Shown: positions 1 through 64,000 of the stretch, in pieces
How the letters are laid out: each line of letters begins with the position of its first letter
Position numbering within the stretch: the first letter of the stretch is position 1
From: Emcibacter sp. SYSU 3D8
GTDB lineage: Bacteria; Pseudomonadota; Alphaproteobacteria; SMXS01
DNA length: 64,000 bases
Reading direction: 5' to 3'
NCBI RefSeq assembly: GCF_039655875.1
Contig: NZ_JBBYXK010000001.1
Location: 558,001 to 622,000 of the forward strand
Program-made: the position numbers and the translations under genes
Notes under the pieces: model-generated
Seen by the model: only the letters and a program-made list of their open reading frames with translations
What the model was told of the DNA's origin: nothing
Database searches by the model: none

Positions 1-1
1 A

Positions 2-541
2 CACGAGATCATCGGCATCATCGACCACCTGCTGATCGGCGGCAACGAGACCACCACCTTCGCCATCTCCAACGGCATGTGGTTGCTGTTCCGCTTCCCC
101 GACGTGTACCGGGAACTGCAGGCCGACCTGTCCAAGGTCAAGAATTTCGTCGAGGAAGTGCTGCGCATGGAAAGCCCGACGCAGGGCCTCTATCGCTTCG
201 TCAGCCAGGACGTGGAGATCAATGGCGTGAAGGTGCCGAAGGGCGCCACCCTGAGCATCCGCTTCGGCGCCGGCAATCACGACCACCGCATGTTCCCCGA
301 GCCGGATCAGCTCCAGCTGGGGCGCAAGAACGCCGGCCGTCACTTGGCGTTCAGCCTGGGCGAGCACCACTGTCCCGGGGCGTCACTGAGCCGGTTCGAG
401 CAGAATTGCGCCTGGGACATCCTGCTGCGCCGGGCCCACGACTTCCGGCCGGCCCCGGAGAAGAATACCTACGACCATGTCCACGGCATGTGGGTGCGCG
501 CCTTGAAGGAACTGCACGTCCAGTTCGACAAGGTAGCCTAG
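2..541 (+). CDS. Cytochrome P450, C-terminal part (cut by window start)
   Basis: Heme-thiolate monooxygenase; only the last ~179 residues are in the window, open from base 2. The I-helix oxygen-binding motif GGNETTT lies at the start, the K-helix ExxR is EEVLR, and the heme loop FSLGEHHCPG has its cysteine codon at 371-373. The substrate cannot be read from the sequence. Redox partners are not nearby. It converges with an SDR gene and the two stop codons overlap (TAG at 539-541, reverse TAG at 538-540). The tail resembles a P450 remnant at 18.2 kb and, less closely, the complete P450 at 15.9-17.2 kb, so a family of related P450s is likely in this genome. P450 assignment is firm; subfamily is unknown. 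Confidence 0.93.
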   Translation, partial: HEIIGIIDHLLIGGNETTTFAISNGMWLLFRFPDVYRELQADLSKVKNFVEEVLRMESPTQGLYRFVSQDVEINGVKVPKGATLSIRFGAGNHDHRMFPEPDQLQLGRKNAGRHLAFSLGEHHCPGASLSRFEQNCAWDILLRRAHDFRPAPEKNTYDHVHGMWVRALKELHVQFDKVA

Positions 542-1293
542 AGAATCATGCCGCCGTCGACCGAGAACACCGCGCCGGTGGCGAAGCTGGATTCATCCGA
601 CGCCAGGTAGAGCACGATGCTGGCGATGTCGCTTGGCTTGCCGAGATGTCCGACCGGGTGGCTGGCCTCCATGCCCTTGAGCATGGCGTCGGGATCGGGT
701 ACCTGGGCCAGTACCTTGTCGATGATCGGGGTGCGGATCGCACCCGGCGCCACCGCATTGCAGCGGATGCCGTAGCGCTGTTCGCCGCAATGCAGGCCGA
801 TGGCCTTGGTGGCGGCGATCACCGCCGCCTTGGCCGCATTATAGGCCACGAGCCCGGCACTGGCCTTGATGCCCGCGCCCGAGGCCATGTTGACGATCGA
901 GCCGCCGGTGCGTTTCATCAGCCCGATGCCGGTACGGCATCCCCAATAGACGCTTTCCACGTCCACGGCGAAGGTCTGGCGCCAGGCCTCGATGGAAATG
1001 TCCTCGATGGTGCCCATCAGGGTGATGCCGGCGTTGTTGACCAGCACATCCAGTCGGCCATGCGCCTGTTCGACGCCGCCGATGATCCGCGCCCAGTCGT
1101 CGCCGCTGGTGACGTCATGGCGGTGAAACGATGCACCATTGCCGATCGACGCGGCGACCGCCGCGCCGGCGTCGGCGTCGATATCGGTCAGCACGACCAC
1201 CGCGCCTTCCGCCGCCAGCCGTTCGGCGATGGCCTTGCCCAGCCCCGATGCCGCGCCGGTAACCAGCGCGATCTTGCCTGCAACCCTGTCCAT
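538..1293 (-). CDS. SDR family NAD(P)-dependent oxidoreductase
   Basis: A 251-residue classical short-chain dehydrogenase with a Rossmann fold. The cofactor motif TGAASGLG is at residues 12-19, NNAG at 86-89, and the catalytic Ser138, Tyr151 and Lys155 are all present. An aspartate (TDID, about residues 37-40) after the second strand suggests NAD preference (inference). The start is supported by GGAGG a few bases upstream in reverse orientation. Its position next to a P450 fits oxidation of an alcohol made by hydroxylation, but the substrate is unknown. Confidence 0.92.
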   Translation of the reverse strand: MDRVAGKIALVTGAASGLGKAIAERLAAEGAVVVLTDIDADAGAAVAASIGNGASFHRHDVTSGDDWARIIGGVEQAHGRLDVLVNNAGITLMGTIEDISIEAWRQTFAVDVESVYWGCRTGIGLMKRTGGSIVNMASGAGIKASAGLVAYNAAKAAVIAATKAIGLHCGEQRYGIRCNAVAPGAIRTPIIDKVLAQVPDPDAMLKGMEASHPVGHLGKPSDIASIVLYLASDESSFATGAVFSVDGGMIL

Positions 1294-1592
1294 GGACGTC
1301 CTCCCCGACGGTTTCCGTCTTCGCCGATATCATTCCACACCGATGCAGGGCAACAATTATAAGCGCAGCCCAACGGCGCGGCGTCCTGTCGCGTGCCTGA
1401 CACCGGCCCCAAACAACTCACTAATTACAGTATTCGGCTACCTCATATCCTAATTAATAATGGAACTTCCAAGAATACATGATGTTTGCGTTGCCGATGG
1501 GAACAGTTCAAGGAACGGAACATCCGGACCTTGCGACGGCCCGCCCCGGCACGGATACGCCGGATAACACAGGCATCCATGGAGGACTTCCA

Positions 1593-2024
1593 ATGCTGAA
1601 GAAAATTCTGGCCGGCACGGTGATCGCCGCCGGCGCTCTTGCCGCCGCAACGTCCGCGCAGGCCGCTGCGGGCTTTACCACCAACAGCATCGAGCTGCGG
1701 TCAGGACCAGGCGCCGGTTATCCGAGCGTCGGGATCATCGAGACCAACAGTGCCGTCGAGGTGAACGGCTGCCTGCAAAGCTGGAGCTGGTGCGATGTGA
1801 CCATCGGCGACAATCGCGGCTGGGTCGAGGGTAATGCCCTGGCGCTTGAATATCAGAATAACCGCACTGCGCTGGTCGAGGTCGCGCCGCAGGCCAATGT
1901 GGGGGTGGTGACCTTCAGTCTCGACGATTACTGGGACACCAACTACAAGACCCGGACCTTCTACAAGGAGCGTCCGCGCTGGCAGCAATATTACCGCGAG
2001 ACCTATCGGCCCCTGCCGAACTAG
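1593..2024 (+). CDS. Secreted bacterial SH3-domain protein
   Basis: A 143-residue exported protein. Residues 1-25 form a signal peptide ending in AQA-A. Residues ~28-85 look like a bacterial SH3-like domain (ELRSGPGAGYPSVG, then WCDV and GWVEG), a fold that commonly binds cell-wall peptides. The tail is rich in Tyr and Arg (YKERPRWQQYYRETY). The start at 1593 follows GGAGGA at 1581-1586; an upstream in-frame start would spoil the signal peptide. A strong terminator follows the stop. Role is probably envelope-associated; no partner is visible. Confidence 0.83.
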   Translation: MLKKILAGTVIAAGALAAATSAQAAAGFTTNSIELRSGPGAGYPSVGIIETNSAVEVNGCLQSWSWCDVTIGDNRGWVEGNALALEYQNNRTALVEVAPQANVGVVTFSLDDYWDTNYKTRTFYKERPRWQQYYRETYRPLPN

Positions 2025-2044
2025 GTTGGCAAACTGATCCATAG

Positions 2045-2077
2045 AGCGCCGGGAACGCCCGTTTCCCGGCGCTTTTT
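2045..2077 (+). terminator. Intrinsic terminator after the SH3 gene
   Basis: An 11-bp perfect stem (AGCGCCGGGAA at 2045-2055 with TTCCCGGCGCT at 2063-2073) is followed by a short T run to 2077. It ends the SH3 transcript and overlaps the 3' end of the convergent rhomboid gene by one base. Confidence 0.8.
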
Positions 2078-2952
2078 CATGTCCGCAGCGCCAGCGTCCA
2101 CGCCGCGCCGATCACCGCGAAAATCGCCAGCCCGCAGGCCGCCTGGACTGCCGGCCGGGCAACAACCCCGGCGCCGTACCGCCCGAACACCAGTCCCATG
2201 AGTCCGCCGGTGACGAAGCCGGTAACATGGGCCCAGACATCGGTACGCTCGCCTGCCGTACCCATCAGCACCAGCAAGGCCAGGCCCGCGCCAGCCGGCG
2301 CCCAGCGCCGGGCGCCCTTGTGCCACGGCGCCGACGACGACATCTGGGTGAAGCCTGCCAGCAGGCCAATGCCGCCGAACACGGCGGTCGAGGCGCCGAT
2401 GGCGGTGTGCGACGGCAATTGCAGGGCGGCATTCAGCGCATTGCCCACGATTCCGGAGATCAGGATGAAAAGCCAGGCGACGCCCGATCCCAGCAATTGC
2501 GCAACCAGCAACCCGACCACCACGCCCATGCCCAGATTGCCCAGCAAATGACCGCCGTCGGCGTGCAGGAACAAGGCCGTGACCGTGCGCCACCACTCGC
2601 CCTTCATGATCAGGCCGGCCTGCGCCGCGCCTTTCACCAGCCAACCGGCATCCCATACGGCGGCTTCCGAAGCCGCGAAGAAGAACAGCATCACCGCGAT
2701 GAAGGCCAGCGGCCCTTCCGGCTTTGGCACGAGAAATTTGGTGCGCGGGCGTGTGCGGACACGGCGCACCTCTTCCTCGTCATAGGCCGCGAGTTGCCGG
2801 ATCGCTTCACCCGCGTCGGTGGTGCCGACATACAACATGATGCCCGCGTCCTCGACGACCGTATAGGACTGGATGCCGATGGCGGTCAGCACCAGCGCAT
2901 GCTGGTTCGCGTCGGTTTGTGACGTGCACAGGCGTATCGATATGAGGTCCAA
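2077..2952 (-). CDS. Rhomboid family intramembrane serine protease
   Basis: A 291-residue multi-spanning protein that should cleave transmembrane substrates in the inner membrane. The catalytic serine motif GASTAVFG is at residues 186-193 (Ser188). His242 in DVWAHVTG is the partner of the dyad, and HLLGN at 135-139 is the conserved oxyanion-side motif. Residues 1-75 form a soluble cytoplasmic domain that resembles a small ACT- or DUF2007-like fold. The start appears to be TTG at 2950-2952, since no in-frame ATG precedes residue 39. It sits 15 bp downstream of the Sel1 gene and is probably cotranscribed with it. Confidence 0.9.
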   Translation of the reverse strand: MDLISIRLCTSQTDANQHALVLTAIGIQSYTVVEDAGIMLYVGTTDAGEAIRQLAAYDEEEVRRVRTRPRTKFLVPKPEGPLAFIAVMLFFFAASEAAVWDAGWLVKGAAQAGLIMKGEWWRTVTALFLHADGGHLLGNLGMGVVVGLLVAQLLGSGVAWLFILISGIVGNALNAALQLPSHTAIGASTAVFGGIGLLAGFTQMSSSAPWHKGARRWAPAGAGLALLVLMGTAGERTDVWAHVTGFVTGGLMGLVFGRYGAGVVARPAVQAACGLAIFAVIGAAWTLALRT

Positions 2953-2967
2953 AGGCCCGTAAACCGT

Positions 2968-3675
2968 TCAGTCGCAGAGTTGGAAGCTATTCTCGAGGCA
3001 GGACAGGTACATCTGCCGCGCCTGCACGATCTGGTCGGTGGTCATGCGTTTTGCAAGCTTGTTCTTGGCGTTGACCGCCAGCTTCCAGCCCGTCGAGGAG
3101 GCAAAATCCAGCCACATATAAGCCCGCACGTAATCCTGCGCGGCGCCGCGCCCGGCTTCGTACATGCTGGCCAGGCTGTAGCGGGCCGACGGGTTGCCAA
3201 GGATCGCGGCACGCCTGAACCAGTAGATCGCCTCGCCGTAATCCGGTTCCACGCCATCGCCGCTTTCGTAGATGCTCGCCAGGTTGAACTGGGCCGAGGC
3301 GTCGCCCTGGTCCGCCGCGGCCCGATACCACCGGATCGATTCCATCACGTCGCGCGGCACGCCCTTGCCGGCGAAATAGAGGCCGGCGAGACTGGCCTGC
3401 GACACCGCGATACCCTGCTCGGCCGCCAGCCTGTACCAGCGCGCCGCCTCGGTGAAGTTCTGCGGCACACCCTGCCCGCTCGCATACATCAGGCCGAGGA
3501 TCGAGAACGCCATGGGCTCGCCCTCGTCGGCCAGGCCCCGATACAGCTGGAGGGCCAGCGGATAGTCGCCGCGCTGATAGGCGGTGGTCGCCTGCTCGGT
3601 CGTGCCGGCGTGCGCCTGTCCGGCGCCCAGCGTCAGGAACGCTGCGGCGACGATCGCGAATGTCAGTCTGGTCAC
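2968..3675 (-). CDS. Secreted Sel1-like repeat protein
   Basis: A 235-residue protein with a signal peptide (cleavage after AHA, about residue 23) and four to five Sel1/TPR helical repeats of ~36 residues, each carrying a motif such as A-x-x-x-L-A-x-x-Y-x-x-G-x-G-V (around residues 56-190). Sel1 proteins are scaffolds for protein complexes, often in the periplasm. The start is GTG at 3675 with GAGGG upstream. The C-terminus has two Cys (LSCLENSFQLCD) that could form a disulfide. The rhomboid gene follows directly. Confidence 0.87.
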   Translation of the reverse strand: MTRLTFAIVAAAFLTLGAGQAHAGTTEQATTAYQRGDYPLALQLYRGLADEGEPMAFSILGLMYASGQGVPQNFTEAARWYRLAAEQGIAVSQASLAGLYFAGKGVPRDVMESIRWYRAAADQGDASAQFNLASIYESGDGVEPDYGEAIYWFRRAAILGNPSARYSLASMYEAGRGAAQDYVRAYMWLDFASSTGWKLAVNAKNKLAKRMTTDQIVQARQMYLSCLENSFQLCD

Positions 3676-3804
3676 AGCCCTTTACCCTCGTTGCAGCCCC
3701 GCGCCACAGGTAGCAGAATCCGGGCTGAAAGTGGAGAGCCCGCTCGCGGGCGCGAGACAGATGCCCACCGCCTGTGCCAGTCTTGCCGCGGAGAGGAACG
3801 CCAC

Positions 3805-4578
3805 ATGGAACACATCGACGCCAGGGACGCCCGCGATCTGCCCGGCCTCAGGCTGGCCGTGACGAAAAACATCCCGAACCCGTTCTGCGAGGCGGCGAAA
3901 AGCCTGTTCCATGTGAAAGGCATCGCGTTCACGCCGGTCGCGCAGCACGCCGCCCAGCCCAACGAGGATCTGAAGGCCTGGAGCGGTCACCGCAACGCGC
4001 CCGTCGCCGTCTGGAACGACGAGCCGGCCCGCGCCGGATGGGCGGAAATCCTGATGCTGGCCGAGCGGCTGAAGCCCGAGCCGCCGCTCCTGCCCGCCGA
4101 CCGGGCGCAGCGGGCACAGGTATTCGGCATCTGCCACGAAATCTGCGGCGAAGGCGGCTATGCCTGGAACTCCCGGTTCATGATGTTCCCGCAGGAAGCC
4201 GCCAACGACACCAGCGCCGAGAAGGGCGCGTGGGACGAAATCCTGCACAAGCAATACGGCGCGTCCCGCGCGCAGGTCGAGCAGGCCCCCGAGCGCGCCG
4301 CCACGGTGCTGCGCTTCCTCGCCGCCCAGCTGCACCGGCAGCGCGAGGAAGGCAGCGACTATTTCGTCGGCGACAGCCTGACTGCGGCAGACATCTTCTG
4401 GGCCTGCATGTCGATCGGCGTCTCGCAGCTTCCCACGGAATGGTCGGCCACGCCGGGATTTCTCAGGAAGGTGTGGGGCCAGATGGGGGAGAGGCTGCAG
4501 GCCGACCTGGATCCGATCCTGATCGAGCACCGGGACCGGATTTACCGCACCTATCTGAAGCTGCCGCTGGAGTTCTGA
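3805..4578 (+). CDS. Glutathione S-transferase-like protein
   Basis: A 257-residue protein of GST architecture: an N-terminal thioredoxin-like part (residues ~12-75) and a C-terminal helical part with the conserved hydrophobic segment DYFVGDSLTAADIFWAC (about residues 185-201), typical of the GST C-domain. The usual catalytic Ser, Tyr or Cys near the N-terminus cannot be assigned with certainty; Cys25 in NPFCEAA is a candidate. The start at 3805 is preceded by GAGAGG. The frame is open further upstream over the opposite-strand Sel1 gene, but that is not coding. A role in detoxifying catabolic intermediates is inference. Confidence 0.8.
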   Translation: MEHIDARDARDLPGLRLAVTKNIPNPFCEAAKSLFHVKGIAFTPVAQHAAQPNEDLKAWSGHRNAPVAVWNDEPARAGWAEILMLAERLKPEPPLLPADRAQRAQVFGICHEICGEGGYAWNSRFMMFPQEAANDTSAEKGAWDEILHKQYGASRAQVEQAPERAATVLRFLAAQLHRQREEGSDYFVGDSLTAADIFWACMSIGVSQLPTEWSATPGFLRKVWGQMGERLQADLDPILIEHRDRIYRTYLKLPLEF

Positions 4579-4616
4579 CGCAGGCGCCGAAAATCTCGTT
4601 GCCCCGACGCCATGCT

Positions 4617-5243
4617 CTAGGGGTCCGGGCGGTTGAGAGCAGTCGGGCCGCTGACGTATGGATTGCCGCGCTCGTAATACCGGCGAAGCTGATGCGCTTC
4701 CTTGCTTATGCCGATGCGGACGCTCATGCCGATTTCTCCCACCGGCCCCGGTGCCTCGGCCAACCAGATGGGTCCTGCCCCGCACATGTCCAGACCGTTC
4801 AGGTCCGGCCGAACGGCCATGGCCTGCGCCAGCCTGCCTGGCCCCCGCGCAAGGTCCCGGTCGCGGACAGGGCCGCGCCGTGCCCGCATGAGTTCGATGC
4901 CGTCCACCGGCTCCAGCGCCCGCAGCAGAACGCCGCCGCCGGTACCCGCCGGCTCGGCACTGACATTGAGCATGAAATGGACGCCGTAGATGAAATAGAC
5001 ATAGGCGCGTCCCGGCTCGAGGAACATGGACCGGTTGGCCGCCGTCTCGCCCCGGAAGGCGTGGCCGCTGGCATCGCCGGGCGGATAGGCCTCGGTCTCG
5101 ACGATGCGCCCGGCCGAGCGGCCCTCGGACGAGTTGCGCACCAGCAGCTTGCCGATCAGGAAGCGCGCCATCGCCGCCGTGTCGGCGGGTAACCGGGCGC
5201 GCGAAAGGGGCTGGAACTCAGCCTTTCCTGGCGTGTGTGTCAT
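4617..5243 (-). CDS. 3-methyladenine DNA glycosylase, Mpg/AAG family
   Basis: A 208-residue base-excision repair enzyme of the AAG fold (unrelated to Tag and AlkA). It removes alkylated purines by base flipping. Supporting motifs: RIVETEAY (catalytic Glu region, about residues 46-53), the YFIYGVHFMLNV block that contains the intercalating Tyr region, and RGPGRLAQAM. The first residues overlap the end of the FkbM gene by 26 bp, so the true start may be a little downstream. A second, unrelated 3-methyladenine glycosylase (Tag) lies at 59.1 kb. Confidence 0.9.
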   Translation of the reverse strand: MTHTPGKAEFQPLSRARLPADTAAMARFLIGKLLVRNSSEGRSAGRIVETEAYPPGDASGHAFRGETAANRSMFLEPGRAYVYFIYGVHFMLNVSAEPAGTGGGVLLRALEPVDGIELMRARRGPVRDRDLARGPGRLAQAMAVRPDLNGLDMCGAGPIWLAEAPGPVGEIGMSVRIGISKEAHQLRRYYERGNPYVSGPTALNRPDP

Positions 5244-6015
5244 ACCAGCTGACCAGGTGCAGGAGGCGGTTGAAAACCGGCAGACGCGCGAGCAGCCGCG
5301 ACAGCAGAGTGTTGTCGCCCAGCGTCTTGTAGACCAGGAAGATGGGAATATAGCGGATGATGGCCTGGCGCCTCGTCAGCCATTTGCCGGCCAGATCCTC
5401 GCCGAACGGGCCCGACGCGCCGGGTCCGAAGGTATAATCAATGACGTTGCCATCGCTGTCGGAGAGCTGCCGTTTTTCGAACTGGCACTGATCGACGACC
5501 TTGAACCGGGTGTAGCCCAGGCTGCTCAGCGCCTCGAATTCCCCGAGGAGCGCACGCCATGATGTCTTGCTGGACTCGATCGAGATATAGGCCGGTGTGA
5601 CCGCTGCCTCGGCCAGGTCCTCGACGCAGCGCATGTCGGCACCTTCGATATCGATCTTGAGATAGTGCGGACAGCCATGCTCATGGAGGATGTCGGCAAA
5701 GCGCACGCAGTCGACGGTGACAACGTCAGACTCCGCGCCCAGCAGCCTGTTGCGTCCCGCCCATTCCGGGTTGGTGGTGCCCCAGGCCGAGTTCTCGCGG
5801 TTTACGTAGAAGTCGATTTGCTCGCCGCGCTCGCCAATGGCATTGGGGATGAGAATGTAGGAACCGTCAGCAATCTCCTGCCGGAAGCGCGTACGAAGCC
5901 AGTCGACAAGATGCGGGTTGGCTTCCACGGCGACGACCCGATAGCCCAGCCTGAGATAATAGTCGCTGTCTTCACCCCGGTGGGCGCCCACGTCGTATAT
6001 CAACCCATTGTCCAT
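5218..6015 (-). CDS. FkbM family methyltransferase
   Basis: A 265-residue SAM-dependent methyltransferase of the FkbM type. The SAM-binding loop is YDVGAHRGED (residues ~6-15), followed by an acidic ribose-binding end of strand 2 (VEANPH) and the family motif LKIDIEGAD. FkbM enzymes usually O-methylate sugars or polyketides, so a surface glycan substrate is plausible but unproven. The start at 6015 (MDNGLIYDVG) places the SAM motif at the expected distance; the frame stays open further upstream but with unlikely residues. The C-terminus carries extra hydrophobic and basic helices (LVYKTLGDN). Confidence 0.85.
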   Translation of the reverse strand: MDNGLIYDVGAHRGEDSDYYLRLGYRVVAVEANPHLVDWLRTRFRQEIADGSYILIPNAIGERGEQIDFYVNRENSAWGTTNPEWAGRNRLLGAESDVVTVDCVRFADILHEHGCPHYLKIDIEGADMRCVEDLAEAAVTPAYISIESSKTSWRALLGEFEALSSLGYTRFKVVDQCQFEKRQLSDSDGNVIDYTFGPGASGPFGEDLAGKWLTRRQAIIRYIPIFLVYKTLGDNTLLSRLLARLPVFNRLLHLVSWYDTHARKG

Positions 6016-6383
6016 GGCGTCGCCTTTATCGTGCGCCGTGCACACCCTGCATTTGTGCCCGAGGGACACGAACTCCGTTATAGCGGTTCGGGTCCATCGC
6101 GGACAGGCATGCCGGCGGCATGGCCAAAGCGCCGTCGCTGAACATATACGCAACGGAGCCCCGCGCACGCCGGGATTGCGCTGTCTCTTCAATAACTTTA
6201 GTAAACTGCCGCGACGCGTCCGTGCGTCCTCGCCACCTCCTGCACCGCGGGGAACGACGCCGATGTGACTCCAGCCGCACCCTTGATCGCTCGCCGAACC
6301 TGTCCACCCGGTTCCGCAGCCGCACGGGCGCCGTTGTCGCATCGCCCCATTACCTGTTCCCCCGATATTCCCCCAGGAGTTCC
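6016..6383. other. Divergent intergenic region, fkbM / sulP
   Basis: 368 bases between divergent genes. It must carry the promoters for both, but no convincing -35/-10 pair, operator or small gene was recognised. The segment around 6180-6210 (AATAACTTTAG) is the most AT-rich part. Confidence 0.4.
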
Positions 6384-7877
6384 ATGCTAAGCTCTGCTTT
6401 CATATCCCGCCTGCGCACCGAATGGTTTGGCAATATGCGCGGCGATATTCTTGCCGGGCTGGTCGTCGCCCTGGCGCTCATTCCCGAGGCGATCGCCTTT
6501 TCCATCATCGCTGGTGTGGACCCGAAGGTTGGGCTCTACGCCTCGTTTTCCATCGCCGTGATCATCGCCTTCGTCGGCGGCCGCCCTGGCATGATCTCCG
6601 CGGCCACCGCTGCGACGGCCGTGCTGATGGTCACCCTGGTCAAGGACCACGGCCTGCAATACCTGCTGGCCGCGACGGTGCTCGCGGGCGTCCTGCAGGT
6701 TGGCGCCGGGCTCCTTCGGCTCGGCTATGTGATGCGGTTCGTGTCGCGCTCGGTCATCACCGGGTTCGTCAACGCGCTCGCCATCCTGATTTTCATGGCC
6801 CAGCTTCCCGAACTGATCGGGGTCACCTGGATGACCTATGTGATGGTCGCCGCCGGCCTTGCCATCATCTATCTGCTGCCGCGGCTGACCAAGGTTGTCC
6901 CCTCGCCGCTGATCTGCATCGTCGTGCTGACCACGGTGTCACTGCTGATGGGCCTCGACCTGCGGACCGTGGGCGACATGGGCGAGCTGCCGGCGACCCT
7001 GCCGATGTTCCTGCTGCCTGACATCCCGCTGAACATGGAAACGCTGCAGATCATCCTGCCCTATTCGGCGGCGGTCGCGGCGGTGGGCCTGCTGGAATCG
7101 CTGATGACGGCGTCGATCGTCGATGACATGACCGACACGCCCAGCGGCAAGAACCGCGAATGCGTCGGCCAGGGCATTGCAAACATGATCACCGGCTTCA
7201 TCGGCGGCATGGCCGGCTGCGCCATGATCGGCCAGTCGGTCATCAACGTGAAATCCGGCGGGCGTGGGCGGCTGTCCACGTTCTGCGCCGGCGCCTTCCT
7301 GCTGTTCCTGATCGTGGTGCTGGGCGATCTGGTCAGGGTCATTCCCATGGCCGCGCTGGTCGCGATCATGATCATGGTCTCGATCGGAACGTTCAACTGG
7401 TCGTCGATCCGCAACCTGCGAACCCATCCACGCAGCTCGAGCATTGTCATGCTGGCAACGGTCGGCGGCGTCGTGTTCACCCACAATCTCGCCATCGGCG
7501 TGCTGATCGGGGTGCTGCTTTCCGGGATATTCTTCTCGTGGAAGATCTCGCGGCTGTTCGGCGTCACGTCGGTGATCTCGGATGACGGTCACCGGCGCAC
7601 CTACACGGTCGAAGGCCAGATTTTCTTCGCCTCCGCCGATGACTTCGCCAAGGCGTTCGACATCAAGGAGGACGTGACCGACGTCGCGATCGATGTCAGC
7701 CGCGCCCATATCTGGGATATCTCCAGCGTGGCCGCCCTCGATTCGGTGATCCTGAAATTCCGGCGGCGCGGCATCCACGTGACGGTCGTGGGCATGAACA
7801 GGGCCAGCGAAACCATCGTCGACCAGCTGGCGCTGTACGACAAGCCCGGCGCCCTCGAGCGTGCCACAAGCCACTAG
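6384..7877 (+). CDS. SulP family inorganic anion transporter with STAS domain
   Basis: A 497-residue membrane transporter of the SLC26/SulP family. The N-terminal ~390 residues hold the membrane domain, with the early signature [22 protein letters not shown] and [13 protein letters not shown]. The C-terminal ~90 residues form a STAS domain ([13 protein letters not shown], then [19 protein letters not shown]). Substrates in the family are sulfate, bicarbonate or other anions; which one cannot be told here. AGGAG at 6375-6379 fixes the start at 6384. It converges on the phosphatase gene with 9 bp between them. Confidence 0.9.
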
Positions 7878-7886
7878 CCGGTGCGG

Positions 7887-8690
7887 TCAGGCCAGATAGC
7901 GGCGCCGCAGCGTTTCGATGCGGCCCGCATCCAGGCCGATCACATCACGTAAGTAGGCTTCCGGCGAGCCGTGATGCTGGTCCATCTCGTCCAGCGACGC
8001 CCCGATATAGTCGGGATGGGCGTCGAACATGACGTCGGCAACGCCGCGGTTCACCTCTCCCGGATCGCCCACCATGGCGGCAAGGATCTGTTCGCGCCAG
8101 GACAGGTCCAGATAGTTGCGGGTGGCGCAGTAATCCCCGACCACCGCATCGCGGTCCACGCCCAGCGCCAGCAGGACCAGCGCCACGCTGATGCCGGTGC
8201 GGTCCTTGCCCGCGGTGCAGTGGATCACCGCGGGACCGGGCGCGCCGTCGAGCAGCACGCCGAACAGGCTGGTGAACCGGTTCCGGTGATCGTGAACGAA
8301 GCGCCGGTAACTGGCCTTGATGGCCTCGACCGCCTGGCCGGCCGTCGCGCCCGGCACGGTGAGCAGCGCCGGACGCGGCACGGGCGCCGCGCCGTTGCCC
8401 GAGCCCATGGGCAGCGAATGAACGGCGGACGACACCAGCTGCGCCGGGGTCGGCGCGGCAATCCGCTCGGCCTCATGCCGCAGGTCGACAATCGTCCAGG
8501 CACCAAGGCTGTTGAGCATGCCGACATCGGGCTGGGTCAGCAGGCCGAGTGCGCCCGAGCGGAAGAGCGCACCGCGCCGGACGATGCCGCCGCCGGCGGC
8601 AGGGTAGCCGCCGAAGTCGCGAAAATTCGGCGCGCCCTGAAGCGTCAGCCGCCTGTCATGCGCCGCCTGGGCGCCGTCGTTTGTGTTCAT
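7887..8690 (-). CDS. Tyrosine-protein phosphatase (Y_phosphatase3 family)
   Basis: A ~267-residue dual-specificity-like phosphatase. The P-loop HCTAGKDRTG matches C-x5-R, with the NFRDFGGY motif near the N-terminus that is diagnostic of this bacterial family, and LFRSGAL following it. These enzymes dephosphorylate phosphotyrosine or phosphoinositides. The start chosen is ATG at 8690 (MNTNDG); an upstream in-frame ATG at 8744 is possible, and neither has a strong ribosome binding site. It is divergent from the L,D-transpeptidase gene. Confidence 0.87.
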   Translation of the reverse strand: MNTNDGAQAAHDRRLTLQGAPNFRDFGGYPAAGGGIVRRGALFRSGALGLLTQPDVGMLNSLGAWTIVDLRHEAERIAAPTPAQLVSSAVHSLPMGSGNGAAPVPRPALLTVPGATAGQAVEAIKASYRRFVHDHRNRFTSLFGVLLDGAPGPAVIHCTAGKDRTGISVALVLLALGVDRDAVVGDYCATRNYLDLSWREQILAAMVGDPGEVNRGVADVMFDAHPDYIGASLDEMDQHHGSPEAYLRDVIGLDAGRIETLRRRYLA

Positions 8691-8786
8691 GGCCGGATCA
8701 TAGGCCGGCACTATTGCGGAATCACCACCGGAACCGGGACGCATGACGATTGTTCACGTGTCACCAATCACAATCCACGGTGGCCG

Positions 8787-9785
8787 ATGCCGATTTCCCG
8801 CCTGTCCCTCGCCTGTGCGGCATTGCTGCTTCCGGTCGCCGCTTATGCCGCCGAGCCCGCGCCGCCATCCGATGACGCCTTCACTGCCGCGCAGATCAAT
8901 GCCGCCACCTTCGACGGCGCCGAAATCACGGCCGATGCGCGCAGCGCTTTGGCGATGAGGGTTCAGGTGTTGCTCGACGGCCAGGATTTCTCACCGGGGG
9001 TGATCGACGGCTATTTCGGCGACAATGTCACCAAGGCGCTGGCCGCCTGGGAAGAGGCAAACGGCTTGCCCGTCGATGGCCAGCTCGACGAAGAGTCCTG
9101 GGACAAGCTCTCGGCCGACGAAGCACCGGTATTCGGCAATTACACCATCACCAGCGAGGACCTGAAGGGGCCCTACTTGGCCGAAGTGCCCAGCGATTAC
9201 GCCGAGATGGCCAAGATGAAGCATCTGTCGTTCACCGGTGCCGACGAGATGCTGGCCGAGCGCTTCCACATGGACATCAAGCTGCTCCACCTGCTGAACC
9301 CCGACGCGGATTGGGGCAAGGCCGGAACCCGCATCCTTGTCGCATCGCTGCGTCAGCGGCCCGAAACCGGCAAGGCCGCGAAGGTCACCGTGAGCCGCGA
9401 AAGCGCGAGCCTCAGGGCAATTGGCGCAGACGGCAAGGTACTGGCTTTCTTCCCCGTAACCGTCGGCAGCGATTCCCTGCCCAGCCCCAGCGGCACCCAC
9501 AAGGTAAAGGTCGTCGTCCACAATCCGGATTATTCATATCGGCCGGACGTCAATTTCACCCAGGGCGGCAATACCGAGAACATGCGCATCGCGCCCGGGC
9601 CGAACGGACCGGTGGGCACCGTCTGGATCGGCCTCGACAAGCCCACATACGGGATCCACGGCACCGCCGAGCCCTCGCCCATCGGCAAGCATTTCAGCCA
9701 CGGCTGCGCCCGGCTGACCAACTGGGACGCCGAGACGCTGGCCGGGATGGTCGAGCCCGGCGTGCCGGTCAGCTTCGAGGATTAG
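8787..9785 (+). CDS. L,D-transpeptidase with peptidoglycan-binding domain
   Basis: A 332-residue periplasmic enzyme that forms 3-3 cross-links or attaches proteins to peptidoglycan. Residues 1-21 are a signal peptide (cleavage near AYA-AEP). Residues ~50-105 form a PG_binding_1 domain (VLLDGQDFSPGVIDGYFGDNVTKAL). The C-terminal YkuD domain carries HGTAEPSPIG and the active-site motif SHGCARL. The start at 8787 gives a clean signal peptide; the reading frame upstream is antisense to the phosphatase. The extensin-like gene follows after 3 bp, so the two are probably cotranscribed envelope-remodelling functions. Confidence 0.92.
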   Translation: MPISRLSLACAALLLPVAAYAAEPAPPSDDAFTAAQINAATFDGAEITADARSALAMRVQVLLDGQDFSPGVIDGYFGDNVTKALAAWEEANGLPVDGQLDEESWDKLSADEAPVFGNYTITSEDLKGPYLAEVPSDYAEMAKMKHLSFTGADEMLAERFHMDIKLLHLLNPDADWGKAGTRILVASLRQRPETGKAAKVTVSRESASLRAIGADGKVLAFFPVTVGSDSLPSPSGTHKVKVVVHNPDYSYRPDVNFTQGGNTENMRIAPGPNGPVGTVWIGLDKPTYGIHGTAEPSPIGKHFSHGCARLTNWDAETLAGMVEPGVPVSFED

Positions 9786-9788
9786 GCG

Positions 9789-10553
9789 GTGAAATCGTTC
9801 GGCCTTGTCATCGGCATGCTGCTGGTGGGCGCACTCGCCCTCGTCGCGTTCTCCAGATCGCCGGCGGTGCACGAAGCGGCGCTGGAGCCGATCAGCCTTG
9901 CCACAGGTGGCCCGGTGACGGCGGTCCAGGCCGCCGAGCCGACACCGCCTGCGGATGCGGCTCCGGTGGCCGACGACGCATCCAGCGCGGCGCCGCCGGC
10001 CGACGACGACGCACAGGCCGCGCAGTGCGAAGCAGAGCTGAGACTGCTCGGCGCAGCGTTCGAGATGCTCGAGCCGATTTCGGACGAGAACGGCTGCGGC
10101 GCCAGGCGGCCACTGAAGGTCTCGTCCGTCGGCATCGACCTGCGGCCGGCCGTGACGACCCGGTGCGAGGTCGCGCGCGCCCTCGCCATCTGGACGAGCG
10201 ACGTCATGATCCCTTCGGCGAAACTCCATCTGAAGGCCACACCCGTGGCCATTGCCACGGGCGATTCCTATCAGTGCCGCACCCGCCGTGGCGAGGGCGA
10301 GTTCAAGGTCAGCGAACACGCCATGGCCAATGCTATCGACATTTCGGGCATTGTCTTCAGCGACGGCGAAGCCGTGCCTGTCATGGCCCGTCCCGACAGC
10401 GGCGACAGCGCCCGCGCCTTCCAGGCGGCGATCCGGGGCGGCGCCTGCGCCTATTTCACGACGGTGCTGGGACCGGGCGCGAACGCGGCCCATGCGGACC
10501 ACCTGCACCTCGACCTGATCCGGCGCAACAACGGCTACCGGATCTGCGAATAG
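9789..10553 (+). CDS. Extensin-like C-terminal domain protein
   Basis: A 254-residue protein with an N-terminal membrane anchor or signal (residues ~4-22), a low-complexity Ala/Pro/Asp linker (~45-80), and a C-terminal extensin-like domain. The domain shows SEHAMANAIDIS and HADHLHLD, a His/Asp arrangement shared with LAS-type zinc metallopeptidases such as M15, so a D,D- or L,D-peptidase acting on peptidoglycan is plausible (inference). Cysteines at several sites (RCEV, YQCR, GACAYF, RICE) fit a periplasmic disulfide-bonded protein. The start is GTG at 9789, 3 bp after the transpeptidase stop. Confidence 0.82.
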   Translation: MKSFGLVIGMLLVGALALVAFSRSPAVHEAALEPISLATGGPVTAVQAAEPTPPADAAPVADDASSAAPPADDDAQAAQCEAELRLLGAAFEMLEPISDENGCGARRPLKVSSVGIDLRPAVTTRCEVARALAIWTSDVMIPSAKLHLKATPVAIATGDSYQCRTRRGEGEFKVSEHAMANAIDISGIVFSDGEAVPVMARPDSGDSARAFQAAIRGGACAYFTTVLGPGANAAHADHLHLDLIRRNNGYRICE

Positions 10554-10557
10554 GGCC

Positions 10558-10995
10558 TCAGGCCGCCACGCTGAAGTGGTGGCCGCAATCGGTGCAGACC
10601 CGCCGTGCCATGTCGGCGTGTCCGCGCTTCATCTCCGGCACCACGTGATGCGAGGCGCATTTCGGACAGGCCTTGCCGTTGGCCATTTCGATGATGTCCT
10701 CCTGGGTGGAGATGGGCTGCATGTCGACACTGTCGCCATCGGCCCACGACGCAGTCATATGCACTTCCGTGTGCTCGACCGCTTCGATGTATCCGCTGCG
10801 CAGCATCCAGGTCAGGAAGCTCTCCCATTTCGGCAGCGCACCCTCGCTGTCCCGGAACTGGCGAAACGCTTCCGCAACGTTGAACGGGCGCACGGCGCGG
10901 GCAAGGAACCTGGGCACGTCATGGGATTTGCCGGTGGTGAACAGGATCACCTGCCCGGGGATACAGTTCTGATCGGCCACGTCCATGGTAAACAT
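10558..10995 (-). CDS. Conserved hypothetical protein with C-terminal zinc ribbon
   Basis: A 145-residue soluble protein of unknown function. The C-terminal ~35 residues hold two Cys pairs, CPKC (about 109-112) and CTDC (about 134-137), spaced as a zinc ribbon. The N-terminal part is mixed alpha/beta, with no recognised motif. GGAG lies just upstream of the ATG at 10995. It converges on the extensin-like gene (4-bp gap). Upstream is the stop end of the Rieske oxygenase, about 100 bp away. Confidence 0.7.
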   Translation of the reverse strand: MFTMDVADQNCIPGQVILFTTGKSHDVPRFLARAVRPFNVAEAFRQFRDSEGALPKWESFLTWMLRSGYIEAVEHTEVHMTASWADGDSVDMQPISTQEDIIEMANGKACPKCASHHVVPEMKRGHADMARRVCTDCGHHFSVAA

Positions 10996-11098
10996 TCAGG
11001 TCTCCGGCTCCGTGGGCCTTATATGGGCGCACGGAACGAGAACGCACAGGCACCTTCGAGGGTTACGGGCGGAATTACGGCGCCCCGGCGACGGCGCG

Positions 11099-12403
11099 TC
11101 AGGCGTCGTTGCTGTAGTGGCCGTTGATGTAATCCATCAGCGTCTTGTGGTTGTGCCGGATGCGGCGCTCCTGGCTGGATATCCACAGACCCTTGAACGC
11201 CGCCGAATTCATGCCCTTCTGGACATGCGGCAGGTTCACCGAATCCTGGTCGAGGACGAGGCCCAGCGACCGTTCGCCGTGCTTGTGCTGCTCGTGGTCC
11301 GGCAGCGGCGGCACCGGCTTGCCTTCCGGAATGTGGACGACCCGGTAAACGTCGAAGAACATCTTGTTCGGATCGGTCGGATGCGGCCGCTGGCGGAACA
11401 GGCCGAAGCTCTCGGCCATGATGTTGAACGTCAGGTTCGGATAGATGCAGTAATGGTAATCGTCGGACAGCTGGTCGTCGTTCAGCTCCGAATAGTCGAA
11501 GCCCAGCGCCTTTTCGTTCTCGCGCTTGTACACCTGCACGCCGCGCCGGATGTCGGCCACCCTGCCCTCATACTCGGCCGGGTCCATGCCGATGGCGCTG
11601 ATTTGCTCGGCGAGATGCTCCGGGACTTCCTGCAGATCCTCGCCCAGTCGCGGGCTGTACGTCTTGAACGGCACCAGATAGCGGTTGTGGCGCTCGTACA
11701 GGTCGATCTGGATGTCCACGTCGTCGATCGTATAGGACAGTTCCGGATGGATGCACTGGACGTGGTAGATCTCGTTGAATGCGTCGACTGCCGTCTTCCA
11801 GTTGCAGTCCCATTCCATGGTAACGTTGAGCACCAGGTGCATCTTCTCGAAGTGGTACGGGTCCAGATGCTCCGGCACCATGCCCAGATAGTCGATGAGC
11901 GGTTCGGCGTCGGGGTTCAGGTTGAACCATACCCAACCGCCCCAGGTATCGGTCTTGACGGTCTTCAGGCTGAGCTGGTCCTTGGGACAGCCCTGGGTGA
12001 AATCCTGTTCGTCCGGCACATTGATCAGCTTGCCGGTCAGGTCATATTCCCAGAAATGGTAGGCGCATTGCAGCGTGCGTGAATTGCCGCACTGGTCGAA
12101 CTTGACCTGGTTTCCGCGGTGGTTGCAGACGTTGTAGAAGGTGCGCGCCTTGCCATCCTCGCCGCGCACGATCAGCAGCGATTCCGGGCCGATCTCCTGG
12201 GTGACATAGTCACCGGCATCGGGAATTTCCTCCTCGCGGCACCCCATCAACCAGACCTTGGTCCACATGCGCTCCCATTCGAGCTTCATGAATTCGGGCG
12301 AGATGTAGCGCTCCTTGGGGATGTAGTCCCCGCCCATGTTGGGCTCGGGCGCCTTGTCGATGGGTGTCTTGACGGTTTCCTGAACGCGGACGATCGCTAC
12401 CAT
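11099..12403 (-). CDS. Rieske 2Fe-2S aromatic ring-hydroxylating oxygenase, alpha subunit (copy 1)
   Basis: A 434-residue terminal oxygenase. The Rieske ligands are C93-x-H95 (CNHRG) and C113-x2-H116 (CAYHFWEY; the usual YHGW is changed to YHFW). The mononuclear iron site is the H214-x4-H219 pair in EIYHVQCIHPE, with a late Asp in LVLDQDSVN. GAGGAGG before the ATG at 12403 sets the start. No beta subunit, ferredoxin or reductase is in the window, so it resembles single-subunit-type RHOs that borrow electron carriers encoded elsewhere. It is closely similar along its length to the copy at 18.5-19.8 kb. Substrate unknown; the neighbouring P450s suggest a multi-ring or terpenoid compound. Confidence 0.92.
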   Translation of the reverse strand: MVAIVRVQETVKTPIDKAPEPNMGGDYIPKERYISPEFMKLEWERMWTKVWLMGCREEEIPDAGDYVTQEIGPESLLIVRGEDGKARTFYNVCNHRGNQVKFDQCGNSRTLQCAYHFWEYDLTGKLINVPDEQDFTQGCPKDQLSLKTVKTDTWGGWVWFNLNPDAEPLIDYLGMVPEHLDPYHFEKMHLVLNVTMEWDCNWKTAVDAFNEIYHVQCIHPELSYTIDDVDIQIDLYERHNRYLVPFKTYSPRLGEDLQEVPEHLAEQISAIGMDPAEYEGRVADIRRGVQVYKRENEKALGFDYSELNDDQLSDDYHYCIYPNLTFNIMAESFGLFRQRPHPTDPNKMFFDVYRVVHIPEGKPVPPLPDHEQHKHGERSLGLVLDQDSVNLPHVQKGMNSAAFKGLWISSQERRIRHNHKTLMDYINGHYSNDA

Positions 12404-12556
12404 GTGTTCCTCCTCGTGGTGGGCCACGGATTCGCGGGCCAGTTTAAGCACGAATGATTTTTCAATGAACTGCTTTCTTTGATTCTTCCGATCATTGCTT
12501 CGCGACCCGGCCAGGGCGTATCAATGCAGGGAACCGCCACTGACGGGGAGAACGTC

Positions 12557-13396
12557 ATGACCGGCATCGAAATCGAACCGCTGGGATCGGCCGCGGGCGC
12601 CCGCATCCACGGAGTCGACCTGTCGCAGCCGCTGAGCGGCAATGTCTTCGGCCAGGTGCGCCAGGCGCTGCTCGACCATCTGGTGATCTTCTTCCCCGAC
12701 CAGCACATCACGCCGGATCAACACAAGGACTTTGGCCGCCGCTTCGGCACGCTGAACATTCATCCCCACGTCAAGCCGCTGGACGGCCATCCCGAGGTGC
12801 TGAACATCGTCAAGGAGCCGACCGACCGGTTCAATTTCGGCGGCGGCTGGCATTCGGACATGACGTTCCAGCAAGAGCCTGCGCTGGGCTCGATCCTCTA
12901 TGCGCGGGAAATTCCTGCACAGGGCGGCGACACCATGTGGGCCAACATGTACCTGGCCTACGACTCGCTCAGCGACGGCATGAAACAATTGCTGCGCGGA
13001 TTGGTCGCCATCCATACCGCCGAGGACATCTACGGCGCCAAGGGCATCTACACCGATGACGGCCGCACCATGCAGACGATGGCCGCCGAGCAGGCGTCAG
13101 GCCGCGCCGAGCACCCGGTCGTGCGCAGCCATCCGGAAACCGGCCGCAAGTTGCTGTTCGTCAACGAGGCGTTCACCACCAAGTTCAAGGGCATGACCCG
13201 CGCCGAAAGCCAGCCGCTGCTGGATTTTCTGTGCCGCCACGCCACCAGCGCACCGTTCGTCTACCGGCATCGCTGGAGCGAGAACGAGATAGGCTTCTGG
13301 GACAATCGCTGCACCCAGCACTTTGCGCTGAACGACTATCAGGGCCAGCGCCGGGTGATGCACCGGGTGACCGTGGACGGCGACCGCCCGTATTAG
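12557..13396 (+). CDS. TauD/TfdA family Fe(II)/2-oxoglutarate dioxygenase
   Basis: A 279-residue enzyme of the taurine/2,4-D dioxygenase family. The facial triad is H99-x-D101 (WHSDMTF) and H255 (RCTQHFALNDY); the 2-oxoglutarate-binding arginine is R266 or R270 in RRVMHRVTV. GGGGAG at 12545-12550 supports the ATG at 12557; an in-frame ATG at 12524 is less likely. It is divergent from Rieske copy 1, and its stop overlaps that of the universal stress gene on the other strand. Family members oxidise sulfonates, phenoxy acids and similar; the substrate is not readable here. Confidence 0.9.
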   Translation: MTGIEIEPLGSAAGARIHGVDLSQPLSGNVFGQVRQALLDHLVIFFPDQHITPDQHKDFGRRFGTLNIHPHVKPLDGHPEVLNIVKEPTDRFNFGGGWHSDMTFQQEPALGSILYAREIPAQGGDTMWANMYLAYDSLSDGMKQLLRGLVAIHTAEDIYGAKGIYTDDGRTMQTMAAEQASGRAEHPVVRSHPETGRKLLFVNEAFTTKFKGMTRAESQPLLDFLCRHATSAPFVYRHRWSENEIGFWDNRCTQHFALNDYQGQRRVMHRVTVDGDRPY

Positions 13397-14226
13397 TGCG
13401 ACAGCAGAACCGGCATGGCAGGCGCCTTCAGGATCGCACGGGTGACGCCGCCAAGCACGAACTCGCGCAGCCGGGAATGGCCATAGGCTCCCATCACGAT
13501 CAGGTCGGCGCCGTTGTGGCTGGCATGTGCCTCGAGCGCCTCGTCGACACTCGCTGTGCCCCTTGCGGTCTGGACGTAGCTGGCGCCGATATCCAGACGC
13601 GCCAGGTGCCGCTCCAGCGCCTTGGCGCCGGGGTGCCAGGAAGCGCCGTCGTCGGTGACGTGGAGCACCGTGACGCTCTCCGCCTGACGCAGGACCGGCA
13701 TGGCGTCGGCAAAGGCGCGCGCGGCTTCGCGGCTGAAGTCCCAGGCCACAACAATCTTCTTCATGGCGGCCGCAGGCGCCGCGCGGGGAAGCACCAGCAC
13801 CGGACGGCCGGAGCCGAAGACAACCCCCTCCACGCAGTTGCGCGCATACGGATCGTCGTCGTCGAGCACGAACATGGTCAGGTCGTGCAGTCTCGCACGT
13901 TGCGCGAGCAAACCCGGAACATCCCCGGCGCCGGCGCCGACAATCTCGGACTCGCTGGCGACACCGGCAAAGCCCGCCTGTTCCTCGAAGTGCCGGACCA
14001 GCGCCTCGACGCGCGCATGATTGAGCGACTGGGCATCCTTGAAGGCCTGCGACATGAACACCACGGCGTCGGCGTACATATAGACCGGCTGGGCATATTC
14101 GATCTCGACGGCAATGCCCGAGACAGCGCCGCCCAGGGTAGCTGCCGTAGCGGCAATCCTTTCCAGGATCGCCCCGGACTCGTCATCCGGCACGTTCATC
14201 AAGGGCACGAGGATGTCACTAAACAT
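13393..14226 (-). CDS. Universal stress protein, two tandem Usp domains
   Basis: A 277-residue protein of two UspA-like halves. The second half is canonical: it begins MKKIVVAWDFS (about residue 151) and ends with the ATP-binding signature G-x2-G-x9-G (GAYGHSRLREFVLGG). The first half is more divergent (MFSDILVPLMN). The start at 14226 follows GGGAGG; an upstream in-frame start would add ~20 residues with no domain role. UspA proteins bind nucleotides and respond to starvation or redox stress. Confidence 0.9.
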   Translation of the reverse strand: MFSDILVPLMNVPDDESGAILERIAATAATLGGAVSGIAVEIEYAQPVYMYADAVVFMSQAFKDAQSLNHARVEALVRHFEEQAGFAGVASESEIVGAGAGDVPGLLAQRARLHDLTMFVLDDDDPYARNCVEGVVFGSGRPVLVLPRAAPAAAMKKIVVAWDFSREAARAFADAMPVLRQAESVTVLHVTDDGASWHPGAKALERHLARLDIGASYVQTARGTASVDEALEAHASHNGADLIVMGAYGHSRLREFVLGGVTRAILKAPAMPVLLSH

Positions 14227-14307
14227 TGCAGGCCTCCCGTTCATATCGTCCGATCCTAGAGGACATCGCCCCGGCCGGCATTGATTCATCGCAACCCTGT
14301 CCGGCCC

Positions 14308-15072
14308 TCAACCCGGAACGGCGCGTCCGATCCAGCCAAGACCGTCTTCGGTCAGGCCCCTGGGACGGTATTCGCAACCGATCCAGCCGGCATACCCCAG
14401 ATCGCGGACCGTCCCCAGCACATGATCCAGGCTGAGTTCGCCGCTATCCGGCTCATGCCGGTCCGGCACGCCGGCAATCTGCATATGGCTGGTGACCGGC
14501 ATCATCGCGCGAAGGCCGGCGGTGACGTCGCCGTGGATAATCTGCCGGTGGTAGATGTCGAACTGCAGGCGGACACCCGCGACTGCCGCAATCACCGCCA
14601 CGGCGTCATCGAAATCGGCCATGAAATAGCCGGGCATGTCGCGCCTGTTGATGGGTTCGATCAGCGGCGTGATGCCGTAGGGCTCGAGGCGCCGCGCGCA
14701 ATATTCCAGATTGGCCAGGTAGGCGGCTTTTGACCCGGCGCCTTCCCCGAGGCCCGACATGACATGGATCTGCCGGCAGCCGAGCGCCTCGGCATAGCGG
14801 ATCGCCTTATCGACCGACGCGCGGAATTCGGATTCCCGCCCCGGCACGGCGGCAAGGCCGCGCTCGCCCGCCGCCCAATCACCCGGCGGCATGTTGAACA
14901 GCACCTGCTGCAAGCCGTTATGCTTGAGCCGGGCGGCCAGCGCCGCCGGGTCATGGCCGTAGGGGAACAGATATTCGACGCCGGTGAAGCCCGCCTTCGC
15001 GGCGCGCTCGAACCGGTCAAGGAATCCCGTCTCGCCAAACTGGAAGCTGAGATTGGCTGCCAGCCGGAACAT
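14308..15072 (-). CDS. Hydroxypyruvate isomerase family protein
   Basis: A 254-residue TIM-barrel protein of the AP endonuclease 2 / sugar isomerase superfamily, closest by eye to Hyi/OtnI. Supporting motifs: ANLSFQFGE at the N-terminus, VLFNMPPGDWAAGERGLA, the catalytic-Glu strand IEPINRRDMPGYF (Glu near 142), and the second-site Glu in IGCEYRP. It would interconvert hydroxypyruvate and tartronate semialdehyde, or a related 2-oxo-sugar acid. AGGGAG precedes the ATG. No tartronate semialdehyde reductase neighbour is present, so the pathway is uncertain. Confidence 0.83.
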   Translation of the reverse strand: MFRLAANLSFQFGETGFLDRFERAAKAGFTGVEYLFPYGHDPAALAARLKHNGLQQVLFNMPPGDWAAGERGLAAVPGRESEFRASVDKAIRYAEALGCRQIHVMSGLGEGAGSKAAYLANLEYCARRLEPYGITPLIEPINRRDMPGYFMADFDDAVAVIAAVAGVRLQFDIYHRQIIHGDVTAGLRAMMPVTSHMQIAGVPDRHEPDSGELSLDHVLGTVRDLGYAGWIGCEYRPRGLTEDGLGWIGRAVPG

Positions 15073-15136
15073 GATGCATCTCCCTGGTTGTCGCGGCGCT
15101 CGGGTGGCGAAGCGCAGCCGCTTCGACCGAACGCAC

Positions 15137-15895
15137 TCAGCCGCGCCCGATAAACGGCATCAAGGTTGCCATGATGGTCAGTGACGGCACGTTGGAGTCG
15201 AGCGACAGGCTGTCCATGAACACAATGGCGCGGGCCACATCGTCCACATGCATCAGCGGCTCGGGTCTTGTCGAGCCGTCGGGCTGCAGCATGCCGACCG
15301 CCATCTGGCTGGTCAGGCCAGTCGAGGCGTTGCCGATGTCGATCTGGCTGCAGGCGATGTTATGGGCCCGCCCGTCCAGCGCCGTCGCCTTGGTCAGACC
15401 GCTGACGCCGTGCTTGGTAGCGGCATAGGGCGACGAATGGGGCCGCGGCACGTGAGCCGAGATCGAGCCATTGTTGATGATCCGGCCGCCCTGCGGCTCC
15501 TGGGCACGCATGATGCGGAAGGCGTGCTGGGTGCACAGGAAGGTGCCGGTCAGGTTGGCGCCCACGACCCTGGTCCAGTCCTTGAAGGTCACCTCGTCGA
15601 TGGATACCGGGACCGATCCGCCGCCCGCATTGTTGAACAACAGGTCGAGCCGCCCGAACCGGGCCATCAGCGCCTCGAACATCCCGGCCACCGCGTCTGG
15701 ATCGGCCACGTCGCCGGGCACGATCAGCGTGCGGGTGCCGCCGGGATCCTTTTCGGCAGCGGCTTCCACGAGCCTCTCGCGATTGCGGCCATTGAAAGCG
15801 ACCCGGTACCCCGCATCAAGCAGCGCCCAGGCCGTCGCGCGGCCGATGCCGCTGCCGGCGCCCGTGACCAGCGCGACCTTGCCGTCGGCTGCCAT
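15137..15895 (-). CDS. SDR family oxidoreductase
   Basis: A 252-residue short-chain dehydrogenase. The cofactor motif [10 protein letters not shown] is near residues 11-20, FNNAGGG near 87-93, and the catalytic set includes Ser in [10 protein letters not shown] and YAATK. The stretch FNGRNRERL after strand 2, with Arg residues, suggests NADP preference (inference). Its ATG directly abuts the TAG stop of the upstream P450 gene (TAGATG), so translation of the two is probably coupled. A product alcohol of the P450 is a reasonable substrate. Confidence 0.92.
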
Positions 15896-17191
15896 CTATT
15901 TCGCCCGAAAGCCGATATGCAGCTCCTCGAGCGCATGGACCACGAAGTTGGGCTGGTGGCGGAAATCGTTCTTGCCGGGGATGAACCACATGTCGTCGAT
16001 CCGGTCGACGATGGCCTTGAACCCCCAATACAGCTCGCGCCGGGCCAGCGGTGCGCCCATGCAGTGATGGACACCGCCGCCAAAGGCCAGATGGGTCGCC
16101 GCGTTGGCGCGTTCCAGGTCCAGCTTGTCCGGATTCGGGAAGTGGTCCTCGTCCCGGTTGCCCGCGGTGTAGCGCACATAAAGCACCGACCCCTTGGGCA
16201 CATGCGTCCCCGCCAGTTCGCAATCCTTCTGGGCGATACGGACCATGGTGTGCGCCGGCGATTCCAGGCGCAGCACCTCCTCGATGAAGGTGCGCATGTA
16301 CTTGTCCGGGTTGCCCTTCAGCAATTGCCAGGCGTCGGGATTCTCGATCAGCAGCTTGATGCCCGCCGACAGCGCATTGGTCGTGGTCTCGGAACCGCCA
16401 CCGAAGCCGTCCGACATGATCTCGGCGTGCAGTTCATGATCGTTCAGCGGCCGGCCCCATTCGGGAATGACCACATTCACCAGGTCGGACAGCAGCGTGT
16501 CGTCGGGCTCGCGGCGCAGGCGCTCGAAGATGGGCTGGAAATAGTGCTGCATCTCCACTTCCAGCTCGACGCTGCGAAGATCCTCTTCCTCGGTCTGCAT
16601 GCGGCCGATGCGCTTGATCCAGGCGTCGGTCCAGCGCTTGATGTCCCACATGTCCTCGATGCGGCCGCCCAGCTGCTTGATGATGACGATCAACGGCAGC
16701 GGCACGGCATAGGCATGGACGAAATCGCACTCGTTGCCGGCGGCGATGAACTCGTCCGCCAGCTTGTAGGCCGTCGCCTCGACGAAGGGATCCATGGCCT
16801 TGATACGGCTGGCGCGGAACGCCTGTTCGAACAGGCCGCGCATCTGCTTGTGGTTGGGATCGTCGCGCCCCGCGAGCGTGCGCGCCGGCACCCAGCCCTT
16901 CTCCTCGAATTTGGCGATCATGCGCTTCATCTTGTCCTGCTGGATGGGCATGTCCTCCTGGCTCTTGGAGTTGGAAAAATTGGTCGGATCCATGATGATC
17001 TTGCGGATGATGTCGTAGCGCGACACCGCGAAGCCGCCCAGCTTCTCGTTCCACCACACCGGCGCCTGCTCGCGCAGCACCTTGTTCGCCATGTGCGGGC
17101 AATCGAGCACATCCTTGTGCAGCAGATCGACCTGTTCGGGCGATTGCGGATTTGCCGGGTCGGATATGGCTGAATCCAGTGTGGTGCTCAT
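15896..17191 (-). CDS. Cytochrome P450, complete
   Basis: A 431-residue soluble bacterial P450. The I-helix motif is GGGSETTT (about 264-271), the K-helix ExxR is EEVLR (304-308), and the heme loop FGGGVHHCMG places the axial Cys at 377. GGGGAG lies upstream of the ATG at 17191. It is followed immediately by an SDR gene in a two-gene transcription unit. No ferredoxin or ferredoxin reductase is adjacent. Its C-terminal segment (KNDFRHQP, ALEELHIGF) resembles both the partial P450 at the window start and the remnant at 18.2 kb. Likely role is hydroxylation of a hydrophobic carbon source. Confidence 0.95.
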   Translation of the reverse strand: MSTTLDSAISDPANPQSPEQVDLLHKDVLDCPHMANKVLREQAPVWWNEKLGGFAVSRYDIIRKIIMDPTNFSNSKSQEDMPIQQDKMKRMIAKFEEKGWVPARTLAGRDDPNHKQMRGLFEQAFRASRIKAMDPFVEATAYKLADEFIAAGNECDFVHAYAVPLPLIVIIKQLGGRIEDMWDIKRWTDAWIKRIGRMQTEEEDLRSVELEVEMQHYFQPIFERLRREPDDTLLSDLVNVVIPEWGRPLNDHELHAEIMSDGFGGGSETTTNALSAGIKLLIENPDAWQLLKGNPDKYMRTFIEEVLRLESPAHTMVRIAQKDCELAGTHVPKGSVLYVRYTAGNRDEDHFPNPDKLDLERANAATHLAFGGGVHHCMGAPLARRELYWGFKAIVDRIDDMWFIPGKNDFRHQPNFVVHALEELHIGFRAK

Positions 17192-17349
17192 GTCGGTGTC
17201 TCCCCTGTGTACGTCCCCGGGCAGGCTAGCACAGCCCGGCTTGCGCGCACTACGAAAGTCACCCTCGCATGTAATCCTCGAACGCCGTCCGGTGGACAAA
17301 CCCGGCGCCGCCGCGGATGCTGCCATCAGGCACGCCATGGGATGGAAAG

Positions 17350-18165
17350 ATGCGGCAGTTTCTGGTCTGGATACCACGGCGGCGCACCGCCGCGACGGCA
17401 AGCGCCAGAGATGCCGAGCCGTTAGCCGAGCGCGCGGCGCGGCCGATCGGCTACGCCACGCGCCAGCCACATATGCACCGGCTGCTGCGCCCGGGCGACC
17501 GGCTCTGGTTCGTGGGCAGTGACCGGAAATTCGGTCTGGCGCAGCCATCGCTCGACGCAGAACTGGTTGTCGGCAGCCTCATCCTCGACAGCGGCGCGCT
17601 CAAGGTCCGTGCCGGCGACGGCAGCCGCTGGCTGGCATGGAATAACGCGACGGGACTGTTGATGGGGCTGCGGTTCAGCGGCAGGTCCGGCACGCTCGCG
17701 CTCTCATCGGCGAGGCCTTTCGGCGTCCAGCTGCGCACCAACCGGTTGCTGGACGAGGCGTCGGCCATGGCCACGGAACATTATGCAGATGCCCTCGACT
17801 ACAGACCGGGCCTGTTCATCAGCTACAAGTGGCGCGACGCAGGCCGTCTGGTCGGGCCGGTGGTCGCGGCAGCGGCCGCAGCCGGTTTCGCACCCTGGTG
17901 GGACCGCTGGTCGGCGCCGCGCCGGCTGTCCCGTGAACTGGAGCCAACGCCGGATGGCGACCTGTCCGCATTCCTCCGCCACGCAATCGACGGCAGCAAG
18001 GCCGCGCTGGTCCTGTCCACGCCCCATTACGGCACCGGCGGCACGGCCATAGAAATTGCCGCGATCAGGCAACGCGGCATGCCCGTCCTGATGATCGGGC
18101 CGGAGCAGATGGCATCGCCGCAACACCTCGCCCGCCAATTCATGGAATTTCGTCGGCGCGTCTAG
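17350..18165 (+). CDS. TIR-domain protein with N-terminal beta-rich domain
   Basis: A 271-residue protein. Residues ~155-250 read as a TIR domain: FISYKWRDAG (strand A), then GFAPWWDRW (178-187), the helix FLRHAIDGSKAALVLSTPHY, and a candidate catalytic Glu235 in TAIEIAA where bacterial TIR NADases have WxxxE. The usual Trp is absent. Residues ~40-130 form a predicted beta-rich domain with LLRPGDRLWFVG, reminiscent of PUA/EVE-like folds but not assigned. The start at 17350 follows GGAAAG; further upstream starts are possible. It stands alone between oppositely oriented catabolic genes. Possible roles are NAD hydrolysis in phage defence or effector signalling; both are inference. Confidence 0.68.
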   Translation: MRQFLVWIPRRRTAATASARDAEPLAERAARPIGYATRQPHMHRLLRPGDRLWFVGSDRKFGLAQPSLDAELVVGSLILDSGALKVRAGDGSRWLAWNNATGLLMGLRFSGRSGTLALSSARPFGVQLRTNRLLDEASAMATEHYADALDYRPGLFISYKWRDAGRLVGPVVAAAAAAGFAPWWDRWSAPRRLSRELEPTPDGDLSAFLRHAIDGSKAALVLSTPHYGTGGTAIEIAAIRQRGMPVLMIGPEQMASPQHLARQFMEFRRRV

Positions 18166-18209
18166 CGCCCTCGCCAGTTGCGCAGCCGCGTATAGGTGCT
18201 TTCCAGCAC

Positions 18210-18419
18210 TCTGCTGATGGCCGTCACCTGACATTCTCGCAAGGACCGCGCATCTGCCCGGGCGCCGGCCTGTCGCGGCTGGAGCAGAATATCGCCATCA
18301 ATCTGTGGCTGGACCGGATCGAAAGCTGGGAACTGGCGCCCGCGAAAAACACCCTGGCGCATCAGCCGGGCATCATGCTCGGCCTGCTGGAGTTGCATCT
18401 GCGGTTCAGGCGGGCCTGA
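18210..18419 (+). pseudogene. Cytochrome P450 C-terminal remnant
   Basis: An open stretch in frame with codon 18225-18227, ending at TGA 18417-18419, encodes a P450 tail: GRHLTFSQGPRICPGAGLSR contains the heme-loop F-x2-G-x3-C-x-G with its Cys, then EQN, APAKNT and LLELHLRF. There is no start codon, I-helix or ExxR upstream; the TIR gene ends 44 bp before. Aligned by eye with the P450 at the window start, about half of ~64 positions are identical, including GRHL-FS, CPGA-LSR-EQN, AP-KNT and ELH. It is a truncated relic, not a functional gene. Confidence 0.8.
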
Positions 18420-18461
18420 TCGAGCCGGCCGGCGCGCCAAGCGCACCGGCCGGTTGGGCAA

Positions 18462-19763
18462 TCACGCGTCGTTGGCGATGGGGCCCTCGACATAGTCCAT
18501 CAGGGTCTTGTGCATGTGGCGGATACGCCGTTCCTGATGGGAAATCCACAAGCCCTGGAAGGCGGCCGAGTGCATTCCCTTCTGGACATGGGGCAGGTTC
18601 ACCGAATCCTGGTCGAGGACAAGGCCCAGCGACCGCTCGCCATGCTTGACGTGCTCATGATCCGGCAAGGGCGGGCGCTCGGCGCCCTTGGGCACCTGCT
18701 GGAACATGCGCACGTCGTAATACATCTTGTCCGGATCGGTCTCATGCGGGCGCTGGCGGAAGAACAGCAGCGAATCCGAATGCACGTTCAGCGTGATATT
18801 CGGGAAGATGAAGTAGTGGTAATCGTCCGAGAGCTGATCGTCGTTCAGCCCTGAATAGTCGATGCCGAACGCCTTCTCGTTGGCCCGCTTGTAAACCTGC
18901 ACGGCACGGCGGATCTCGGTGACCCGTCCGGTGAACGGCTGCGGATCCATGCCGATGGCGCGCAACTCCTCGGCCAGCGCCTCGGGCACCTCGGTCTGTT
19001 CGCCCACCCGCGGGCTGTGGGTCTTGAACGGCACCAGATAGCGGTTGTGCTTCTCGTACAGGTCGATCTGCACGTCCACATCGTCGATGGTGTAGCACAG
19101 CTCGGGGTGAATTCCCTGGACGTGATAGACCTCGTTGAACGCGTCCACCGACGTCTTCCAGTTGCAGTCCCATTCCACGGTGACGTCCATGGTCATGGCC
19201 AGGTTCTCGAAGTGATAGGGATCGAGATGCTCGGGAATGACCCCGAGATAGTCCATCAACGGCTCGGCGTCGGGGTTCAGGTTGAACCAGACGAAGCCGC
19301 CCCACGTCTCGGTGCGAATCGGCTTCATGCTCAGCTTCTCCGGCGGGCAGCCCTGGTGGAAGTCGGTCTCGTCCGGCAGGAAGATCAGCTTGCCGGTCAG
19401 GTCATATTCCCAGAAATGGTAGGCGCACTGGAGCGTGCGCGCGTTGCCGCACTCGTCGAATTTCACCCGGTTTCCCCGGTGGTTGCAGACATTGTAGAGC
19501 GCCCGGGCGACACCGTCCTCGCCGCGCACGATCAGCACCGATTCCTCGCCGATATCGGTCGTGATGTAGTCGCCCACGTCAGGGATCTCTTCCTCGCGGC
19601 AGCCTACCAGCCAGACCTTCGTCCACATGCGTTCCCATTCGAGTTTCATGAACTCGGGCGAGATGTAGCGCTGGTGCGGGATGACCTCGCTGCCCATCTT
19701 GGGCTCGGGCGCCTTCATGGCGGGCGTCCTGACGCTTTCCTTGACCCTGACGATGGCAACCAT
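18462..19763 (-). CDS. Rieske 2Fe-2S ring-hydroxylating oxygenase, alpha subunit (copy 2)
   Basis: A 433-residue terminal oxygenase that is a close paralogue of the one at 11.1-12.4 kb; long blocks such as YISPEFMKLEWERMWTKVWL are identical. It has C93-x-H95, C113-x2-H116 and the iron pair in EVYHVQGIHPE. AGGAGA upstream of the ATG at 19763 supports the start. The most variable part relative to copy 1 is residues ~230-300 and the region before LPDHE, which could tune substrate choice (inference). Electron-transfer partners are not encoded nearby. Confidence 0.92.
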   Translation of the reverse strand: MVAIVRVKESVRTPAMKAPEPKMGSEVIPHQRYISPEFMKLEWERMWTKVWLVGCREEEIPDVGDYITTDIGEESVLIVRGEDGVARALYNVCNHRGNRVKFDECGNARTLQCAYHFWEYDLTGKLIFLPDETDFHQGCPPEKLSMKPIRTETWGGFVWFNLNPDAEPLMDYLGVIPEHLDPYHFENLAMTMDVTVEWDCNWKTSVDAFNEVYHVQGIHPELCYTIDDVDVQIDLYEKHNRYLVPFKTHSPRVGEQTEVPEALAEELRAIGMDPQPFTGRVTEIRRAVQVYKRANEKAFGIDYSGLNDDQLSDDYHYFIFPNITLNVHSDSLLFFRQRPHETDPDKMYYDVRMFQQVPKGAERPPLPDHEHVKHGERSLGLVLDQDSVNLPHVQKGMHSAAFQGLWISHQERRIRHMHKTLMDYVEGPIANDA

Positions 19764-19906
19764 GGGGTTTCTCCTGTGAAGAATTGATGTTTCCTTCATG
19801 CGTGAAGAAAGCGGCCGGTTCATTGATCCGGATCAACGGGGCTCGCTTGACAGCCGGCGGGCGCACTGGTCGGATGTCCTGTCACAATGGTACGCGGAGG
19901 ATAGCC

Positions 19907-20443
19907 ATGGCCGACACGGCACAGCTCACACGCCGCATCGAGGTGCTGGAGCGGCGCCTGCAGGCGTTGCAGGACAAGGAGGACATCCGCGCCCTGAAAG
20001 CCCGGTACTGCGACTATGTCGATGGCGGCTGGCCCGAACAGGGCGGCACCCATGCCGGCCCGGTCGCCGACCTGTTCGTCGACGACGGCGTGTGGGACGC
20101 CAGTCCCGGCATGCCCGCGGCCCGGGGGAAGGCCGCGATCCGCCAATTGTTCGTCGACCTGCGCGCCCTGCCCTTTGCCTTCCACAACGCCATCTGTCCG
20201 GACATCAAGGTGACGGGCGATGAGGCTACCGGGCACTGGCACTTCATCGGCGCCAGCGAAATGCCCGACGGTGCCTCGGCCTGGTTCCTGGGCACCTATG
20301 AGGAGCGCTACGTGCGCACCGCGGAAGGCTGGCGCTACCGGTTGATGAAATATGTCGGCGTGCGGCAGGCGGCGCGCGCGCCGTGGGGCGGGCCGCCCGG
20401 CGCCCGGCCCATGACCGAGGCCGTCGCCTACACCGAGGGATGA
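19907..20443 (+). CDS. SnoaL-like / nuclear transport factor 2 fold protein
   Basis: A 178-residue protein with a helical start (LTRRIEVLERRLQALQDKEDIRALKARYCDYVDGG) typical of the SnoaL_4 group, then a curved beta-sheet with WHFIGASE and TYEERYVRTAEGWRYRLMKY. This fold includes dehydratases, isomerases and hydroxylase accessory proteins in aromatic and steroid catabolism. GCGGAGG at 19894-19900 supports the start. The stop overlaps the ATG of the next gene (ATGA). It is divergent from Rieske copy 2. Confidence 0.83.
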   Translation: MADTAQLTRRIEVLERRLQALQDKEDIRALKARYCDYVDGGWPEQGGTHAGPVADLFVDDGVWDASPGMPAARGKAAIRQLFVDLRALPFAFHNAICPDIKVTGDEATGHWHFIGASEMPDGASAWFLGTYEERYVRTAEGWRYRLMKYVGVRQAARAPWGGPPGARPMTEAVAYTEG

Positions 20444-20943
20444 TCCGCTACCTGCCGGACGAGCCGTTTCCTGCCTATGCCTACAGGCCGGGGCGCGATC
20501 CCCATCCGGTGCGCGATCCTCGCGGCCACAGCTACGGCCTGCACAGCCCTGCGCCGCCCGTGCCCGACCCTGCGCGATGGAGGGACAGCCGCGATTATCT
20601 TCGCGGCATCGACCTGTTCAACGCCGGCTATTACTGGGAAGCGCACGAGGCCTGGGAAGGGCTCTGGAACGCCTGCGGCCGGACCGGGCCGACGGCCCTG
20701 CTGATGCAGGCGCTGATCGCCTTGACTGCGGCTGGGGTAAAGGTCCGGGCAGGCAACGGCCGGGGCGCGGCGTCCCATGCCCGGCGAGCCGAGCGGATGC
20801 TGATGGACCTCGCGGCGACCGCGCCCCTGTTCATGGGGCTCAAGCTTTCCGGTCTTGCAGCGAACGCCGCCGGGCTGGCCCACAACCCGGCGGCGGCAGG
20901 GGAAGGCCAGGCGGTTCTCGGGCTGGTGCTGGAGCCGGCCTAG
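20440..20943 (+). CDS. DUF309 domain-containing protein
   Basis: A 167-residue protein whose C-terminal ~115 residues match the DUF309 all-helical domain: YLRGIDLFNAGYYWEAHEAWEGLW carries the family H-x2-W-E-x2-W pattern, followed by a second helix pair (LLMQALIALTAAGVKVRAGN). Function of the family is unknown. It overlaps the SnoaL-like gene by ATGA and is almost certainly cotranslated with it. Confidence 0.85.
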   Translation: MIRYLPDEPFPAYAYRPGRDPHPVRDPRGHSYGLHSPAPPVPDPARWRDSRDYLRGIDLFNAGYYWEAHEAWEGLWNACGRTGPTALLMQALIALTAAGVKVRAGNGRGAASHARRAERMLMDLAATAPLFMGLKLSGLAANAAGLAHNPAAAGEGQAVLGLVLEPA

Positions 20944-21109
20944 CCGATATGGATTGCAGCCATGCGTCCCTTTAAACCAGGCATTTTTTTACCACATCAA
21001 GATTGGGACATGTCCCGGAATGACACGCGCAACGCTCCTCTTCGCAATGGGCATGCCCCGTTGAGGAACTGCTGAGGGGACAATCCGTTCAGGATAGGTC
21101 CATGGGAGA

Positions 21110-21925
21110 ATGGCTCACGTGCACGATCCGCTAACCACGAGGCCCGGCAATCGGGTCAGTGGTGAGAAATCAGCCGTCGACGGCAATCCGTTCCGATCGA
21201 CGAAGCCAGTTGCCCTGTTTCTCGATGTGGACGGCACGCTGCTGGAGATCAGGGAACGGCCGGATCTGGTGACAGTGCCGCCGGCACTTCTCGACATCAT
21301 CAGCGGCGTCGCGCAGCGGTTGGACGGGGCCCTGGCGCTTGTCAGCGGACGGTCCATCGCCGACATCGACCATCTGCTCGCCCCGCTCCGGCCGCCTGCC
21401 TCGGGCCAGCACGGCAGCGAGATGCGGCTGCAGCACGGCGGCGTCGTGACGCCCCGCAGCACCGAACCCATCCCCTTCAGCCTGCGCCGCAAGATCGCCG
21501 AAGTGGCCGCGGCCATTCCCGGCGTCGAGGTCGAGGACAAGGGGCAGACCGTGGCGGTCCACTACCGGGCCGCACCCCAGGTACCGGATACGCTCAAGGC
21601 GCGGATCGAAAATCTGGTCGCCAACAGCGGCCTGGAATTGCTCCTGGTCCACGGCCGCAAGGTGCTCGAAGTGCGCGACGCCCGCATCTCCAAGGGAACC
21701 GCCGTTCACGATTTCATGCAGACGCCGCCATTCGCGGGCAGGCTGCCCATATTCGTCGGCGACGACGTCACCGACGAGGACGGCTTCGCGGCCGTCGAGA
21801 GTTTCGGGGGCACGGCGCTGCCGGTGGGACGCGTTCACAGCGCGCGCCGGGATACGGCATTCGAGACACCCGCCGATGTTCGCGCCTGGCTCGGCGCGTT
21901 TTCACAAATACCGGGAGCGATGTGA
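21110..21925 (+). CDS. otsB: Trehalose-6-phosphate phosphatase
   Basis: A 271-residue HAD-superfamily enzyme that dephosphorylates trehalose 6-phosphate to trehalose. Motif I is FLDVDGTLLE (nucleophile Asp39, acid Asp41), motif II SGRS, and motif III/IV GDDVTDEDGF. SGQHGSEMRL is the trehalose-phosphatase cap signature. It is the first gene of a three-gene trehalose operon; its TGA overlaps the GTG of the next gene. ATG at 21110 was used; an ATG at 21102 is out of frame. Confidence 0.93.
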   Translation: MAHVHDPLTTRPGNRVSGEKSAVDGNPFRSTKPVALFLDVDGTLLEIRERPDLVTVPPALLDIISGVAQRLDGALALVSGRSIADIDHLLAPLRPPASGQHGSEMRLQHGGVVTPRSTEPIPFSLRRKIAEVAAAIPGVEVEDKGQTVAVHYRAAPQVPDTLKARIENLVANSGLELLLVHGRKVLEVRDARISKGTAVHDFMQTPPFAGRLPIFVGDDVTDEDGFAAVESFGGTALPVGRVHSARRDTAFETPADVRAWLGAFSQIPGAM

Positions 21926-23706
21926 GTATGGACATGAACCTGGGCGTGATCGGAAACGGCAACGTCGCCGCACTGATCGACTCGGGAGGCCGCATCTGCT
22001 GGCACTGCCTGCCACGCTTCGATGGCGATCCGGTGTTCTGCAGCCTGCTCAACGGCGACGATCCGGCGGCCGGCTTCATGGAGGTGACGCTCGAAAATCT
22101 GGCGTCGACATCGCAGGAATACGAGCCCAACACCGCCGTGCTGGTCACCACGCTGCACGGCACGGACGGCGCGGGCCTGCGCATCACCGACTTCGCGCCG
22201 CGCTTCAAGCTCTATGGACGAATCTTCCGCCCGGCCGTGCTGATCCGCCGGGTGGAACCCTTCGGCGGCATTCCGCTGGCGCGCATGCGGGTGCGCCCGC
22301 TTCACGACCACGGCGCCAGCGTGCCTGCCCGAACCCGCGGCAGCAACCACATGCGCTTCGTCATGCCCGGTCAGACCCTGCGCCTGACCACCGACGCGCC
22401 GATCACCTACGTGGAGTCGGAATCGCCCTTCGCGGTGACGTCCGCGTTCCACATGGTTTTCGGCAGCGATGAATCGGTGGGAGAAGCACTTCCGTTCTTC
22501 GTCCATGACCAGTTGGAGCGGACCCGGGAATACTGGATCGAATGGTCGCGCTACCTGTCGATCCCGTTCGAATGGCAGGACGCGGTGATCCGCGCGGCGA
22601 TCACCCTCAAGCTTTGCCAGTTCGAGGAAACCGGCGCCATTGTCGCCGCCCTGACGACATCGATTCCCGAAGCGCCGGACGAAGGGCGCAACTGGGATTA
22701 TCGCCATTGCTGGTTGCGGGACGCGTATTTTTCGGTGCACGCGCTCAACCGGATGAGTGCGACGCGCACCATGGAAAAGTATCTCGATTACATCACGACC
22801 GTGCTGGCCATCGAAACCGACTCCGACCTGAAGCCCGTCTACGGCATCCTGCCGGACCGGCCGTTGACCGAGACGATCGTGACCAGCCTGGCCGGTTACC
22901 GCGGCATGGGGCCGGTGCGCATCGGCAACCAGGCGCAGGAACAGATACAGCACGACAGCTATGGCAGCGTCGTGCTCGCCACGGCGCAGATGTTCTTCGA
23001 CCGCCGCTTGCCCAATCGCGGCGACGAACGGCTGTTCGCAAGGCTTGAGCATCTGGGCGAGAAAGCACGCGAGCGGGCATTCGTGCCCGATGCGGGGCTT
23101 TGGGAACTGCGCGGCCGAACCCATGTGCATACGCACTCCGCAGCGCTTTGCTGGGCGGCCTGCGACCGGCTCGCCAGGATCGCGTTGGAACTCGAGTTGC
23201 CGGATCGCGCCGCATATTGGCGCGCCGAGGCCGATCACATCGCCGAGGTCATCCTGGACAAGGCGTGGAACGCCGAGTTGGGATCGTTCGTCAGCGCCCT
23301 CGGCGGTGAGGACGTGGACGCGAGCCTGCTGCTGCTGCGCGAAATCGGACTGGTCTCGGCCGACGATCCGCGCTTCACCGGCACCCTCGACCAGATAACA
23401 CGGCAGCTGCGCCGCGGCGATCATCTGTTCCGCTACAGCTCGGCCGACGATTTTGGCAAGCCCCGGAACGCTTTCACCATATGCACGTTCTGGTACATCG
23501 ATGCCCTTGCAGCCGTGGGACGGCGGGACGAAGCCCGGGAGATGTTCGAACGGACGCTTGCCTGCCGCAATCACCTGGGACTGCTCTCCGAGGACATCGA
23601 CACCGTAACCGGCGAATTGTGGGGTAATTTTCCCCAGACCTATTCGCTCGTGGGCCTGATCCTGTGCGCCATGCACCTGTCGAACCGTTGGGAGGATGCA
23701 TTTTGA
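21922..23706 (+). CDS. Glycoside hydrolase family 15 protein (glucoamylase/trehalase-like)
   Basis: A 594-residue protein with the two-part GH15 layout: an N-terminal beta-sandwich (residues ~1-220) beginning GNGNVAALIDSGGRICWHCLPRFDGDPVF, and an (alpha/alpha)6 catalytic barrel. The barrel has NWDYRHCWLRDAYF (general-acid region) and, near the C-terminus, GLLSEDIDTVTGELWGNFPQTYS with the catalytic base region. GH15 members next to ots genes include enzymes shown to be trehalases in other bacteria, so trehalose turnover is a better guess than starch hydrolysis (inference). The start is GTG at 21922 overlapping the otsB stop, or ATG at 21928. Confidence 0.9.
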   Translation: MSMDMNLGVIGNGNVAALIDSGGRICWHCLPRFDGDPVFCSLLNGDDPAAGFMEVTLENLASTSQEYEPNTAVLVTTLHGTDGAGLRITDFAPRFKLYGRIFRPAVLIRRVEPFGGIPLARMRVRPLHDHGASVPARTRGSNHMRFVMPGQTLRLTTDAPITYVESESPFAVTSAFHMVFGSDESVGEALPFFVHDQLERTREYWIEWSRYLSIPFEWQDAVIRAAITLKLCQFEETGAIVAALTTSIPEAPDEGRNWDYRHCWLRDAYFSVHALNRMSATRTMEKYLDYITTVLAIETDSDLKPVYGILPDRPLTETIVTSLAGYRGMGPVRIGNQAQEQIQHDSYGSVVLATAQMFFDRRLPNRGDERLFARLEHLGEKARERAFVPDAGLWELRGRTHVHTHSAALCWAACDRLARIALELELPDRAAYWRAEADHIAEVILDKAWNAELGSFVSALGGEDVDASLLLLREIGLVSADDPRFTGTLDQITRQLRRGDHLFRYSSADDFGKPRNAFTICTFWYIDALAAVGRRDEAREMFERTLACRNHLGLLSEDIDTVTGELWGNFPQTYSLVGLILCAMHLSNRWEDAF

Positions 23707-25136
23707 GCCGATTAGTCTGTGTTTCGAACCGGGTGGCCCAACCAGGCAAGTCGCCCTCGCGCGCCGGCGGTCTCGCGGTCGCCCTGCGCGAAGCCATGAA
23801 AGAGCGAGGCGGGCTGTGGTTCGGCTGGAGCGGCGACGTGACAAAAAGCGCCCCCGCCGAGCCGAGGATCCGCCACTCGGGCGGTATTACCTACGCCACG
23901 ATCGACCTGACGGAGGAAGATCACCGGGACTTCTACGAGGATTTTTCCAACGGCGTGCTGTGGCCGCTGTTCCATCACCAGCTCAACCGGTCCGATTTTC
24001 ACCGCTCGGGCTATGAAGGCTATCTGCGCGCCAACAAGGCGTTCGCACGTCATCTCGCACCGTTACTGCAGGACGACGACCTGATCTGGATCCACGACTA
24101 CCATTTCATTCCGCTGGCGGCCGAGTTGCGCCGGCTCGGCGTGCGTAACCGCATCGGCTTTTTCCTGCACATTCCATTTCCCGCTGCCGAAATGCTGACC
24201 GCTCTGCCGGTCCACCGGCAGCTGGTAAGCGATCTGTGCAAATACGACCTGATCGGCCTTCAGACCGAGGACGATGTCCGTGCGCTCATGCGGTATCTGA
24301 TCGACGAGGAAATGGGCAGTGTCAGCGCGGGCGGCCATATCGAGACCCTGGGCCGGTCGGTGCACGCCGCCGCGTTCCCCATCGGCATCGATACCGATCA
24401 TTTCTCGCGCCTCGCCCACATGTCCCAGGAAAGCGACGAGACCCGCCGGCTGCGGGAAAGCCTGGCCGGCCGCGCGCTGGTCATCGGCACCGACCGGCTC
24501 GATTACAGCAAGGGAATCCCCCAGCGTCTCGAGGCGTTCGAGAAACTCATGACCGACTGGCCCGAACACCGCTCGCGGGTCACCTTCATGCAGGTCGCGC
24601 CGGTATCGCGCGGCGAATTGAGCCAGTATCGGTCGCTGCGGCAGGAAATCGAAGGTCTTGCCGGACACATCAACGGCCGCTTCGCCGAATTCGACTGGAC
24701 CCCGGTGCGCTATCTCAACAAGGCGTTGTCCCGCGACGTGCTGGCCGGATTCTTCCGCTCGAGCCGGGTCGGCTTCGTGACCCCGGTTCGAGACGGCATG
24801 AACCTGGTCGCCAAGGAATATGTGGCGGCACAGAACCCGGAAGATCCCGGCGTACTGGTCCTGTCCCGCTTTGCCGGCGCGGCGCGCGAGTTGACCGATG
24901 CGCTTCTCGTCAATCCCTATGACGTGGACGCGATGGCCGCGGCCCTGAACCGCGCCCTCACCATGCCGCTCGACGAACGCATCGCGCGCTGGACCGCCAT
25001 GCACGACGTGGTGTCTTCAAATACGATCACGGTCTGGCATGAAAGCTATGTGCGCGAACTGGCCCGGGTCCGCGTGGCAAATCCCCCAAGGGACGTGCCG
25101 CCGCATCTGCTCAGGGCACCCGCTGCCCAGGCCTGA
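23703..25136 (+). CDS. otsA: Alpha,alpha-trehalose-phosphate synthase (UDP/ADP-glucose-forming)
   Basis: A 477-residue GT20 glycosyltransferase joining a nucleotide-glucose donor with glucose 6-phosphate. N-terminal VSNRV, glucose-6-phosphate contacts [20 protein letters not shown], and the donor-site block [17 protein letters not shown] are all present, followed by [15 protein letters not shown]. The start is most likely TTG at 23703: GGGAGG at 23690-23695 has 7-nt spacing and TTGA overlaps the GH15 stop. An in-frame start at 23664 would be buried in the GH15 gene. It completes the otsB-GH15-otsA operon. Confidence 0.93.
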
Positions 25137-25146
25137 CCCGCATCCG

Positions 25147-25629
25147 CTAGGCCGCGGGCTCGGCCAGATGATCCGCGTAGCCCTCGAGGAACACGGGATC
25201 GGCAAAGGTCATGCGCACCCGCACCGATTGGAACTTCCAACCGCCCGGCGTGCGCACATAGGTATCGGTGTAGATATTGGACAGGAAAACCGGCACCGGG
25301 TTGGCCTCCGACGTGAAGGCAAACAATCCGGTAAATGTCCCCTTTGCCCGGTCGCCGTCGATCTCGATGACGGGGTTCAGCATGTAATGCATGGCGCATT
25401 TCCACTGGGTGGTCAGTGCCTCCATCATGGCTTCGATGGCGGCCGGGCCAACTGCTTCGCCCATGCCCACATCGAAGGAGGCATCGTTGGCGAACAGCGC
25501 CGCGAACGCCTTGAGGTCTCCCGCCTGGCCGTCGATGACATTGGCGCCGTAGGAATATTTGTGACGCAATGTCTTGATGTCCTCGACGTCCTTGAGGTGC
25601 CGTACGGTGACTTCGATGGATTCGCTCAT
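25147..25629 (-). CDS. SnoaL-like / NTF2-fold protein
   Basis: A 160-residue NTF2-like protein beginning with a helix (LKDVEDIKTLRHKYSYGANVID), followed by ALFANDASFDVG and a long beta-sheet ending SVRVRMTF. The His in MHYMLNPVIEIDGD is typical of the group. GGAGAA precedes the ATG at 25629. It converges with otsA (10-bp gap). It is only distantly similar to the SnoaL-like protein at 19.9 kb. Possible role is a small-molecule isomerase or hydratase; no direct evidence. Confidence 0.82.
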   Translation of the reverse strand: MSESIEVTVRHLKDVEDIKTLRHKYSYGANVIDGQAGDLKAFAALFANDASFDVGMGEAVGPAAIEAMMEALTTQWKCAMHYMLNPVIEIDGDRAKGTFTGLFAFTSEANPVPVFLSNIYTDTYVRTPGGWKFQSVRVRMTFADPVFLEGYADHLAEPAA

Positions 25630-25716
25630 GCTGGTTCTCCGCTTCTTCCCTGACCAAACAGTCAATATAAAGGACGCGGCGTGCAAACGATAGGTCGCTT
25701 CTCAACCGGCGCGGAC

Positions 25717-26073
25717 CTAGCGCGTAGCGGCCACCTTCGGCCTTGTCGGCAGAATCACGTAATAATTGGTACCTTTGGCCGCCGTCGGCAGATGTGTATC
25801 CGTCGCGGCCTCGATCAGGCCGTGAATGTGCGGCAGGATCTCTTCGGTAGCGATCCGGTCCGCATCCTCGCGGCTGGGCCCCGACTTGCGGCAGACAAAG
25901 CAATCGAACGCCTGCTTTCCGCCCACCGGGTCGGCAATCATGAAGATGTATTGCCAGTCGTCGTCCTCACGTTGCGGCACGTAGGCCACCGCCGTGATGG
26001 TGTATGTCAACCGGTCATGCTGGCGGCAATAGACGCCGAAGTCATAGGACCGGTATGCCTGAAGAACCGTCAT
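25717..26073 (-). CDS. Hypothetical protein
   Basis: A ~118-residue protein starting MTVLQAYRSYDFG at 26073. It contains YTITAVAYVPQREDD, FDCFVCRKSGPSREDADRIATEEILPHIHGLI and a C-terminal TNYYVIL; no family was recognised. Residues FDCFVCRKSG carry a Cys-x2-Cys pair. The frame remains open to 26247, which would overlap the divergent xthA start, so the shorter form is preferred, though no strong ribosome binding site is seen for either. Confidence 0.55.
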   Translation of the reverse strand: MTVLQAYRSYDFGVYCRQHDRLTYTITAVAYVPQREDDDWQYIFMIADPVGGKQAFDCFVCRKSGPSREDADRIATEEILPHIHGLIEAATDTHLPTAAKGTNYYVILPTRPKVAATR

Positions 26074-26233
26074 TTCTTCTGTCCACTCTGGGTTGGCGCG
26101 GACAGCGCAAGCCAACGTCTGATTGGCGCCGCGCACGTTTCCCCTTGCCGGGACATGAACCTCGCCGCGAATACGAAAGTTCCGGCGGACCCGCGGCCAT
26201 GTCATGGCGTTGATGGCGCGAAGGGAGATCGGC

Positions 26234-27007
26234 GTGAAGATCGCCACCTATAATATCAACGGCGTGAACGGACGCCTGCCCCGCCTGCTGGAATGGCTGG
26301 GCGAAGCCGAACCTGACGTGGTCTGTCTCCAGGAGTTGAAAGCGCCCGGCGACAAGTTTCCGGAAAGCGCCATACGCAGCGCCGGCTATGGCTGCATCTG
26401 GCTCGGCGAAGCGCGCTGGAACGGCGTCGCCATCCTGGCGCGCGGCACAGATCCTGTCGAGACGCGGCGCACCCTGCCCGGCGATCCCGGCGACCAGCAG
26501 AGCCGCTACATCGAGGCGGCGGTGGACGGCGTGCTGATCGGGAACCTTTATCTGCCCAACGGCAATCCGGCGCCCGGCCCCAAATTCGACTACAAGCTGG
26601 CCTGGCTGGTACGCCTCATCCGCCACGCCTCGGCTTTGATCGCGTCGGACATGCCAGTGGTTCTGGCAGGCGACTTCAACATCATTCCCACCGACAACGA
26701 CGTCTACAAGCCTGAGCGCTGGCTGGGAGATGCGCTGTTCGCGCCGGAGGCGAAGGACGGGTTCAGCCGGCTGCTGGCCCAGGGCTGGACCGACGCGATC
26801 CGGTCAATGCATCCTGACCAGTCGATCTATACGTTCTGGGACTACTGGCGGAATGCCTATGCACGGAATGCCGGTATTCGCATCGACCATCTGCTGCTCA
26901 GTCCTGCGGTAGCCGGGCGAATGACGGCCGCCGGCGTCGACAAGGAAATACGCGGCCGAGAGAAGCCCAGTGATCACGCGCCTGCCTGGGTCGAGTTGTC
27001 GGATTAA
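26234..27007 (+). CDS. xthA: Exodeoxyribonuclease III
   Basis: A 257-residue AP endonuclease / 3'-5' exonuclease of the EEP fold. Catalytic motifs are ATYNINGVN (Asn), LQELK (metal-binding Glu), NLYLPNGN, GDFNIIPTDND (Asp/Asn pair) and SDHAPAW (general-base His). The start is GTG at 26234 with GGGAG at 26223-26227. It acts in base-excision repair, downstream of glycosylases such as the Mpg and Tag enzymes also in this window. Confidence 0.93.
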   Translation: MKIATYNINGVNGRLPRLLEWLGEAEPDVVCLQELKAPGDKFPESAIRSAGYGCIWLGEARWNGVAILARGTDPVETRRTLPGDPGDQQSRYIEAAVDGVLIGNLYLPNGNPAPGPKFDYKLAWLVRLIRHASALIASDMPVVLAGDFNIIPTDNDVYKPERWLGDALFAPEAKDGFSRLLAQGWTDAIRSMHPDQSIYTFWDYWRNAYARNAGIRIDHLLLSPAVAGRMTAAGVDKEIRGREKPSDHAPAWVELSD

Positions 27008-27137
27008 CCGGCCAATGCGCCCGCCGCCGACCAGATTGTGCACGCATGCATTTGCAAATAGTTGATATATAGATTGAGGTTAGCCGGCGTGATAGCGTTG
27101 TCGTCGTAGTGACACAAAGCGTTTGGGGAGGCGTGAA

Positions 27138-28811
27138 ATGTCCGGTAAATCAGGCGATAAAACTACACCAGCCGGCACCTTGCAGCCAGGAGACGCGTCG
27201 GAGACCCTGACCGAAATGGGCCTTCACGACCTGTTCTATTCCTATACGCACGCGATCCGCCCGGAGACGTTTCTGAAGACCACAAGCGATTTGTATTTCA
27301 ACCTGTTACAGGTTTCGACGGGCACCTCGGAGATCGCCCCCGACCGCAAGGACTGGCGCTTCAAGGATGAGGCCTGGCTGAAGAGTCCCGCCTATAAACG
27401 TCTCGCCCAGGCCTATCTCGCCATGTCGGACGCGATCGAGGCGATGGTCCCCGACGACCTGCCGAAGGATGAAAAGGCCCGCGCCGACTTCGCCGCCACG
27501 GTGCTCGCCAGCGCCATCGCCCCCACCAACTCGCTGTGGGGCAATCCGGAAGCCATGAAGCGGACCATCGAATCCGGCGGCACCAACCTGTGGACCGGCG
27601 GCATGGCGCTGTGGCGCGACATGTTCGAGAACGACGGCCTGCCGCAACAGGTCGATAATTCAAGCTTCGAGGTCGGCAGAAACCTTGCCGTGACACCCGG
27701 GTCGGTCGTCTTGCGCACCGAGATGTTCGAGCTGATCCAGTACAGGCCGGCGACGGAAACGGTGAAGCAGCTGCCGGTGATCCTGATCCCGCCCCAGATC
27801 GGCCGCTATTATTTCACCGACCTGGCGCCGGGCCGGAGTTTCGCCGAATACGCCGTCAGCCAGGGGCTGCATTATTTCACCGTGAGCTGGCGCAACCCGT
27901 CGCCCGACAACCGCGATTGGGGACTGGAAGAATACCTGCAGGCAGCGATCGAGGCGACCGAGGCGGTGCTGAAGATCACCGGCCAGAAAAAGGCCAACTT
28001 CGTCGGTTTCTGCGCCGGCGGTATGCTGACCGCGATCATGGTTGCCTGGCTGGCGGCCCGGAAGAAATCCTGGGTCAATACCGCGACCCTGTGCGTCACC
28101 ATGATGAACTACAAGGCCGAGGCCTCTTTGGGCGCGTTCCGGCTGCCCGCCATGCTGTCGGTTGCCAAAGCCAAGTCACAGGTGGACGGCGTGCTGCAGG
28201 GCAAGGACCTGGCCAAGGTATTCGCCTGGCTGCGGCCCAACGACCTGATCTGGAAATACTGGGTGAACAACTACCTGATGGGTGATGTACCGCCGGCCTT
28301 CGACATCCTGGCCTGGAACAAGGACAGCACCAACCTGCCCGCCAAGCTGCACGAGGACTTCCTGCATCTGTTCGAGGAAAATGACCTGATCGAGCCGGGC
28401 GCCTTCGAAATCCTCGGCGAGGCCATCGATCTGGGCAAGATCAGGTGCGACACCTTCATCGTCGGCGCGCTCACCGACCACCTGACGCCGTGGAAGGGCT
28501 GCTACGAAACGGTCCACCTGGTGAACAGCAAGTCGACATTCGCGCTCAGCAATGGCGGCCACATCGCCGCGCTGGTCAACCCGCCCGGCAACAGCAAGGC
28601 CTATTACTGGGTCGGCGACAACATCAGGCCCACCGCCGACGACTGGCTCGAACATGCCGCCAAGACGTCGGGAAGCTGGTGGGAAAGCTGGGCAACCTGG
28701 TGTGCGGCCAGATCGGGTAACAACATCGTTGCGCCGGCGTTGCCCGGATGCGAGGGTCTACCCCCGCTCTGCGACGCGCCCGGTACTTACGTGCGAGAAC
28801 AAAGCACCTGA
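27138..28811 (+). CDS. phaC: Class I poly(3-hydroxyalkanoate) synthase
   Basis: A 557-residue polymerase that makes polyhydroxyalkanoate from hydroxyacyl-CoA. The lipase-like box is GFCAGG, with nucleophile Cys292; the other triad members are Asp447 (ALTDHLTPW) and His475 (GGHIAAL). Length and the N-terminal helical domain fit class I. GGGGAGG at 27125-27131 precedes the ATG. It is followed by a PHA depolymerase in the same direction, giving a synthesis-mobilisation pair. No phaA/phaB is adjacent, although a thiolase lies 9 kb downstream. Confidence 0.93.
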   Translation: MSGKSGDKTTPAGTLQPGDASETLTEMGLHDLFYSYTHAIRPETFLKTTSDLYFNLLQVSTGTSEIAPDRKDWRFKDEAWLKSPAYKRLAQAYLAMSDAIEAMVPDDLPKDEKARADFAATVLASAIAPTNSLWGNPEAMKRTIESGGTNLWTGGMALWRDMFENDGLPQQVDNSSFEVGRNLAVTPGSVVLRTEMFELIQYRPATETVKQLPVILIPPQIGRYYFTDLAPGRSFAEYAVSQGLHYFTVSWRNPSPDNRDWGLEEYLQAAIEATEAVLKITGQKKANFVGFCAGGMLTAIMVAWLAARKKSWVNTATLCVTMMNYKAEASLGAFRLPAMLSVAKAKSQVDGVLQGKDLAKVFAWLRPNDLIWKYWVNNYLMGDVPPAFDILAWNKDSTNLPAKLHEDFLHLFEENDLIEPGAFEILGEAIDLGKIRCDTFIVGALTDHLTPWKGCYETVHLVNSKSTFALSNGGHIAALVNPPGNSKAYYWVGDNIRPTADDWLEHAAKTSGSWWESWATWCAARSGNNIVAPALPGCEGLPPLCDAPGTYVREQST

Positions 28812-28909
28812 AGCGTCGTTATTAGGGACGATTGTGGGAAGGCCAACATCCCCACGCTCAGATTGGGTTGAACGAAGCGCGCGATCTCTAAGCTGTGCTT
28901 CCGGGAGAG

Positions 28910-30133
28910 ATGCGAGTGCTTTACGACAGCTATGAGTTCGCCCGCCACATGACGCGGCCTCTTACTTTCTTTCTGGACAGCTACAGGTCGATGCTTAACC
29001 ACGACCTGAACCCCCTGAAAGACACGGCTCTCAGCCGGACCCTGTCGGCGCTGGCTGAAACGCCCTACCGTATCCTGAAGGATTACCCCAAGCAGGCGTT
29101 CGGCGTTACCGCCGAGCGCGACGGCGAAACCTATGCCCTTCGCGAGCAGGTTGTCTCGCGCCTCCCGTTCTGCGATCTGGTCGGTTTCCAGGTCGACGGC
29201 GCCGACGAGAAGCCGAAGGTGCTGATCGCCGCCGCCCTGTCCGGGCACCATGCAACCTTGCTGCGCGACACGGTGCGCGGCTTCGCGCGGGATTTCGCCC
29301 CCTATATCACCGACTGGCGCAACGCCCGCGAGGTGCCTGTGTCGGAAGGGGATTTCGGCTTCGACGATTATGTCGCCTACCTGATCGAGTTCATGACCGA
29401 CCTTGGTCCCGGCACCCACATGGTCGCCACCTGCCAGGCGGCGCCGCCGGCGCTTGTCGCCGCAGCGATCCTGGCCGAGCGTAACCCCGAGCTTGTGCCG
29501 GCCAGCCTGACGCTGATGGCCGGCCCCATGGATACGCGGATCAACCCCGGATTCATCAACAAGCTGACCGAGAAAGTGCCGCTGAAGCTGATGCGCAAGG
29601 TCGCCATCAAGACCGTGCCAAGGGGCTTTCCCGGTGCCGGACGCCGGGTCTATCCGGGCTTCTTCCAGCTGAGCGGCTTCATGTCGATCAACCTGATGCC
29701 GCATATCAAGCGGCACGCCTCGTTCCTCGGCGACGGCATCAAGGGCAACGACGACGAGGCCGACGTCTTCCGCGACTTCTACGATGAATATTTCGCGGTC
29801 CTGGACATGACCGAGGCCTTTTATGTGGAATCGCTGGAGCGGGTGTTTTTCGAGCACCACATTCCGCGCGGCGTGATGACCTATCGGGGCGACGCGGTGG
29901 ATTTTGGCGCCATCCGCGACATGCCGCTGCTGACCATCGAGGGCGACAAGGACAATATGTGTCCGCCCGGCCAGACCGTCGCGGCCCACGACATCTGCCC
30001 CAACATCCCCGACTACAAGCGCGGCCAGCACATCCAGGTCGGCGCCGGCCATTACGGCGTATTCTCGGGCTCGCGCTTCCAGAACGAGATCTACCCGGTG
30101 GTGCGCGCCTTCATGGGACGCAGCACCGCCTGA
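28910..30133 (+). CDS. phaZ: Intracellular polyhydroxyalkanoate depolymerase
   Basis: A 407-residue alpha/beta-hydrolase of the PhaZ family that mobilises stored PHA. It begins MRVLYDSYEFARHMTRP; YDSYE is typical of the family start. The nucleophile elbow is CQAAPP (the family uses Cys), with GDKDNMCPPGQT as the acid region and GAGHYGVFSG carrying the His. GGGAGAG immediately precedes the ATG at 28910, which is close; a GTG at 28895 is an alternative. It lies ~100 bp downstream of phaC in the same orientation and converges with the P-type ATPase gene. Confidence 0.92.
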   Translation: MRVLYDSYEFARHMTRPLTFFLDSYRSMLNHDLNPLKDTALSRTLSALAETPYRILKDYPKQAFGVTAERDGETYALREQVVSRLPFCDLVGFQVDGADEKPKVLIAAALSGHHATLLRDTVRGFARDFAPYITDWRNAREVPVSEGDFGFDDYVAYLIEFMTDLGPGTHMVATCQAAPPALVAAAILAERNPELVPASLTLMAGPMDTRINPGFINKLTEKVPLKLMRKVAIKTVPRGFPGAGRRVYPGFFQLSGFMSINLMPHIKRHASFLGDGIKGNDDEADVFRDFYDEYFAVLDMTEAFYVESLERVFFEHHIPRGVMTYRGDAVDFGAIRDMPLLTIEGDKDNMCPPGQTVAAHDICPNIPDYKRGQHIQVGAGHYGVFSGSRFQNEIYPVVRAFMGRSTA

Positions 30134-30151
30134 AGGATCTGCGCCCGCCGA

Positions 30152-32863
30152 TCAGATATAATCGGCCGTCCGTTCCCGTCTGATGGCAAGCCTGATCTGC
30201 TTTTCGGTTTCGATCAGGGCGAACAGCGCCACACCCACGCCGACAATCAGCACACCATCGCGAAGCCTGATGGCCTCGGTATCGAAGATGACCTGCAGCG
30301 GCGGCAGGTAGGTAATGGCGAACTGCGCCAGGGTGACGACGACCACGGTCAGCCATACGACTTTCGTGCCGCGCGCCGCCTTCCATGTCAGTGACGTGCC
30401 GTAGATGTTGCGGATGAAAAAGAGATGGAAGATTTCCATCACCACCAGGGTGTTGAGGCCCATGGTGCGCGCCAGTTCCACGGAATAGCCGCGATCGAGC
30501 GCGTAGCTGAAGATGCCGAACACCCCGAATACGAACAGCACCGACACCAGCACGATATGCCACACCAGTTCGCCGCCGATCAGCGAGTCATTCCGTTGCC
30601 GCGGCGGTCGGCGCATGGTGTTCTCTTCGGTCGGCTCGAAGGCGAGCGCAAGACCCAGCGTCGAGGCGGTAATCAGGTTGATCCAGAGAATCTGCAGCGG
30701 CGTCAGCGGCAGGGTCACGCCGAGCAGCAGGGCGACGATAATGGTCACGCTCTCGCCCGCGCTGGTGGGCAGCGTCCAACTGACAACCTTCTTGATGTTG
30801 TCGTAAACGGTGCGCCCCTCGCGCACGGCCGCCGCGATTGACGCGAAATTGTCGTCCGACAGCACCAGCACCGAGGCTTCCTTGGCGGCCTCGCTGCCCT
30901 TTCGGCCCATCGCGATCCCGGCATCGGCGCGCTTGAGCGCGGGCGCGTCGTTCACGCCGTCACCGGTCATGGCCACGGTCATGCCGTGGGACTGCAGCGC
31001 CATGACCAGGCGCAACTTATGCTCCGGGCTGGTGCGGGCAAAGATGTCGCAATCCAGCACCGCGCTTTTAAGTGCCGCCTCACCCATGCCGTCGAGATCG
31101 GCGCCGGTCAGCACCTTGTCAGGATTTCGCAGGCCGATCTGCCTGCCGATGGCCGCAGCGGTCCGGGCATGGTCGCCCGTGATCATCTTGACGCGGATGC
31201 CCGCATCGCGGCATTCGCCAACGGCCGCGATGGCTTCAGGTCTTGGAGGATCGATCATGCCCACCATGCCCAGCAATGTGAGGGTTCCCTCTACATCGCT
31301 GTGCTCGAGCACTGTCTGCGCCGGTTCCGCCGACCTCACGGCGAAGGCCAGCACCCGCTGGCCCAGCCCCGCGATCCTGTCGGATTCGCCGGTCCAGTAT
31401 TCGCGGTCGACCGCCTCGGTGCCGCCCGCTGGCACGCGCTGATCGACACACATTTCAATGATCCGCTCGGGCGCACCCTTCACGAAGATGCACGCATGGC
31501 GCTCGTGGTCATGGACCAGGGTCGCCATGAATCGGTGCTGGGCATCGAATGAAATGGCATCCGTGCGCGTCCATTCCGCCCGCTGCTGGCGCACATCCAG
31601 ATCGACCTTGGCGGCGAAAGCCAGCAGCGCCCCTTCCATCGGGTCGCCCTCGACTACCCAGACAGTCTCATGCTCGCGAAGGGCGGCGTCGTTGCACAGG
31701 GCACTGGCGCGGGCCAGTTCTTCCAGCACGGCGTGCTCGTTCGCGTCCACCAGCGCATCGTCCAGCCGGATGACGCCTTTCGGCTCATAGCCTGTGCCCT
31801 CCAGCGTGAAAAGGTGGTGGCGCGTGAGTACCGAAGCGACCATCATTTCGTTGCGGGTCAGCGTGCCGGTCTTGTCGGTGCAGATGACGGACACCGCGCC
31901 CAGCGTCTCGATTGCCGGCAGCCGGCGCACGATGGCGTTGCGCCTTGCCATGGCCTGGACACCGATGGCGAGCGTGATGGTCAGGACGGCGGGCAATCCT
32001 TCCGGTATGGCGGCCACCGACAGGCCCACCACCACCATGAATATTTCCTCGAAGTCATAATGTGCGACGAAATAGCCGTAGACCAGCAGCAGCGCGGCGA
32101 TCATCAGGATGAGCAGGGTCAGCCATCTGGCGAAGCCGTCCATCTGCTTCACCAGCGGCGTGGTGAGCACCTGCACGGTCGACAGCAGGCCACTGATGCG
32201 GCCGATTTCCGTGGCGCCGCCAGTCGCCACGATGACGCCCCTGCCCTGGCCGGCGGTCACCAGCGTGCCGCTATACGCCATGCCGGACCGGTCGCCCAGC
32301 GGGGCGTCCGGGGCAACCGGTTCCACATGCTTTTCCACCGGCGCGGATTCGCCGGTGAGAATGGCCTCCTGCACCGACAGGCCATGGGCCGACAACAGCC
32401 TCAGATCGGCCGGAACCTTGTCGCCGGCCTCCAGCAGGACGATATCGCCCGGCACCAGCGTCTCGCCTGCGACACTGCGGCGCTCGCCGCCGCGCAGCAC
32501 GGTCGCGCGGGGCGCCAGCATCTTGCGGATGGCGTCCATTGCCTTCTCCGCCTTGCCTTCCTGGATGTAGCCGATGATGGCATTGGCGAGCACCACCGCC
32601 AGAATGACCAGCGTATCGAAGAGATGGTCCAGCAGCGCCGTAATGACAGCGGAGCCGATCAGGACGTAAATCAGAATATTGTGAAACTGCAGCAGGAAGC
32701 GCGTCAGCATGCTGCGCTTCCGGACCTCCGGCAGGCGGTTCGGGCCGCTGGACCGCAGCCGGGCCTCGGCTTCCGGTCCGCTGAGGCCGGCAGGCGGTGT
32801 CTTCAGGGCCTCAAGGGCCGCCTCCGCCGGCCGGTCGTGCCATGTCGCTCGATTGTCATCCAT
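30152..32863 (-). CDS. P-type cation-transporting ATPase (P2 type)
   Basis: A 903-residue pump. The N-terminal cation-ATPase motif LSGPEAEARLRSSGPN is followed by TGES (170-173), PEGLPA in M4 (287-292), the phosphorylated Asp330 in ICTDKTGTLT, the nucleotide-binding KGAPERI, and the hinge TGDGVNDAPALK. M4 PEGLP resembles calcium pumps, but M6 reads WINLITASTLGLALAFEP, where SERCA-type pumps have an Asp two residues after the Asn-x2-Thr; here it is Ala. The transported ion is therefore uncertain. The ATG at 32863 was picked because it starts the conserved N-domain. It converges with phaZ. Confidence 0.92.
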   Translation of the reverse strand: MDDNRATWHDRPAEAALEALKTPPAGLSGPEAEARLRSSGPNRLPEVRKRSMLTRFLLQFHNILIYVLIGSAVITALLDHLFDTLVILAVVLANAIIGYIQEGKAEKAMDAIRKMLAPRATVLRGGERRSVAGETLVPGDIVLLEAGDKVPADLRLLSAHGLSVQEAILTGESAPVEKHVEPVAPDAPLGDRSGMAYSGTLVTAGQGRGVIVATGGATEIGRISGLLSTVQVLTTPLVKQMDGFARWLTLLILMIAALLLVYGYFVAHYDFEEIFMVVVGLSVAAIPEGLPAVLTITLAIGVQAMARRNAIVRRLPAIETLGAVSVICTDKTGTLTRNEMMVASVLTRHHLFTLEGTGYEPKGVIRLDDALVDANEHAVLEELARASALCNDAALREHETVWVVEGDPMEGALLAFAAKVDLDVRQQRAEWTRTDAISFDAQHRFMATLVHDHERHACIFVKGAPERIIEMCVDQRVPAGGTEAVDREYWTGESDRIAGLGQRVLAFAVRSAEPAQTVLEHSDVEGTLTLLGMVGMIDPPRPEAIAAVGECRDAGIRVKMITGDHARTAAAIGRQIGLRNPDKVLTGADLDGMGEAALKSAVLDCDIFARTSPEHKLRLVMALQSHGMTVAMTGDGVNDAPALKRADAGIAMGRKGSEAAKEASVLVLSDDNFASIAAAVREGRTVYDNIKKVVSWTLPTSAGESVTIIVALLLGVTLPLTPLQILWINLITASTLGLALAFEPTEENTMRRPPRQRNDSLIGGELVWHIVLVSVLFVFGVFGIFSYALDRGYSVELARTMGLNTLVVMEIFHLFFIRNIYGTSLTWKAARGTKVVWLTVVVVTLAQFAITYLPPLQVIFDTEAIRLRDGVLIVGVGVALFALIETEKQIRLAIRRERTADYI

Positions 32864-32966
32864 TGCCCATACGCACTCGCCCGGAGGTATGAGACTACGG
32901 CGATTTTGGCGGCGGCGCACCTGCCACTGCGCGAGCGTCGGCCATGTGAGGCGCGGGGCCGCCTTC

Positions 32967-33533
32967 CTATTCGAGAACGACGACCACCACCCGGCGATTC
33001 TCCTTGCGGCCGCCCGGTGTCTGCGCGTCCTCGCCGTAGGAGATACTGGCCATGTGCCTGAGAGGCACGCCCTGCTGGCCAAGAAAACGGCGCACGGTCT
33101 CGGCCCGCTGCCAGCCCAGCTTGTAGTTGGCGGCGGCCGATCCGGATTCGTCGGTATATCCCTGGACCTCGATGGAAACGCCCCGGTTTGCCGACTTGAG
33201 CTGGCCGGCTAGATTGGAGAGCTTCGCCTTGCCGTCGTCGGTCAGCGTGGAGCCGCCCACCTTGAATGGCCCGACATCGACCGTCGCGACCACGCTGTAA
33301 GCGAACTTGCCGCGCGCTGCCGCGTTGGCGCGCTCCATCGCCTCGCGCGCTGCCTGCTCGACCGCAGCCACCCGCACATCGAGCGTGCTGATCTGTTGTC
33401 CCCGGGCCTGATCCTGCGCGTTGACCTGCGCCTCGAGGGCGGCAACCTTCTGATCGACGTACTTTTCCGTGGCGCAGCCACCAAGCAGAAGCGTGCCGGC
33501 CAGTGCAAGTGCCGATATTCTGATGTTGGACAT
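32967..33533 (-). CDS. OmpA-family outer-membrane lipoprotein
   Basis: A 188-residue protein with a lipoprotein signal (LLLGGC, Cys20), a coiled-coil-like segment (residues ~22-75), and a C-terminal OmpA domain: FKVGGSTLTDDGKAKL, QGYTDESGSAAANYKLGWQRAETVRRFL and GRKENRRVVV. The domain binds peptidoglycan non-covalently and ties the outer membrane to the wall. GGGAGG lies before the ATG at 33533. It is ~100 bp upstream of, and codirectional with, the P-type ATPase gene. Confidence 0.92.
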   Translation of the reverse strand: MSNIRISALALAGTLLLGGCATEKYVDQKVAALEAQVNAQDQARGQQISTLDVRVAAVEQAAREAMERANAAARGKFAYSVVATVDVGPFKVGGSTLTDDGKAKLSNLAGQLKSANRGVSIEVQGYTDESGSAAANYKLGWQRAETVRRFLGQQGVPLRHMASISYGEDAQTPGGRKENRRVVVVVLE

Positions 33534-33686
33534 TCGGTTCCTCCCTTCGGTGCCCCGGTTCGAGGCTACCTCCGTTCAATGTCCTGATTTTTCGGCTTAA
33601 CTGCGGCCATTCCGGGATTAACTCGCCCCGGGTAGGGCGCTCCGGTGCGCGGCTGCCTTAATTGCCGCGTCGAGGCCGCCGGGCAA

Positions 33687-35045
33687 TCATCGCCGGCTGC
33701 GAAGCTGCTCGATATCGCGGGTTACGCTGCGCGATGCCATGACATATGCGAAGGCGCCACCCAGGCTGATCATGACAACCGCGACCATGGCATAGCGCAG
33801 CGACTGGTCGCCCACATACGGTTCGATGACGCTGCTTACCGTGCCGGTGAACACCGGGCCCAACCCCAGCGCAATGAGATTGTAGATCAGCATGTAGACG
33901 GATGCAGCCATGGCGCGCCGGCCGGGCGACACGAGTTCCTGGATGATCGCCCAGGTCGGCCCGGCGTAAACGCTGGACAGAAAGCCGGGAACGATGAACA
34001 GCCCGATGACCAGCCACGCATTGTCCGACAGCAGCATGGTGATCATGAACGGCGCGCTCAGGACGATGGCGACGGCCGGCAGCCAGCCGTTCCAGTGCAG
34101 GCCCCGCCGCGCCGCCAGCTTGGCGCAGATATAGCCGCCCAGAAAGGTGCCAATGGCGCCGAGTACGCCGGTCATGATGGAGATGACGGTACCCGCCTCG
34201 CCGGTCGAGAAGTCATGGTAGCGGATGAAATAGGACGGCATGAAGGTGTAGAGGCCATAGCCCGTCAGCCCGTAGAGCGCGCCGCCGGCGGTGAACCAGC
34301 GGATCGAAGGCACCCGCGCCATGTAGGCGATACTGGCGATGGTTTCCGCGACAACATGCGGTCTCGTGCCGGCCGCTTCGTCTGGATTGTACGGCCGCTT
34401 CGGCTCCTTGACCGTGAGCCAGATGCCGGCCGCCAGCAGCAGGCCGGGAATCGCGGCCGCGGCGAATGCCCAGCGCCAGCCCCACCATTCGTTGACCCAC
34501 CCGCCGATGAGCAGGCCCAGCATCAGGCCGATATTGCCGCCCGTCGCCAGCAGCCCCATGGCCGCGGCCCGACTCTGGATCGGGAACAGGTTGGAGATGA
34601 TCGACTGCGATGCGGGCATGGTCCCCGCCTCGCCCACGCCAACGCCGATCCGGGCAAGGAAGAGATGCCAGAAGTTCTGCGCGCCGCCGCAAACCGCGGT
34701 CATCACGCTGAAGATGCCGGTGCAGATGACGATGATGTTGCGGCGGCTGAAGCGATCCGCCAGCGCGGCAATGGGGATGCCCAGCGAGGCATAGAAGACC
34801 GCAAACGCAAATCCCGTGAGCAGGCCCAGTACCCAGTCCGCCAGGCCGAACTCCTCGCGGATCGGCTCGAGCAAGACGCCCAGAATCTGGCGATCGAGAA
34901 AATTGACCGCCGCGACCGCGGTCAACAGGATCAGGACGTAGTTGCGGCCTCCAACGGACCATGCGGGCTTTTCGTCCGCTCCGGCGGCTCCGGTTTGCTC
35001 AATAGTCGACAGTGTTCCCGAGCCTCCCCGCTCAGTCGGTGACAA
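33687..35045 (-). CDS. MFS transporter (spinster-like)
   Basis: A 452-residue, 12-helix major facilitator. Signature loops: GIPIAALADRFSRRNII between helices 2 and 3, RIGVGVGEAG in helix 4-5, and a charged central loop. The motif NFLDRQILGVLLEPIREEFGLAD is common in the spinster-like group found beside catabolic genes. The start is uncertain: TTG at 35045 is used here, but GGGGAGG within the first codons suggests translation may begin ~10 codons later. Substrate unknown. Confidence 0.88.
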   Translation of the reverse strand: MSPTERGGSGTLSTIEQTGAAGADEKPAWSVGGRNYVLILLTAVAAVNFLDRQILGVLLEPIREEFGLADWVLGLLTGFAFAVFYASLGIPIAALADRFSRRNIIVICTGIFSVMTAVCGGAQNFWHLFLARIGVGVGEAGTMPASQSIISNLFPIQSRAAAMGLLATGGNIGLMLGLLIGGWVNEWWGWRWAFAAAAIPGLLLAAGIWLTVKEPKRPYNPDEAAGTRPHVVAETIASIAYMARVPSIRWFTAGGALYGLTGYGLYTFMPSYFIRYHDFSTGEAGTVISIMTGVLGAIGTFLGGYICAKLAARRGLHWNGWLPAVAIVLSAPFMITMLLSDNAWLVIGLFIVPGFLSSVYAGPTWAIIQELVSPGRRAMAASVYMLIYNLIALGLGPVFTGTVSSVIEPYVGDQSLRYAMVAVVMISLGGAFAYVMASRSVTRDIEQLRSRR

Positions 35046-35292
35046 GCGCCGGCGATCAGCCGGAGACTTCCCGATAATGACCAGCGGGGACAGGCCCCAT
35101 GCCGCGAACTTTCGCGCCGCCGTCAGGCCGCAAATTCTTGCGGCGCCGTCAGGCCGCGTATCCGCGTCCGGCTCTTACGGTTGTAGGGTCTTTGCCCCAA
35201 CGGTGGCAAGCGATCCCGCCCGGCTGATCGTCGGAAAGCGCACATGCACCGCCGTGCTTCTCGGTTTCGGTAACAGGCAATGATGCCCGGCG

Positions 35293-37029
35293 TCAGCGGC
35301 CTTGCTGCGCGCCGTCGTTGCCAAGCGCCCAGACATAGGCGGCGATCGCTGCCAGTTCTGCTTCAGACAGCGCGCCTCCCCCCAGGGGCGGCATGACGCT
35401 CTTGTATTCCTTGGGCGCCGGAATGCCGTCCCGGATGGCCTCGGAGATCGCGGCAACGCTGCCGTCACCCCACAACCACGTGCCGCTGGTCAGATCGGGT
35501 CCGAATGGCGTGCCCTTGCCGTTCGAGGCGTGGCAGCCGGAGCACGACTGCGCCAGGTACACATCGCGGCCCAGCACAATCTGGTCACTGGTGAAGCCCT
35601 CAGGCACGGGCAGATCTGCGGCGGCGGTCATTTCCACCGCGATCGGCGCCGGCTCGGGCGCACGCTCGAGCGTCGCCGCCGACCGGTCGCCCTGGAAGGT
35701 CACACGCCAGATCCGACCGCGCGTGTCTTCGCCGATGTAAAGCGCGCCGTCGGGCCCGACAGCAACGCCGGATGGCCGGTACCGGGCCTGGCCCGGTTCC
35801 TTGACCGCGCCGGCAAAGCCGTCGGCGAACACCACGAAGGGTCCCGTTGCCTTGCCCTTGCTGAGCGGCTGGAATACGACGTTGTAGCCGCCCTGGGGCC
35901 GGGGCGCCCGGTTCCACGATCCATGAAAGGCGATGAACGCGCCGCCTGCATAGGCATGCGGGAACATGGCGCCGTGATAGAAAGCCAAACCGTTGGGTGC
36001 CCAATGTGCGGGAAACGCCGCGACCGGCGGTTGCTTGTCCGCACAGGGGCCGACCGCCTTGCCGCCATCACCGCCATATTCCGGCGCCAGCACCAGGTTG
36101 CCCTGCTCGCCATCGTGGTAGCATTCCGGCCAGCCGAAGTCGGCGCCGCGCTGCAGCTTCAGCAACACTTCGGCGGGCTGATTGGCGCCCTGCTCCTGGG
36201 TGTACAGTTTGGGCCAGTTTTCGAAAAGCTGGTCCCGGCCGTGCTGGGTCGCATAGACACCGGTCGCATCGGCGGCGATGCCCACCGCATTGCGGATGCC
36301 CGTGGCGAAGCGCTCCGCCTTGGAAAACGTCTGACCCGTCTTGGCAGACTCATACCTCCAGATGCCGCCGCGCGTTTCCAGTTCGACACAGGGCCGGGCG
36401 CCCCGCGCACCGGCGGCGCGGTTCTCGCTCTGACAGGCGTTCGACGCCGAACCCAGGTCCACATAAAGCCCACCAGACCCGTCGATGGCGAAAGGATGCA
36501 TGGGATGATCGCCGTCCAGCGGCAGGCCGGAGACGACGATCTCGGGCGCTGCGTCCGGCGCCATCATGCCCTGCGGAATCGCATAGCGCAGGATACGGTC
36601 GCTCTCCTCCACGAACACGGCGTTGTCGTGAAACGCAATGCCGGTGCCGCCCGCGCCACCACTCTCGGGAGTTTCGCCGAACCGCCGCACCACATCGGCC
36701 TTGCCGTCGCCGTCCGAGTCCCGCATCGCCACTACGAAACCGCCCGTCTTGGGCTGGTCCTTGCCGTAATAGGTACCGCTCCAGGTATTGGCATAAACCA
36801 CGCCGTCCGGCGCCACCGCGAGGTGGCGGACATGCCCCATATTGTCGGCGAAGATCGTGGCGCAAAACCCGGGCGGCACGGTGATGCCGCCTGGATCCGC
36901 GGCACACGCCGCTGCCGGCACAGCCGTCGAAGGCCCCTCGGCCGTCGCCGGCACCGACAGCACGGCGGAACCAAGGGTCAAGGCGGCAACCCGCCCGGCA
37001 AAGCGGGCATTCAGGAACCGGCGTCTCAT
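35293..37029 (-). CDS. PQQ-type sugar/sorbosone dehydrogenase fused to cytochrome c
   Basis: A 578-residue periplasmic protein. Residues 1-31 are a signal peptide. Residues ~45-440 form a six-bladed beta-propeller of the glucose/sorbosone dehydrogenase type (GHVRHLAVAPDGVVYANTW, NGLAFYHGAMFP, FIAFHGSWNR, RPSGVAVGPDGALYIGED). Residues ~480-575 form a class I cytochrome c domain with heme-binding CSGCH and the distal Met in SVMPPLGG. The fusion would let the dehydrogenase pass electrons straight to a heme. PQQ dependence is inferred from the fold. ATG at 37029. Confidence 0.88.
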   Translation of the reverse strand: MRRRFLNARFAGRVAALTLGSAVLSVPATAEGPSTAVPAAACAADPGGITVPPGFCATIFADNMGHVRHLAVAPDGVVYANTWSGTYYGKDQPKTGGFVVAMRDSDGDGKADVVRRFGETPESGGAGGTGIAFHDNAVFVEESDRILRYAIPQGMMAPDAAPEIVVSGLPLDGDHPMHPFAIDGSGGLYVDLGSASNACQSENRAAGARGARPCVELETRGGIWRYESAKTGQTFSKAERFATGIRNAVGIAADATGVYATQHGRDQLFENWPKLYTQEQGANQPAEVLLKLQRGADFGWPECYHDGEQGNLVLAPEYGGDGGKAVGPCADKQPPVAAFPAHWAPNGLAFYHGAMFPHAYAGGAFIAFHGSWNRAPRPQGGYNVVFQPLSKGKATGPFVVFADGFAGAVKEPGQARYRPSGVAVGPDGALYIGEDTRGRIWRVTFQGDRSAATLERAPEPAPIAVEMTAAADLPVPEGFTSDQIVLGRDVYLAQSCSGCHASNGKGTPFGPDLTSGTWLWGDGSVAAISEAIRDGIPAPKEYKSVMPPLGGGALSEAELAAIAAYVWALGNDGAQQGR

Positions 37030-37138
37030 CAGTGAATTCCCCGAGAAAAATTTACCAAGGCCGACACTAGTCGGCCATGGCACACGGGGCAATCGGCGAA
37101 AGGCGTTGGCGTCCGTTGCAGTCAGGCCGTTGCGGAAA

Positions 37139-37543
37139 CTATTGCGTCTTCAACGACCCAAGGATTTCAGAACCGCTGCGCCCGATGAGATCCTTCGCGA
37201 TCTCCTGGGTCAGAACGCCCTGAAGCTGCTTGCTGTAATGCAGCCGCATTTCGCCGAGCGTGCGCGGCGCCGCGATGACGACCAGATGATCGATCTTGTG
37301 TGCCAGGACCTGGGTCTGGAGCCAGTCCACCACGCCTGCGGCGTGCGCATCCTCGGCCACCAGATGCCCGTTCGGATTGGCGGAACTCGTGTGATGATGT
37401 GTTCCGGCCGCCTTGTTGTGAAGGTCGAGTTTGGGAGCCGGCATGACGTCCAGCGCGGGATGCGCCTCGTCGCCGCTGTTTCTGTAGAGTTCAAGGTGTT
37501 CACCATCGATGACGGCGACGATCGTACCGTGGGGCAACTGCAT
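37139..37543 (-). CDS. Host attachment family protein
   Basis: A 134-residue protein of the host-attachment (baeRF-related) family, first described as needed for plant-cell attachment in Agrobacterium. It begins MQLPHGTIVAVIDGEHLELYRN, has LVVIAAPRTLGEMRLHYSK and ends with ...KDLIGRSGSEI, matching the family core. The start at 37543 is fixed by AAGGAGG 6 nt upstream. Its biochemical role is unknown; related folds resemble release factor eRF1 domain 2. Confidence 0.85.
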   Translation of the reverse strand: MQLPHGTIVAVIDGEHLELYRNSGDEAHPALDVMPAPKLDLHNKAAGTHHHTSSANPNGHLVAEDAHAAGVVDWLQTQVLAHKIDHLVVIAAPRTLGEMRLHYSKQLQGVLTQEIAKDLIGRSGSEILGSLKTQ

Positions 37544-37786
37544 CAGACCCTCCTTTTCAAATGGCATCGAACGGGCATGCCGATTGGGCTTGATCTAGAG
37601 AAATACGCCCCGGCTGGACGTCCGTCATGGATTCAAATCAATCAATCGGGAATAAAACGAAAGCAGGAAGGAATTCTCGCAGGTCCCTCCAATGATTACA
37701 AAACCGGCCCAGCAACGCAGTTGCCTGATACCCGGCCCGCCGTATAACAATAGTGTCCAATCAACATTGAAAACGGGGCCCGGCCA

Positions 37787-38959
37787 ATGCGCGACGCAGT
37801 CATCATCTCTTACGCCCGCACGGGCCTTGCCAAGGCGGGCCGGGGCGGATTCAACATCACGCCGCCCATGACCATGGCCGCGCATGCGATCAAGCACGCT
37901 GTCGCCAAGTCAGGCGTCGAGGCGGACTTCGTCGAGGATTGCTACCTGGGCAACATTTCCCACGCGGCGCCGAACATCGCCCGTCTGGCCGCCCTGCTGG
38001 CCGGCATGCCCAAGACCATCGGCGGCGTCAGCATCAACCGCTTCTGCTCGTCGGGGCTGCAGTCCATCGCCATGGCCGCCAACCACATCCGCGGCGACAA
38101 CGCCGACTGCGTGGTGGCCGGCGGCGTCGAGAGCCTCTCGGTTCCCGGCGGCGCCCTGCCCAAGGAATCGGTCGATCCCGAATTGCTGGAGATCGCGCCC
38201 GCCATCTTCATGGCCATGATCGACACCGCCGACATCGTCGCCGAGCGCTACAAGGTCAGCCGCGAGTACCAGGACGAATATTCGCTGGAATCACAACGCC
38301 GCATGGCAGCGGCGCAGCAGGCGGGCCTGTTCAAGGACGAAATCGTGCCGATGGCGACCCGGATGAAGGTCGTCGACAAGGAGACCAAGGAAGAGAGCAT
38401 CGTCGACTATGTGGTCAACCGCGATGAGTGCAACCGGCCCGACACCACGCTCGAGGGTCTTGCCGCGCTCACGCCGGTCAAGGGACCGGGCAAGTTCATC
38501 ACCGCCGGCAACGCCTCGCAGCTGTCCGATGGTGCTGCCGCCGTGGTCCTGATGGAGGCCAGGGAAGCCGAGCGCCGCGGGCTGGAACCCCTTGGCCGTT
38601 TCGTATCCTGGGCGGCCGCCGGCTGCGAACCTGACGAGATGGGCATCGGCCCGATCTTCGCGGTGCCGAAATTGCTGAAGCGTCAGGGCCTCACCGTCGA
38701 CGACATCGACCTGTGGGAACTGAACGAGGCGTTTGCCAGCCAGTGCCTGTACAGCCGCGACCAGCTGGGCATCGACCCCGCCAAATACAACGTCAATGGC
38801 GGCTCGATCGCCATCGGCCATCCCTTCGGCATGACCGGCGCCCGCTGCACAGGCCACCTGTTGCAGGAAGGCAAGCGCCGCGGCGCCAAATGGGGCGTGG
38901 TGACCATGTGCATCGGTGGCGGCCAGGGCGGCGCCGGCCTGTTCGAAATCTTCAGCTGA
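37787..38959 (+). CDS. Acetyl-CoA acyltransferase (thiolase)
   Basis: A 390-residue thiolase. The acylated cysteine is in NRFCSSGLQ (about residue 86), the His in GHPFGMTGAR (about 345), and the second Cys in MCIGGGQGG (about 375). The near-N-terminal insertion GFNITPPMTMAAHA and the GHPFGMTG motif point to a fatty-acid or steroid side-chain thiolase group rather than the strict biosynthetic PhaA type. It could supply or consume acetoacetyl-CoA for PHA. It stands as a single gene. Confidence 0.92.
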   Translation: MRDAVIISYARTGLAKAGRGGFNITPPMTMAAHAIKHAVAKSGVEADFVEDCYLGNISHAAPNIARLAALLAGMPKTIGGVSINRFCSSGLQSIAMAANHIRGDNADCVVAGGVESLSVPGGALPKESVDPELLEIAPAIFMAMIDTADIVAERYKVSREYQDEYSLESQRRMAAAQQAGLFKDEIVPMATRMKVVDKETKEESIVDYVVNRDECNRPDTTLEGLAALTPVKGPGKFITAGNASQLSDGAAAVVLMEAREAERRGLEPLGRFVSWAAAGCEPDEMGIGPIFAVPKLLKRQGLTVDDIDLWELNEAFASQCLYSRDQLGIDPAKYNVNGGSIAIGHPFGMTGARCTGHLLQEGKRRGAKWGVVTMCIGGGQGGAGLFEIFS

Positions 38960-38968
38960 TCACCCTTC

Positions 38969-38999
38969 CGGCCGGGCCGCCGCTGAGGCTGCCCGGCCG
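38969..38999. terminator. Hairpin between convergent thiolase and metallopeptidase genes
   Basis: A 9-bp perfect stem (CGGCCGGGC at 38969-38977 with GCCCGGCCG at 38991-38999) lies between two convergent genes. No T tract follows on either strand, so a bidirectional terminator is only a possibility. Confidence 0.4.
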
Positions 39000-39011
39000 A
39001 GCAAGAGGAAT

Positions 39012-40067
39012 TCAGAGGTGGTCCTTGATCACTCTGTGAATGAATTTCATTTTCTCGGAAATATCCAGCGACAGCACAAACGGATAATAGTCCCTGTTCC
39101 CCATTGATCGGTTCATGGCGTTCATGGCCACGGTGATCGGCACCCAGTGCTCGACAAGCTGATCGAAGTCGACGACGTGATAGGGATCTGCCAGCTGAAC
39201 CAGCGGCAATGCGCCATCCTGCAAGGGCTGAGGGTTCAGACCGTAGGCGTAGGCCGTTTCCAGGCCGCCGACCATGTGAAAATAATGCGCCCATGTTTCC
39301 GCGAAATCCTCCCACGGATGGGCGCTCGCATAGGCGCTGACATAGGAATTGGTCCAGTTCTGGGCGGGTCCGTTGGCATAATAGTGCTTCAGGGAGTCTG
39401 AATAGTCGCGGCGTTCGTCGCCAAAGCACGCGCGAAACATCTCGATCACCCCGGCCTGGTCGACAAGCTTGTCCCAGTAATAATGGCCCACTTCGTGCCG
39501 AAAGTGGCCGATCAGCGTCCTGTATGGCTCGCCCATGGCCGTCCGGTTCTTTTCGCGGATCGCGTCATCGGCTTCGGCGATGTTGATGGTGATCAGGCCA
39601 TCGTCATGGCCGGTCATCACGCGCTTTTTCATTCCATCCGGATGGAACTCGTCGCCCAGCAATTCAAAGCGCAAGGAGCCTTCGGAATAGTCGGCTTCGA
39701 TGGCCAGCGGTAGATTGAACTTGATCAGGGCGTAGAACAGCCGGCGCTTTGCGCGCTCCAGCCTGCCCCACCGCAGGAGCTTTTCAGGATCGGTGATGTC
39801 GGGGATTTTGACCGTGTGCAGACAGCTCTGGCACAGTCCTGCCGCGTTGGGCGTCTCCTGCAACCAGTTACAGCCAATGAGATCCCGGTTGGCGCAAAAC
39901 AGATGCTCCGGCGCCACTGTGCCGGCACTGTCGGTGTGACCGGGCACGACGAGCACCTGATCGATCGAGGCGGCATAGCCCAGCGACGACGAGCAGGCCT
40001 CGCACCTGCTGTTGTCGAAGTGAACCTGACTGCCACATTCGGGGCATGAAAACCTGCGCAAATACAT
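39012..40067 (-). CDS. Zinc-ribbon metallopeptidase (zincin, DUF2248-like)
   Basis: A 351-residue protein with an N-terminal zinc ribbon (CPEC near 8-11, CEAC near 22-25), a second Cys group around CANRD and CQSC (~58-82), and a metallopeptidase domain with FRHEVGHYYWD (HExxH, about residues 189-193) and ENFAETW-like WEDFAETWAHYFH downstream, giving the third metal ligand. The combination matches putative zinc-binding metallopeptidases found near ATP-grasp / transglutaminase clusters. It lies ~190 bp downstream of the transglutaminase gene in the same direction. Confidence 0.85.
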   Translation of the reverse strand: MYLRRFSCPECGSQVHFDNSRCEACSSSLGYAASIDQVLVVPGHTDSAGTVAPEHLFCANRDLIGCNWLQETPNAAGLCQSCLHTVKIPDITDPEKLLRWGRLERAKRRLFYALIKFNLPLAIEADYSEGSLRFELLGDEFHPDGMKKRVMTGHDDGLITINIAEADDAIREKNRTAMGEPYRTLIGHFRHEVGHYYWDKLVDQAGVIEMFRACFGDERRDYSDSLKHYYANGPAQNWTNSYVSAYASAHPWEDFAETWAHYFHMVGGLETAYAYGLNPQPLQDGALPLVQLADPYHVVDFDQLVEHWVPITVAMNAMNRSMGNRDYYPFVLSLDISEKMKFIHRVIKDHL

Positions 40068-40254
40068 TCGCTTTCGGTAAGGAAGACCGCTGCACCTTCA
40101 TGAAAAAATGCAAGGTCTCAAGAGTTATCCGGCGTCCCTGGGCCGCACTGGCGTTGCGCTGAGGGAGGCGCGCGGGTCAGGCCGCGTCTGCCCGAGACGT
40201 CCGACAACGGCGCCTGGCCCGATCTTCCGGAAGCCGCGGTCTTGCCGTTCCAGC

Positions 40255-41055
40255 CTATTGCTGGACCTGCAATTGAACCACCATGTTTTCGTTGGAGCTG
40301 CCGTAGCGCATGCCGGAAATCGGTGAGGCATCCTCGTAATCCAGCCCGGTCGCAACACGCACGTACCGGTCATCGGGCGAATAGCCGTTCGACACATCGA
40401 AGCCGACCCAGCCGATACCATCCATATAGGTTTCAGCCCAGGCGTGGGTGGCATCCTGATGCTGCCGGTCGTTCATCATCAGATAGCCGGACACATAGCG
40501 CGCCGGATGTCCGAGCAGGCGCATGCTCGCCAGGAACACATGGGCATGGTCCTGGCACACGCCAAAGCCGATCCCGAGCGCCTGTTCCGCGCTGGTCTCC
40601 GCACCGGTGCGGCCGGTTTCATAGGGCATGTGCTTGCCGATCAGCGCCGACAATGCGTGCCCGCGCGAGATGTCGTCCGAAAAGTCGGTGCCCAATTCCT
40701 CTACCAGGGCCTGAATTTGTGGGCCTGCCTGGGTGAGAGGCGTCGGTTGCCGGAAGGCCCAGAGCGGCATGAAGCCGCGGTGCAGGCCGACGACGCCGGA
40801 GGAATCCGAAACCTCGACCTCGCCGCTGCACCGAATGACGATCCGATCCCGGCCGGGCGTGACGCTCACGAGGTCGACAATATTGGCGTGATGGTCGGAG
40901 AAGCTCAGTTCCTTCTTGCCACCATCGATTGCGATGTTCCAACGCACCACCTTCTGGCCGTCGCGGTCCTTCGGTGTGAGCCGGATTTGCTGCAGCCCGT
41001 AATCGATGGGCGCATCGTATTGGTAGGTCGTCGTGTGGTTGATGTGCAGCAGCAT
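40255..41055 (-). CDS. Transglutaminase-like (papain-fold) protein
   Basis: A 266-residue protein with an N-terminal transglutaminase beta-domain (LLHINHTTTYQYDAPIDYGLQQIRLTP) and the catalytic core: Cys in GIGFGVCQDHAHVF, His in ATHAWAETY and Asp in GFDVSNGYS. In this operon it would act as a peptidase or amide-bond editing enzyme rather than a crosslinker (inference). It starts 2 bp after the alpha-E gene stop, so it is cotranscribed with the two upstream genes. Confidence 0.9.
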   Translation of the reverse strand: MLLHINHTTTYQYDAPIDYGLQQIRLTPKDRDGQKVVRWNIAIDGGKKELSFSDHHANIVDLVSVTPGRDRIVIRCSGEVEVSDSSGVVGLHRGFMPLWAFRQPTPLTQAGPQIQALVEELGTDFSDDISRGHALSALIGKHMPYETGRTGAETSAEQALGIGFGVCQDHAHVFLASMRLLGHPARYVSGYLMMNDRQHQDATHAWAETYMDGIGWVGFDVSNGYSPDDRYVRVATGLDYEDASPISGMRYGSSNENMVVQLQVQQ

Positions 41056-41057
41056 GA

Positions 41058-41999
41058 TTACCCCTGAAATCTGTAGTCGGTCTGAATTTGCAGGGCGAGT
41101 TTGCCGTTCTCGACAAGAAATCTTTCGATGAACTGATGCAGGCCTTCCTCGAATATCTGGTCGATATGCGTGTCCTTCACCATGGAATGGACAGACCGCA
41201 CCCGGTCATTGGAAGGCTTTTCGACCTTGTAGCGCGTGGCAAGCCGGGTGAGATGGTTTTCCAGATTTGCGTAACTGAATGCCAGCGATCGCGGCATTTC
41301 GTCATTCAGGATCAGGAATTCGGCGATGTTGAGCGGATTTATGTTGGAGCCGTTCAGCCAGCGATAGGCGCGCTGCGCCGATACCGACCGCAAGATCGTT
41401 TCCCACTGGACCTTATCGAGCGATGAGCCGATCTGGGCGATCGAGGGCAGCAGCAGGTAGTACTTCACGTCCAGAATGCGGGCCGTGTTGTCCGCCCGTT
41501 CCAGGAAGGTGCCCAGCCGCGCGAAATGATAGCCGTCGTTGCGCATCATCGTGCCATGGGTCGCCCCGCGCACCAGCGCGCTTTGCTGGCGAATGACACT
41601 CAGCGTATCGGGAAGCTCCTGTTCCGGCACCGGCTTGTCCAGCAGCGCCTTCAGCGTCATCCAGCACTCGTTGGTCGCCTCCCAGACTTCGCGGGTCAGC
41701 GCCGTACGCACCAGCCTGGCGTTATCGCGCGCCTGCTTGGCGTTGGAAATGACGCTGGAGGGATTGGCCGGATCGCGCAGCACGAAATCGACCACATTGG
41801 ACGACACGAAATCGCCGTGCAGCTTCTTGTAATCGCCCAGCGACCCTGACGTGGTCAGCACGGATTTCCATTCCGCAGCTGCGGTCGCAGAACGGGTCAG
41901 GGCGATCCGGAAACCCGCGTCGAGCAACCGGGCGTTATTTTCGCAGCGTTCGAGGTAGCGGAACATCCAGAAGAGTCCGCCTGCGGTTTTACTCAGCAT
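41058..41999 (-). CDS. Alpha-E domain protein
   Basis: A 313-residue all-helical protein of the alpha-E family. It begins MLSKTAGGLFWMFRYLERCENNARLLDAG; the R-Y-x-E-R-x-E-N-x-A-R-L motif is diagnostic, and is echoed later by GTFLERADNTARILDVKYY. The family nearly always accompanies a circularly permuted ATP-grasp ligase and a transglutaminase, as here, and is thought to be a scaffold or enzymatic partner. Intergenic gaps are 4 bp upstream and 2 bp downstream. Confidence 0.92.
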   Translation of the reverse strand: MLSKTAGGLFWMFRYLERCENNARLLDAGFRIALTRSATAAAEWKSVLTTSGSLGDYKKLHGDFVSSNVVDFVLRDPANPSSVISNAKQARDNARLVRTALTREVWEATNECWMTLKALLDKPVPEQELPDTLSVIRQQSALVRGATHGTMMRNDGYHFARLGTFLERADNTARILDVKYYLLLPSIAQIGSSLDKVQWETILRSVSAQRAYRWLNGSNINPLNIAEFLILNDEMPRSLAFSYANLENHLTRLATRYKVEKPSNDRVRSVHSMVKDTHIDQIFEEGLHQFIERFLVENGKLALQIQTDYRFQG

Positions 42000-42003
42000 G
42001 GCG

Positions 42004-43437
42004 TTACTCCTCCAGGACCCAGGTGTCTTTTGTGCCGCCGCCCTGGCTGGAATTCACCACCAGCGAGCCTTCGGACATGGCCACCCGCGTAAGCCCGCCC
42101 GGCGTGATCTCGATGCCGTCGGGGGACAGAAGCACGAACGGCCGCAGATCAACGTGCCGCGGCGCCAGACCCTGATCGGTAAAGATCGGGACCGTCGACA
42201 ACGCCAGCGTCGGCTGGGCGATATAATTGGAAGGCTTGGCCAGCAGCTTCTTGCGGAACGCCTCGATCTCCTTCTTCGAGGCGGCCGGGCCGACCAGCAT
42301 GCCATAGCCGCCCGATCCGTGAACCTCCTTGACCACCAGTTCCGGCAGCCGCTCGAGCACATAGGCCAGCTGGTCCGGGTCGGAACAGCGATGGGTCGGG
42401 ACATTTTTCAGCAAGGCCTGCTCGCCGGTATAGAACTCGATGATGTCCGGCATGTAGGAATAGAGCGCCTTGTCATCCGCGATCCCCGTGCCCGGGGCAT
42501 TGGCGATGGTGATCCCGCCCGAGCGGTAGACATCGAAGATGCCCGGCACGCCCAGCATCGAATCCGGCCTGAAATTCATCGGATCCAGATAGTCGTCGTC
42601 GACCCGCCTATAGAGCACGTCGATAGGTACATCGCCTTCGGTGGTGCGCATGGCGATCCGGCCGTCGGCAACGCGCAGATCGCTGCCCTCGACCAGTTCG
42701 GCGCCCATCTGGTCGGCCAGGAAACTGTGCTCGAAATATGCGGAATTGTGGATGCCCGGTGTCAGCACCGCGACGACCGGCGTGCCGGTGCACCTGGCCG
42801 GGGCGCAGGCCGCGAGCGACCGGCGCAGATTGGCCGGGTAGTCGCTGACCTTCTGAACCGCGATACGCGAAAACAGCTCGGGAAACATCTGCAACATCGT
42901 TTCCCGGTTTTCCAGCATGTAGGAAACGCCGGACGGCGTTCGGGCGTTGTCCTCGAGCACATAGAAGTCGTCGGGTCCGGTGCGCACAATGTCGGTACCG
43001 ACAATGTGCGTGTAGATGCCCTCCGGCGGGTTCACGCCGACCATCGGCAGCAGGAATGCCTCGTTGGTGGCGATCAGCTCGACCGGAATACGGCCCGCGC
43101 GGAGAATTTCCTGGCGATGGTAGATATCGTGCAGGAAGGCGTTGAGCGCCCTCACCCGCTGTTCGATGCCGCGCGACAACCGGCGCCATTCGCGGTCGGA
43201 AATAATCCGCGGGATCACATCGAACGGGATCAAGCGTTCGTCGGCCTCATCGGTGCCATAAACATTGAAGGTGATCCCGGTTCTTCGAAAAAATGCCTCG
43301 GCTTGCCGTGTCTTTCGCCTAATCCTTGAAGGATCTTCTTTATCGAGCCACGCGCCGTAAGTGACATAAGGTTCGCGAACTGATTTTTCGTCGCCAAGCA
43401 TTTCATCAAAGAAATTGATGCAACTCTCCTCTGGCAT
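42004..43437 (-). CDS. Circularly permuted type 2 ATP-grasp protein
   Basis: A 477-residue predicted amide ligase. It has RIIPFD-like [16 protein letters not shown], the glycine-rich [19 protein letters not shown]-binding loop, [19 protein letters not shown], and a C-terminal [15 protein letters not shown] typical of the family. ATP-grasp enzymes activate a carboxylate as acyl phosphate and attack it with an amine, so the product is probably a peptide or amide. It is the first gene of a three-gene operon. The start at 43437 (MPEESC) is the best of several; MLGDEK is an alternative. Confidence 0.9.
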
Positions 43438-43630
43438 AGATTCCGGATTTTTTCCTGAGCAGGATGGACGCTCGGAAGTTTCAATTATACACGAAAGTTC
43501 CTGTGAAGTGAATGCGAACCATGCCCGGGGCCGGGATTTATGGGGTACGGTCCTCTGCAGGGTATGGCCGCTACAGATGATCGCGGTTATAAACACCGAC
43601 AGCGTGCACGCCCCCAGAGACCAAGGCGAG

Positions 43631-44575
43631 ATGTCCATGAATAGTGTTCCTTTGGGGTCGATCGTGCAGGAGATCGCCGAGGAAATGAAGCTGGCGGGCG
43701 ACCGCGGCGCGGTTGCTGATTATATCCCCCAGCTGGCGTCGGTCTCGCCCTGGCACTTCGGCATGGCGATCGTTGACATGGACGGTGAATGCCATGTCGC
43801 CGGCGATGCGCAGGTGCCGTTTTCGATCCAGAGCATCACCAAAGTTTTCGCGCTGACCATGGCATTGGGTGCGGTTGGCGATGCCCTGTGGCACCGGGTC
43901 GGGCGGGAGCCATCGGGCAGCGCCTTCAATTCAATCGTCCAGCTCGAGTGGGAACGCGGCATTCCGCGCAACCCGTTCATCAACGCCGGCGCCATCGTCG
44001 TGTCCGACATCCTGCTCTCCCACTACGAGCCGGCCGAAGTGATCGGCGAGTTTCTTCAGTTCATGCGCATGCTCACGGGCGATGACAGCGTCGCCATTGA
44101 CCAGATCGTCGCCCGAAGCGAGCGCGACACCGGTTTTCGCAACGTCGCGCTCGCCAATTACATGCGCGCCTTCGGCAACATCCATCACCCGGTCGACAAG
44201 ACCCTGGGGGTCTATTTCCACCAATGCTCGCTGTCGATGGACTGCCGGCAGCTGGCGCGTGCCGGCCGTTTCCTGATGACCGGCGGGCGCAACCCGGACA
44301 CGGGCCTGTCGGTGGTCACGCCGCAGCGCGCGAGGCGGATTCTGGCGCTGATGATGACCTGCGGCCATTACGACGGATCGGGCGAGTTCGCGCACCGCGT
44401 TGGCCTGCCGGGAAAGTCCGGTGTGGGCGGCGGCATCCTGGCGATCGCCCCGCGGATTGCGTCCATCGCCGTCTGGTCGCCCGGATTGAACGACCGGGGC
44501 AATTCACAGCTGGGCACCCTGGCGCTGGAGCGGCTGGTGCAGCGGACCGGCTGGTCGGTGTTCGGCCCCGGCTAG
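43631..44575 (+). CDS. glsA: Glutaminase
   Basis: A 314-residue serine-dependent beta-lactamase-fold glutaminase converting L-glutamine to L-glutamate and ammonia. The S-x2-K catalytic motif is QSITKVFAL (Ser near residue 63), with [18 protein letters not shown], and the late KSGVGGGI block all conserved. ATG at 43631 was chosen, with a second ATG two codons on. It is divergent from the ATP-grasp gene with 193 bp between, so the two units may share control (inference). Confidence 0.93.
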
Positions 44576-44671
44576 CCGGCCGCGAGCAAGGCAGCGTTCA
44601 CCCCGCAACGCGGCGCAGGGCGCGCGCCCGCCGGCGAGCGCGCACCCCTTGGCCTCCAAGCCGGCAGGTGG

Positions 44672-45616
44672 TCAGTAGTCCCAGTAACCCGCCACCCAGC
44701 GGAAAGCCTCGCCGTCGACCGCCACCCGGCCGATGGACGGGAACGGCAGGTGAGTGGCGACCAGCAGCTCGCCGGTGGCCGCCGCCTCCCGCAGCAGACG
44801 AACCCGCACACGCACCGATTCCTCAGGGTCGTGCTCGAAGCCGTTGTGCCAGTCGGGGTGTTCGAAGCCCACCGGGAAGATGGCGTCGCCCAGGAAGGTC
44901 AGGCGCTCGCCGGCCGATTCCAGGCAGACCACGCTGTGCCCCGGCGTGTGGCCGCCGGTGCGGCGGGCGACCACCCCCGGCGCCACCTCGTGCTCGGTGT
45001 CGAAGGTCCGCAGCTGGCCGCGATATTCGTTCAGGAACTGTCGGGCGGTCGAGCGGAGCACGTCCGGCACCGGTGTCGGCATGTCGGTATGGGAGAAATC
45101 GGGCGTCGCCCAGAATGCGACCTCGGCCGCCGCCACATGAATCCGAAGGTCCGGCCGCAGCCGGCGCTTTACCTCCTCGACCAGCAGCCCGCCGATATGG
45201 TCCATATGCATGTGGGTCAGCACCACGTCGGTCACCGATGCGAGATCGATGCCGGCGGCCTGCAGCCGCAGCGGAAACTGCCCGGCCCGCGGAAAGCCGG
45301 GAAACTGTCCGCCCAGCCCGGCATCGACAAGGATCGTCTGGTCGCCGCTGCGCACCACCAGCACGTTCAGCGGCCAATCGAACAAGTCCGGCGGCAGGAA
45401 CGTGTCCTCGAGCCACGCCGCCAGAACGGACGGGGCCGCATTGGTGGCCAGCGTCCCGGTGGGCAAAGGCAGCACGCCATCGCTGATCACCAGCACATCG
45501 AGCTGGCCGACCCGCAGTGCATAACGCGACGGCACCAGCTCGTCCGCGCCTGGCCCATGAATGAACGCCTCTATCGGCTCGGGCGATCGTTGAGCATAGT
45601 TTACGCGCTGTATCAT
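44672..45616 (-). CDS. MBL-fold metallo-hydrolase
   Basis: A 314-residue metallo-beta-lactamase-superfamily enzyme. The metal motif is THMHMDHIGG (H-x-H-x-D-H), then GHTPGHSV and FLGDAIFP, and the last ligand His in THLPFPSIG. Its layout resembles lactonase/arylsulfatase-like MBL proteins with an N-terminal ~65-residue extension. It starts MIQRVN at 45616, with GGAGG upstream; an ATG 6 codons earlier is possible. A quorum-quenching or ester hydrolase role cannot be judged from sequence alone. Confidence 0.87.
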   Translation of the reverse strand: MIQRVNYAQRSPEPIEAFIHGPGADELVPSRYALRVGQLDVLVISDGVLPLPTGTLATNAAPSVLAAWLEDTFLPPDLFDWPLNVLVVRSGDQTILVDAGLGGQFPGFPRAGQFPLRLQAAGIDLASVTDVVLTHMHMDHIGGLLVEEVKRRLRPDLRIHVAAAEVAFWATPDFSHTDMPTPVPDVLRSTARQFLNEYRGQLRTFDTEHEVAPGVVARRTGGHTPGHSVVCLESAGERLTFLGDAIFPVGFEHPDWHNGFEHDPEESVRVRVRLLREAAATGELLVATHLPFPSIGRVAVDGEAFRWVAGYWDY

Positions 45617-46023
45617 GATAAATGCCTCCAGCATTTTGCGTCGTCACAGACCCGGATCGGATCGCTGTGACAATGCGAAAGGCGGCCATGACGATCTATC
45701 GTGCGCGAGGTCTGGCGGCCCAGTCGCAGCGTTTAGGCACCCTATCCCAAGGGTGCTGCCGGCCTGCGCCGGCGCACTAGCTGGACCAGGCCGCACATGA
45801 ACTCGTTCCCTTGTGCGCCGTCCGGCGTGGAGGCGGTCCCCGTCGCCATAACCGCACCAGGGAATTTTGCTAGTGCAGGTAGGACTTGCATCGAACAAAC
45901 TTGGATGGCGCGACAACGACAGGCGGCAGAAGAACCACGCCAGCTTTCATTCACCGAGTCCGGCCAACATCCGGCCAGTCCGCCCCTGTATCCAACCGAT
46001 CGGGGATGTCTGCGGGATCCACC
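45617..46023. other. Intergenic region with two hairpins, MBL gene / GIY-YIG gene
   Basis: 407 bases with no recognised gene. Two small hairpins lie side by side: GCACCCT / AGGGTGC (45737-45756) and GCCGGC / GCCGGC (45758-45773, 4-nt loop). Neither is followed by a clear T run. This marks the left edge of the accessory strip. Confidence 0.4.
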
Positions 46024-46281
46024 ATGACCTGCTACATTTATGTCCTGGGAAGCGACGACGACCGTTCCTGCCGCACCTATGTGGGATGGACGACGGATCT
46101 CGACAGGCGGGTCGCCCAGCACAACGCCGGCAGTGGCGCAAAATCGACCCGGGGCCGGCTGTGGGTCCTGCTTTATGCAGAAAAACATGCAACGCCGAGC
46201 GCTGCGATGAGCCGCGAATGGCACCTGAAGCGGGACAGAAAGTTCCGGAAAATGCTTCGCCAGGCAGCAACCTGTGGCTAG
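46024..46281 (+). CDS. GIY-YIG nuclease family protein (YhbQ/UPF0213-like)
   Basis: An 85-residue stand-alone GIY-YIG domain. It begins MTCYIYVLGSDDD (the YIY triplet), then RTYVGWTTDLDRRVAQHNAG, where YVG is the second triplet and Arg is the catalytic residue, followed by GAKSTRGRLWVLLY and an EWHLKRDRKFR helix. Family members are small nucleases with suspected roles in DNA repair. No clear ribosome binding site precedes ATG 46024. A RAYT transposase with flanking repeats lies immediately downstream. Confidence 0.87.
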   Translation: MTCYIYVLGSDDDRSCRTYVGWTTDLDRRVAQHNAGSGAKSTRGRLWVLLYAEKHATPSAAMSREWHLKRDRKFRKMLRQAATCG

Positions 46282-46327
46282 CCTCTCACCGCTGCACGCT
46301 ATCGGGGCGGCGAGCGGTTACGGTGGC

Positions 46328-46373
46328 GGTTACGGTGACAGTGCACTCAACTATCCTTCGGCTTCGGGCCCCG
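46328..46373. repeat. 46-bp repeat, copy A (left end of RAYT)
   Basis: This segment, starting GGTTACGGTGACAGTGCACT and running into the last nine codons of the RAYT gene, is repeated exactly at 52367-52412, 6 kb away. Its first 20 bases recur inverted at 47047-47066. Confidence 0.9.
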
Positions 46374-47009
46374 CTTGCCGGGCCTGAGCATGCGATTCGT
46401 CGCTTCTTCCAGCGCCGTGATGAACGCCTCGTCGCCGATCGGCCGGCCGATGGTCTCGGCGCGGCGCAGGCCGTCGAGCAGCGCCGGGTCGCCCTCGTCG
46501 GCGATGAAGTCGGCGAACGGCGAGAAACGCTGCAGCACCGGCGCCAGGGTGGTGATGCCGTCGTCGCGGCCGGACAGGTGCGCGTGCACGCTGGTCCACG
46601 GCCAGCCCTCGGGCCGCGCGACAAGCCGCGCCCGCACCGGATTGAGCGCGACGTACCGCACCGCCGCGCCCAGATGCGCCTCGTCCATGGCGACGGCGCC
46701 GAACCGCCCCTGCCAGAAATGTCCCGTCCGCCGCTCGCGCGCATGGACCGAACCGGCATAGCGCCGGTGCACCGGCGCCAGCGCGCGCCGCAGCCCGTCG
46801 GCGTCGGATGGCACCAGGATCAGGTGAACGTGGTTGGGCATCAGCACCCAGCTCCAGACCTCGACGCCCGCCGCGCGGCACGACGCCGCCAGCAGGTCGC
46901 GGTAGAGCGCATAGTCTTCGTCTCGGAAGAACGTCCGCGCCCGCCCGTTGCCACGCTGGGTGACGTGGTGCGGCAGACCGGGAATGACGATGCGGGCGAG
47001 ACGGGCCAT
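46347..47009 (-). CDS. REP-associated tyrosine transposase (RAYT, Y1_Tnp family)
   Basis: A 220-residue single-strand DNA transposase of the IS200/IS605-related Y1 class. The HUH-like motif is MPNHVHLI (about residues 56-63), and the catalytic Tyr is in RYVALNP (about 117). It begins MARLARIVIPGLPHHVTQRGN, the family N-terminus. These proteins bind and cleave REP palindromes. The last codons (RGPKPKDS) fall inside the 46-bp repeat. It appears intact, with GC similar to neighbours. Confidence 0.9.
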   Translation of the reverse strand: MARLARIVIPGLPHHVTQRGNGRARTFFRDEDYALYRDLLAASCRAAGVEVWSWVLMPNHVHLILVPSDADGLRRALAPVHRRYAGSVHARERRTGHFWQGRFGAVAMDEAHLGAAVRYVALNPVRARLVARPEGWPWTSVHAHLSGRDDGITTLAPVLQRFSPFADFIADEGDPALLDGLRRAETIGRPIGDEAFITALEEATNRMLRPGKRGPKPKDS

Positions 47010-47046
47010 GGCCCACTATCGCCGCATCAGCGGCAGGCGTCAATTA

Positions 47047-47108
47047 AGTGCACTGTCACCGTAACCCTGTCACCGTAACCCACTGTCACCGTAACCTAGA
47101 CCGTAACC
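47047..47108. repeat. Tandem 14-mers on the right of the RAYT gene
   Basis: Three exact copies of CTGTCACCGTAACC (47053-47066, 47067-47080, 47083-47096) and a partial copy (CCGTAACC at 47101-47108). They are the complement of the repeat to the left of the gene. Confidence 0.9.
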
Positions 47109-47119
47109 TAGGCCCTGAA

Positions 47120-47506
47120 CTACTTTTGCCGGACGAGGCGGGCGCACTTAGCCGAGGCGTCCTCGCCAGTCTCGGTATAGCAGAGGTCGAGCACGTCGGG
47201 GCCGGCGAGGGAGCCGGTGAAGACGCCGTCGGCGTCAACGACCACGACGACGCGCCCATCCGGGGTCATGCTGCCGTAGACGTCGGTGGTTTCATAGGCG
47301 CCAGGGGCGCCGTGGGACTTGACGGCCTTGAACGCGGTCTTCTGCTGTTCGCGGACTTCCATGATGAGTTCGTGCCGGTCCCAACCGTCCTGCGCGCCCA
47401 CGCCGGCCTCCTCCCCCTTCCAGGTGCCGATGAGCGAGACCGGGTCGGCGGCGAACACCGGGGCAGCGACGAGCAGGGAGATCGTCGCGATGGTTGCGAT
47501 CTTCAT
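47120..47506 (-). CDS. Small secreted hypothetical protein
   Basis: A 128-residue exported protein with a clear signal peptide (MKIATIATISLLVAAPVFA, cleavage about residue 19). The mature part has LIGTWKGEEAGVGAQDGWDRHELIMEVREQQ, then a beta-rich stretch with TPDGRVVVVVDADGVFTG and a Cys pair (LDLCYTE, AKCARL). A lipocalin-like or DUF-type beta-barrel is suggested by GTWKG and length but not shown. GGAGG sits upstream of the ATG at 47506. Confidence 0.72.
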   Translation of the reverse strand: MKIATIATISLLVAAPVFAADPVSLIGTWKGEEAGVGAQDGWDRHELIMEVREQQKTAFKAVKSHGAPGAYETTDVYGSMTPDGRVVVVVDADGVFTGSLAGPDVLDLCYTETGEDASAKCARLVRQK

Positions 47507-47954
47507 AGCGTAAGCCTCCGATTTGACTAGCGAGCCCCCATTTGGCGCCCTCTGATTCACCAGCCGCCGACGAAAACGATCAGCAAGCGATTGTTCGGCC
47601 GTCAATGAAATGGGTTCGACCGAGATGCTGGACTGCCTCTGACTGGTGATCCGGTTTCAATGCTAGTTCATGGTGGCCTTTGTGCCAATGGTAGCGCTCC
47701 CGATTTAGCTAGTGCGGGTTGCGCAACCAGGCGCCCGGAAATGAAAGTCGCTGGCGCTGGATGCCCCTGCAACAGTCAGCGGCCTCATGCCGCCCATAGC
47801 CGCTAGTCGCCCACGGTGGTCTTGGCCTGCCCCTGATCGTCTGTGGATATCTTATTATGAATGCGTGCCGGTTTCGAGGTCCGCGCCAATGCATATCTGC
47901 GGATTGAGAAGGCCGCTGAGCAGGCGAAAACTTCAACGCTAGGCGGCCGACAAA
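47507..47954. other. Intergenic region without recognised features
   Basis: 448 bases upstream of the secreted protein and downstream of the HNH gene. GC is lower than in the flanks. No gene, tRNA, hairpin or repeat was recognised. Confidence 0.4.
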
Positions 47955-48617
47955 TTATCCGAGCAAGCGTTCGAGTCCATCCCAGACACTGCTTAGGGGC
48001 GAACGCGTCCTAGGATCCACCAAACCCAGTTCATCGATCGTCCACTGCATCCTTCCGTAATTGCACCCTGCGCACGTTATCACGACGTTGCTCAACGAAT
48101 TGTCCCCGCCGCGACAATGAGGAAGTAGGTGATCGTACTGCAACCACATGCATTGAAATGCCGCGTGCTGGCTCGCATTGGAGCCACCCCAGTACGCCTC
48201 CTCAGGGTAAATCCGGGTAAACGCTTTCCTCACCTCACTCCTGACAAGCGGAATGCCGCAGAAGCAGCAGTTGTAGCCGTACGTTCGAAGCACCGCCTTC
48301 TTCTCTGAAGCGTTTGGCATCCGAACCGGGGTTCGCTCACCTTTTCCTAAAAGTGGAGGAGCGTCGGAAAGCTGTCGGTAGCGAATATAGCGCCACTGCT
48401 CTGGATTAGACTTGCTGCTTCCCCACAACGATTCTGTCCAGACTCGGATTGGTGGCAGGTCCGCGCGTTTGATAAACTCGCCCGCCGCGCGAATTTCACC
48501 GGCTAGATGCGCATCGACCGCATGAGTCAAAAGGTCGGCAGCAATGAAAATCTCATCAACGGGCTCTCGCAGACACCTCCGGGGAGCCAGGAAGGTTGCA
48601 TCCTCAGTATCAATCAT
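47955..48617 (-). CDS. HNH endonuclease
   Basis: A 220-residue protein with a C-terminal HNH zinc-finger nuclease. Cys pairs at 117/118-120 (NCCFCG) and 182-185 (CAGC) frame the beta-beta-alpha-metal core YDHLLPHCRGGDNSLSNVVI (Asp162-His163, Asn173, Asn177). The N-terminal 100 residues are not assigned. Base composition is lower in GC than most of the window, and codon use differs from core genes, both signs of transfer. It may be a solitary defence or homing-type nuclease (inference); no methyltransferase is adjacent. Confidence 0.83.
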   Translation of the reverse strand: MIDTEDATFLAPRRCLREPVDEIFIAADLLTHAVDAHLAGEIRAAGEFIKRADLPPIRVWTESLWGSSKSNPEQWRYIRYRQLSDAPPLLGKGERTPVRMPNASEKKAVLRTYGYNCCFCGIPLVRSEVRKAFTRIYPEEAYWGGSNASQHAAFQCMWLQYDHLLPHCRGGDNSLSNVVITCAGCNYGRMQWTIDELGLVDPRTRSPLSSVWDGLERLLG

Positions 48618-49249
48618 GATTTGCCAAATCCGATTTGCTGGAAGGAAACGCAGTGATCATAAATGCAGTACCTTGTGCCGACGACCTGGATTTGCAGAAT
48701 CTCCCGCTAATGTCTGCTGTTGCGGCAGTGGCAGGTTGACCAATATGCCCCTTCAGGGCGCGCAAAAACCGAATAGGGTCGGGGGCAAGACTTGGAAGGT
48801 GGCACTCAGTTTCCAGCAGTGCCGTACCGTTTCAAGCGTTTGGAATTCCCCTCGCATACCACTGGTCAGTTCGAACTGTCCTACATCTGAAAATTCTCAA
48901 GCTCCTGATTTAGCTCGGCAAAATTCTGCGTACTTTTTTGACGAAATACGGGGTGTGCAGAGAATGAGGCCTAGCAGAGAACAGCTCACCCCTACTGGCA
49001 GATCCGCGCAGTACGGACTTACATGGAAAAGTCAGGCTTTCCGCGCCATTGACGGTCCGGCAGAGGGCTCGGCCGAGATAGGTTCTGGGTAGGTATTGGT
49101 AGAGCAGAAGGGACTCACATCGAACATTCTCCAATTGCGCGCGGCAACGGCATACGACCGAAGAACCATCCTCTACCTTCCATTCCCCGCCATCATTCTG
49201 CTCGGCCTACCTCTCGACGTTCCTGGCTGCACGTCAGCAGGCCAAGGGC
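48618..49249. other. Low-GC intergenic region, HNH gene / ccmC relic
   Basis: About 630 bases with stop codons in all frames and no recognised protein. The region reads like decayed sequence. A 74-codon open stretch at 48910-49134 (minus) has no family resemblance and was not called. Confidence 0.4.
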
Positions 49250-49519
49250 CGGAACCACGGCTCGTTGAGAAGTGACCCGAACGTCCTGATTGCGCTTAAA
49301 AGCTGATTGGCGCCGATGGGCGCGCAGTTCTTGGCGGCGATGTCGGCGAAAGGGTGCTTCCAGACGAACCCCATGCCGCTGAAGATCGCCATCAGAACAT
49401 AGGTCGACAGCGCCATCCAAGCCCGCCGGCACATGAATATACATGATGCGGACGGTATCCTTCTGCCGCGCATCCGGCGACGAGCCAACGAGCGCGAGGT
49501 ACAATCCCAAGGCGCGCAA
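49250..49519 (-). pseudogene. ccmC: Frameshifted fragment of a heme exporter permease (CcmC)
   Basis: Two overlapping frames together read like residues ~35-125 of CcmC. The upstream frame gives ALGLYLALVGSSPDARQKD, then TVRIMYIHVPA; an extra G near 49421-49423 shifts the frame, and the second frame continues AWMALSTYVLMAIFSGMGF, VWKHPFADIAAKNCAPIGA and GSLLNEPWF. The native junction would read HVPAAWMA. The WWD heme-handling motif and the rest of the protein are missing. It is a broken fragment and cannot function in cytochrome c maturation. Confidence 0.78.
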
Positions 49520-49577
49520 GTGGAGTCGGATTGGCCAGGCACCGGGAATCTGGCGTACGTGCCTTCCGAGAACAGCA

Positions 49578-49610
49578 AAAGGCTCCCCGGGACGAACCCG
49601 GGGAGCCTTT
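49578..49610 (-). terminator. Intrinsic terminator of the tandem-domain gene
   Basis: A 14-bp perfect stem (AAAGGCTCCCCGGG at 49578-49591, CCCGGGGAGCCTTT at 49597-49610) with a 5-nt loop lies just past the stop of the minus-strand gene. On the minus strand it runs into TTTTGCTG. Confidence 0.85.
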
Positions 49611-49625
49611 CCGAAGCCGTGCTCT

Positions 49626-50810
49626 CTACTTGTGGGCGTAGCTTTCGATAGTCACCTGGCGATCACCGATCGAGCTGCACACCAGCTGGAGCTGGCTGAC
49701 ATTTCGCTCGTCGCCAGGCAGATCGATGCGGTGAAAATCACCCTCGCGCAGACGACCGCGGTCACCGATGTCCAGATCCCGGGTCTTGCCATTACCGAAG
49801 GTGACGTAGACGCGGCTGCAACGGGCATCGCCGTTTACCGCGCGAAGACCCAGCGTGTCAACGCTCCGGCCCTTCCAACCGGTGGAAACCGCTTCCCGAT
49901 CGCGCCTGCCTTCGAAACTGTCGGCGCCGAGGCGCACCCAGCCGTTCATGCGATCTTCATCACGGTAATTGCGGCGACCCTCATGGGCGTAGCTTTCGAT
50001 AGTCACCTGGCGATCGCCGATCGAGCTGCACACCAGCTGGAGCTGGCGGACATTGCGCTCGTCGCCGGGCAGATCAATGCGGTGGAAATCACCTTCGCGC
50101 AGACGGCCACGGTCACCGATGTCCAGATCCTGGGTCTTGCCGTTACCAAAGGTGACGTAGACGCGGCTGCAACGGGCATCACCGTTTACTGCGCGGAGAC
50201 CCAGTGTGTCGACGCTCCTGCCCTTCCAACCGGCGGAAACCGCTTCCCGATCGCGCCTGCCTTCGAAACTGTCGGCGCCGAGGCGCACCCAGCCGTTCAT
50301 GCGATCTTCATCACGGTAATTGTGGCGACCATCACTGCGGCCATCTTGGCGATCATGTCCGCGGTCTGCCGTTACGGCGACGCCGAACAGGCTCGCCCAG
50401 GCCGGATTCCTTTGCCAGATATCGCTGAAACTACCCAGATCGGCCGCGATGTTGATGCGGGCATCACGCCGGCCTTCGGAGCGGCAGCGAAAGCCGAGCT
50501 TGCGGATCTGGCGCTCCTTGCCAGGGAGATCCACGGCGGTTGCGGCACCCTTGCGGATGCGCCCCTCGAATATCTGTCGCGTCTTGCCGTTGTTGAAAGT
50601 CGCGGTAACGGACTTGCAGATCACATCGTTACCCGATGCGGCCAATCTCAGCTTCTCGATCGGGCCGCCGAAATTGCCGTATTGCCGCTCGTGATCGCCG
50701 CCTCTATCGAAGTCGACGCTGCCGATGTCGCGCCATGCCACCTGCGCCGTCGACGGCCACGCCGACAGTGCCACGAAAGTCAATGCCGCGAGAGCTCCCA
50801 CTTTGATCAT
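49626..50810 (-). CDS. Secreted protein with three beta-domains, two from a recent tandem duplication
   Basis: A 394-residue exported protein with a signal peptide (cleavage near STAQ-VAW, about residue 23). Domain 1 (~25-125) is a diverged copy: WRDIGSVDFDRGGDHERQYG, FNNGKTRQIF, and DLPGKERQIRKLGF. After a linker (~126-158) come two nearly identical 117-residue repeats (~159-275 and ~276-392), each with GWVRLGADSFEGRRDREAVS, VYVTFGNGKT and DLPGDERNV. The W-x-LG...G-NGK...DLPG-x-R pattern recalls DUF2541-type domains (tentative). Each domain has a Cys pair (ARCSR, LVCSS). The start at 50810 gives the signal peptide. Function unknown; an extracellular or periplasmic binding role is a guess. 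Confidence 0.8.
   Translation of the reverse strand: MIKVGALAALTFVALSAWPSTAQVAWRDIGSVDFDRGGDHERQYGNFGGPIEKLRLAASGNDVICKSVTATFNNGKTRQIFEGRIRKGAATAVDLPGKERQIRKLGFRCRSEGRRDARINIAADLGSFSDIWQRNPAWASLFGVAVTADRGHDRQDGRSDGRHNYRDEDRMNGWVRLGADSFEGRRDREAVSAGWKGRSVDTLGLRAVNGDARCSRVYVTFGNGKTQDLDIGDRGRLREGDFHRIDLPGDERNVRQLQLVCSSIGDRQVTIESYAHEGRRNYRDEDRMNGWVRLGADSFEGRRDREAVSTGWKGRSVDTLGLRAVNGDARCSRVYVTFGNGKTRDLDIGDRGRLREGDFHRIDLPGDERNVSQLQLVCSSIGDRQVTIESYAHK
49634..50335. repeat. 351-bp in-frame tandem direct repeat
   Basis: Copies at 49634-49984 and 49985-50335 differ at about 20 positions by eye (~94% identity). The unit is exactly 117 codons, so it preserves the reading frame. Only about four residues differ between the encoded copies. 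Confidence 0.92.
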
Positions 50811-51437
50811 GTAACCATCCAATCCTTGATTTGCGTTCTCTGGTCGCCAGGGCCGGACTACCAGGCGGGACCACGGTTCAGCCGAGAACTGCCTTGGTGT
50901 TGCCTTAACGTTGACTAGGTCTTGGCGGTTCCACGGCAAATCACGGCTGCGCGCCACCGTGCCTGTGTGGCGGTCTGCAGAAGCACATTAGGGTGGCAAT
51001 CGTTACTCGAGGGCCAGACGGATCACTGCGGGGGAGGCAAACAGTGCGAAAGGATCAAGCGACAGACGATCGAACACCGGCGCTTGCAGCACCGCAAGCT
51101 CGCCGCCTAACATCAACCCCAGACGAGGCCAATCCTCCGCTAATCCAAGCCGAGATCTACGCCAAATGTTGTGACGACGGACACCGTCGGTTACCGGATC
51201 AACGAGACATCCGAAAATGTAACGCTTGGGGCAGAGGATGCCTTGGAGGCCGCCAAGTTCGTGAAATCCAAGCATGCAAATGCTTCGATCACGTATTCCC
51301 GCGCCGCCAATTCAGACGAGCGCGGACACGAGGATGTCACGGCATCTGGTCCGCGAGTGTCGGCCGTGAACGCAGCAAAGCCCCGCCAGATTGCTCCGAC
51401 GGGCCTGATTGAGTGACGCTTCTACTATGAGGTGGAT
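50811..51437. other. Intergenic region with one doubtful small frame
   Basis: About 627 bases between two minus-strand secreted-protein genes. A GTG-started frame at 51171-51416 (+, 81 codons, DALEAAKFVKSKHANASI) is the only protein-like stretch; it has no family and no good ribosome binding site, so it is not called as a gene. Nothing else was recognised. Confidence 0.4.
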
Positions 51438-51767
51438 TTACCAGACGTGGACGATGCGCCGGCTGCTGCGTTCAACAACCGTCGGCGTGCCGTTGATGAT
51501 CGTGTAGCTGTAGTGATCGGGGTTTTCCACCTTCATGGTTTCCGGCAGCGGATAGACCGTTACCGTACCCGGTAGTACCACGCCGATTTCCGCATTCAGC
51601 GCGGGATCGTTGATCGGAGCATAGTTTTTGGTCGTCGAATATTCTTTGATCACTGTCCCGTCGTCCGCGGTCCAAGTGGTTGTGGTTGTGGTCGACGATT
51701 CTGCGAAAGCAACGCCAGCGGTGAGTAGTGCTGACGCGGTAACGATTGAAAAAAGGATCTTCTTCAT
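51438..51767 (-). CDS. Secreted DUF1236-like protein
   Basis: A 109-residue protein with a signal peptide (MKKILFSIVTASALLTAGVAFA) and a C-terminal segment matching DUF1236: IGVVLPGTVTVYPLPETM, then YSYTIINGTPTVVERSSRRIVHVW. The family is common in alphaproteobacteria and of unknown function. GGAG precedes the ATG at 51767. A Thr-rich stretch (STTTTTTWT) follows the signal peptide. Confidence 0.8.
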   Translation of the reverse strand: MKKILFSIVTASALLTAGVAFAESSTTTTTTWTADDGTVIKEYSTTKNYAPINDPALNAEIGVVLPGTVTVYPLPETMKVENPDHYSYTIINGTPTVVERSSRRIVHVW

Positions 51768-52044
51768 AAGTGACTCCATCGTGCCGGATTAAAGGGTTCT
51801 TCCTTAGCCGGCGGAGCGGCAACGCCGATTCAGATCTCGACCTGAACGAATCCTGTGTGCTGGAAGTTCCATGAAGGAGACGCCCAACGGCCCGGACGAA
51901 CCTCATTTTCCGAGGAACCAGCCCGGCACGCGCCGCAAGTCCAACTTGGCAGGCCAGGCGCCGTGCGACATCTCACAGAGGTCGTTGCCAAGGCGGAACC
52001 AAGTCCCCGCATGGATGTTCATTAACAAATGCAGGGAGTCGATA

Positions 52045-52203
52045 ATGATCGAAATGAAGCGGCGAGCACGGCGCAGTTCCAGCGTTTCAGGCGGGCAGAT
52101 TCCGGGTGCGCAGGGCCGTCGCACGTACCCGATCGTCTTATCGATCGTTGGCCTGCTTGGGATTTTGTGGGTGAGTGGCGTGCTTTCCGCGTGGTTCGGC
52201 TAA
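52045..52203 (+). CDS. Small single-span membrane protein
   Basis: A 52-residue protein: a basic N-terminus (MIEMKRRARRSSS) and one C-terminal hydrophobic span (YPIVLSIVGLLGILWVSGVL). GGGAG at 52034-52038 with 6-nt spacing supports the ATG at 52045. The same frame is open upstream to 51871 but with no hydrophobic or family features. No homologue was recognised; short length makes coding status uncertain. Confidence 0.5.
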   Translation: MIEMKRRARRSSSVSGGQIPGAQGRRTYPIVLSIVGLLGILWVSGVLSAWFG

Positions 52204-52340
52204 TGGCACCTTCGGGCATCTGAATCTTCCTCCCCACTGCTCGCCAACAAAGCGACGACAGCAACTTTCTTTCACGCAAATGGAAGAACCAATCCTGACG
52301 CCGGACAGTATTGGCATGCCAGTGGCTACCGACTCAGATG

Positions 52341-52432
52341 GGTTACGGTGACAGGGTTACGGATAGGGTTACGGTGACAGTGCACTCAACTATCCTTCGG
52401 CTTCGGGCCCCGGATTAAGGTGACAGTTCACT
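52341..52432. repeat. RAYT-type repeats, second locus (includes 46-bp copy B)
   Basis: GGTTACGGTGACAG occurs at 52341-52354 and 52367-52380, with a partial copy (GGTTACGGAT) at 52355-52364 and a variant GGTGACAGTTCACT at 52419-52432. The span 52367-52412 is identical to 46328-46373. Confidence 0.9.
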
Positions 52433-52588
52433 AAATATCCCATTCACCGCCGTACCGTACCTGTGCGCGGCCGCGCCGATCAGGTCCAGTTGCCGGTAGT
52501 CACAGAAGCACACGTGCTCGCGCCGGCTTTTCCGCTGCGTCACGTGATGCGACAGCCCGGGAACCCCCAACCGCGCCAATCTCCCCAT
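52385..52588 (-). pseudogene. Decayed RAYT transposase with internal deletion
   Basis: From ATG at 52588 the minus strand reads MGRLARLGVPGLSHHVTQRK, matching the N-terminus of the intact RAYT at 47.0 kb (MARLARIVIPGLPHHVTQRG). It then loses similarity and stops after 57 codons at 52415. The last nine codons of a RAYT (RGPKPKDS-stop) follow at 52386-52412. The central catalytic part, including the NHVH motif and the Tyr, is gone. A remnant of the repeat (GTCACCGTAA at 52647-52656) lies on the far side. Confidence 0.82.
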
Positions 52589-52749
52589 AGTGCGCCTCCC
52601 CTGTCAGACCGGGAGAGGATGGCAGACAGGAGGTGGCAAGCAAACCGTCACCGTAATGCATCCGCCAGCCCACAAACGGGCGACACGGCATCGCCGCCGA
52701 TGTCTCCGGGACAAACGGTACCGATCCGCAAAAGTCGCAAAAGGGATTT

Positions 52750-52826
52750 TGGTAGCGGAGGAGGGACTCGAACCCCCGACACGCGGATTATGATTCCGCT
52801 GCTCTAACCAGCTGAGCTACTCCGCC
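52750..52826 (-). tRNA. tRNA-Met (anticodon CAT, elongator type)
   Basis: A 77-nt tRNA with encoded CCA. The acceptor stem is GGCGGAG paired with CTCCGCT (one G-U), the D-arm GCTC-AGCTGGTTA-GAGC, the anticodon stem GCGGA / TCCGC with loop ATCATAA (CAT), and the T-arm GGGGGTTCGAGTCCCTC. The CAT anticodon could also be tRNA-Ile2, but the anticodon stem and acceptor match alphaproteobacterial elongator Met. The 5' end is at 52826. Confidence 0.93.
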
Positions 52827-52961
52827 CCAAGGGGCGCGCCCCGGACGGGGCAACGAGGCGCGGATATACGGCGCGGGCGGGCGGTCTGTCAAGCCATCAG
52901 GGAACTGCGGGGGCGCGCTATCGTTAGTGCCCCAGTGAACAACCAGACAGAGGTCTTTCAG

Positions 52962-53330
52962 ATGCGACTCCAAGCAGCCCTTATCGCGGCGTCGGTAGCC
53001 TTCGGCGCCCATGCCGCCCATGCCGAGGACGCCGACACCAAGGTCGAGAAGATTTACGAGGAGCACCAGCGCGAATCGCTGAAAGATGAGCAGAAGGCCG
53101 ACATGAAGGCCACGACGGCTCTTCAGGAGGAGCAGCGCGAGGCGCTGAAGGACCGGCAGGACGTCCAGGACGAGGTGCTCGATCCGGTCACCGACGATGA
53201 CGCCCTGAGCGAGGCCCAGGAAGACCAGCGCGAAAACCTCAAGGCGCACCAGAAGGCCGTCAACGAGGCGGTCAAGGAGCAGAACGAGGACAATCGTGAA
53301 GCCCTGAAGGACGCGCAGAAGACGAACTGA
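52962..53330 (+). CDS. Secreted charged helical protein
   Basis: A 122-residue protein with a signal peptide (MRLQAALIAASVAFGAHAAHA, cleavage about residue 21) followed by an almost purely helical, highly charged sequence with repeated E-x2-R-E-x-L-K-D and coiled-coil-like heptads (EEHQRESLKDEQK, EEQREALKDRQDVQDE, EDQRENLKAHQK). No enzyme motif. Likely periplasmic; possibly a small chaperone or ion-binding protein (inference). A terminator follows. Confidence 0.72.
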   Translation: MRLQAALIAASVAFGAHAAHAEDADTKVEKIYEEHQRESLKDEQKADMKATTALQEEQREALKDRQDVQDEVLDPVTDDDALSEAQEDQRENLKAHQKAVNEAVKEQNEDNREALKDAQKTN

Positions 53331-53352
53331 GCCTTCCCTGGCGGGAAGACAC

Positions 53353-53381
53353 ACGGCGCGGGCCACGGTCCGCGCCGTTTT
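53353..53381 (+). terminator. Intrinsic terminator
   Basis: A 9-bp perfect stem (ACGGCGCGG at 53353-53361, CCGCGCCGT at 53370-53378) followed by TTTT. It ends the transcript of the charged helical protein just before the convergent mnmA stop. Confidence 0.78.
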
Positions 53382-53386
53382 CGTAT

Positions 53387-54550
53387 CTAGAGGCTGGTGC
53401 GCTCGGCGCCCATGATCCAGCCGCCGCCCAGGACGCGCCCGCCGTCATAGACCACGCAGGCCTGGCCGGCCGAGACGCCCTCCTCGGGGGCCAGCAGCGC
53501 GACCACCGCCCTGCCCTCGCCCAGCGGCCTGATCCGCGCCGGCAGCGGCGGGCGGGTCGAGCGCACCTTTACCGCCACGTCCAGTCCTTGCGCCGGAATG
53601 GCGCTGCCCAGCCAGTTCAGATCCTTCACATAGACATCGGTAACCGCCAGCGCCTCGCGCGGGCCGACGACGACCTGCCGGGCGGCCGGATCGATCCGCA
53701 CCACGAACAGCGGGCTGTTGCCGTCGGTGATGCCGCCGCCGATGCCCAGGCCGCGCCGCTGGCCGACGGTATAATGGATCACGCCGCCGTGCCGCCCCAG
53801 CACCCTGCCGTCCAGATGGACGATGTCGCCGGGCGCGCCGGCGCCGGGGCGCAGCTTCTCGATCACCGCGCCATAATCGCCCGACGGCACGAAGCAGATG
53901 TCCTGGCTGTCGGGCTTGTCGGCAACGTCAAGGCCGAAGCGGGCCGCATGGGCCCGCGTCTCGCCCTTGCTCATGCCGCCCAGCGGAAACCGCAGATAAT
54001 CGAGCTGCTGACCGGTGGTGGCGAACAGGAAATAGGACTGGTCCTTGGCCGGATCGGCGGCCTGGTGCAACTCGGCGCCGTCCGGCCCGTCCATGCGCCG
54101 GACATAATGGCCGGTCGCCAGGCATTCGGCGCCCAGGTCGCGGGCGGTTTCGAGCAGGTCGCGGAACTTCACCGTCTGGTTGCAGCGGACGCAGGGGATC
54201 GGCGTCTCGCCGCGCAGGTAGCTGTCGGCGAAGTCGTCCATCACCGACTGGCGGAACCGGCTTTCGTAATCCAGCACGTAATGGGGAATGCCCAGCGCCT
54301 CGGCAACCCTTCTGGCGTCGTGAATGTCCGACCCGGCGCAGCACGCGCCCTTGCGGGCCACCGCCGCGCCGTGATCGTAGAGCTGCAGGGTGATGCCGAC
54401 CACGTCATAGCCCGCCTCGGCCAGCAGCGCCGCCGTCACCGAGCTGTCGACGCCGCCCGACATGGCGACGACGACGCGCGAGGCGCCGGGCGCCTTGCCC
54501 AGTCCCAGGTCGATCGCGGGGGCCGCCCCATGCGCCGGTGCCGTCTGCAT
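53387..54550 (-). CDS. mnmA: tRNA-specific 2-thiouridylase
   Basis: A 387-residue enzyme that thiolates U34 of tRNA Glu, Gln and Lys. The PP-loop is [14 protein letters not shown] (about 30-43); the catalytic Cys pair is in PCVRCN (about 118-123) and DSQDICFVP (about 220). TGHYVR and [11 protein letters not shown] are conserved. ATG at 54550 is used; the frame is open further upstream. It is divergent from cysQ with ~108 bp between. Confidence 0.94.
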
Positions 54551-54658
54551 GGGGTGGCTATATAGCGGGAGGCCGCCTCTGGGCAAGGACGGCAATTCGT
54601 CGCCGCTGCCGCGCTTGCCGCGTGACTTGGTCAAATCCGCCCATTAAAAACCTGTCCC

Positions 54659-55423
54659 ATGACACATCATGCCGCCCAGACTCACGCCGCCCTGTGCACC
54701 GAACTCCAGGCCATCGCCCGCGACGCCGGCGACGCCATCCTGGCCATCTACAACACCGACTTCGAGGTGCGCCGCAAGGACGATTCCTCGCCGGTCACCG
54801 AAGCCGACGAGGCGGCCGAGGCCGTCATCCTGAGGGGCCTGGCGCGAATCGCGCCGGATATTCCGGTGGTCGCCGAGGAAAGCGTCGCCGCCGGACACGT
54901 GCCCGACGTATCGGGCGGCCGGTTCTGGCTGGTGGACCCGCTCGACGGCACCAAGGAATTCATCAACCGGAACGGCGAGTTCACCGTCAACATCGCGCTG
55001 ATCGAGGACGGCCATCCGGTGATTGGCGTGGTCTATGCGCCCGCCATCGGCCGCATGTTCTGCGGCTGGGGCGACAGCGCCACCGGAGACGGCGCGCCGA
55101 TCAAGGCGCATCCCGTGCCCGACAAGGGCCTGACGGTGGTCGCGAGCCGGTCGCACCGGGACTACAAGACCGAGGAGTTCCTGAAGGACTTTGACGTCAA
55201 GGAACTGAAGGCCGCCGGCAGCTCGCTCAAGCTGTGCCTGATCGCCGCCGGCGAGGCCGACATGTATCCGCGGCTGGGCCGGACCATGGAATGGGACATT
55301 GCCGCCGGCCACGCCGTGCTGCGCGCCGCCGGCGGCACCGTCACCACTGTCGACGGCGCCGCGTTCCTTTACGGCAAGCCGGGTTTCGAGAACCCGTTCT
55401 TCATCGCCTGGGGCCGGCGCTGA
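54659..55423 (+). CDS. cysQ: 3'(2'),5'-bisphosphate nucleotidase
   Basis: A 254-residue inositol-monophosphatase-superfamily enzyme that hydrolyses 3'-phosphoadenosine 5'-phosphate, a by-product of sulfate assimilation. Metal-binding motifs: VAEES, WLVDPLDGTKEFINRNGEF, and WDIAAGHAVLRAAGG. Length is standard. It precedes a convergent lipoprotein gene. Confidence 0.93.
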   Translation: MTHHAAQTHAALCTELQAIARDAGDAILAIYNTDFEVRRKDDSSPVTEADEAAEAVILRGLARIAPDIPVVAEESVAAGHVPDVSGGRFWLVDPLDGTKEFINRNGEFTVNIALIEDGHPVIGVVYAPAIGRMFCGWGDSATGDGAPIKAHPVPDKGLTVVASRSHRDYKTEEFLKDFDVKELKAAGSSLKLCLIAAGEADMYPRLGRTMEWDIAAGHAVLRAAGGTVTTVDGAAFLYGKPGFENPFFIAWGRR

Positions 55424-55435
55424 GCGCCAGCCGGA

Positions 55436-56011
55436 TCAGCGCGGCTCCTGGATCTTGCCCGACAGCGATGCGAGAACATCGCGGGCGTTGAACGCGCGCG
55501 GATCGTCCGGCCGCGGTCCCCTGCCCATCACGATCTCGGCGCTGGCTTCGTAGCGGTCGATGTTGCGGACATCGACGCCCCGGTCCCAGAACGGATCGCC
55601 CATATAGGGATCCCAGGTGCGCCAGCCAAAGCGCGGGCTGCTGTAGCGCCAGTACGGCGCCCAATAGGGATAGGGTCCGATGCCGCCATAGGCCCGGTCG
55701 ATACGCGTCCGGGTGTGCCGGTCGGTGCCGCGCTGGACGGTCAGGAACCAATCGTAGCCGGTGCCTGCGGTCAGCTCGGCCGCCCGGTACAGCAGGTAGG
55801 TTTCCACCGTGTTCCGCGACGTCATGCTGTTGCCGCTGAACATGACGATGAAGCGATCCTGCTCCAGCCGCTGTTCGCTGTAGCCATAGCCGCTGGGTGC
55901 GTTGCGGCCAGGCTCGGCGGCGGGCTGGTATGGCGTGGCGCCGCCGCAGGCGCTCAGTCCGGCGGCCGCGAGCGCGCAAAGTCCCACGATGGGTCCAAGG
56001 TTTCTTGCCAT
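55436..56011 (-). CDS. CC0125/CC1285 family lipoprotein
   Basis: A 191-residue outer-membrane lipoprotein. The lipobox is LSAC (Cys about residue 22). The family block GYSEQRLEQDRFIVMFSGN followed by the TVETYLLYRAAELT segment is diagnostic of this alphaproteobacterial family. A Trp/Tyr/Pro-rich central stretch (YPYWAPYWRYSSPRFGW) follows. GGGAGAA precedes the ATG at 56011. Function unknown. It converges with cysQ. Confidence 0.87.
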   Translation of the reverse strand: MARNLGPIVGLCALAAAGLSACGGATPYQPAAEPGRNAPSGYGYSEQRLEQDRFIVMFSGNSMTSRNTVETYLLYRAAELTAGTGYDWFLTVQRGTDRHTRTRIDRAYGGIGPYPYWAPYWRYSSPRFGWRTWDPYMGDPFWDRGVDVRNIDRYEASAEIVMGRGPRPDDPRAFNARDVLASLSGKIQEPR

Positions 56012-56139
56012 GACAGTTCTCCCGTTGTTGCGGGGCCGGCCCGGCCATGTGCGGTTTCATGGGCCGGCCGCATGGGATGCGAACAACGGAAAGACGTTAA
56101 TGTTCCGAAACAGGGCCGCAGATCGCGGTGGCCGGCGGC

Positions 56140-56769
56140 CTAGCTGAAGATCTTCAGCGTCACCGAATCCACCGCGTAGACCCCGAACAGCACCACCGCA
56201 ATGGCGGTGATGCGGTTCAGCAGCAGCATGTGCCTGTCCTCGATCTTGCGGTGGAGCATGCCGATGATGAATACCAGCGCCACCCACCAGACCGCCGAGC
56301 CCACGAGCGTGCCCAGCACCACCTCGGCGGCGGCAGGCACGGTGAGGCCCGAACCGAGCCCCCAGGCCACGAACAGGGCAAGGAAGGCGGCGATGGTGAT
56401 GGGATTGCTGACGGTCAGCAGGAAGGTCGCGGCCAGCGACCGGAACAGGCCATGGCCGTTGGTTTCGCGCTGCTCGTAATGGGGATGGGACAGCCACAGC
56501 TTGACGCCCAGCGCCAGCAGCATGATCGCGCCGGGAATACGGAACCAGGCTTCGTGCGCCTGGACGAAGGCAGCCACCGCAGTGATGCCCAGCGCCGCCA
56601 CCAGCGCGAATGCGGCATCGCCCAGCGCCGCGCCGAGGCCGGCGACCAGGCCGGCGATCCGGCCGCAGGTGATGGTGCGATGGATGCACAGGATATTCAC
56701 CGGCCCCATGGGCGCCGCGACGATTATGCCGATCAGCAGTCCCTTGATGAAAAGCGGCAGGCTATCCAT
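56140..56769 (-). CDS. LysE/RhtB family exporter
   Basis: A 209-residue inner-membrane exporter with six hydrophobic spans. It begins LLIGIIVAAPMGPVNILCIHRTI; the APMGPVN motif is the family hallmark, followed by GLGAALGDAAFALVAALG and SNPITIAAFLALF. Substrates in the family are amino acids such as lysine, homoserine and threonine; which one applies here is unknown. It overlaps the dihydroorotase-like gene by 8 bp and is transcribed with it. Confidence 0.89.
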   Translation of the reverse strand: MDSLPLFIKGLLIGIIVAAPMGPVNILCIHRTITCGRIAGLVAGLGAALGDAAFALVAALGITAVAAFVQAHEAWFRIPGAIMLLALGVKLWLSHPHYEQRETNGHGLFRSLAATFLLTVSNPITIAAFLALFVAWGLGSGLTVPAAAEVVLGTLVGSAVWWVALVFIIGMLHRKIEDRHMLLLNRITAIAVVLFGVYAVDSVTLKIFS

Positions 56770-58099
56770 GTGCCCGCAGGGTATCGTTGAACCGTACCGG
56801 GTGCCCTGCGGCGGAGTCGGCCAGCTGGCCGTCCCACATCACGCGTTGGCCCCGGATTATGGTGCCGATGGGCCATCCGGTGACGGTGCGTCCGTCAAAC
56901 GGGGTCCATGCGGCACGGCTGGCGATCCAGCCGTCCTCGATGATCCTGGAGGCTTTCATATCCACCATTGTGTAGTCCGCGTCCCAGCCCACGGCGAGAC
57001 GTCCCTTGCCGGCCATGCCCCAGATACGGGCCGGACCGGCGCTGGTGAGATCGACGAATTGCTGCAGGTTGAGCCGCCCGGCGTTGACGTGGTCCAGCAT
57101 GATCGGCACCAGCGTCTGGACACCGGTCATGCCCGACGGGCTGGCGGGATAGGGTTTGGCTTTCTCGTCCAGCGTATGCGGCGCGTGGTCCGACCCCAGC
57201 ACATCGACAATGCCGTCGGCGATACCCCGCCACAGGCCGTCGCGGTGGCGGGCGTCGCGGATCGGCGGGTTCATCTGCGCCCTGGTTCCCAGTTGCTCGT
57301 AGCACTCGGGACCGGCGAGGGTCAGGTGCTGCGGCGTCACTTCCACCGTGGCGATGTCCTTGTGGCGCGACAAGAGCTCGATCTCGTCGGCGGTGGTGAT
57401 GTGCAGCACATGCACCCGCCTGCCCGCCTGACGCGCCAGTTTCAGCAATCTTTGGGTGGCGATGATCGCCGACTGGTCGTCGCGCACCACCGGATGGGTC
57501 AGCACGTTGCCTTCCTCGGCCAGTCCCTTGCGGTCGCGCATGCGCTGCTCGTCCTCGGAGTGGATCGACACCCGCCGCGAGCCGCTCTGCAGCACCCGCA
57601 GGATGGTCTCGTCCTCGTGGACCAGCAGATCGCCGGTCGAGGCGCCCATGAACAGCTTCACGCCGCAGCAGCCCGGCAGGCGCTCAAGCTCGCCAAGCAA
57701 TTCCACGTTCTCGGCGGCGGCGCCCACATAGAACGCGTGGTCGCACCACATGCGGTTCAGCGCCCGGTCGAGCTTGTATTGCAGCGCGTCGGCGGTGGTC
57801 GTCGATGGCTTGGTGTTCGGCATCTCGAACACGGTGGTGACGCCGCCGAGCACAGCGCCGCGGCTGCCCGATTCGAGGTCTTCCTTGTGCTCGAGTCCCG
57901 GCTCGCGGAAATGCACCTGACTGTCAACGACGCCGGGCAGCAGGTGCAGGCCGGTCGCGTCGATCACCTGGGCGGCGCTCGCCCCGGACAAATCGCCGAT
58001 GGCGGCGGTCTTGCCGTCGCGCACGCCGACATCGGCCTGGCCGATGCCGCGATGCGAGACGCAGGTTGCGTTGCGGATGAGAAGGTCGAAACTGGCCAT
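56762..58099 (-). CDS. Dihydroorotase-like cyclic amidohydrolase
   Basis: A 445-residue amidohydrolase of the dihydroorotase family. The N-terminal metal motif reads DSQVHFREPGLEHKEDL, with Gln where most enzymes have the first His of H-x-H; other metal and active-site motifs are present: GVKLFMGAS (carbamylated Lys), SIHSEDEQR, VHVLHITT and LGSDHAPH. A similar Gln variant is annotated as dihydroorotase in other phyla. It would catalyse ring closure of carbamoyl-aspartate or act on a related imide. ATG at 58099. Followed by a LysE exporter gene. Confidence 0.86.
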   Translation of the reverse strand: MASFDLLIRNATCVSHRGIGQADVGVRDGKTAAIGDLSGASAAQVIDATGLHLLPGVVDSQVHFREPGLEHKEDLESGSRGAVLGGVTTVFEMPNTKPSTTTADALQYKLDRALNRMWCDHAFYVGAAAENVELLGELERLPGCCGVKLFMGASTGDLLVHEDETILRVLQSGSRRVSIHSEDEQRMRDRKGLAEEGNVLTHPVVRDDQSAIIATQRLLKLARQAGRRVHVLHITTADEIELLSRHKDIATVEVTPQHLTLAGPECYEQLGTRAQMNPPIRDARHRDGLWRGIADGIVDVLGSDHAPHTLDEKAKPYPASPSGMTGVQTLVPIMLDHVNAGRLNLQQFVDLTSAGPARIWGMAGKGRLAVGWDADYTMVDMKASRIIEDGWIASRAAWTPFDGRTVTGWPIGTIIRGQRVMWDGQLADSAAGHPVRFNDTLRAHG

Positions 58100-58231
58100 G
58101 CGATCCGTGGTTCTGTTGGCCTTCGGGTTATATGTCACTAAATCGAGTTGCAAAAGCCCGTAACCCGGCACCACCATACATTACGCACCTGCCAGCCTCC
58201 CTGGAACGCGGGCGTCAAGAAGGAGAAGCCG

Positions 58232-59101
58232 TTGAAAAACGCGGTGTTACTGGAAGAACGTGGCATATTGGCCATCGGCGGATCGCAGCGCAGGGAATTT
58301 CTGCAGGGGCTGATTTCCAACGACGTGGAGCAGGTCGGCCCCTCCGGCGCCGTCTACGCCGCGCTGCTGACGCCCCAGGGCAAGTTCCTGTTCGAGTTTT
58401 TCATCGCCGAACTGGGCGACGTGCTGCTGCTCGACACCGACCGCGACCGCCTGCCCGACTTGCAGAGACGGTTGATGATGTACAAGCTGCGCTCGGATGC
58501 TGCCATCGCCGACCGCAGCGCGGATTTCGCCGTTTATGCGCTGCTCGGCCCCGTCGAAGGCATCGGCGGCACGCCCGGCGCCGCGCCGGACGTGGACGGC
58601 GGCGTGATCTTCGCCGATCCGCGCTCGGCCCGGCTCGGCGCCCGCGCGGTACTGCCGCGCGCCGGCGCCGCCGACGCGCTGGAGGGGATGGGATTCGCGC
58701 CGGCGCCATTCGTGGCTTATGAGGCGCTGCGCGTCGCAGTGGGCGCGGCCGATGCCCGCCGCGACCTGGAGGTGGACAAGACCCTGCTGCTGGAGGCCAA
58801 TTTCGACACCTTCAACGGCGTGTCGTTCAGCAAGGGCTGCTATGTCGGCCAGGAACTGACCGCCCGCACCAAGTATCGCGGCAATGTCCGCCGCAGGCTT
58901 TACCCCGTGCTGTTTGAAGGCGCCGCCGCGCCGGGCGCCGAGGTGCTGCTGGGCGACAAGCCCGCGGGCCAGGTGCGCTCGGTCGCCGGCAACCGGGGCA
59001 TCGCGTTGCTGCGCATCGAGGACGTGGACCAGGCCCGCGAACAGGGCGCGTCGCTGACTGCCGGGTCGGCCACGCTGCACGTGGAGGCTCTCGCGCCATG
59101 A
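58232..59101 (+). CDS. ygfZ: tRNA-modifying / Fe-S maintenance protein YgfZ (folate-binding)
   Basis: A 289-residue GcvT-like protein that uses tetrahydrofolate and supports Fe-S enzymes such as MiaB. The signature is KGCYVGQELTARTKYRGNVRRRL (the invariant K-G-C-Y-x-G-Q-E). The start is TTG at 58232: AAGGAG at 58219-58224 has 7-nt spacing, and the N-terminus KNAVLLEERGILAIGG fits the family. An in-frame ATG at 58148 would add 28 improbable residues. It overlaps tag by ATGA. Confidence 0.9.
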   Translation: MKNAVLLEERGILAIGGSQRREFLQGLISNDVEQVGPSGAVYAALLTPQGKFLFEFFIAELGDVLLLDTDRDRLPDLQRRLMMYKLRSDAAIADRSADFAVYALLGPVEGIGGTPGAAPDVDGGVIFADPRSARLGARAVLPRAGAADALEGMGFAPAPFVAYEALRVAVGAADARRDLEVDKTLLLEANFDTFNGVSFSKGCYVGQELTARTKYRGNVRRRLYPVLFEGAAAPGAEVLLGDKPAGQVRSVAGNRGIALLRIEDVDQAREQGASLTAGSATLHVEALAP

Positions 59102-59667
59102 CCGAGCCCGTTCGCTGTTCCTGGCCGTCCAGTGACCCGCTCTATATCGATTATCACGACCGTGAATGGGGCGTACCCGAGCGCGACAGCCGGGCGCTCT
59201 ATGAAAAGCTGATGCTCGACGGCTTCCAGGCCGGACTGGCGTGGATCACCATCCTGCGCAAGCGCGACAACTTCCGGAAGGCCTTCGACGGCTTCGAGCC
59301 GGAAAGAATCGCCCGCTATGACCAGCAGGACATTGCCCGGTTGTTGGGCGACGCCGGCATCATCCGTCACCGAGGCAAGATCGAGGGCGCCATCACCAGC
59401 GCACGGGCCTATCTGGAGATGCGCGAGCAGGGCACCTCGTTCTCCGACTATCTGTGGCAGTTCACCGGCGGCAAGACCATTCAGAACCACTGGACGGGCA
59501 TGGACCAGGTGCCCACCGAGACCGCCGAGAGCCGGGCCATGTCGAAAGACCTGAAGACGCGCGGCTTCAAGTTCTGCGGCCCGACCATCTGTTATGCCTT
59601 CATGCAGGCCGTCGGCATGGTGAATGACCACACGGCGTCGTGCTTCCGGCACAAGGAGTTGAGTTAG
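59098..59667 (+). CDS. tag: DNA-3-methyladenine glycosylase I
   Basis: A 189-residue helix-hairpin-helix-fold glycosylase. The zinc ligands are in place: Cys7 and His20 (RCSWPS, YHDREWG) and the C-terminal H-x3-C (DHTASC). DREWGVPERD and YEKLMLDGFQAGLAW are family signatures. It overlaps ygfZ by 4 bp and is cotranscribed. It is unrelated in fold to the Mpg enzyme at 4.6 kb. Confidence 0.94.
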   Translation: MTEPVRCSWPSSDPLYIDYHDREWGVPERDSRALYEKLMLDGFQAGLAWITILRKRDNFRKAFDGFEPERIARYDQQDIARLLGDAGIIRHRGKIEGAITSARAYLEMREQGTSFSDYLWQFTGGKTIQNHWTGMDQVPTETAESRAMSKDLKTRGFKFCGPTICYAFMQAVGMVNDHTASCFRHKELS

Positions 59668-59680
59668 GTAGTATTATCCA

Positions 59681-60805
59681 ATGGCTTGGGGGACTTTCTT
59701 CAACATCCATATCGCCGCCATCCCGGCGAAGGCCGGGATCCAGACCTGGCCGATTGACGGCTGGAAATGGAGTTGCCGCATAGCCCTGGCATTGCTGCTG
59801 GTGATCCTGCTCACCGCCTGCGGCGCCAGCGCGCCGCCCGACCGCCAGACGATCGCCCTCGACAGCCGGACCTTGGGCTTCATCGACGAACTGGCCCATC
59901 CATCGGACGCGCTGCCGCAGCGGATCACCGGCAGCCTGATGATGCCGTCCGGCACGCCGGCGGGCGTCAAAGTCCCCGCCATGGTGATCCTGCATGGCGG
60001 CACCGGCCAGGGATCGCAGGACTGGTTCTACGCCCGGCTGCTGAACGAGTGGGGCATCGCCGCCCTGGCGGTGGACAGTTTCAGCGGACGCAAGGTCAAG
60101 GAAACCATCTTCGACCAGGCGGCGGTTTCCGAGGCATCGATCATCGCCGACGCCTACACGGCGCTAGGCATTCTAAGCAAGGACCCAAGAATCGATTCGC
60201 AACGCATTGGCATCATGGGTTTTTCCAAGGGGGCCGGCCCCGCGCTCCTTGCCAGTCTCGAACGCTTCCGCGGCACGCTGGCGACAGAGGACAGCCGCTT
60301 TGCCCTGCATGTGGCGTTCTATCCATGGTGCGGCTTCTCGTTCCTCGAGGAAACCGCAACCGGCGCGCCGGTACTGATCCTGAGCGGCGGTCTCGACCGG
60401 GTCACGCCCGCCGCGCTGTGCGCAGATTTCGCCGGCCGGCTGAAACACGACAATCCGGGACTGAGCATCGACATGCAGGTCTATCCGGCGGGCGGGCACG
60501 CATTCGATTACCCGCATCCCTATTTCCGCCTTGTCGAAAAGCTGCCGGTGCGCGGCAATCTGCCGGTGCGCTGCTTTTTCACCGAGACCGAGCCCAACGT
60601 GTTCGTGGAGCACGCATCGAACCTGACGGTTACCGCCGCCTCGGTGCGCTACGCGTTCGGATTATGCAGCGGCCCGGATCCCGCTGCGCAGGCGATCTAC
60701 GATCCGGACGGTACGCGGGACGCCCTCGCCCGTTTCGAGGCATTGGTGCGCACCACCCTCTTGGGTCCGCCGCCGCAACCGGCTACAGTCGGTGCGGCAC
60801 GGTAA
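59681..60805 (+). CDS. Dienelactone hydrolase family lipoprotein with REP-derived N-terminus
   Basis: A 374-residue alpha/beta-hydrolase. The nucleophile elbow is GFSKGAG, the acid Asp is in GGLDRVTP, and the His is in GGHAFDY; the oxyanion region is VILHGGTGQ. A lipobox (LLTAC) follows a hydrophobic stretch beginning CRIALALLLVILL. The N-terminal ~30 residues (IAAIPAKAGIQTW) come from a palindromic repeat inserted between the start codon and the signal sequence; ATG 59681 is the only ATG before the lipobox. Likely an outer-membrane or periplasmic hydrolase; substrate unknown. Confidence 0.82.
   Translation: MAWGTFFNIHIAAIPAKAGIQTWPIDGWKWSCRIALALLLVILLTACGASAPPDRQTIALDSRTLGFIDELAHPSDALPQRITGSLMMPSGTPAGVKVPAMVILHGGTGQGSQDWFYARLLNEWGIAALAVDSFSGRKVKETIFDQAAVSEASIIADAYTALGILSKDPRIDSQRIGIMGFSKGAGPALLASLERFRGTLATEDSRFALHVAFYPWCGFSFLEETATGAPVLILSGGLDRVTPAALCADFAGRLKHDNPGLSIDMQVYPAGGHAFDYPHPYFRLVEKLPVRGNLPVRCFFTETEPNVFVEHASNLTVTAASVRYAFGLCSGPDPAAQAIYDPDGTRDALARFEALVRTTLLGPPPQPATVGAAR
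59720..59739. repeat. REP-like palindrome inside the hydrolase N-terminus
   Basis: ATCCCGGC-GAAG-GCCGGGAT, an 8-bp perfect stem with 4-nt loop, of a type frequent as intergenic repeats in alphaproteobacteria (read as PAKAGIQ on one strand and GLDPGLRRD on the other). Here it is within a reading frame. Confidence 0.75.
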
Positions 60806-60842
60806 CGTCCTGAGTAAAGAACCGGTACAGGCGGCCCACAAC

Positions 60843-60953
60843 ATGACTTCGCGTAAACGCAAGGAACAGCAGCAGAGCAAGGAAAAGTGGCTCTGGATCG
60901 TCCTGGCCATCGGTGTGATCGGCGGGATCGTCCTGATGAGCATGTCCGCCTAG
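60843..60953 (+). CDS. 36-residue membrane protein
   Basis: A very short frame with a strongly basic, Gln/Lys-rich N-terminus (MTSRKRKEQQQSKEKW) and a single hydrophobic helix (LWIVLAIGVIGGIVLMSM), stopping at TAG 60951-60953. The charge pattern predicts a cytoplasmic N-terminus and one transmembrane span. The ribosome binding site is weak (AGGCGG). It ends 1 bp before the meaB stop on the other strand. Coding status is probable from composition only. Confidence 0.55.
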   Translation: MTSRKRKEQQQSKEKWLWIVLAIGVIGGIVLMSMSA

Positions 60954-60954
60954 G

Positions 60955-61884
60955 CTACTGTTCCAGCAGCATCTTTCCCAATCGGGCTTCGCGGTCGAAG
61001 GGCGAGCCTTCGCGATGATCTATGGCGGGACCGAGCCGCTTGATTCCCTCGCGGCCGAAGCGGTCGCGCAGGCTTTCCTCCAGCCAGTGACCGTCTTGGG
61101 CGCGGCGCGAGTCGATCAGACGGTTATCCTCACCCAGCCATGACCAGCGATTGTCCACCGCGTCCCGCAGCATCTCCAGGCCGGTGCCCGAGGATGCCGA
61201 GGCGAGGAGCACCGGCACGTCCCAGCCATCGCCCGCGCTGTTCAGGCTGAGGGCACCCTTCACATCGGCGCGCGCGCGGATTGCAGGCTGGCCCATATCG
61301 GCCTTGGTGACGACGATGATATGCGGCACCTCCATGATGCCGGCCTTCATGAATTGCAGGCTGTCGCCCGAGCCGGGCTGGATGCAGAACACCACCGTGT
61401 CGGCGACAGTCACCACATCCGTCTCCGACTGACCCACGCCCACGGTCTCGACCAGCACGATGTCATAAACCGCGCGCATCAGCACCATGGCGGCAAAGGT
61501 CAGCGACGCCAGGCCGCCCAGCCGGTCGCGGGCTGCCATGGAGCGGACGAACACGCCCTGGTCCTCGGCATCGGTGGCAAGCCGCGTGCGGTCGCCCAGC
61601 AGGGCGCCGCCGGTGCGCTTCGACGATGGATCGACGGCGATCACCCCCACGGACCTGCCTTCGCTGCGCCAAGCGCGGATCAGCGCGCCGGTGAGCGTTG
61701 ACTTGCCCACGCCGGGCGGACCGGTCAGACCGATGACATGGGCCCTGGGCGCCGCCCACGCCCTGTCCAGCAGGGCAACGACATCCGGGGCGCCGGGGTC
61801 GCGCTCGATGGCGGCCAGCGCCGCCGCCATGGCCGGCTTGGTGCCGGCTGCAAGGGTCTGAAAATCGGGGACCCGCGCGGCCAA
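60955..61884 (-). CDS. meaB: Methylmalonyl-CoA mutase-associated GTPase MeaB
   Basis: A 309-residue G3E-family GTPase that protects and reloads methylmalonyl-CoA mutase. Walker A is GLTGPPGVGKST (about 53-64); VDPSSKRTGGALLGDRTR, ETVGVGQSE and VTKADMGQP are the switch and base-recognition motifs. The start is TTG at 61884 with AAGGA upstream. The mutase itself is not in the window. It lies 3 bp after the ppdK stop, on the same strand. Confidence 0.92.
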   Translation of the reverse strand: MAARVPDFQTLAAGTKPAMAAALAAIERDPGAPDVVALLDRAWAAPRAHVIGLTGPPGVGKSTLTGALIRAWRSEGRSVGVIAVDPSSKRTGGALLGDRTRLATDAEDQGVFVRSMAARDRLGGLASLTFAAMVLMRAVYDIVLVETVGVGQSETDVVTVADTVVFCIQPGSGDSLQFMKAGIMEVPHIIVVTKADMGQPAIRARADVKGALSLNSAGDGWDVPVLLASASSGTGLEMLRDAVDNRWSWLGEDNRLIDSRRAQDGHWLEESLRDRFGREGIKRLGPAIDHREGSPFDREARLGKMLLEQ

Positions 61885-61887
61885 TCC

Positions 61888-64000
<2,113 letters not shown>

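Follow-up and report, generated by a model that had tools for sequence, protein, structure and literature searches.

A putative secreted DUF2541-like protein that appears to have grown from two domains to three, encoded on a segment with a ccm-locus ancestry

A gene in the window, the whole 64,000-nucleotide stretch of the Emcibacter sp. SYSU 3D8 genome that was analysed, encodes a putative secreted protein that appears to have gone from two domains to three after its C-terminal unit was duplicated in tandem and in frame, a change supported by comparison with its relatives. The account that we tentatively prefer is that a small jelly-roll protein grew in this way on a segment derived from a ccm locus, and that the segment was most likely imported from a sister lineage. 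The domain duplication is as such an ordinary one, within a family that is still uncharacterised, and selection on both copies is right if put in the past tense. It provides a clean small case of domain gain by tandem duplication in which both copies were kept under constraint. What is new here is the paralogue found between ccmB and ccmC in the same genome, together with the ccmC relic that lies behind the window gene.

The window gene runs on the minus strand from an ATG at 50810 to a TAG at 49626 and comprises 394 codons for 394 amino acids (Table 1). Its last 234 codons consist of two tandem units, A and B, of 117 codons each, and the N-terminal domain that precedes them is 35% identical to unit B and has the same two cysteines; the third, diverged copy that the sequence-only reading placed at the N-terminus is therefore real. 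Across 11 aligned domains, the invariant columns include the two cysteines and F52, N54 and G55 (unit numbering), and the cysteines of each unit would be paired as a disulfide. The length of the linker before unit A differs between the aligned relatives. The probable signal peptide was called by eye from the hydrophobic N-terminus and the aligned relatives, and it suggests a secreted protein, either periplasmic or extracellular. The terminator-like hairpin 3' of the gene has a folding energy of -35.8 kcal/mol (z -6.5), and that of the paralogue -31.7 kcal/mol (z -6.2). An antisense gene was considered and rejected: an open frame of 491 codons runs on the opposite strand (49443-50918), and one of 430 in the paralogue, and both the homologues and the silent pattern of change fit the minus-strand frame.

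Table 1. Coordinates of the window gene, its parts and the loci compared with it (window positions unless a locus handle is given)
Feature	Position	Strand	Basis
ccmC relic, fragment from within the haem exporter gene	49309..49514	minus	206 bp, 88% DNA identity to the genome's own ccmC
Gene for three-domain DUF2541-like, putatively secreted protein	49626..50810	minus	Open frame; homologues in 5 other genus genomes; Pfam DUF2541
Probable signal peptide, residues 1-22	50745..50810	minus	Hydrophobic N-terminus, here and in aligned relatives; pLDDT <50
N-terminal domain, old diverged copy	50436..50744	minus	35% identity to unit B, common Cys pair; strands E26-34 to E117-124
Low-confidence linker, N-terminal domain to unit A	50295..50381	minus	pLDDT <50 at residues 144-169
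Unit A, codons 161-277	49980..50330	minus	Tandem 351-bp unit
Unit B, codons 278-394	49629..49979	minus	Tandem 351-bp unit; single-domain model 49629-49952, pLDDT 89.6
Upstream region, common to ccm-locus paralogue	50811..50938	minus	Sequence match to paralogue
Terminator-like hairpin 3' of gene, common to ccm-locus paralogue	49570..49620	minus	Folding energy
Whole segment common to own ccmB-ccmC interval (contig C3 5625-7041)	49309..50938		Three blastn pieces, 81-88% identity
ccmB-ccmC gap loci compared	L003:5577-6706; L028:3884-5249; L029:8194-9797; L030:4119-4171; L024:2226-2327		

How many domains did the ancestral protein have? The gene is present in six of the seven genomes of the genus, the present genome (G000) counted: there are two copies here and two in G001, one each in G002, G003 and G004, one in G005 that is cut by a contig end, and none in G006. 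All six of the other complete genes in the genus, the paralogue in the present genome included, encode two domains. In a sample of the class, 6 of 385 genomes gave a match, three of them outside the genus; the protein of one of these (G148) has two domains, and the other two matches lie in open frames of at most 218 codons. No other three-domain gene was found in the six other genomes of the genus (the G005 copy being cut by the contig end) or in the six matching class genomes of the 385, and within the genus and the sampled class genomes the third domain is thus seen in the window gene alone. The suggestion that the protein grew stepwise is supported by this distribution, since the relatives examined have two domains and the window gene three. 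In G001 the two copies are whole two-domain genes in tandem (L016:4963-6899), which is another route of copy gain. In all five other gene-bearing genomes, a gene that we named aldo-keto reductase-like by reading its sequence lies about 130-230 bp from the DUF2541 gene; in the present genome this reductase is on contig C1, near 1,064,000, with no DUF2541 gene beside it.

The tandem pair had been described as an exact 117-codon duplication at 49634-50335, which is the pair of Table 1 about 5 bases out of register. Only the 351-bp period is "exact"; in sequence, 22 of the 351 bases and 5 of the 117 residues are different between the units, close to the earlier estimate of about 20 bases and about four residues. 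A repeat finder recovered a core of 300 bp, 94% identical between the copies and spaced at 351, and 19 of the 22 base differences are transitions. Counted codon by codon, 17 differences are synonymous and 5 non-synonymous (dS 0.237, dN 0.019, NG86), a dN/dS ratio of 0.08 that is not near 1. Sets of 22 random coding changes held a mean of 15 replacements, and none of 20,000 draws held five or fewer. When the contig C3 paralogue served as outgroup to polarise the changes (109 aligned codons), 8 silent and 2 replacement changes fell to unit A and the same numbers to unit B, with one site undecided. This ratio and the even split of the polarised changes indicate purifying selection on A and B since the duplication, and support the view that both copies were alike under constraint. 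The claim that selection kept both domains is upheld to that extent, although that selection may have acted elsewhere than at the present position, because the broken ccmC piece next to the gene has also diverged mostly silently. A low dN/dS at a relocated gene is not the same as selection at its present place, the broken passenger ccmC having a similar ratio of 0.083, and the low value between A and B may reflect the former locus. Codons 9-32 of the units show no difference between A and B in 72 bases, with 8 of 72 between each unit and the paralogue; elsewhere the counts are 21 of 255 (A against B) and 45 of 255 (against the paralogue). This clustering of identity has a Fisher P of 0.006 for a region picked after the data had been seen. 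Partial gene conversion between A and B is possible, in which case the duplication may be older than dS suggests.

Where did the segment come from? The two-domain paralogue lies on contig C3 (5754-6599) and is 82% identical to the window gene in DNA and 87% in protein over the common part. It has a similar upstream region and terminator hairpin; unlike the window gene, it lacks the tandem duplication and sits between ccmB and ccmC. The shared segment covers about 1.4 kb on C3, from just past ccmB into ccmC, the upstream region and hairpin included. Because the paralogue sits at ccmB-ccmC and a broken ccmC trails the window gene, the segment, as read from these matches, descends from a ccm locus. 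The ccmC relic has a broken frame and lacks both the start and the later two thirds of the gene; tblastn detects it in two frames, reaching more weakly to 49258-49555 (residues 31-128 of 255). A setting among relics had been noted before, and the relics are now partly identified, one of them as ccmC; what had been missed is the relocated, ccm-linked origin with the truncated ccmC attached. Four congeners yielded a readable gap between ccmB and ccmC. In G001 and G003 this spans some 50-100 bp and has no insert; in G004 and G006 it measures about 1.4 and 1.6 kb and carries other genes. In G002 and G005 no ccmC was found. The gap contains the DUF2541 gene in the present genome, a gene with a weak bacterial SH3 match below the Pfam cut-off in G004, and a SUKH-family piece with other frames in G006, and it has the look of a site where accessory genes settle.

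The relic itself bears on how the segment moved. Over 67 codons it differs from the genome's own ccmC with dS 0.48 and dN 0.04 (the ratio of 0.083 given above), and over the same codons the own ccmC differs from that of G006 with dS 0.51 and from that of G004 with dS 0.30. Changes were polarised with G006 and G004 as references where both agree, giving 10 silent and 3 replacement changes on the relic branch and 3 silent and 2 replacement changes on the branch of the own ccmC. Small as these counts are (13 polarised changes in 67 codons), the 10 to 3 split has a binomial P of 0.0007 when replacements are taken as 70% of neutral changes, and of 0.008 when they are taken as 60%. Since a gene dead since it was copied would not be expected to diverge mostly silently, most of the relic's divergence was probably acquired while that ccmC still functioned. 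A simple account of this pattern would be import from a sister lineage, which is also favoured because dS between the window gene and the paralogue (0.82-0.83) exceeds dS between the present genome and its congeners in mnmA (0.38-0.61, five congeners), ccmC (0.24-0.74, four) and ccmB (0.27-0.50, four). Against this, the DUF2541 gene is fast-evolving in itself, with dS of 0.88-1.20 between the paralogue and the genes of G002, G003 and G004; a dS of 0.82 is not extreme for such a gene, and NG86 values of about 0.8 are close to saturation. Site sharing also runs against import, 7 sites tying the relic to the own ccmC and 5 tying it to G006 and G004, again with small counts, and the six other genus genomes and the other matching class genomes, having no three-domain gene, put no donor in hand.

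Those 7 sites are what might be expected had the segment been duplicated within its own genome, with a second ccm copy that worked for a long time and then collapsed to the DUF2541 gene and a piece of ccmC. We regard this as possible and as somewhat less probable than import. The donor arrangement is present in the same genome, but a second working ccmC is required where one complete ccmC was found, and the distance between the relic and the own ccmC is about that at which the ccmC of another species, G006, stands. If import is preferred, the duplication of the C-terminal unit would have taken place in a working copy, and the segment, from a sister lineage in which the gene lay in the ccm locus as well, would have been placed in a variable strip beside tRNA-Met, ccmC being broken around the time of that placement. 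The product would be exported and its cysteines paired.

The strip (47065-52697) lies between a Y1-type transposase gene, by our reading a RAYT, and tRNA-Met, and holds the relocated segment. It is absent in G002 and G003, where its flanks are about 1.1 and 0.5 kb apart. It includes short stretches that resemble, at 74-91% identity, sites on contigs C1, C4, C5, C6 and C7, an HNH endonuclease-like gene (47955-48617) whose best Pfam match is barely above the cut-off, and a DUF1236 gene (51438-51779) to which a relative on contig C4 is 74% identical. The transposase gene (46347-47009) is flanked by a repeat of about 58 bp (within 46310-47108), which recurs at 52355-52412 near tRNA-Met; two of its copies are shorter, and all four sites found in the genome fall within about 6 kb. 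A guessed pattern for the repeats around the transposase gene gave no match. Synteny breaks 3' of tRNA-Met in G001-G004. A plasmid origin was rejected, with no match in 72,556 plasmid records at E 1e-5.

In such a neighbourhood the window gene could itself be turning into another relic, its low dN/dS inherited from the former locus. The adjoining ccmC piece is broken, the strip has further short stretches similar to sequence elsewhere in the genome, and third-position GC is lower in the window gene (0.71) than in the paralogue (0.80). We nevertheless consider present drift unlikely, the 394-codon frame being intact, the start and terminator hairpin kept, and both copies constrained since the tandem duplication. 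That the repeat is an artefact of assembly is highly improbable, since, although tandem repeats can be mis-assembled and the assembled sequence alone was examined, 22 scattered differences and a longest identical run of 88 bases argue against one sequence assembled twice.

The window protein as a whole scores 38 bits against Pfam DUF2541 (PF10807; curated cut-off 28.2), which makes it a distant DUF2541 protein by profile score. Each of the seven genus proteins in the alignment matches DUF2541 at E <=0.01; the score accumulates along the whole protein, and single domains match weakly (9 of 11 at E 0.1). In a six-frame DUF2541 search of 10 genomes, none passed the cut-off, the sole match being in G002 at E 0.001 and the present genome being missed. 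No carbohydrate-binding module (CBM) family was found in Pfam at E 1 for the window protein or at E 0.1 for the 11 single domains, a search that distant members can escape; NCBIfam at E 0.1 gave no match for two proteins. A sequence search for solved relatives listed seven chains at E <=1, the best being CnrR (E 0.021, profile positions 77-148), and these were not accepted as homology. Among the papers listed for DUF2541, UPF0412 or YaaI, none deals, to judge by title and opening of the abstract, with the protein's function.

To what fold do the units belong? The model of the whole protein (mean pLDDT 73.7, pTM 0.45) does not allow the mutual placement of the domains to be read. The single-unit model (pTM 0.82) is an eight-strand sandwich, and a unit is predicted to be a jelly-roll β-sandwich, the fold of AlgX-type and CBM32/29/22-like carbohydrate-binding modules. 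Its best structural match is to residues 348-461 of AlgX (4knc_B; Z 8.9, rmsd 2.9, 101 aligned), followed by a putative fucosidase and an Akkermansia enzyme, with several CBM32, CBM29 and other sugar-binding modules lower among the 50 matches listed. AlgX also headed the matches to the model of the whole protein (Z 8.8, rmsd 2.7, 101 aligned). Foldseek with the single unit gave two matches at E <=0.001, the prophage protein YomS and AlgX; with the whole protein it gave Cry toxins and other multi-sandwich chains, at rmsd >=13 Å in all 50 rows listed, which is not meaningful. Z scores of 7-9 are usual among jelly rolls, a common fold that does not reveal function, and the PRD1 capsid protein (Z 7.9) and furin (Z 7.4) score nearly as high here. 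From the models, the units are probably modules that bind glycans, each stabilised by a disulfide, and sugar binding is to be taken as a lead, not a result, because capsid proteins and furin come within 1-2 Z units of the top match. An extra domain could then make the protein bind a glycan of the cell envelope or of an exopolymer with greater avidity, and this reading, if true, would point to a function for DUF2541-type domains. More broadly, and improbably in our judgement, these could form an unrecognised glycan-binding secreted family that gains domains and passes from species to species within the genus, with accessory genes settling in the ccmB-ccmC gap and one member having moved here along with a piece of the host operon.

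Two known systems invite comparison. The window protein lies over the DUF2541 family cut-off, whereas unit B by itself (14.4 bits) falls under it; the E. coli member of the family is YaaI, a single-domain protein. The C-terminal module of AlgX (4knc), a carbohydrate-binding module, has the same jelly-roll arrangement as the unit but shares only 8% identity with it. AlgX also carries an alginate acetyltransferase domain, unlike the window protein, for which Pfam at E 1 shows no match to a family of enzymes.
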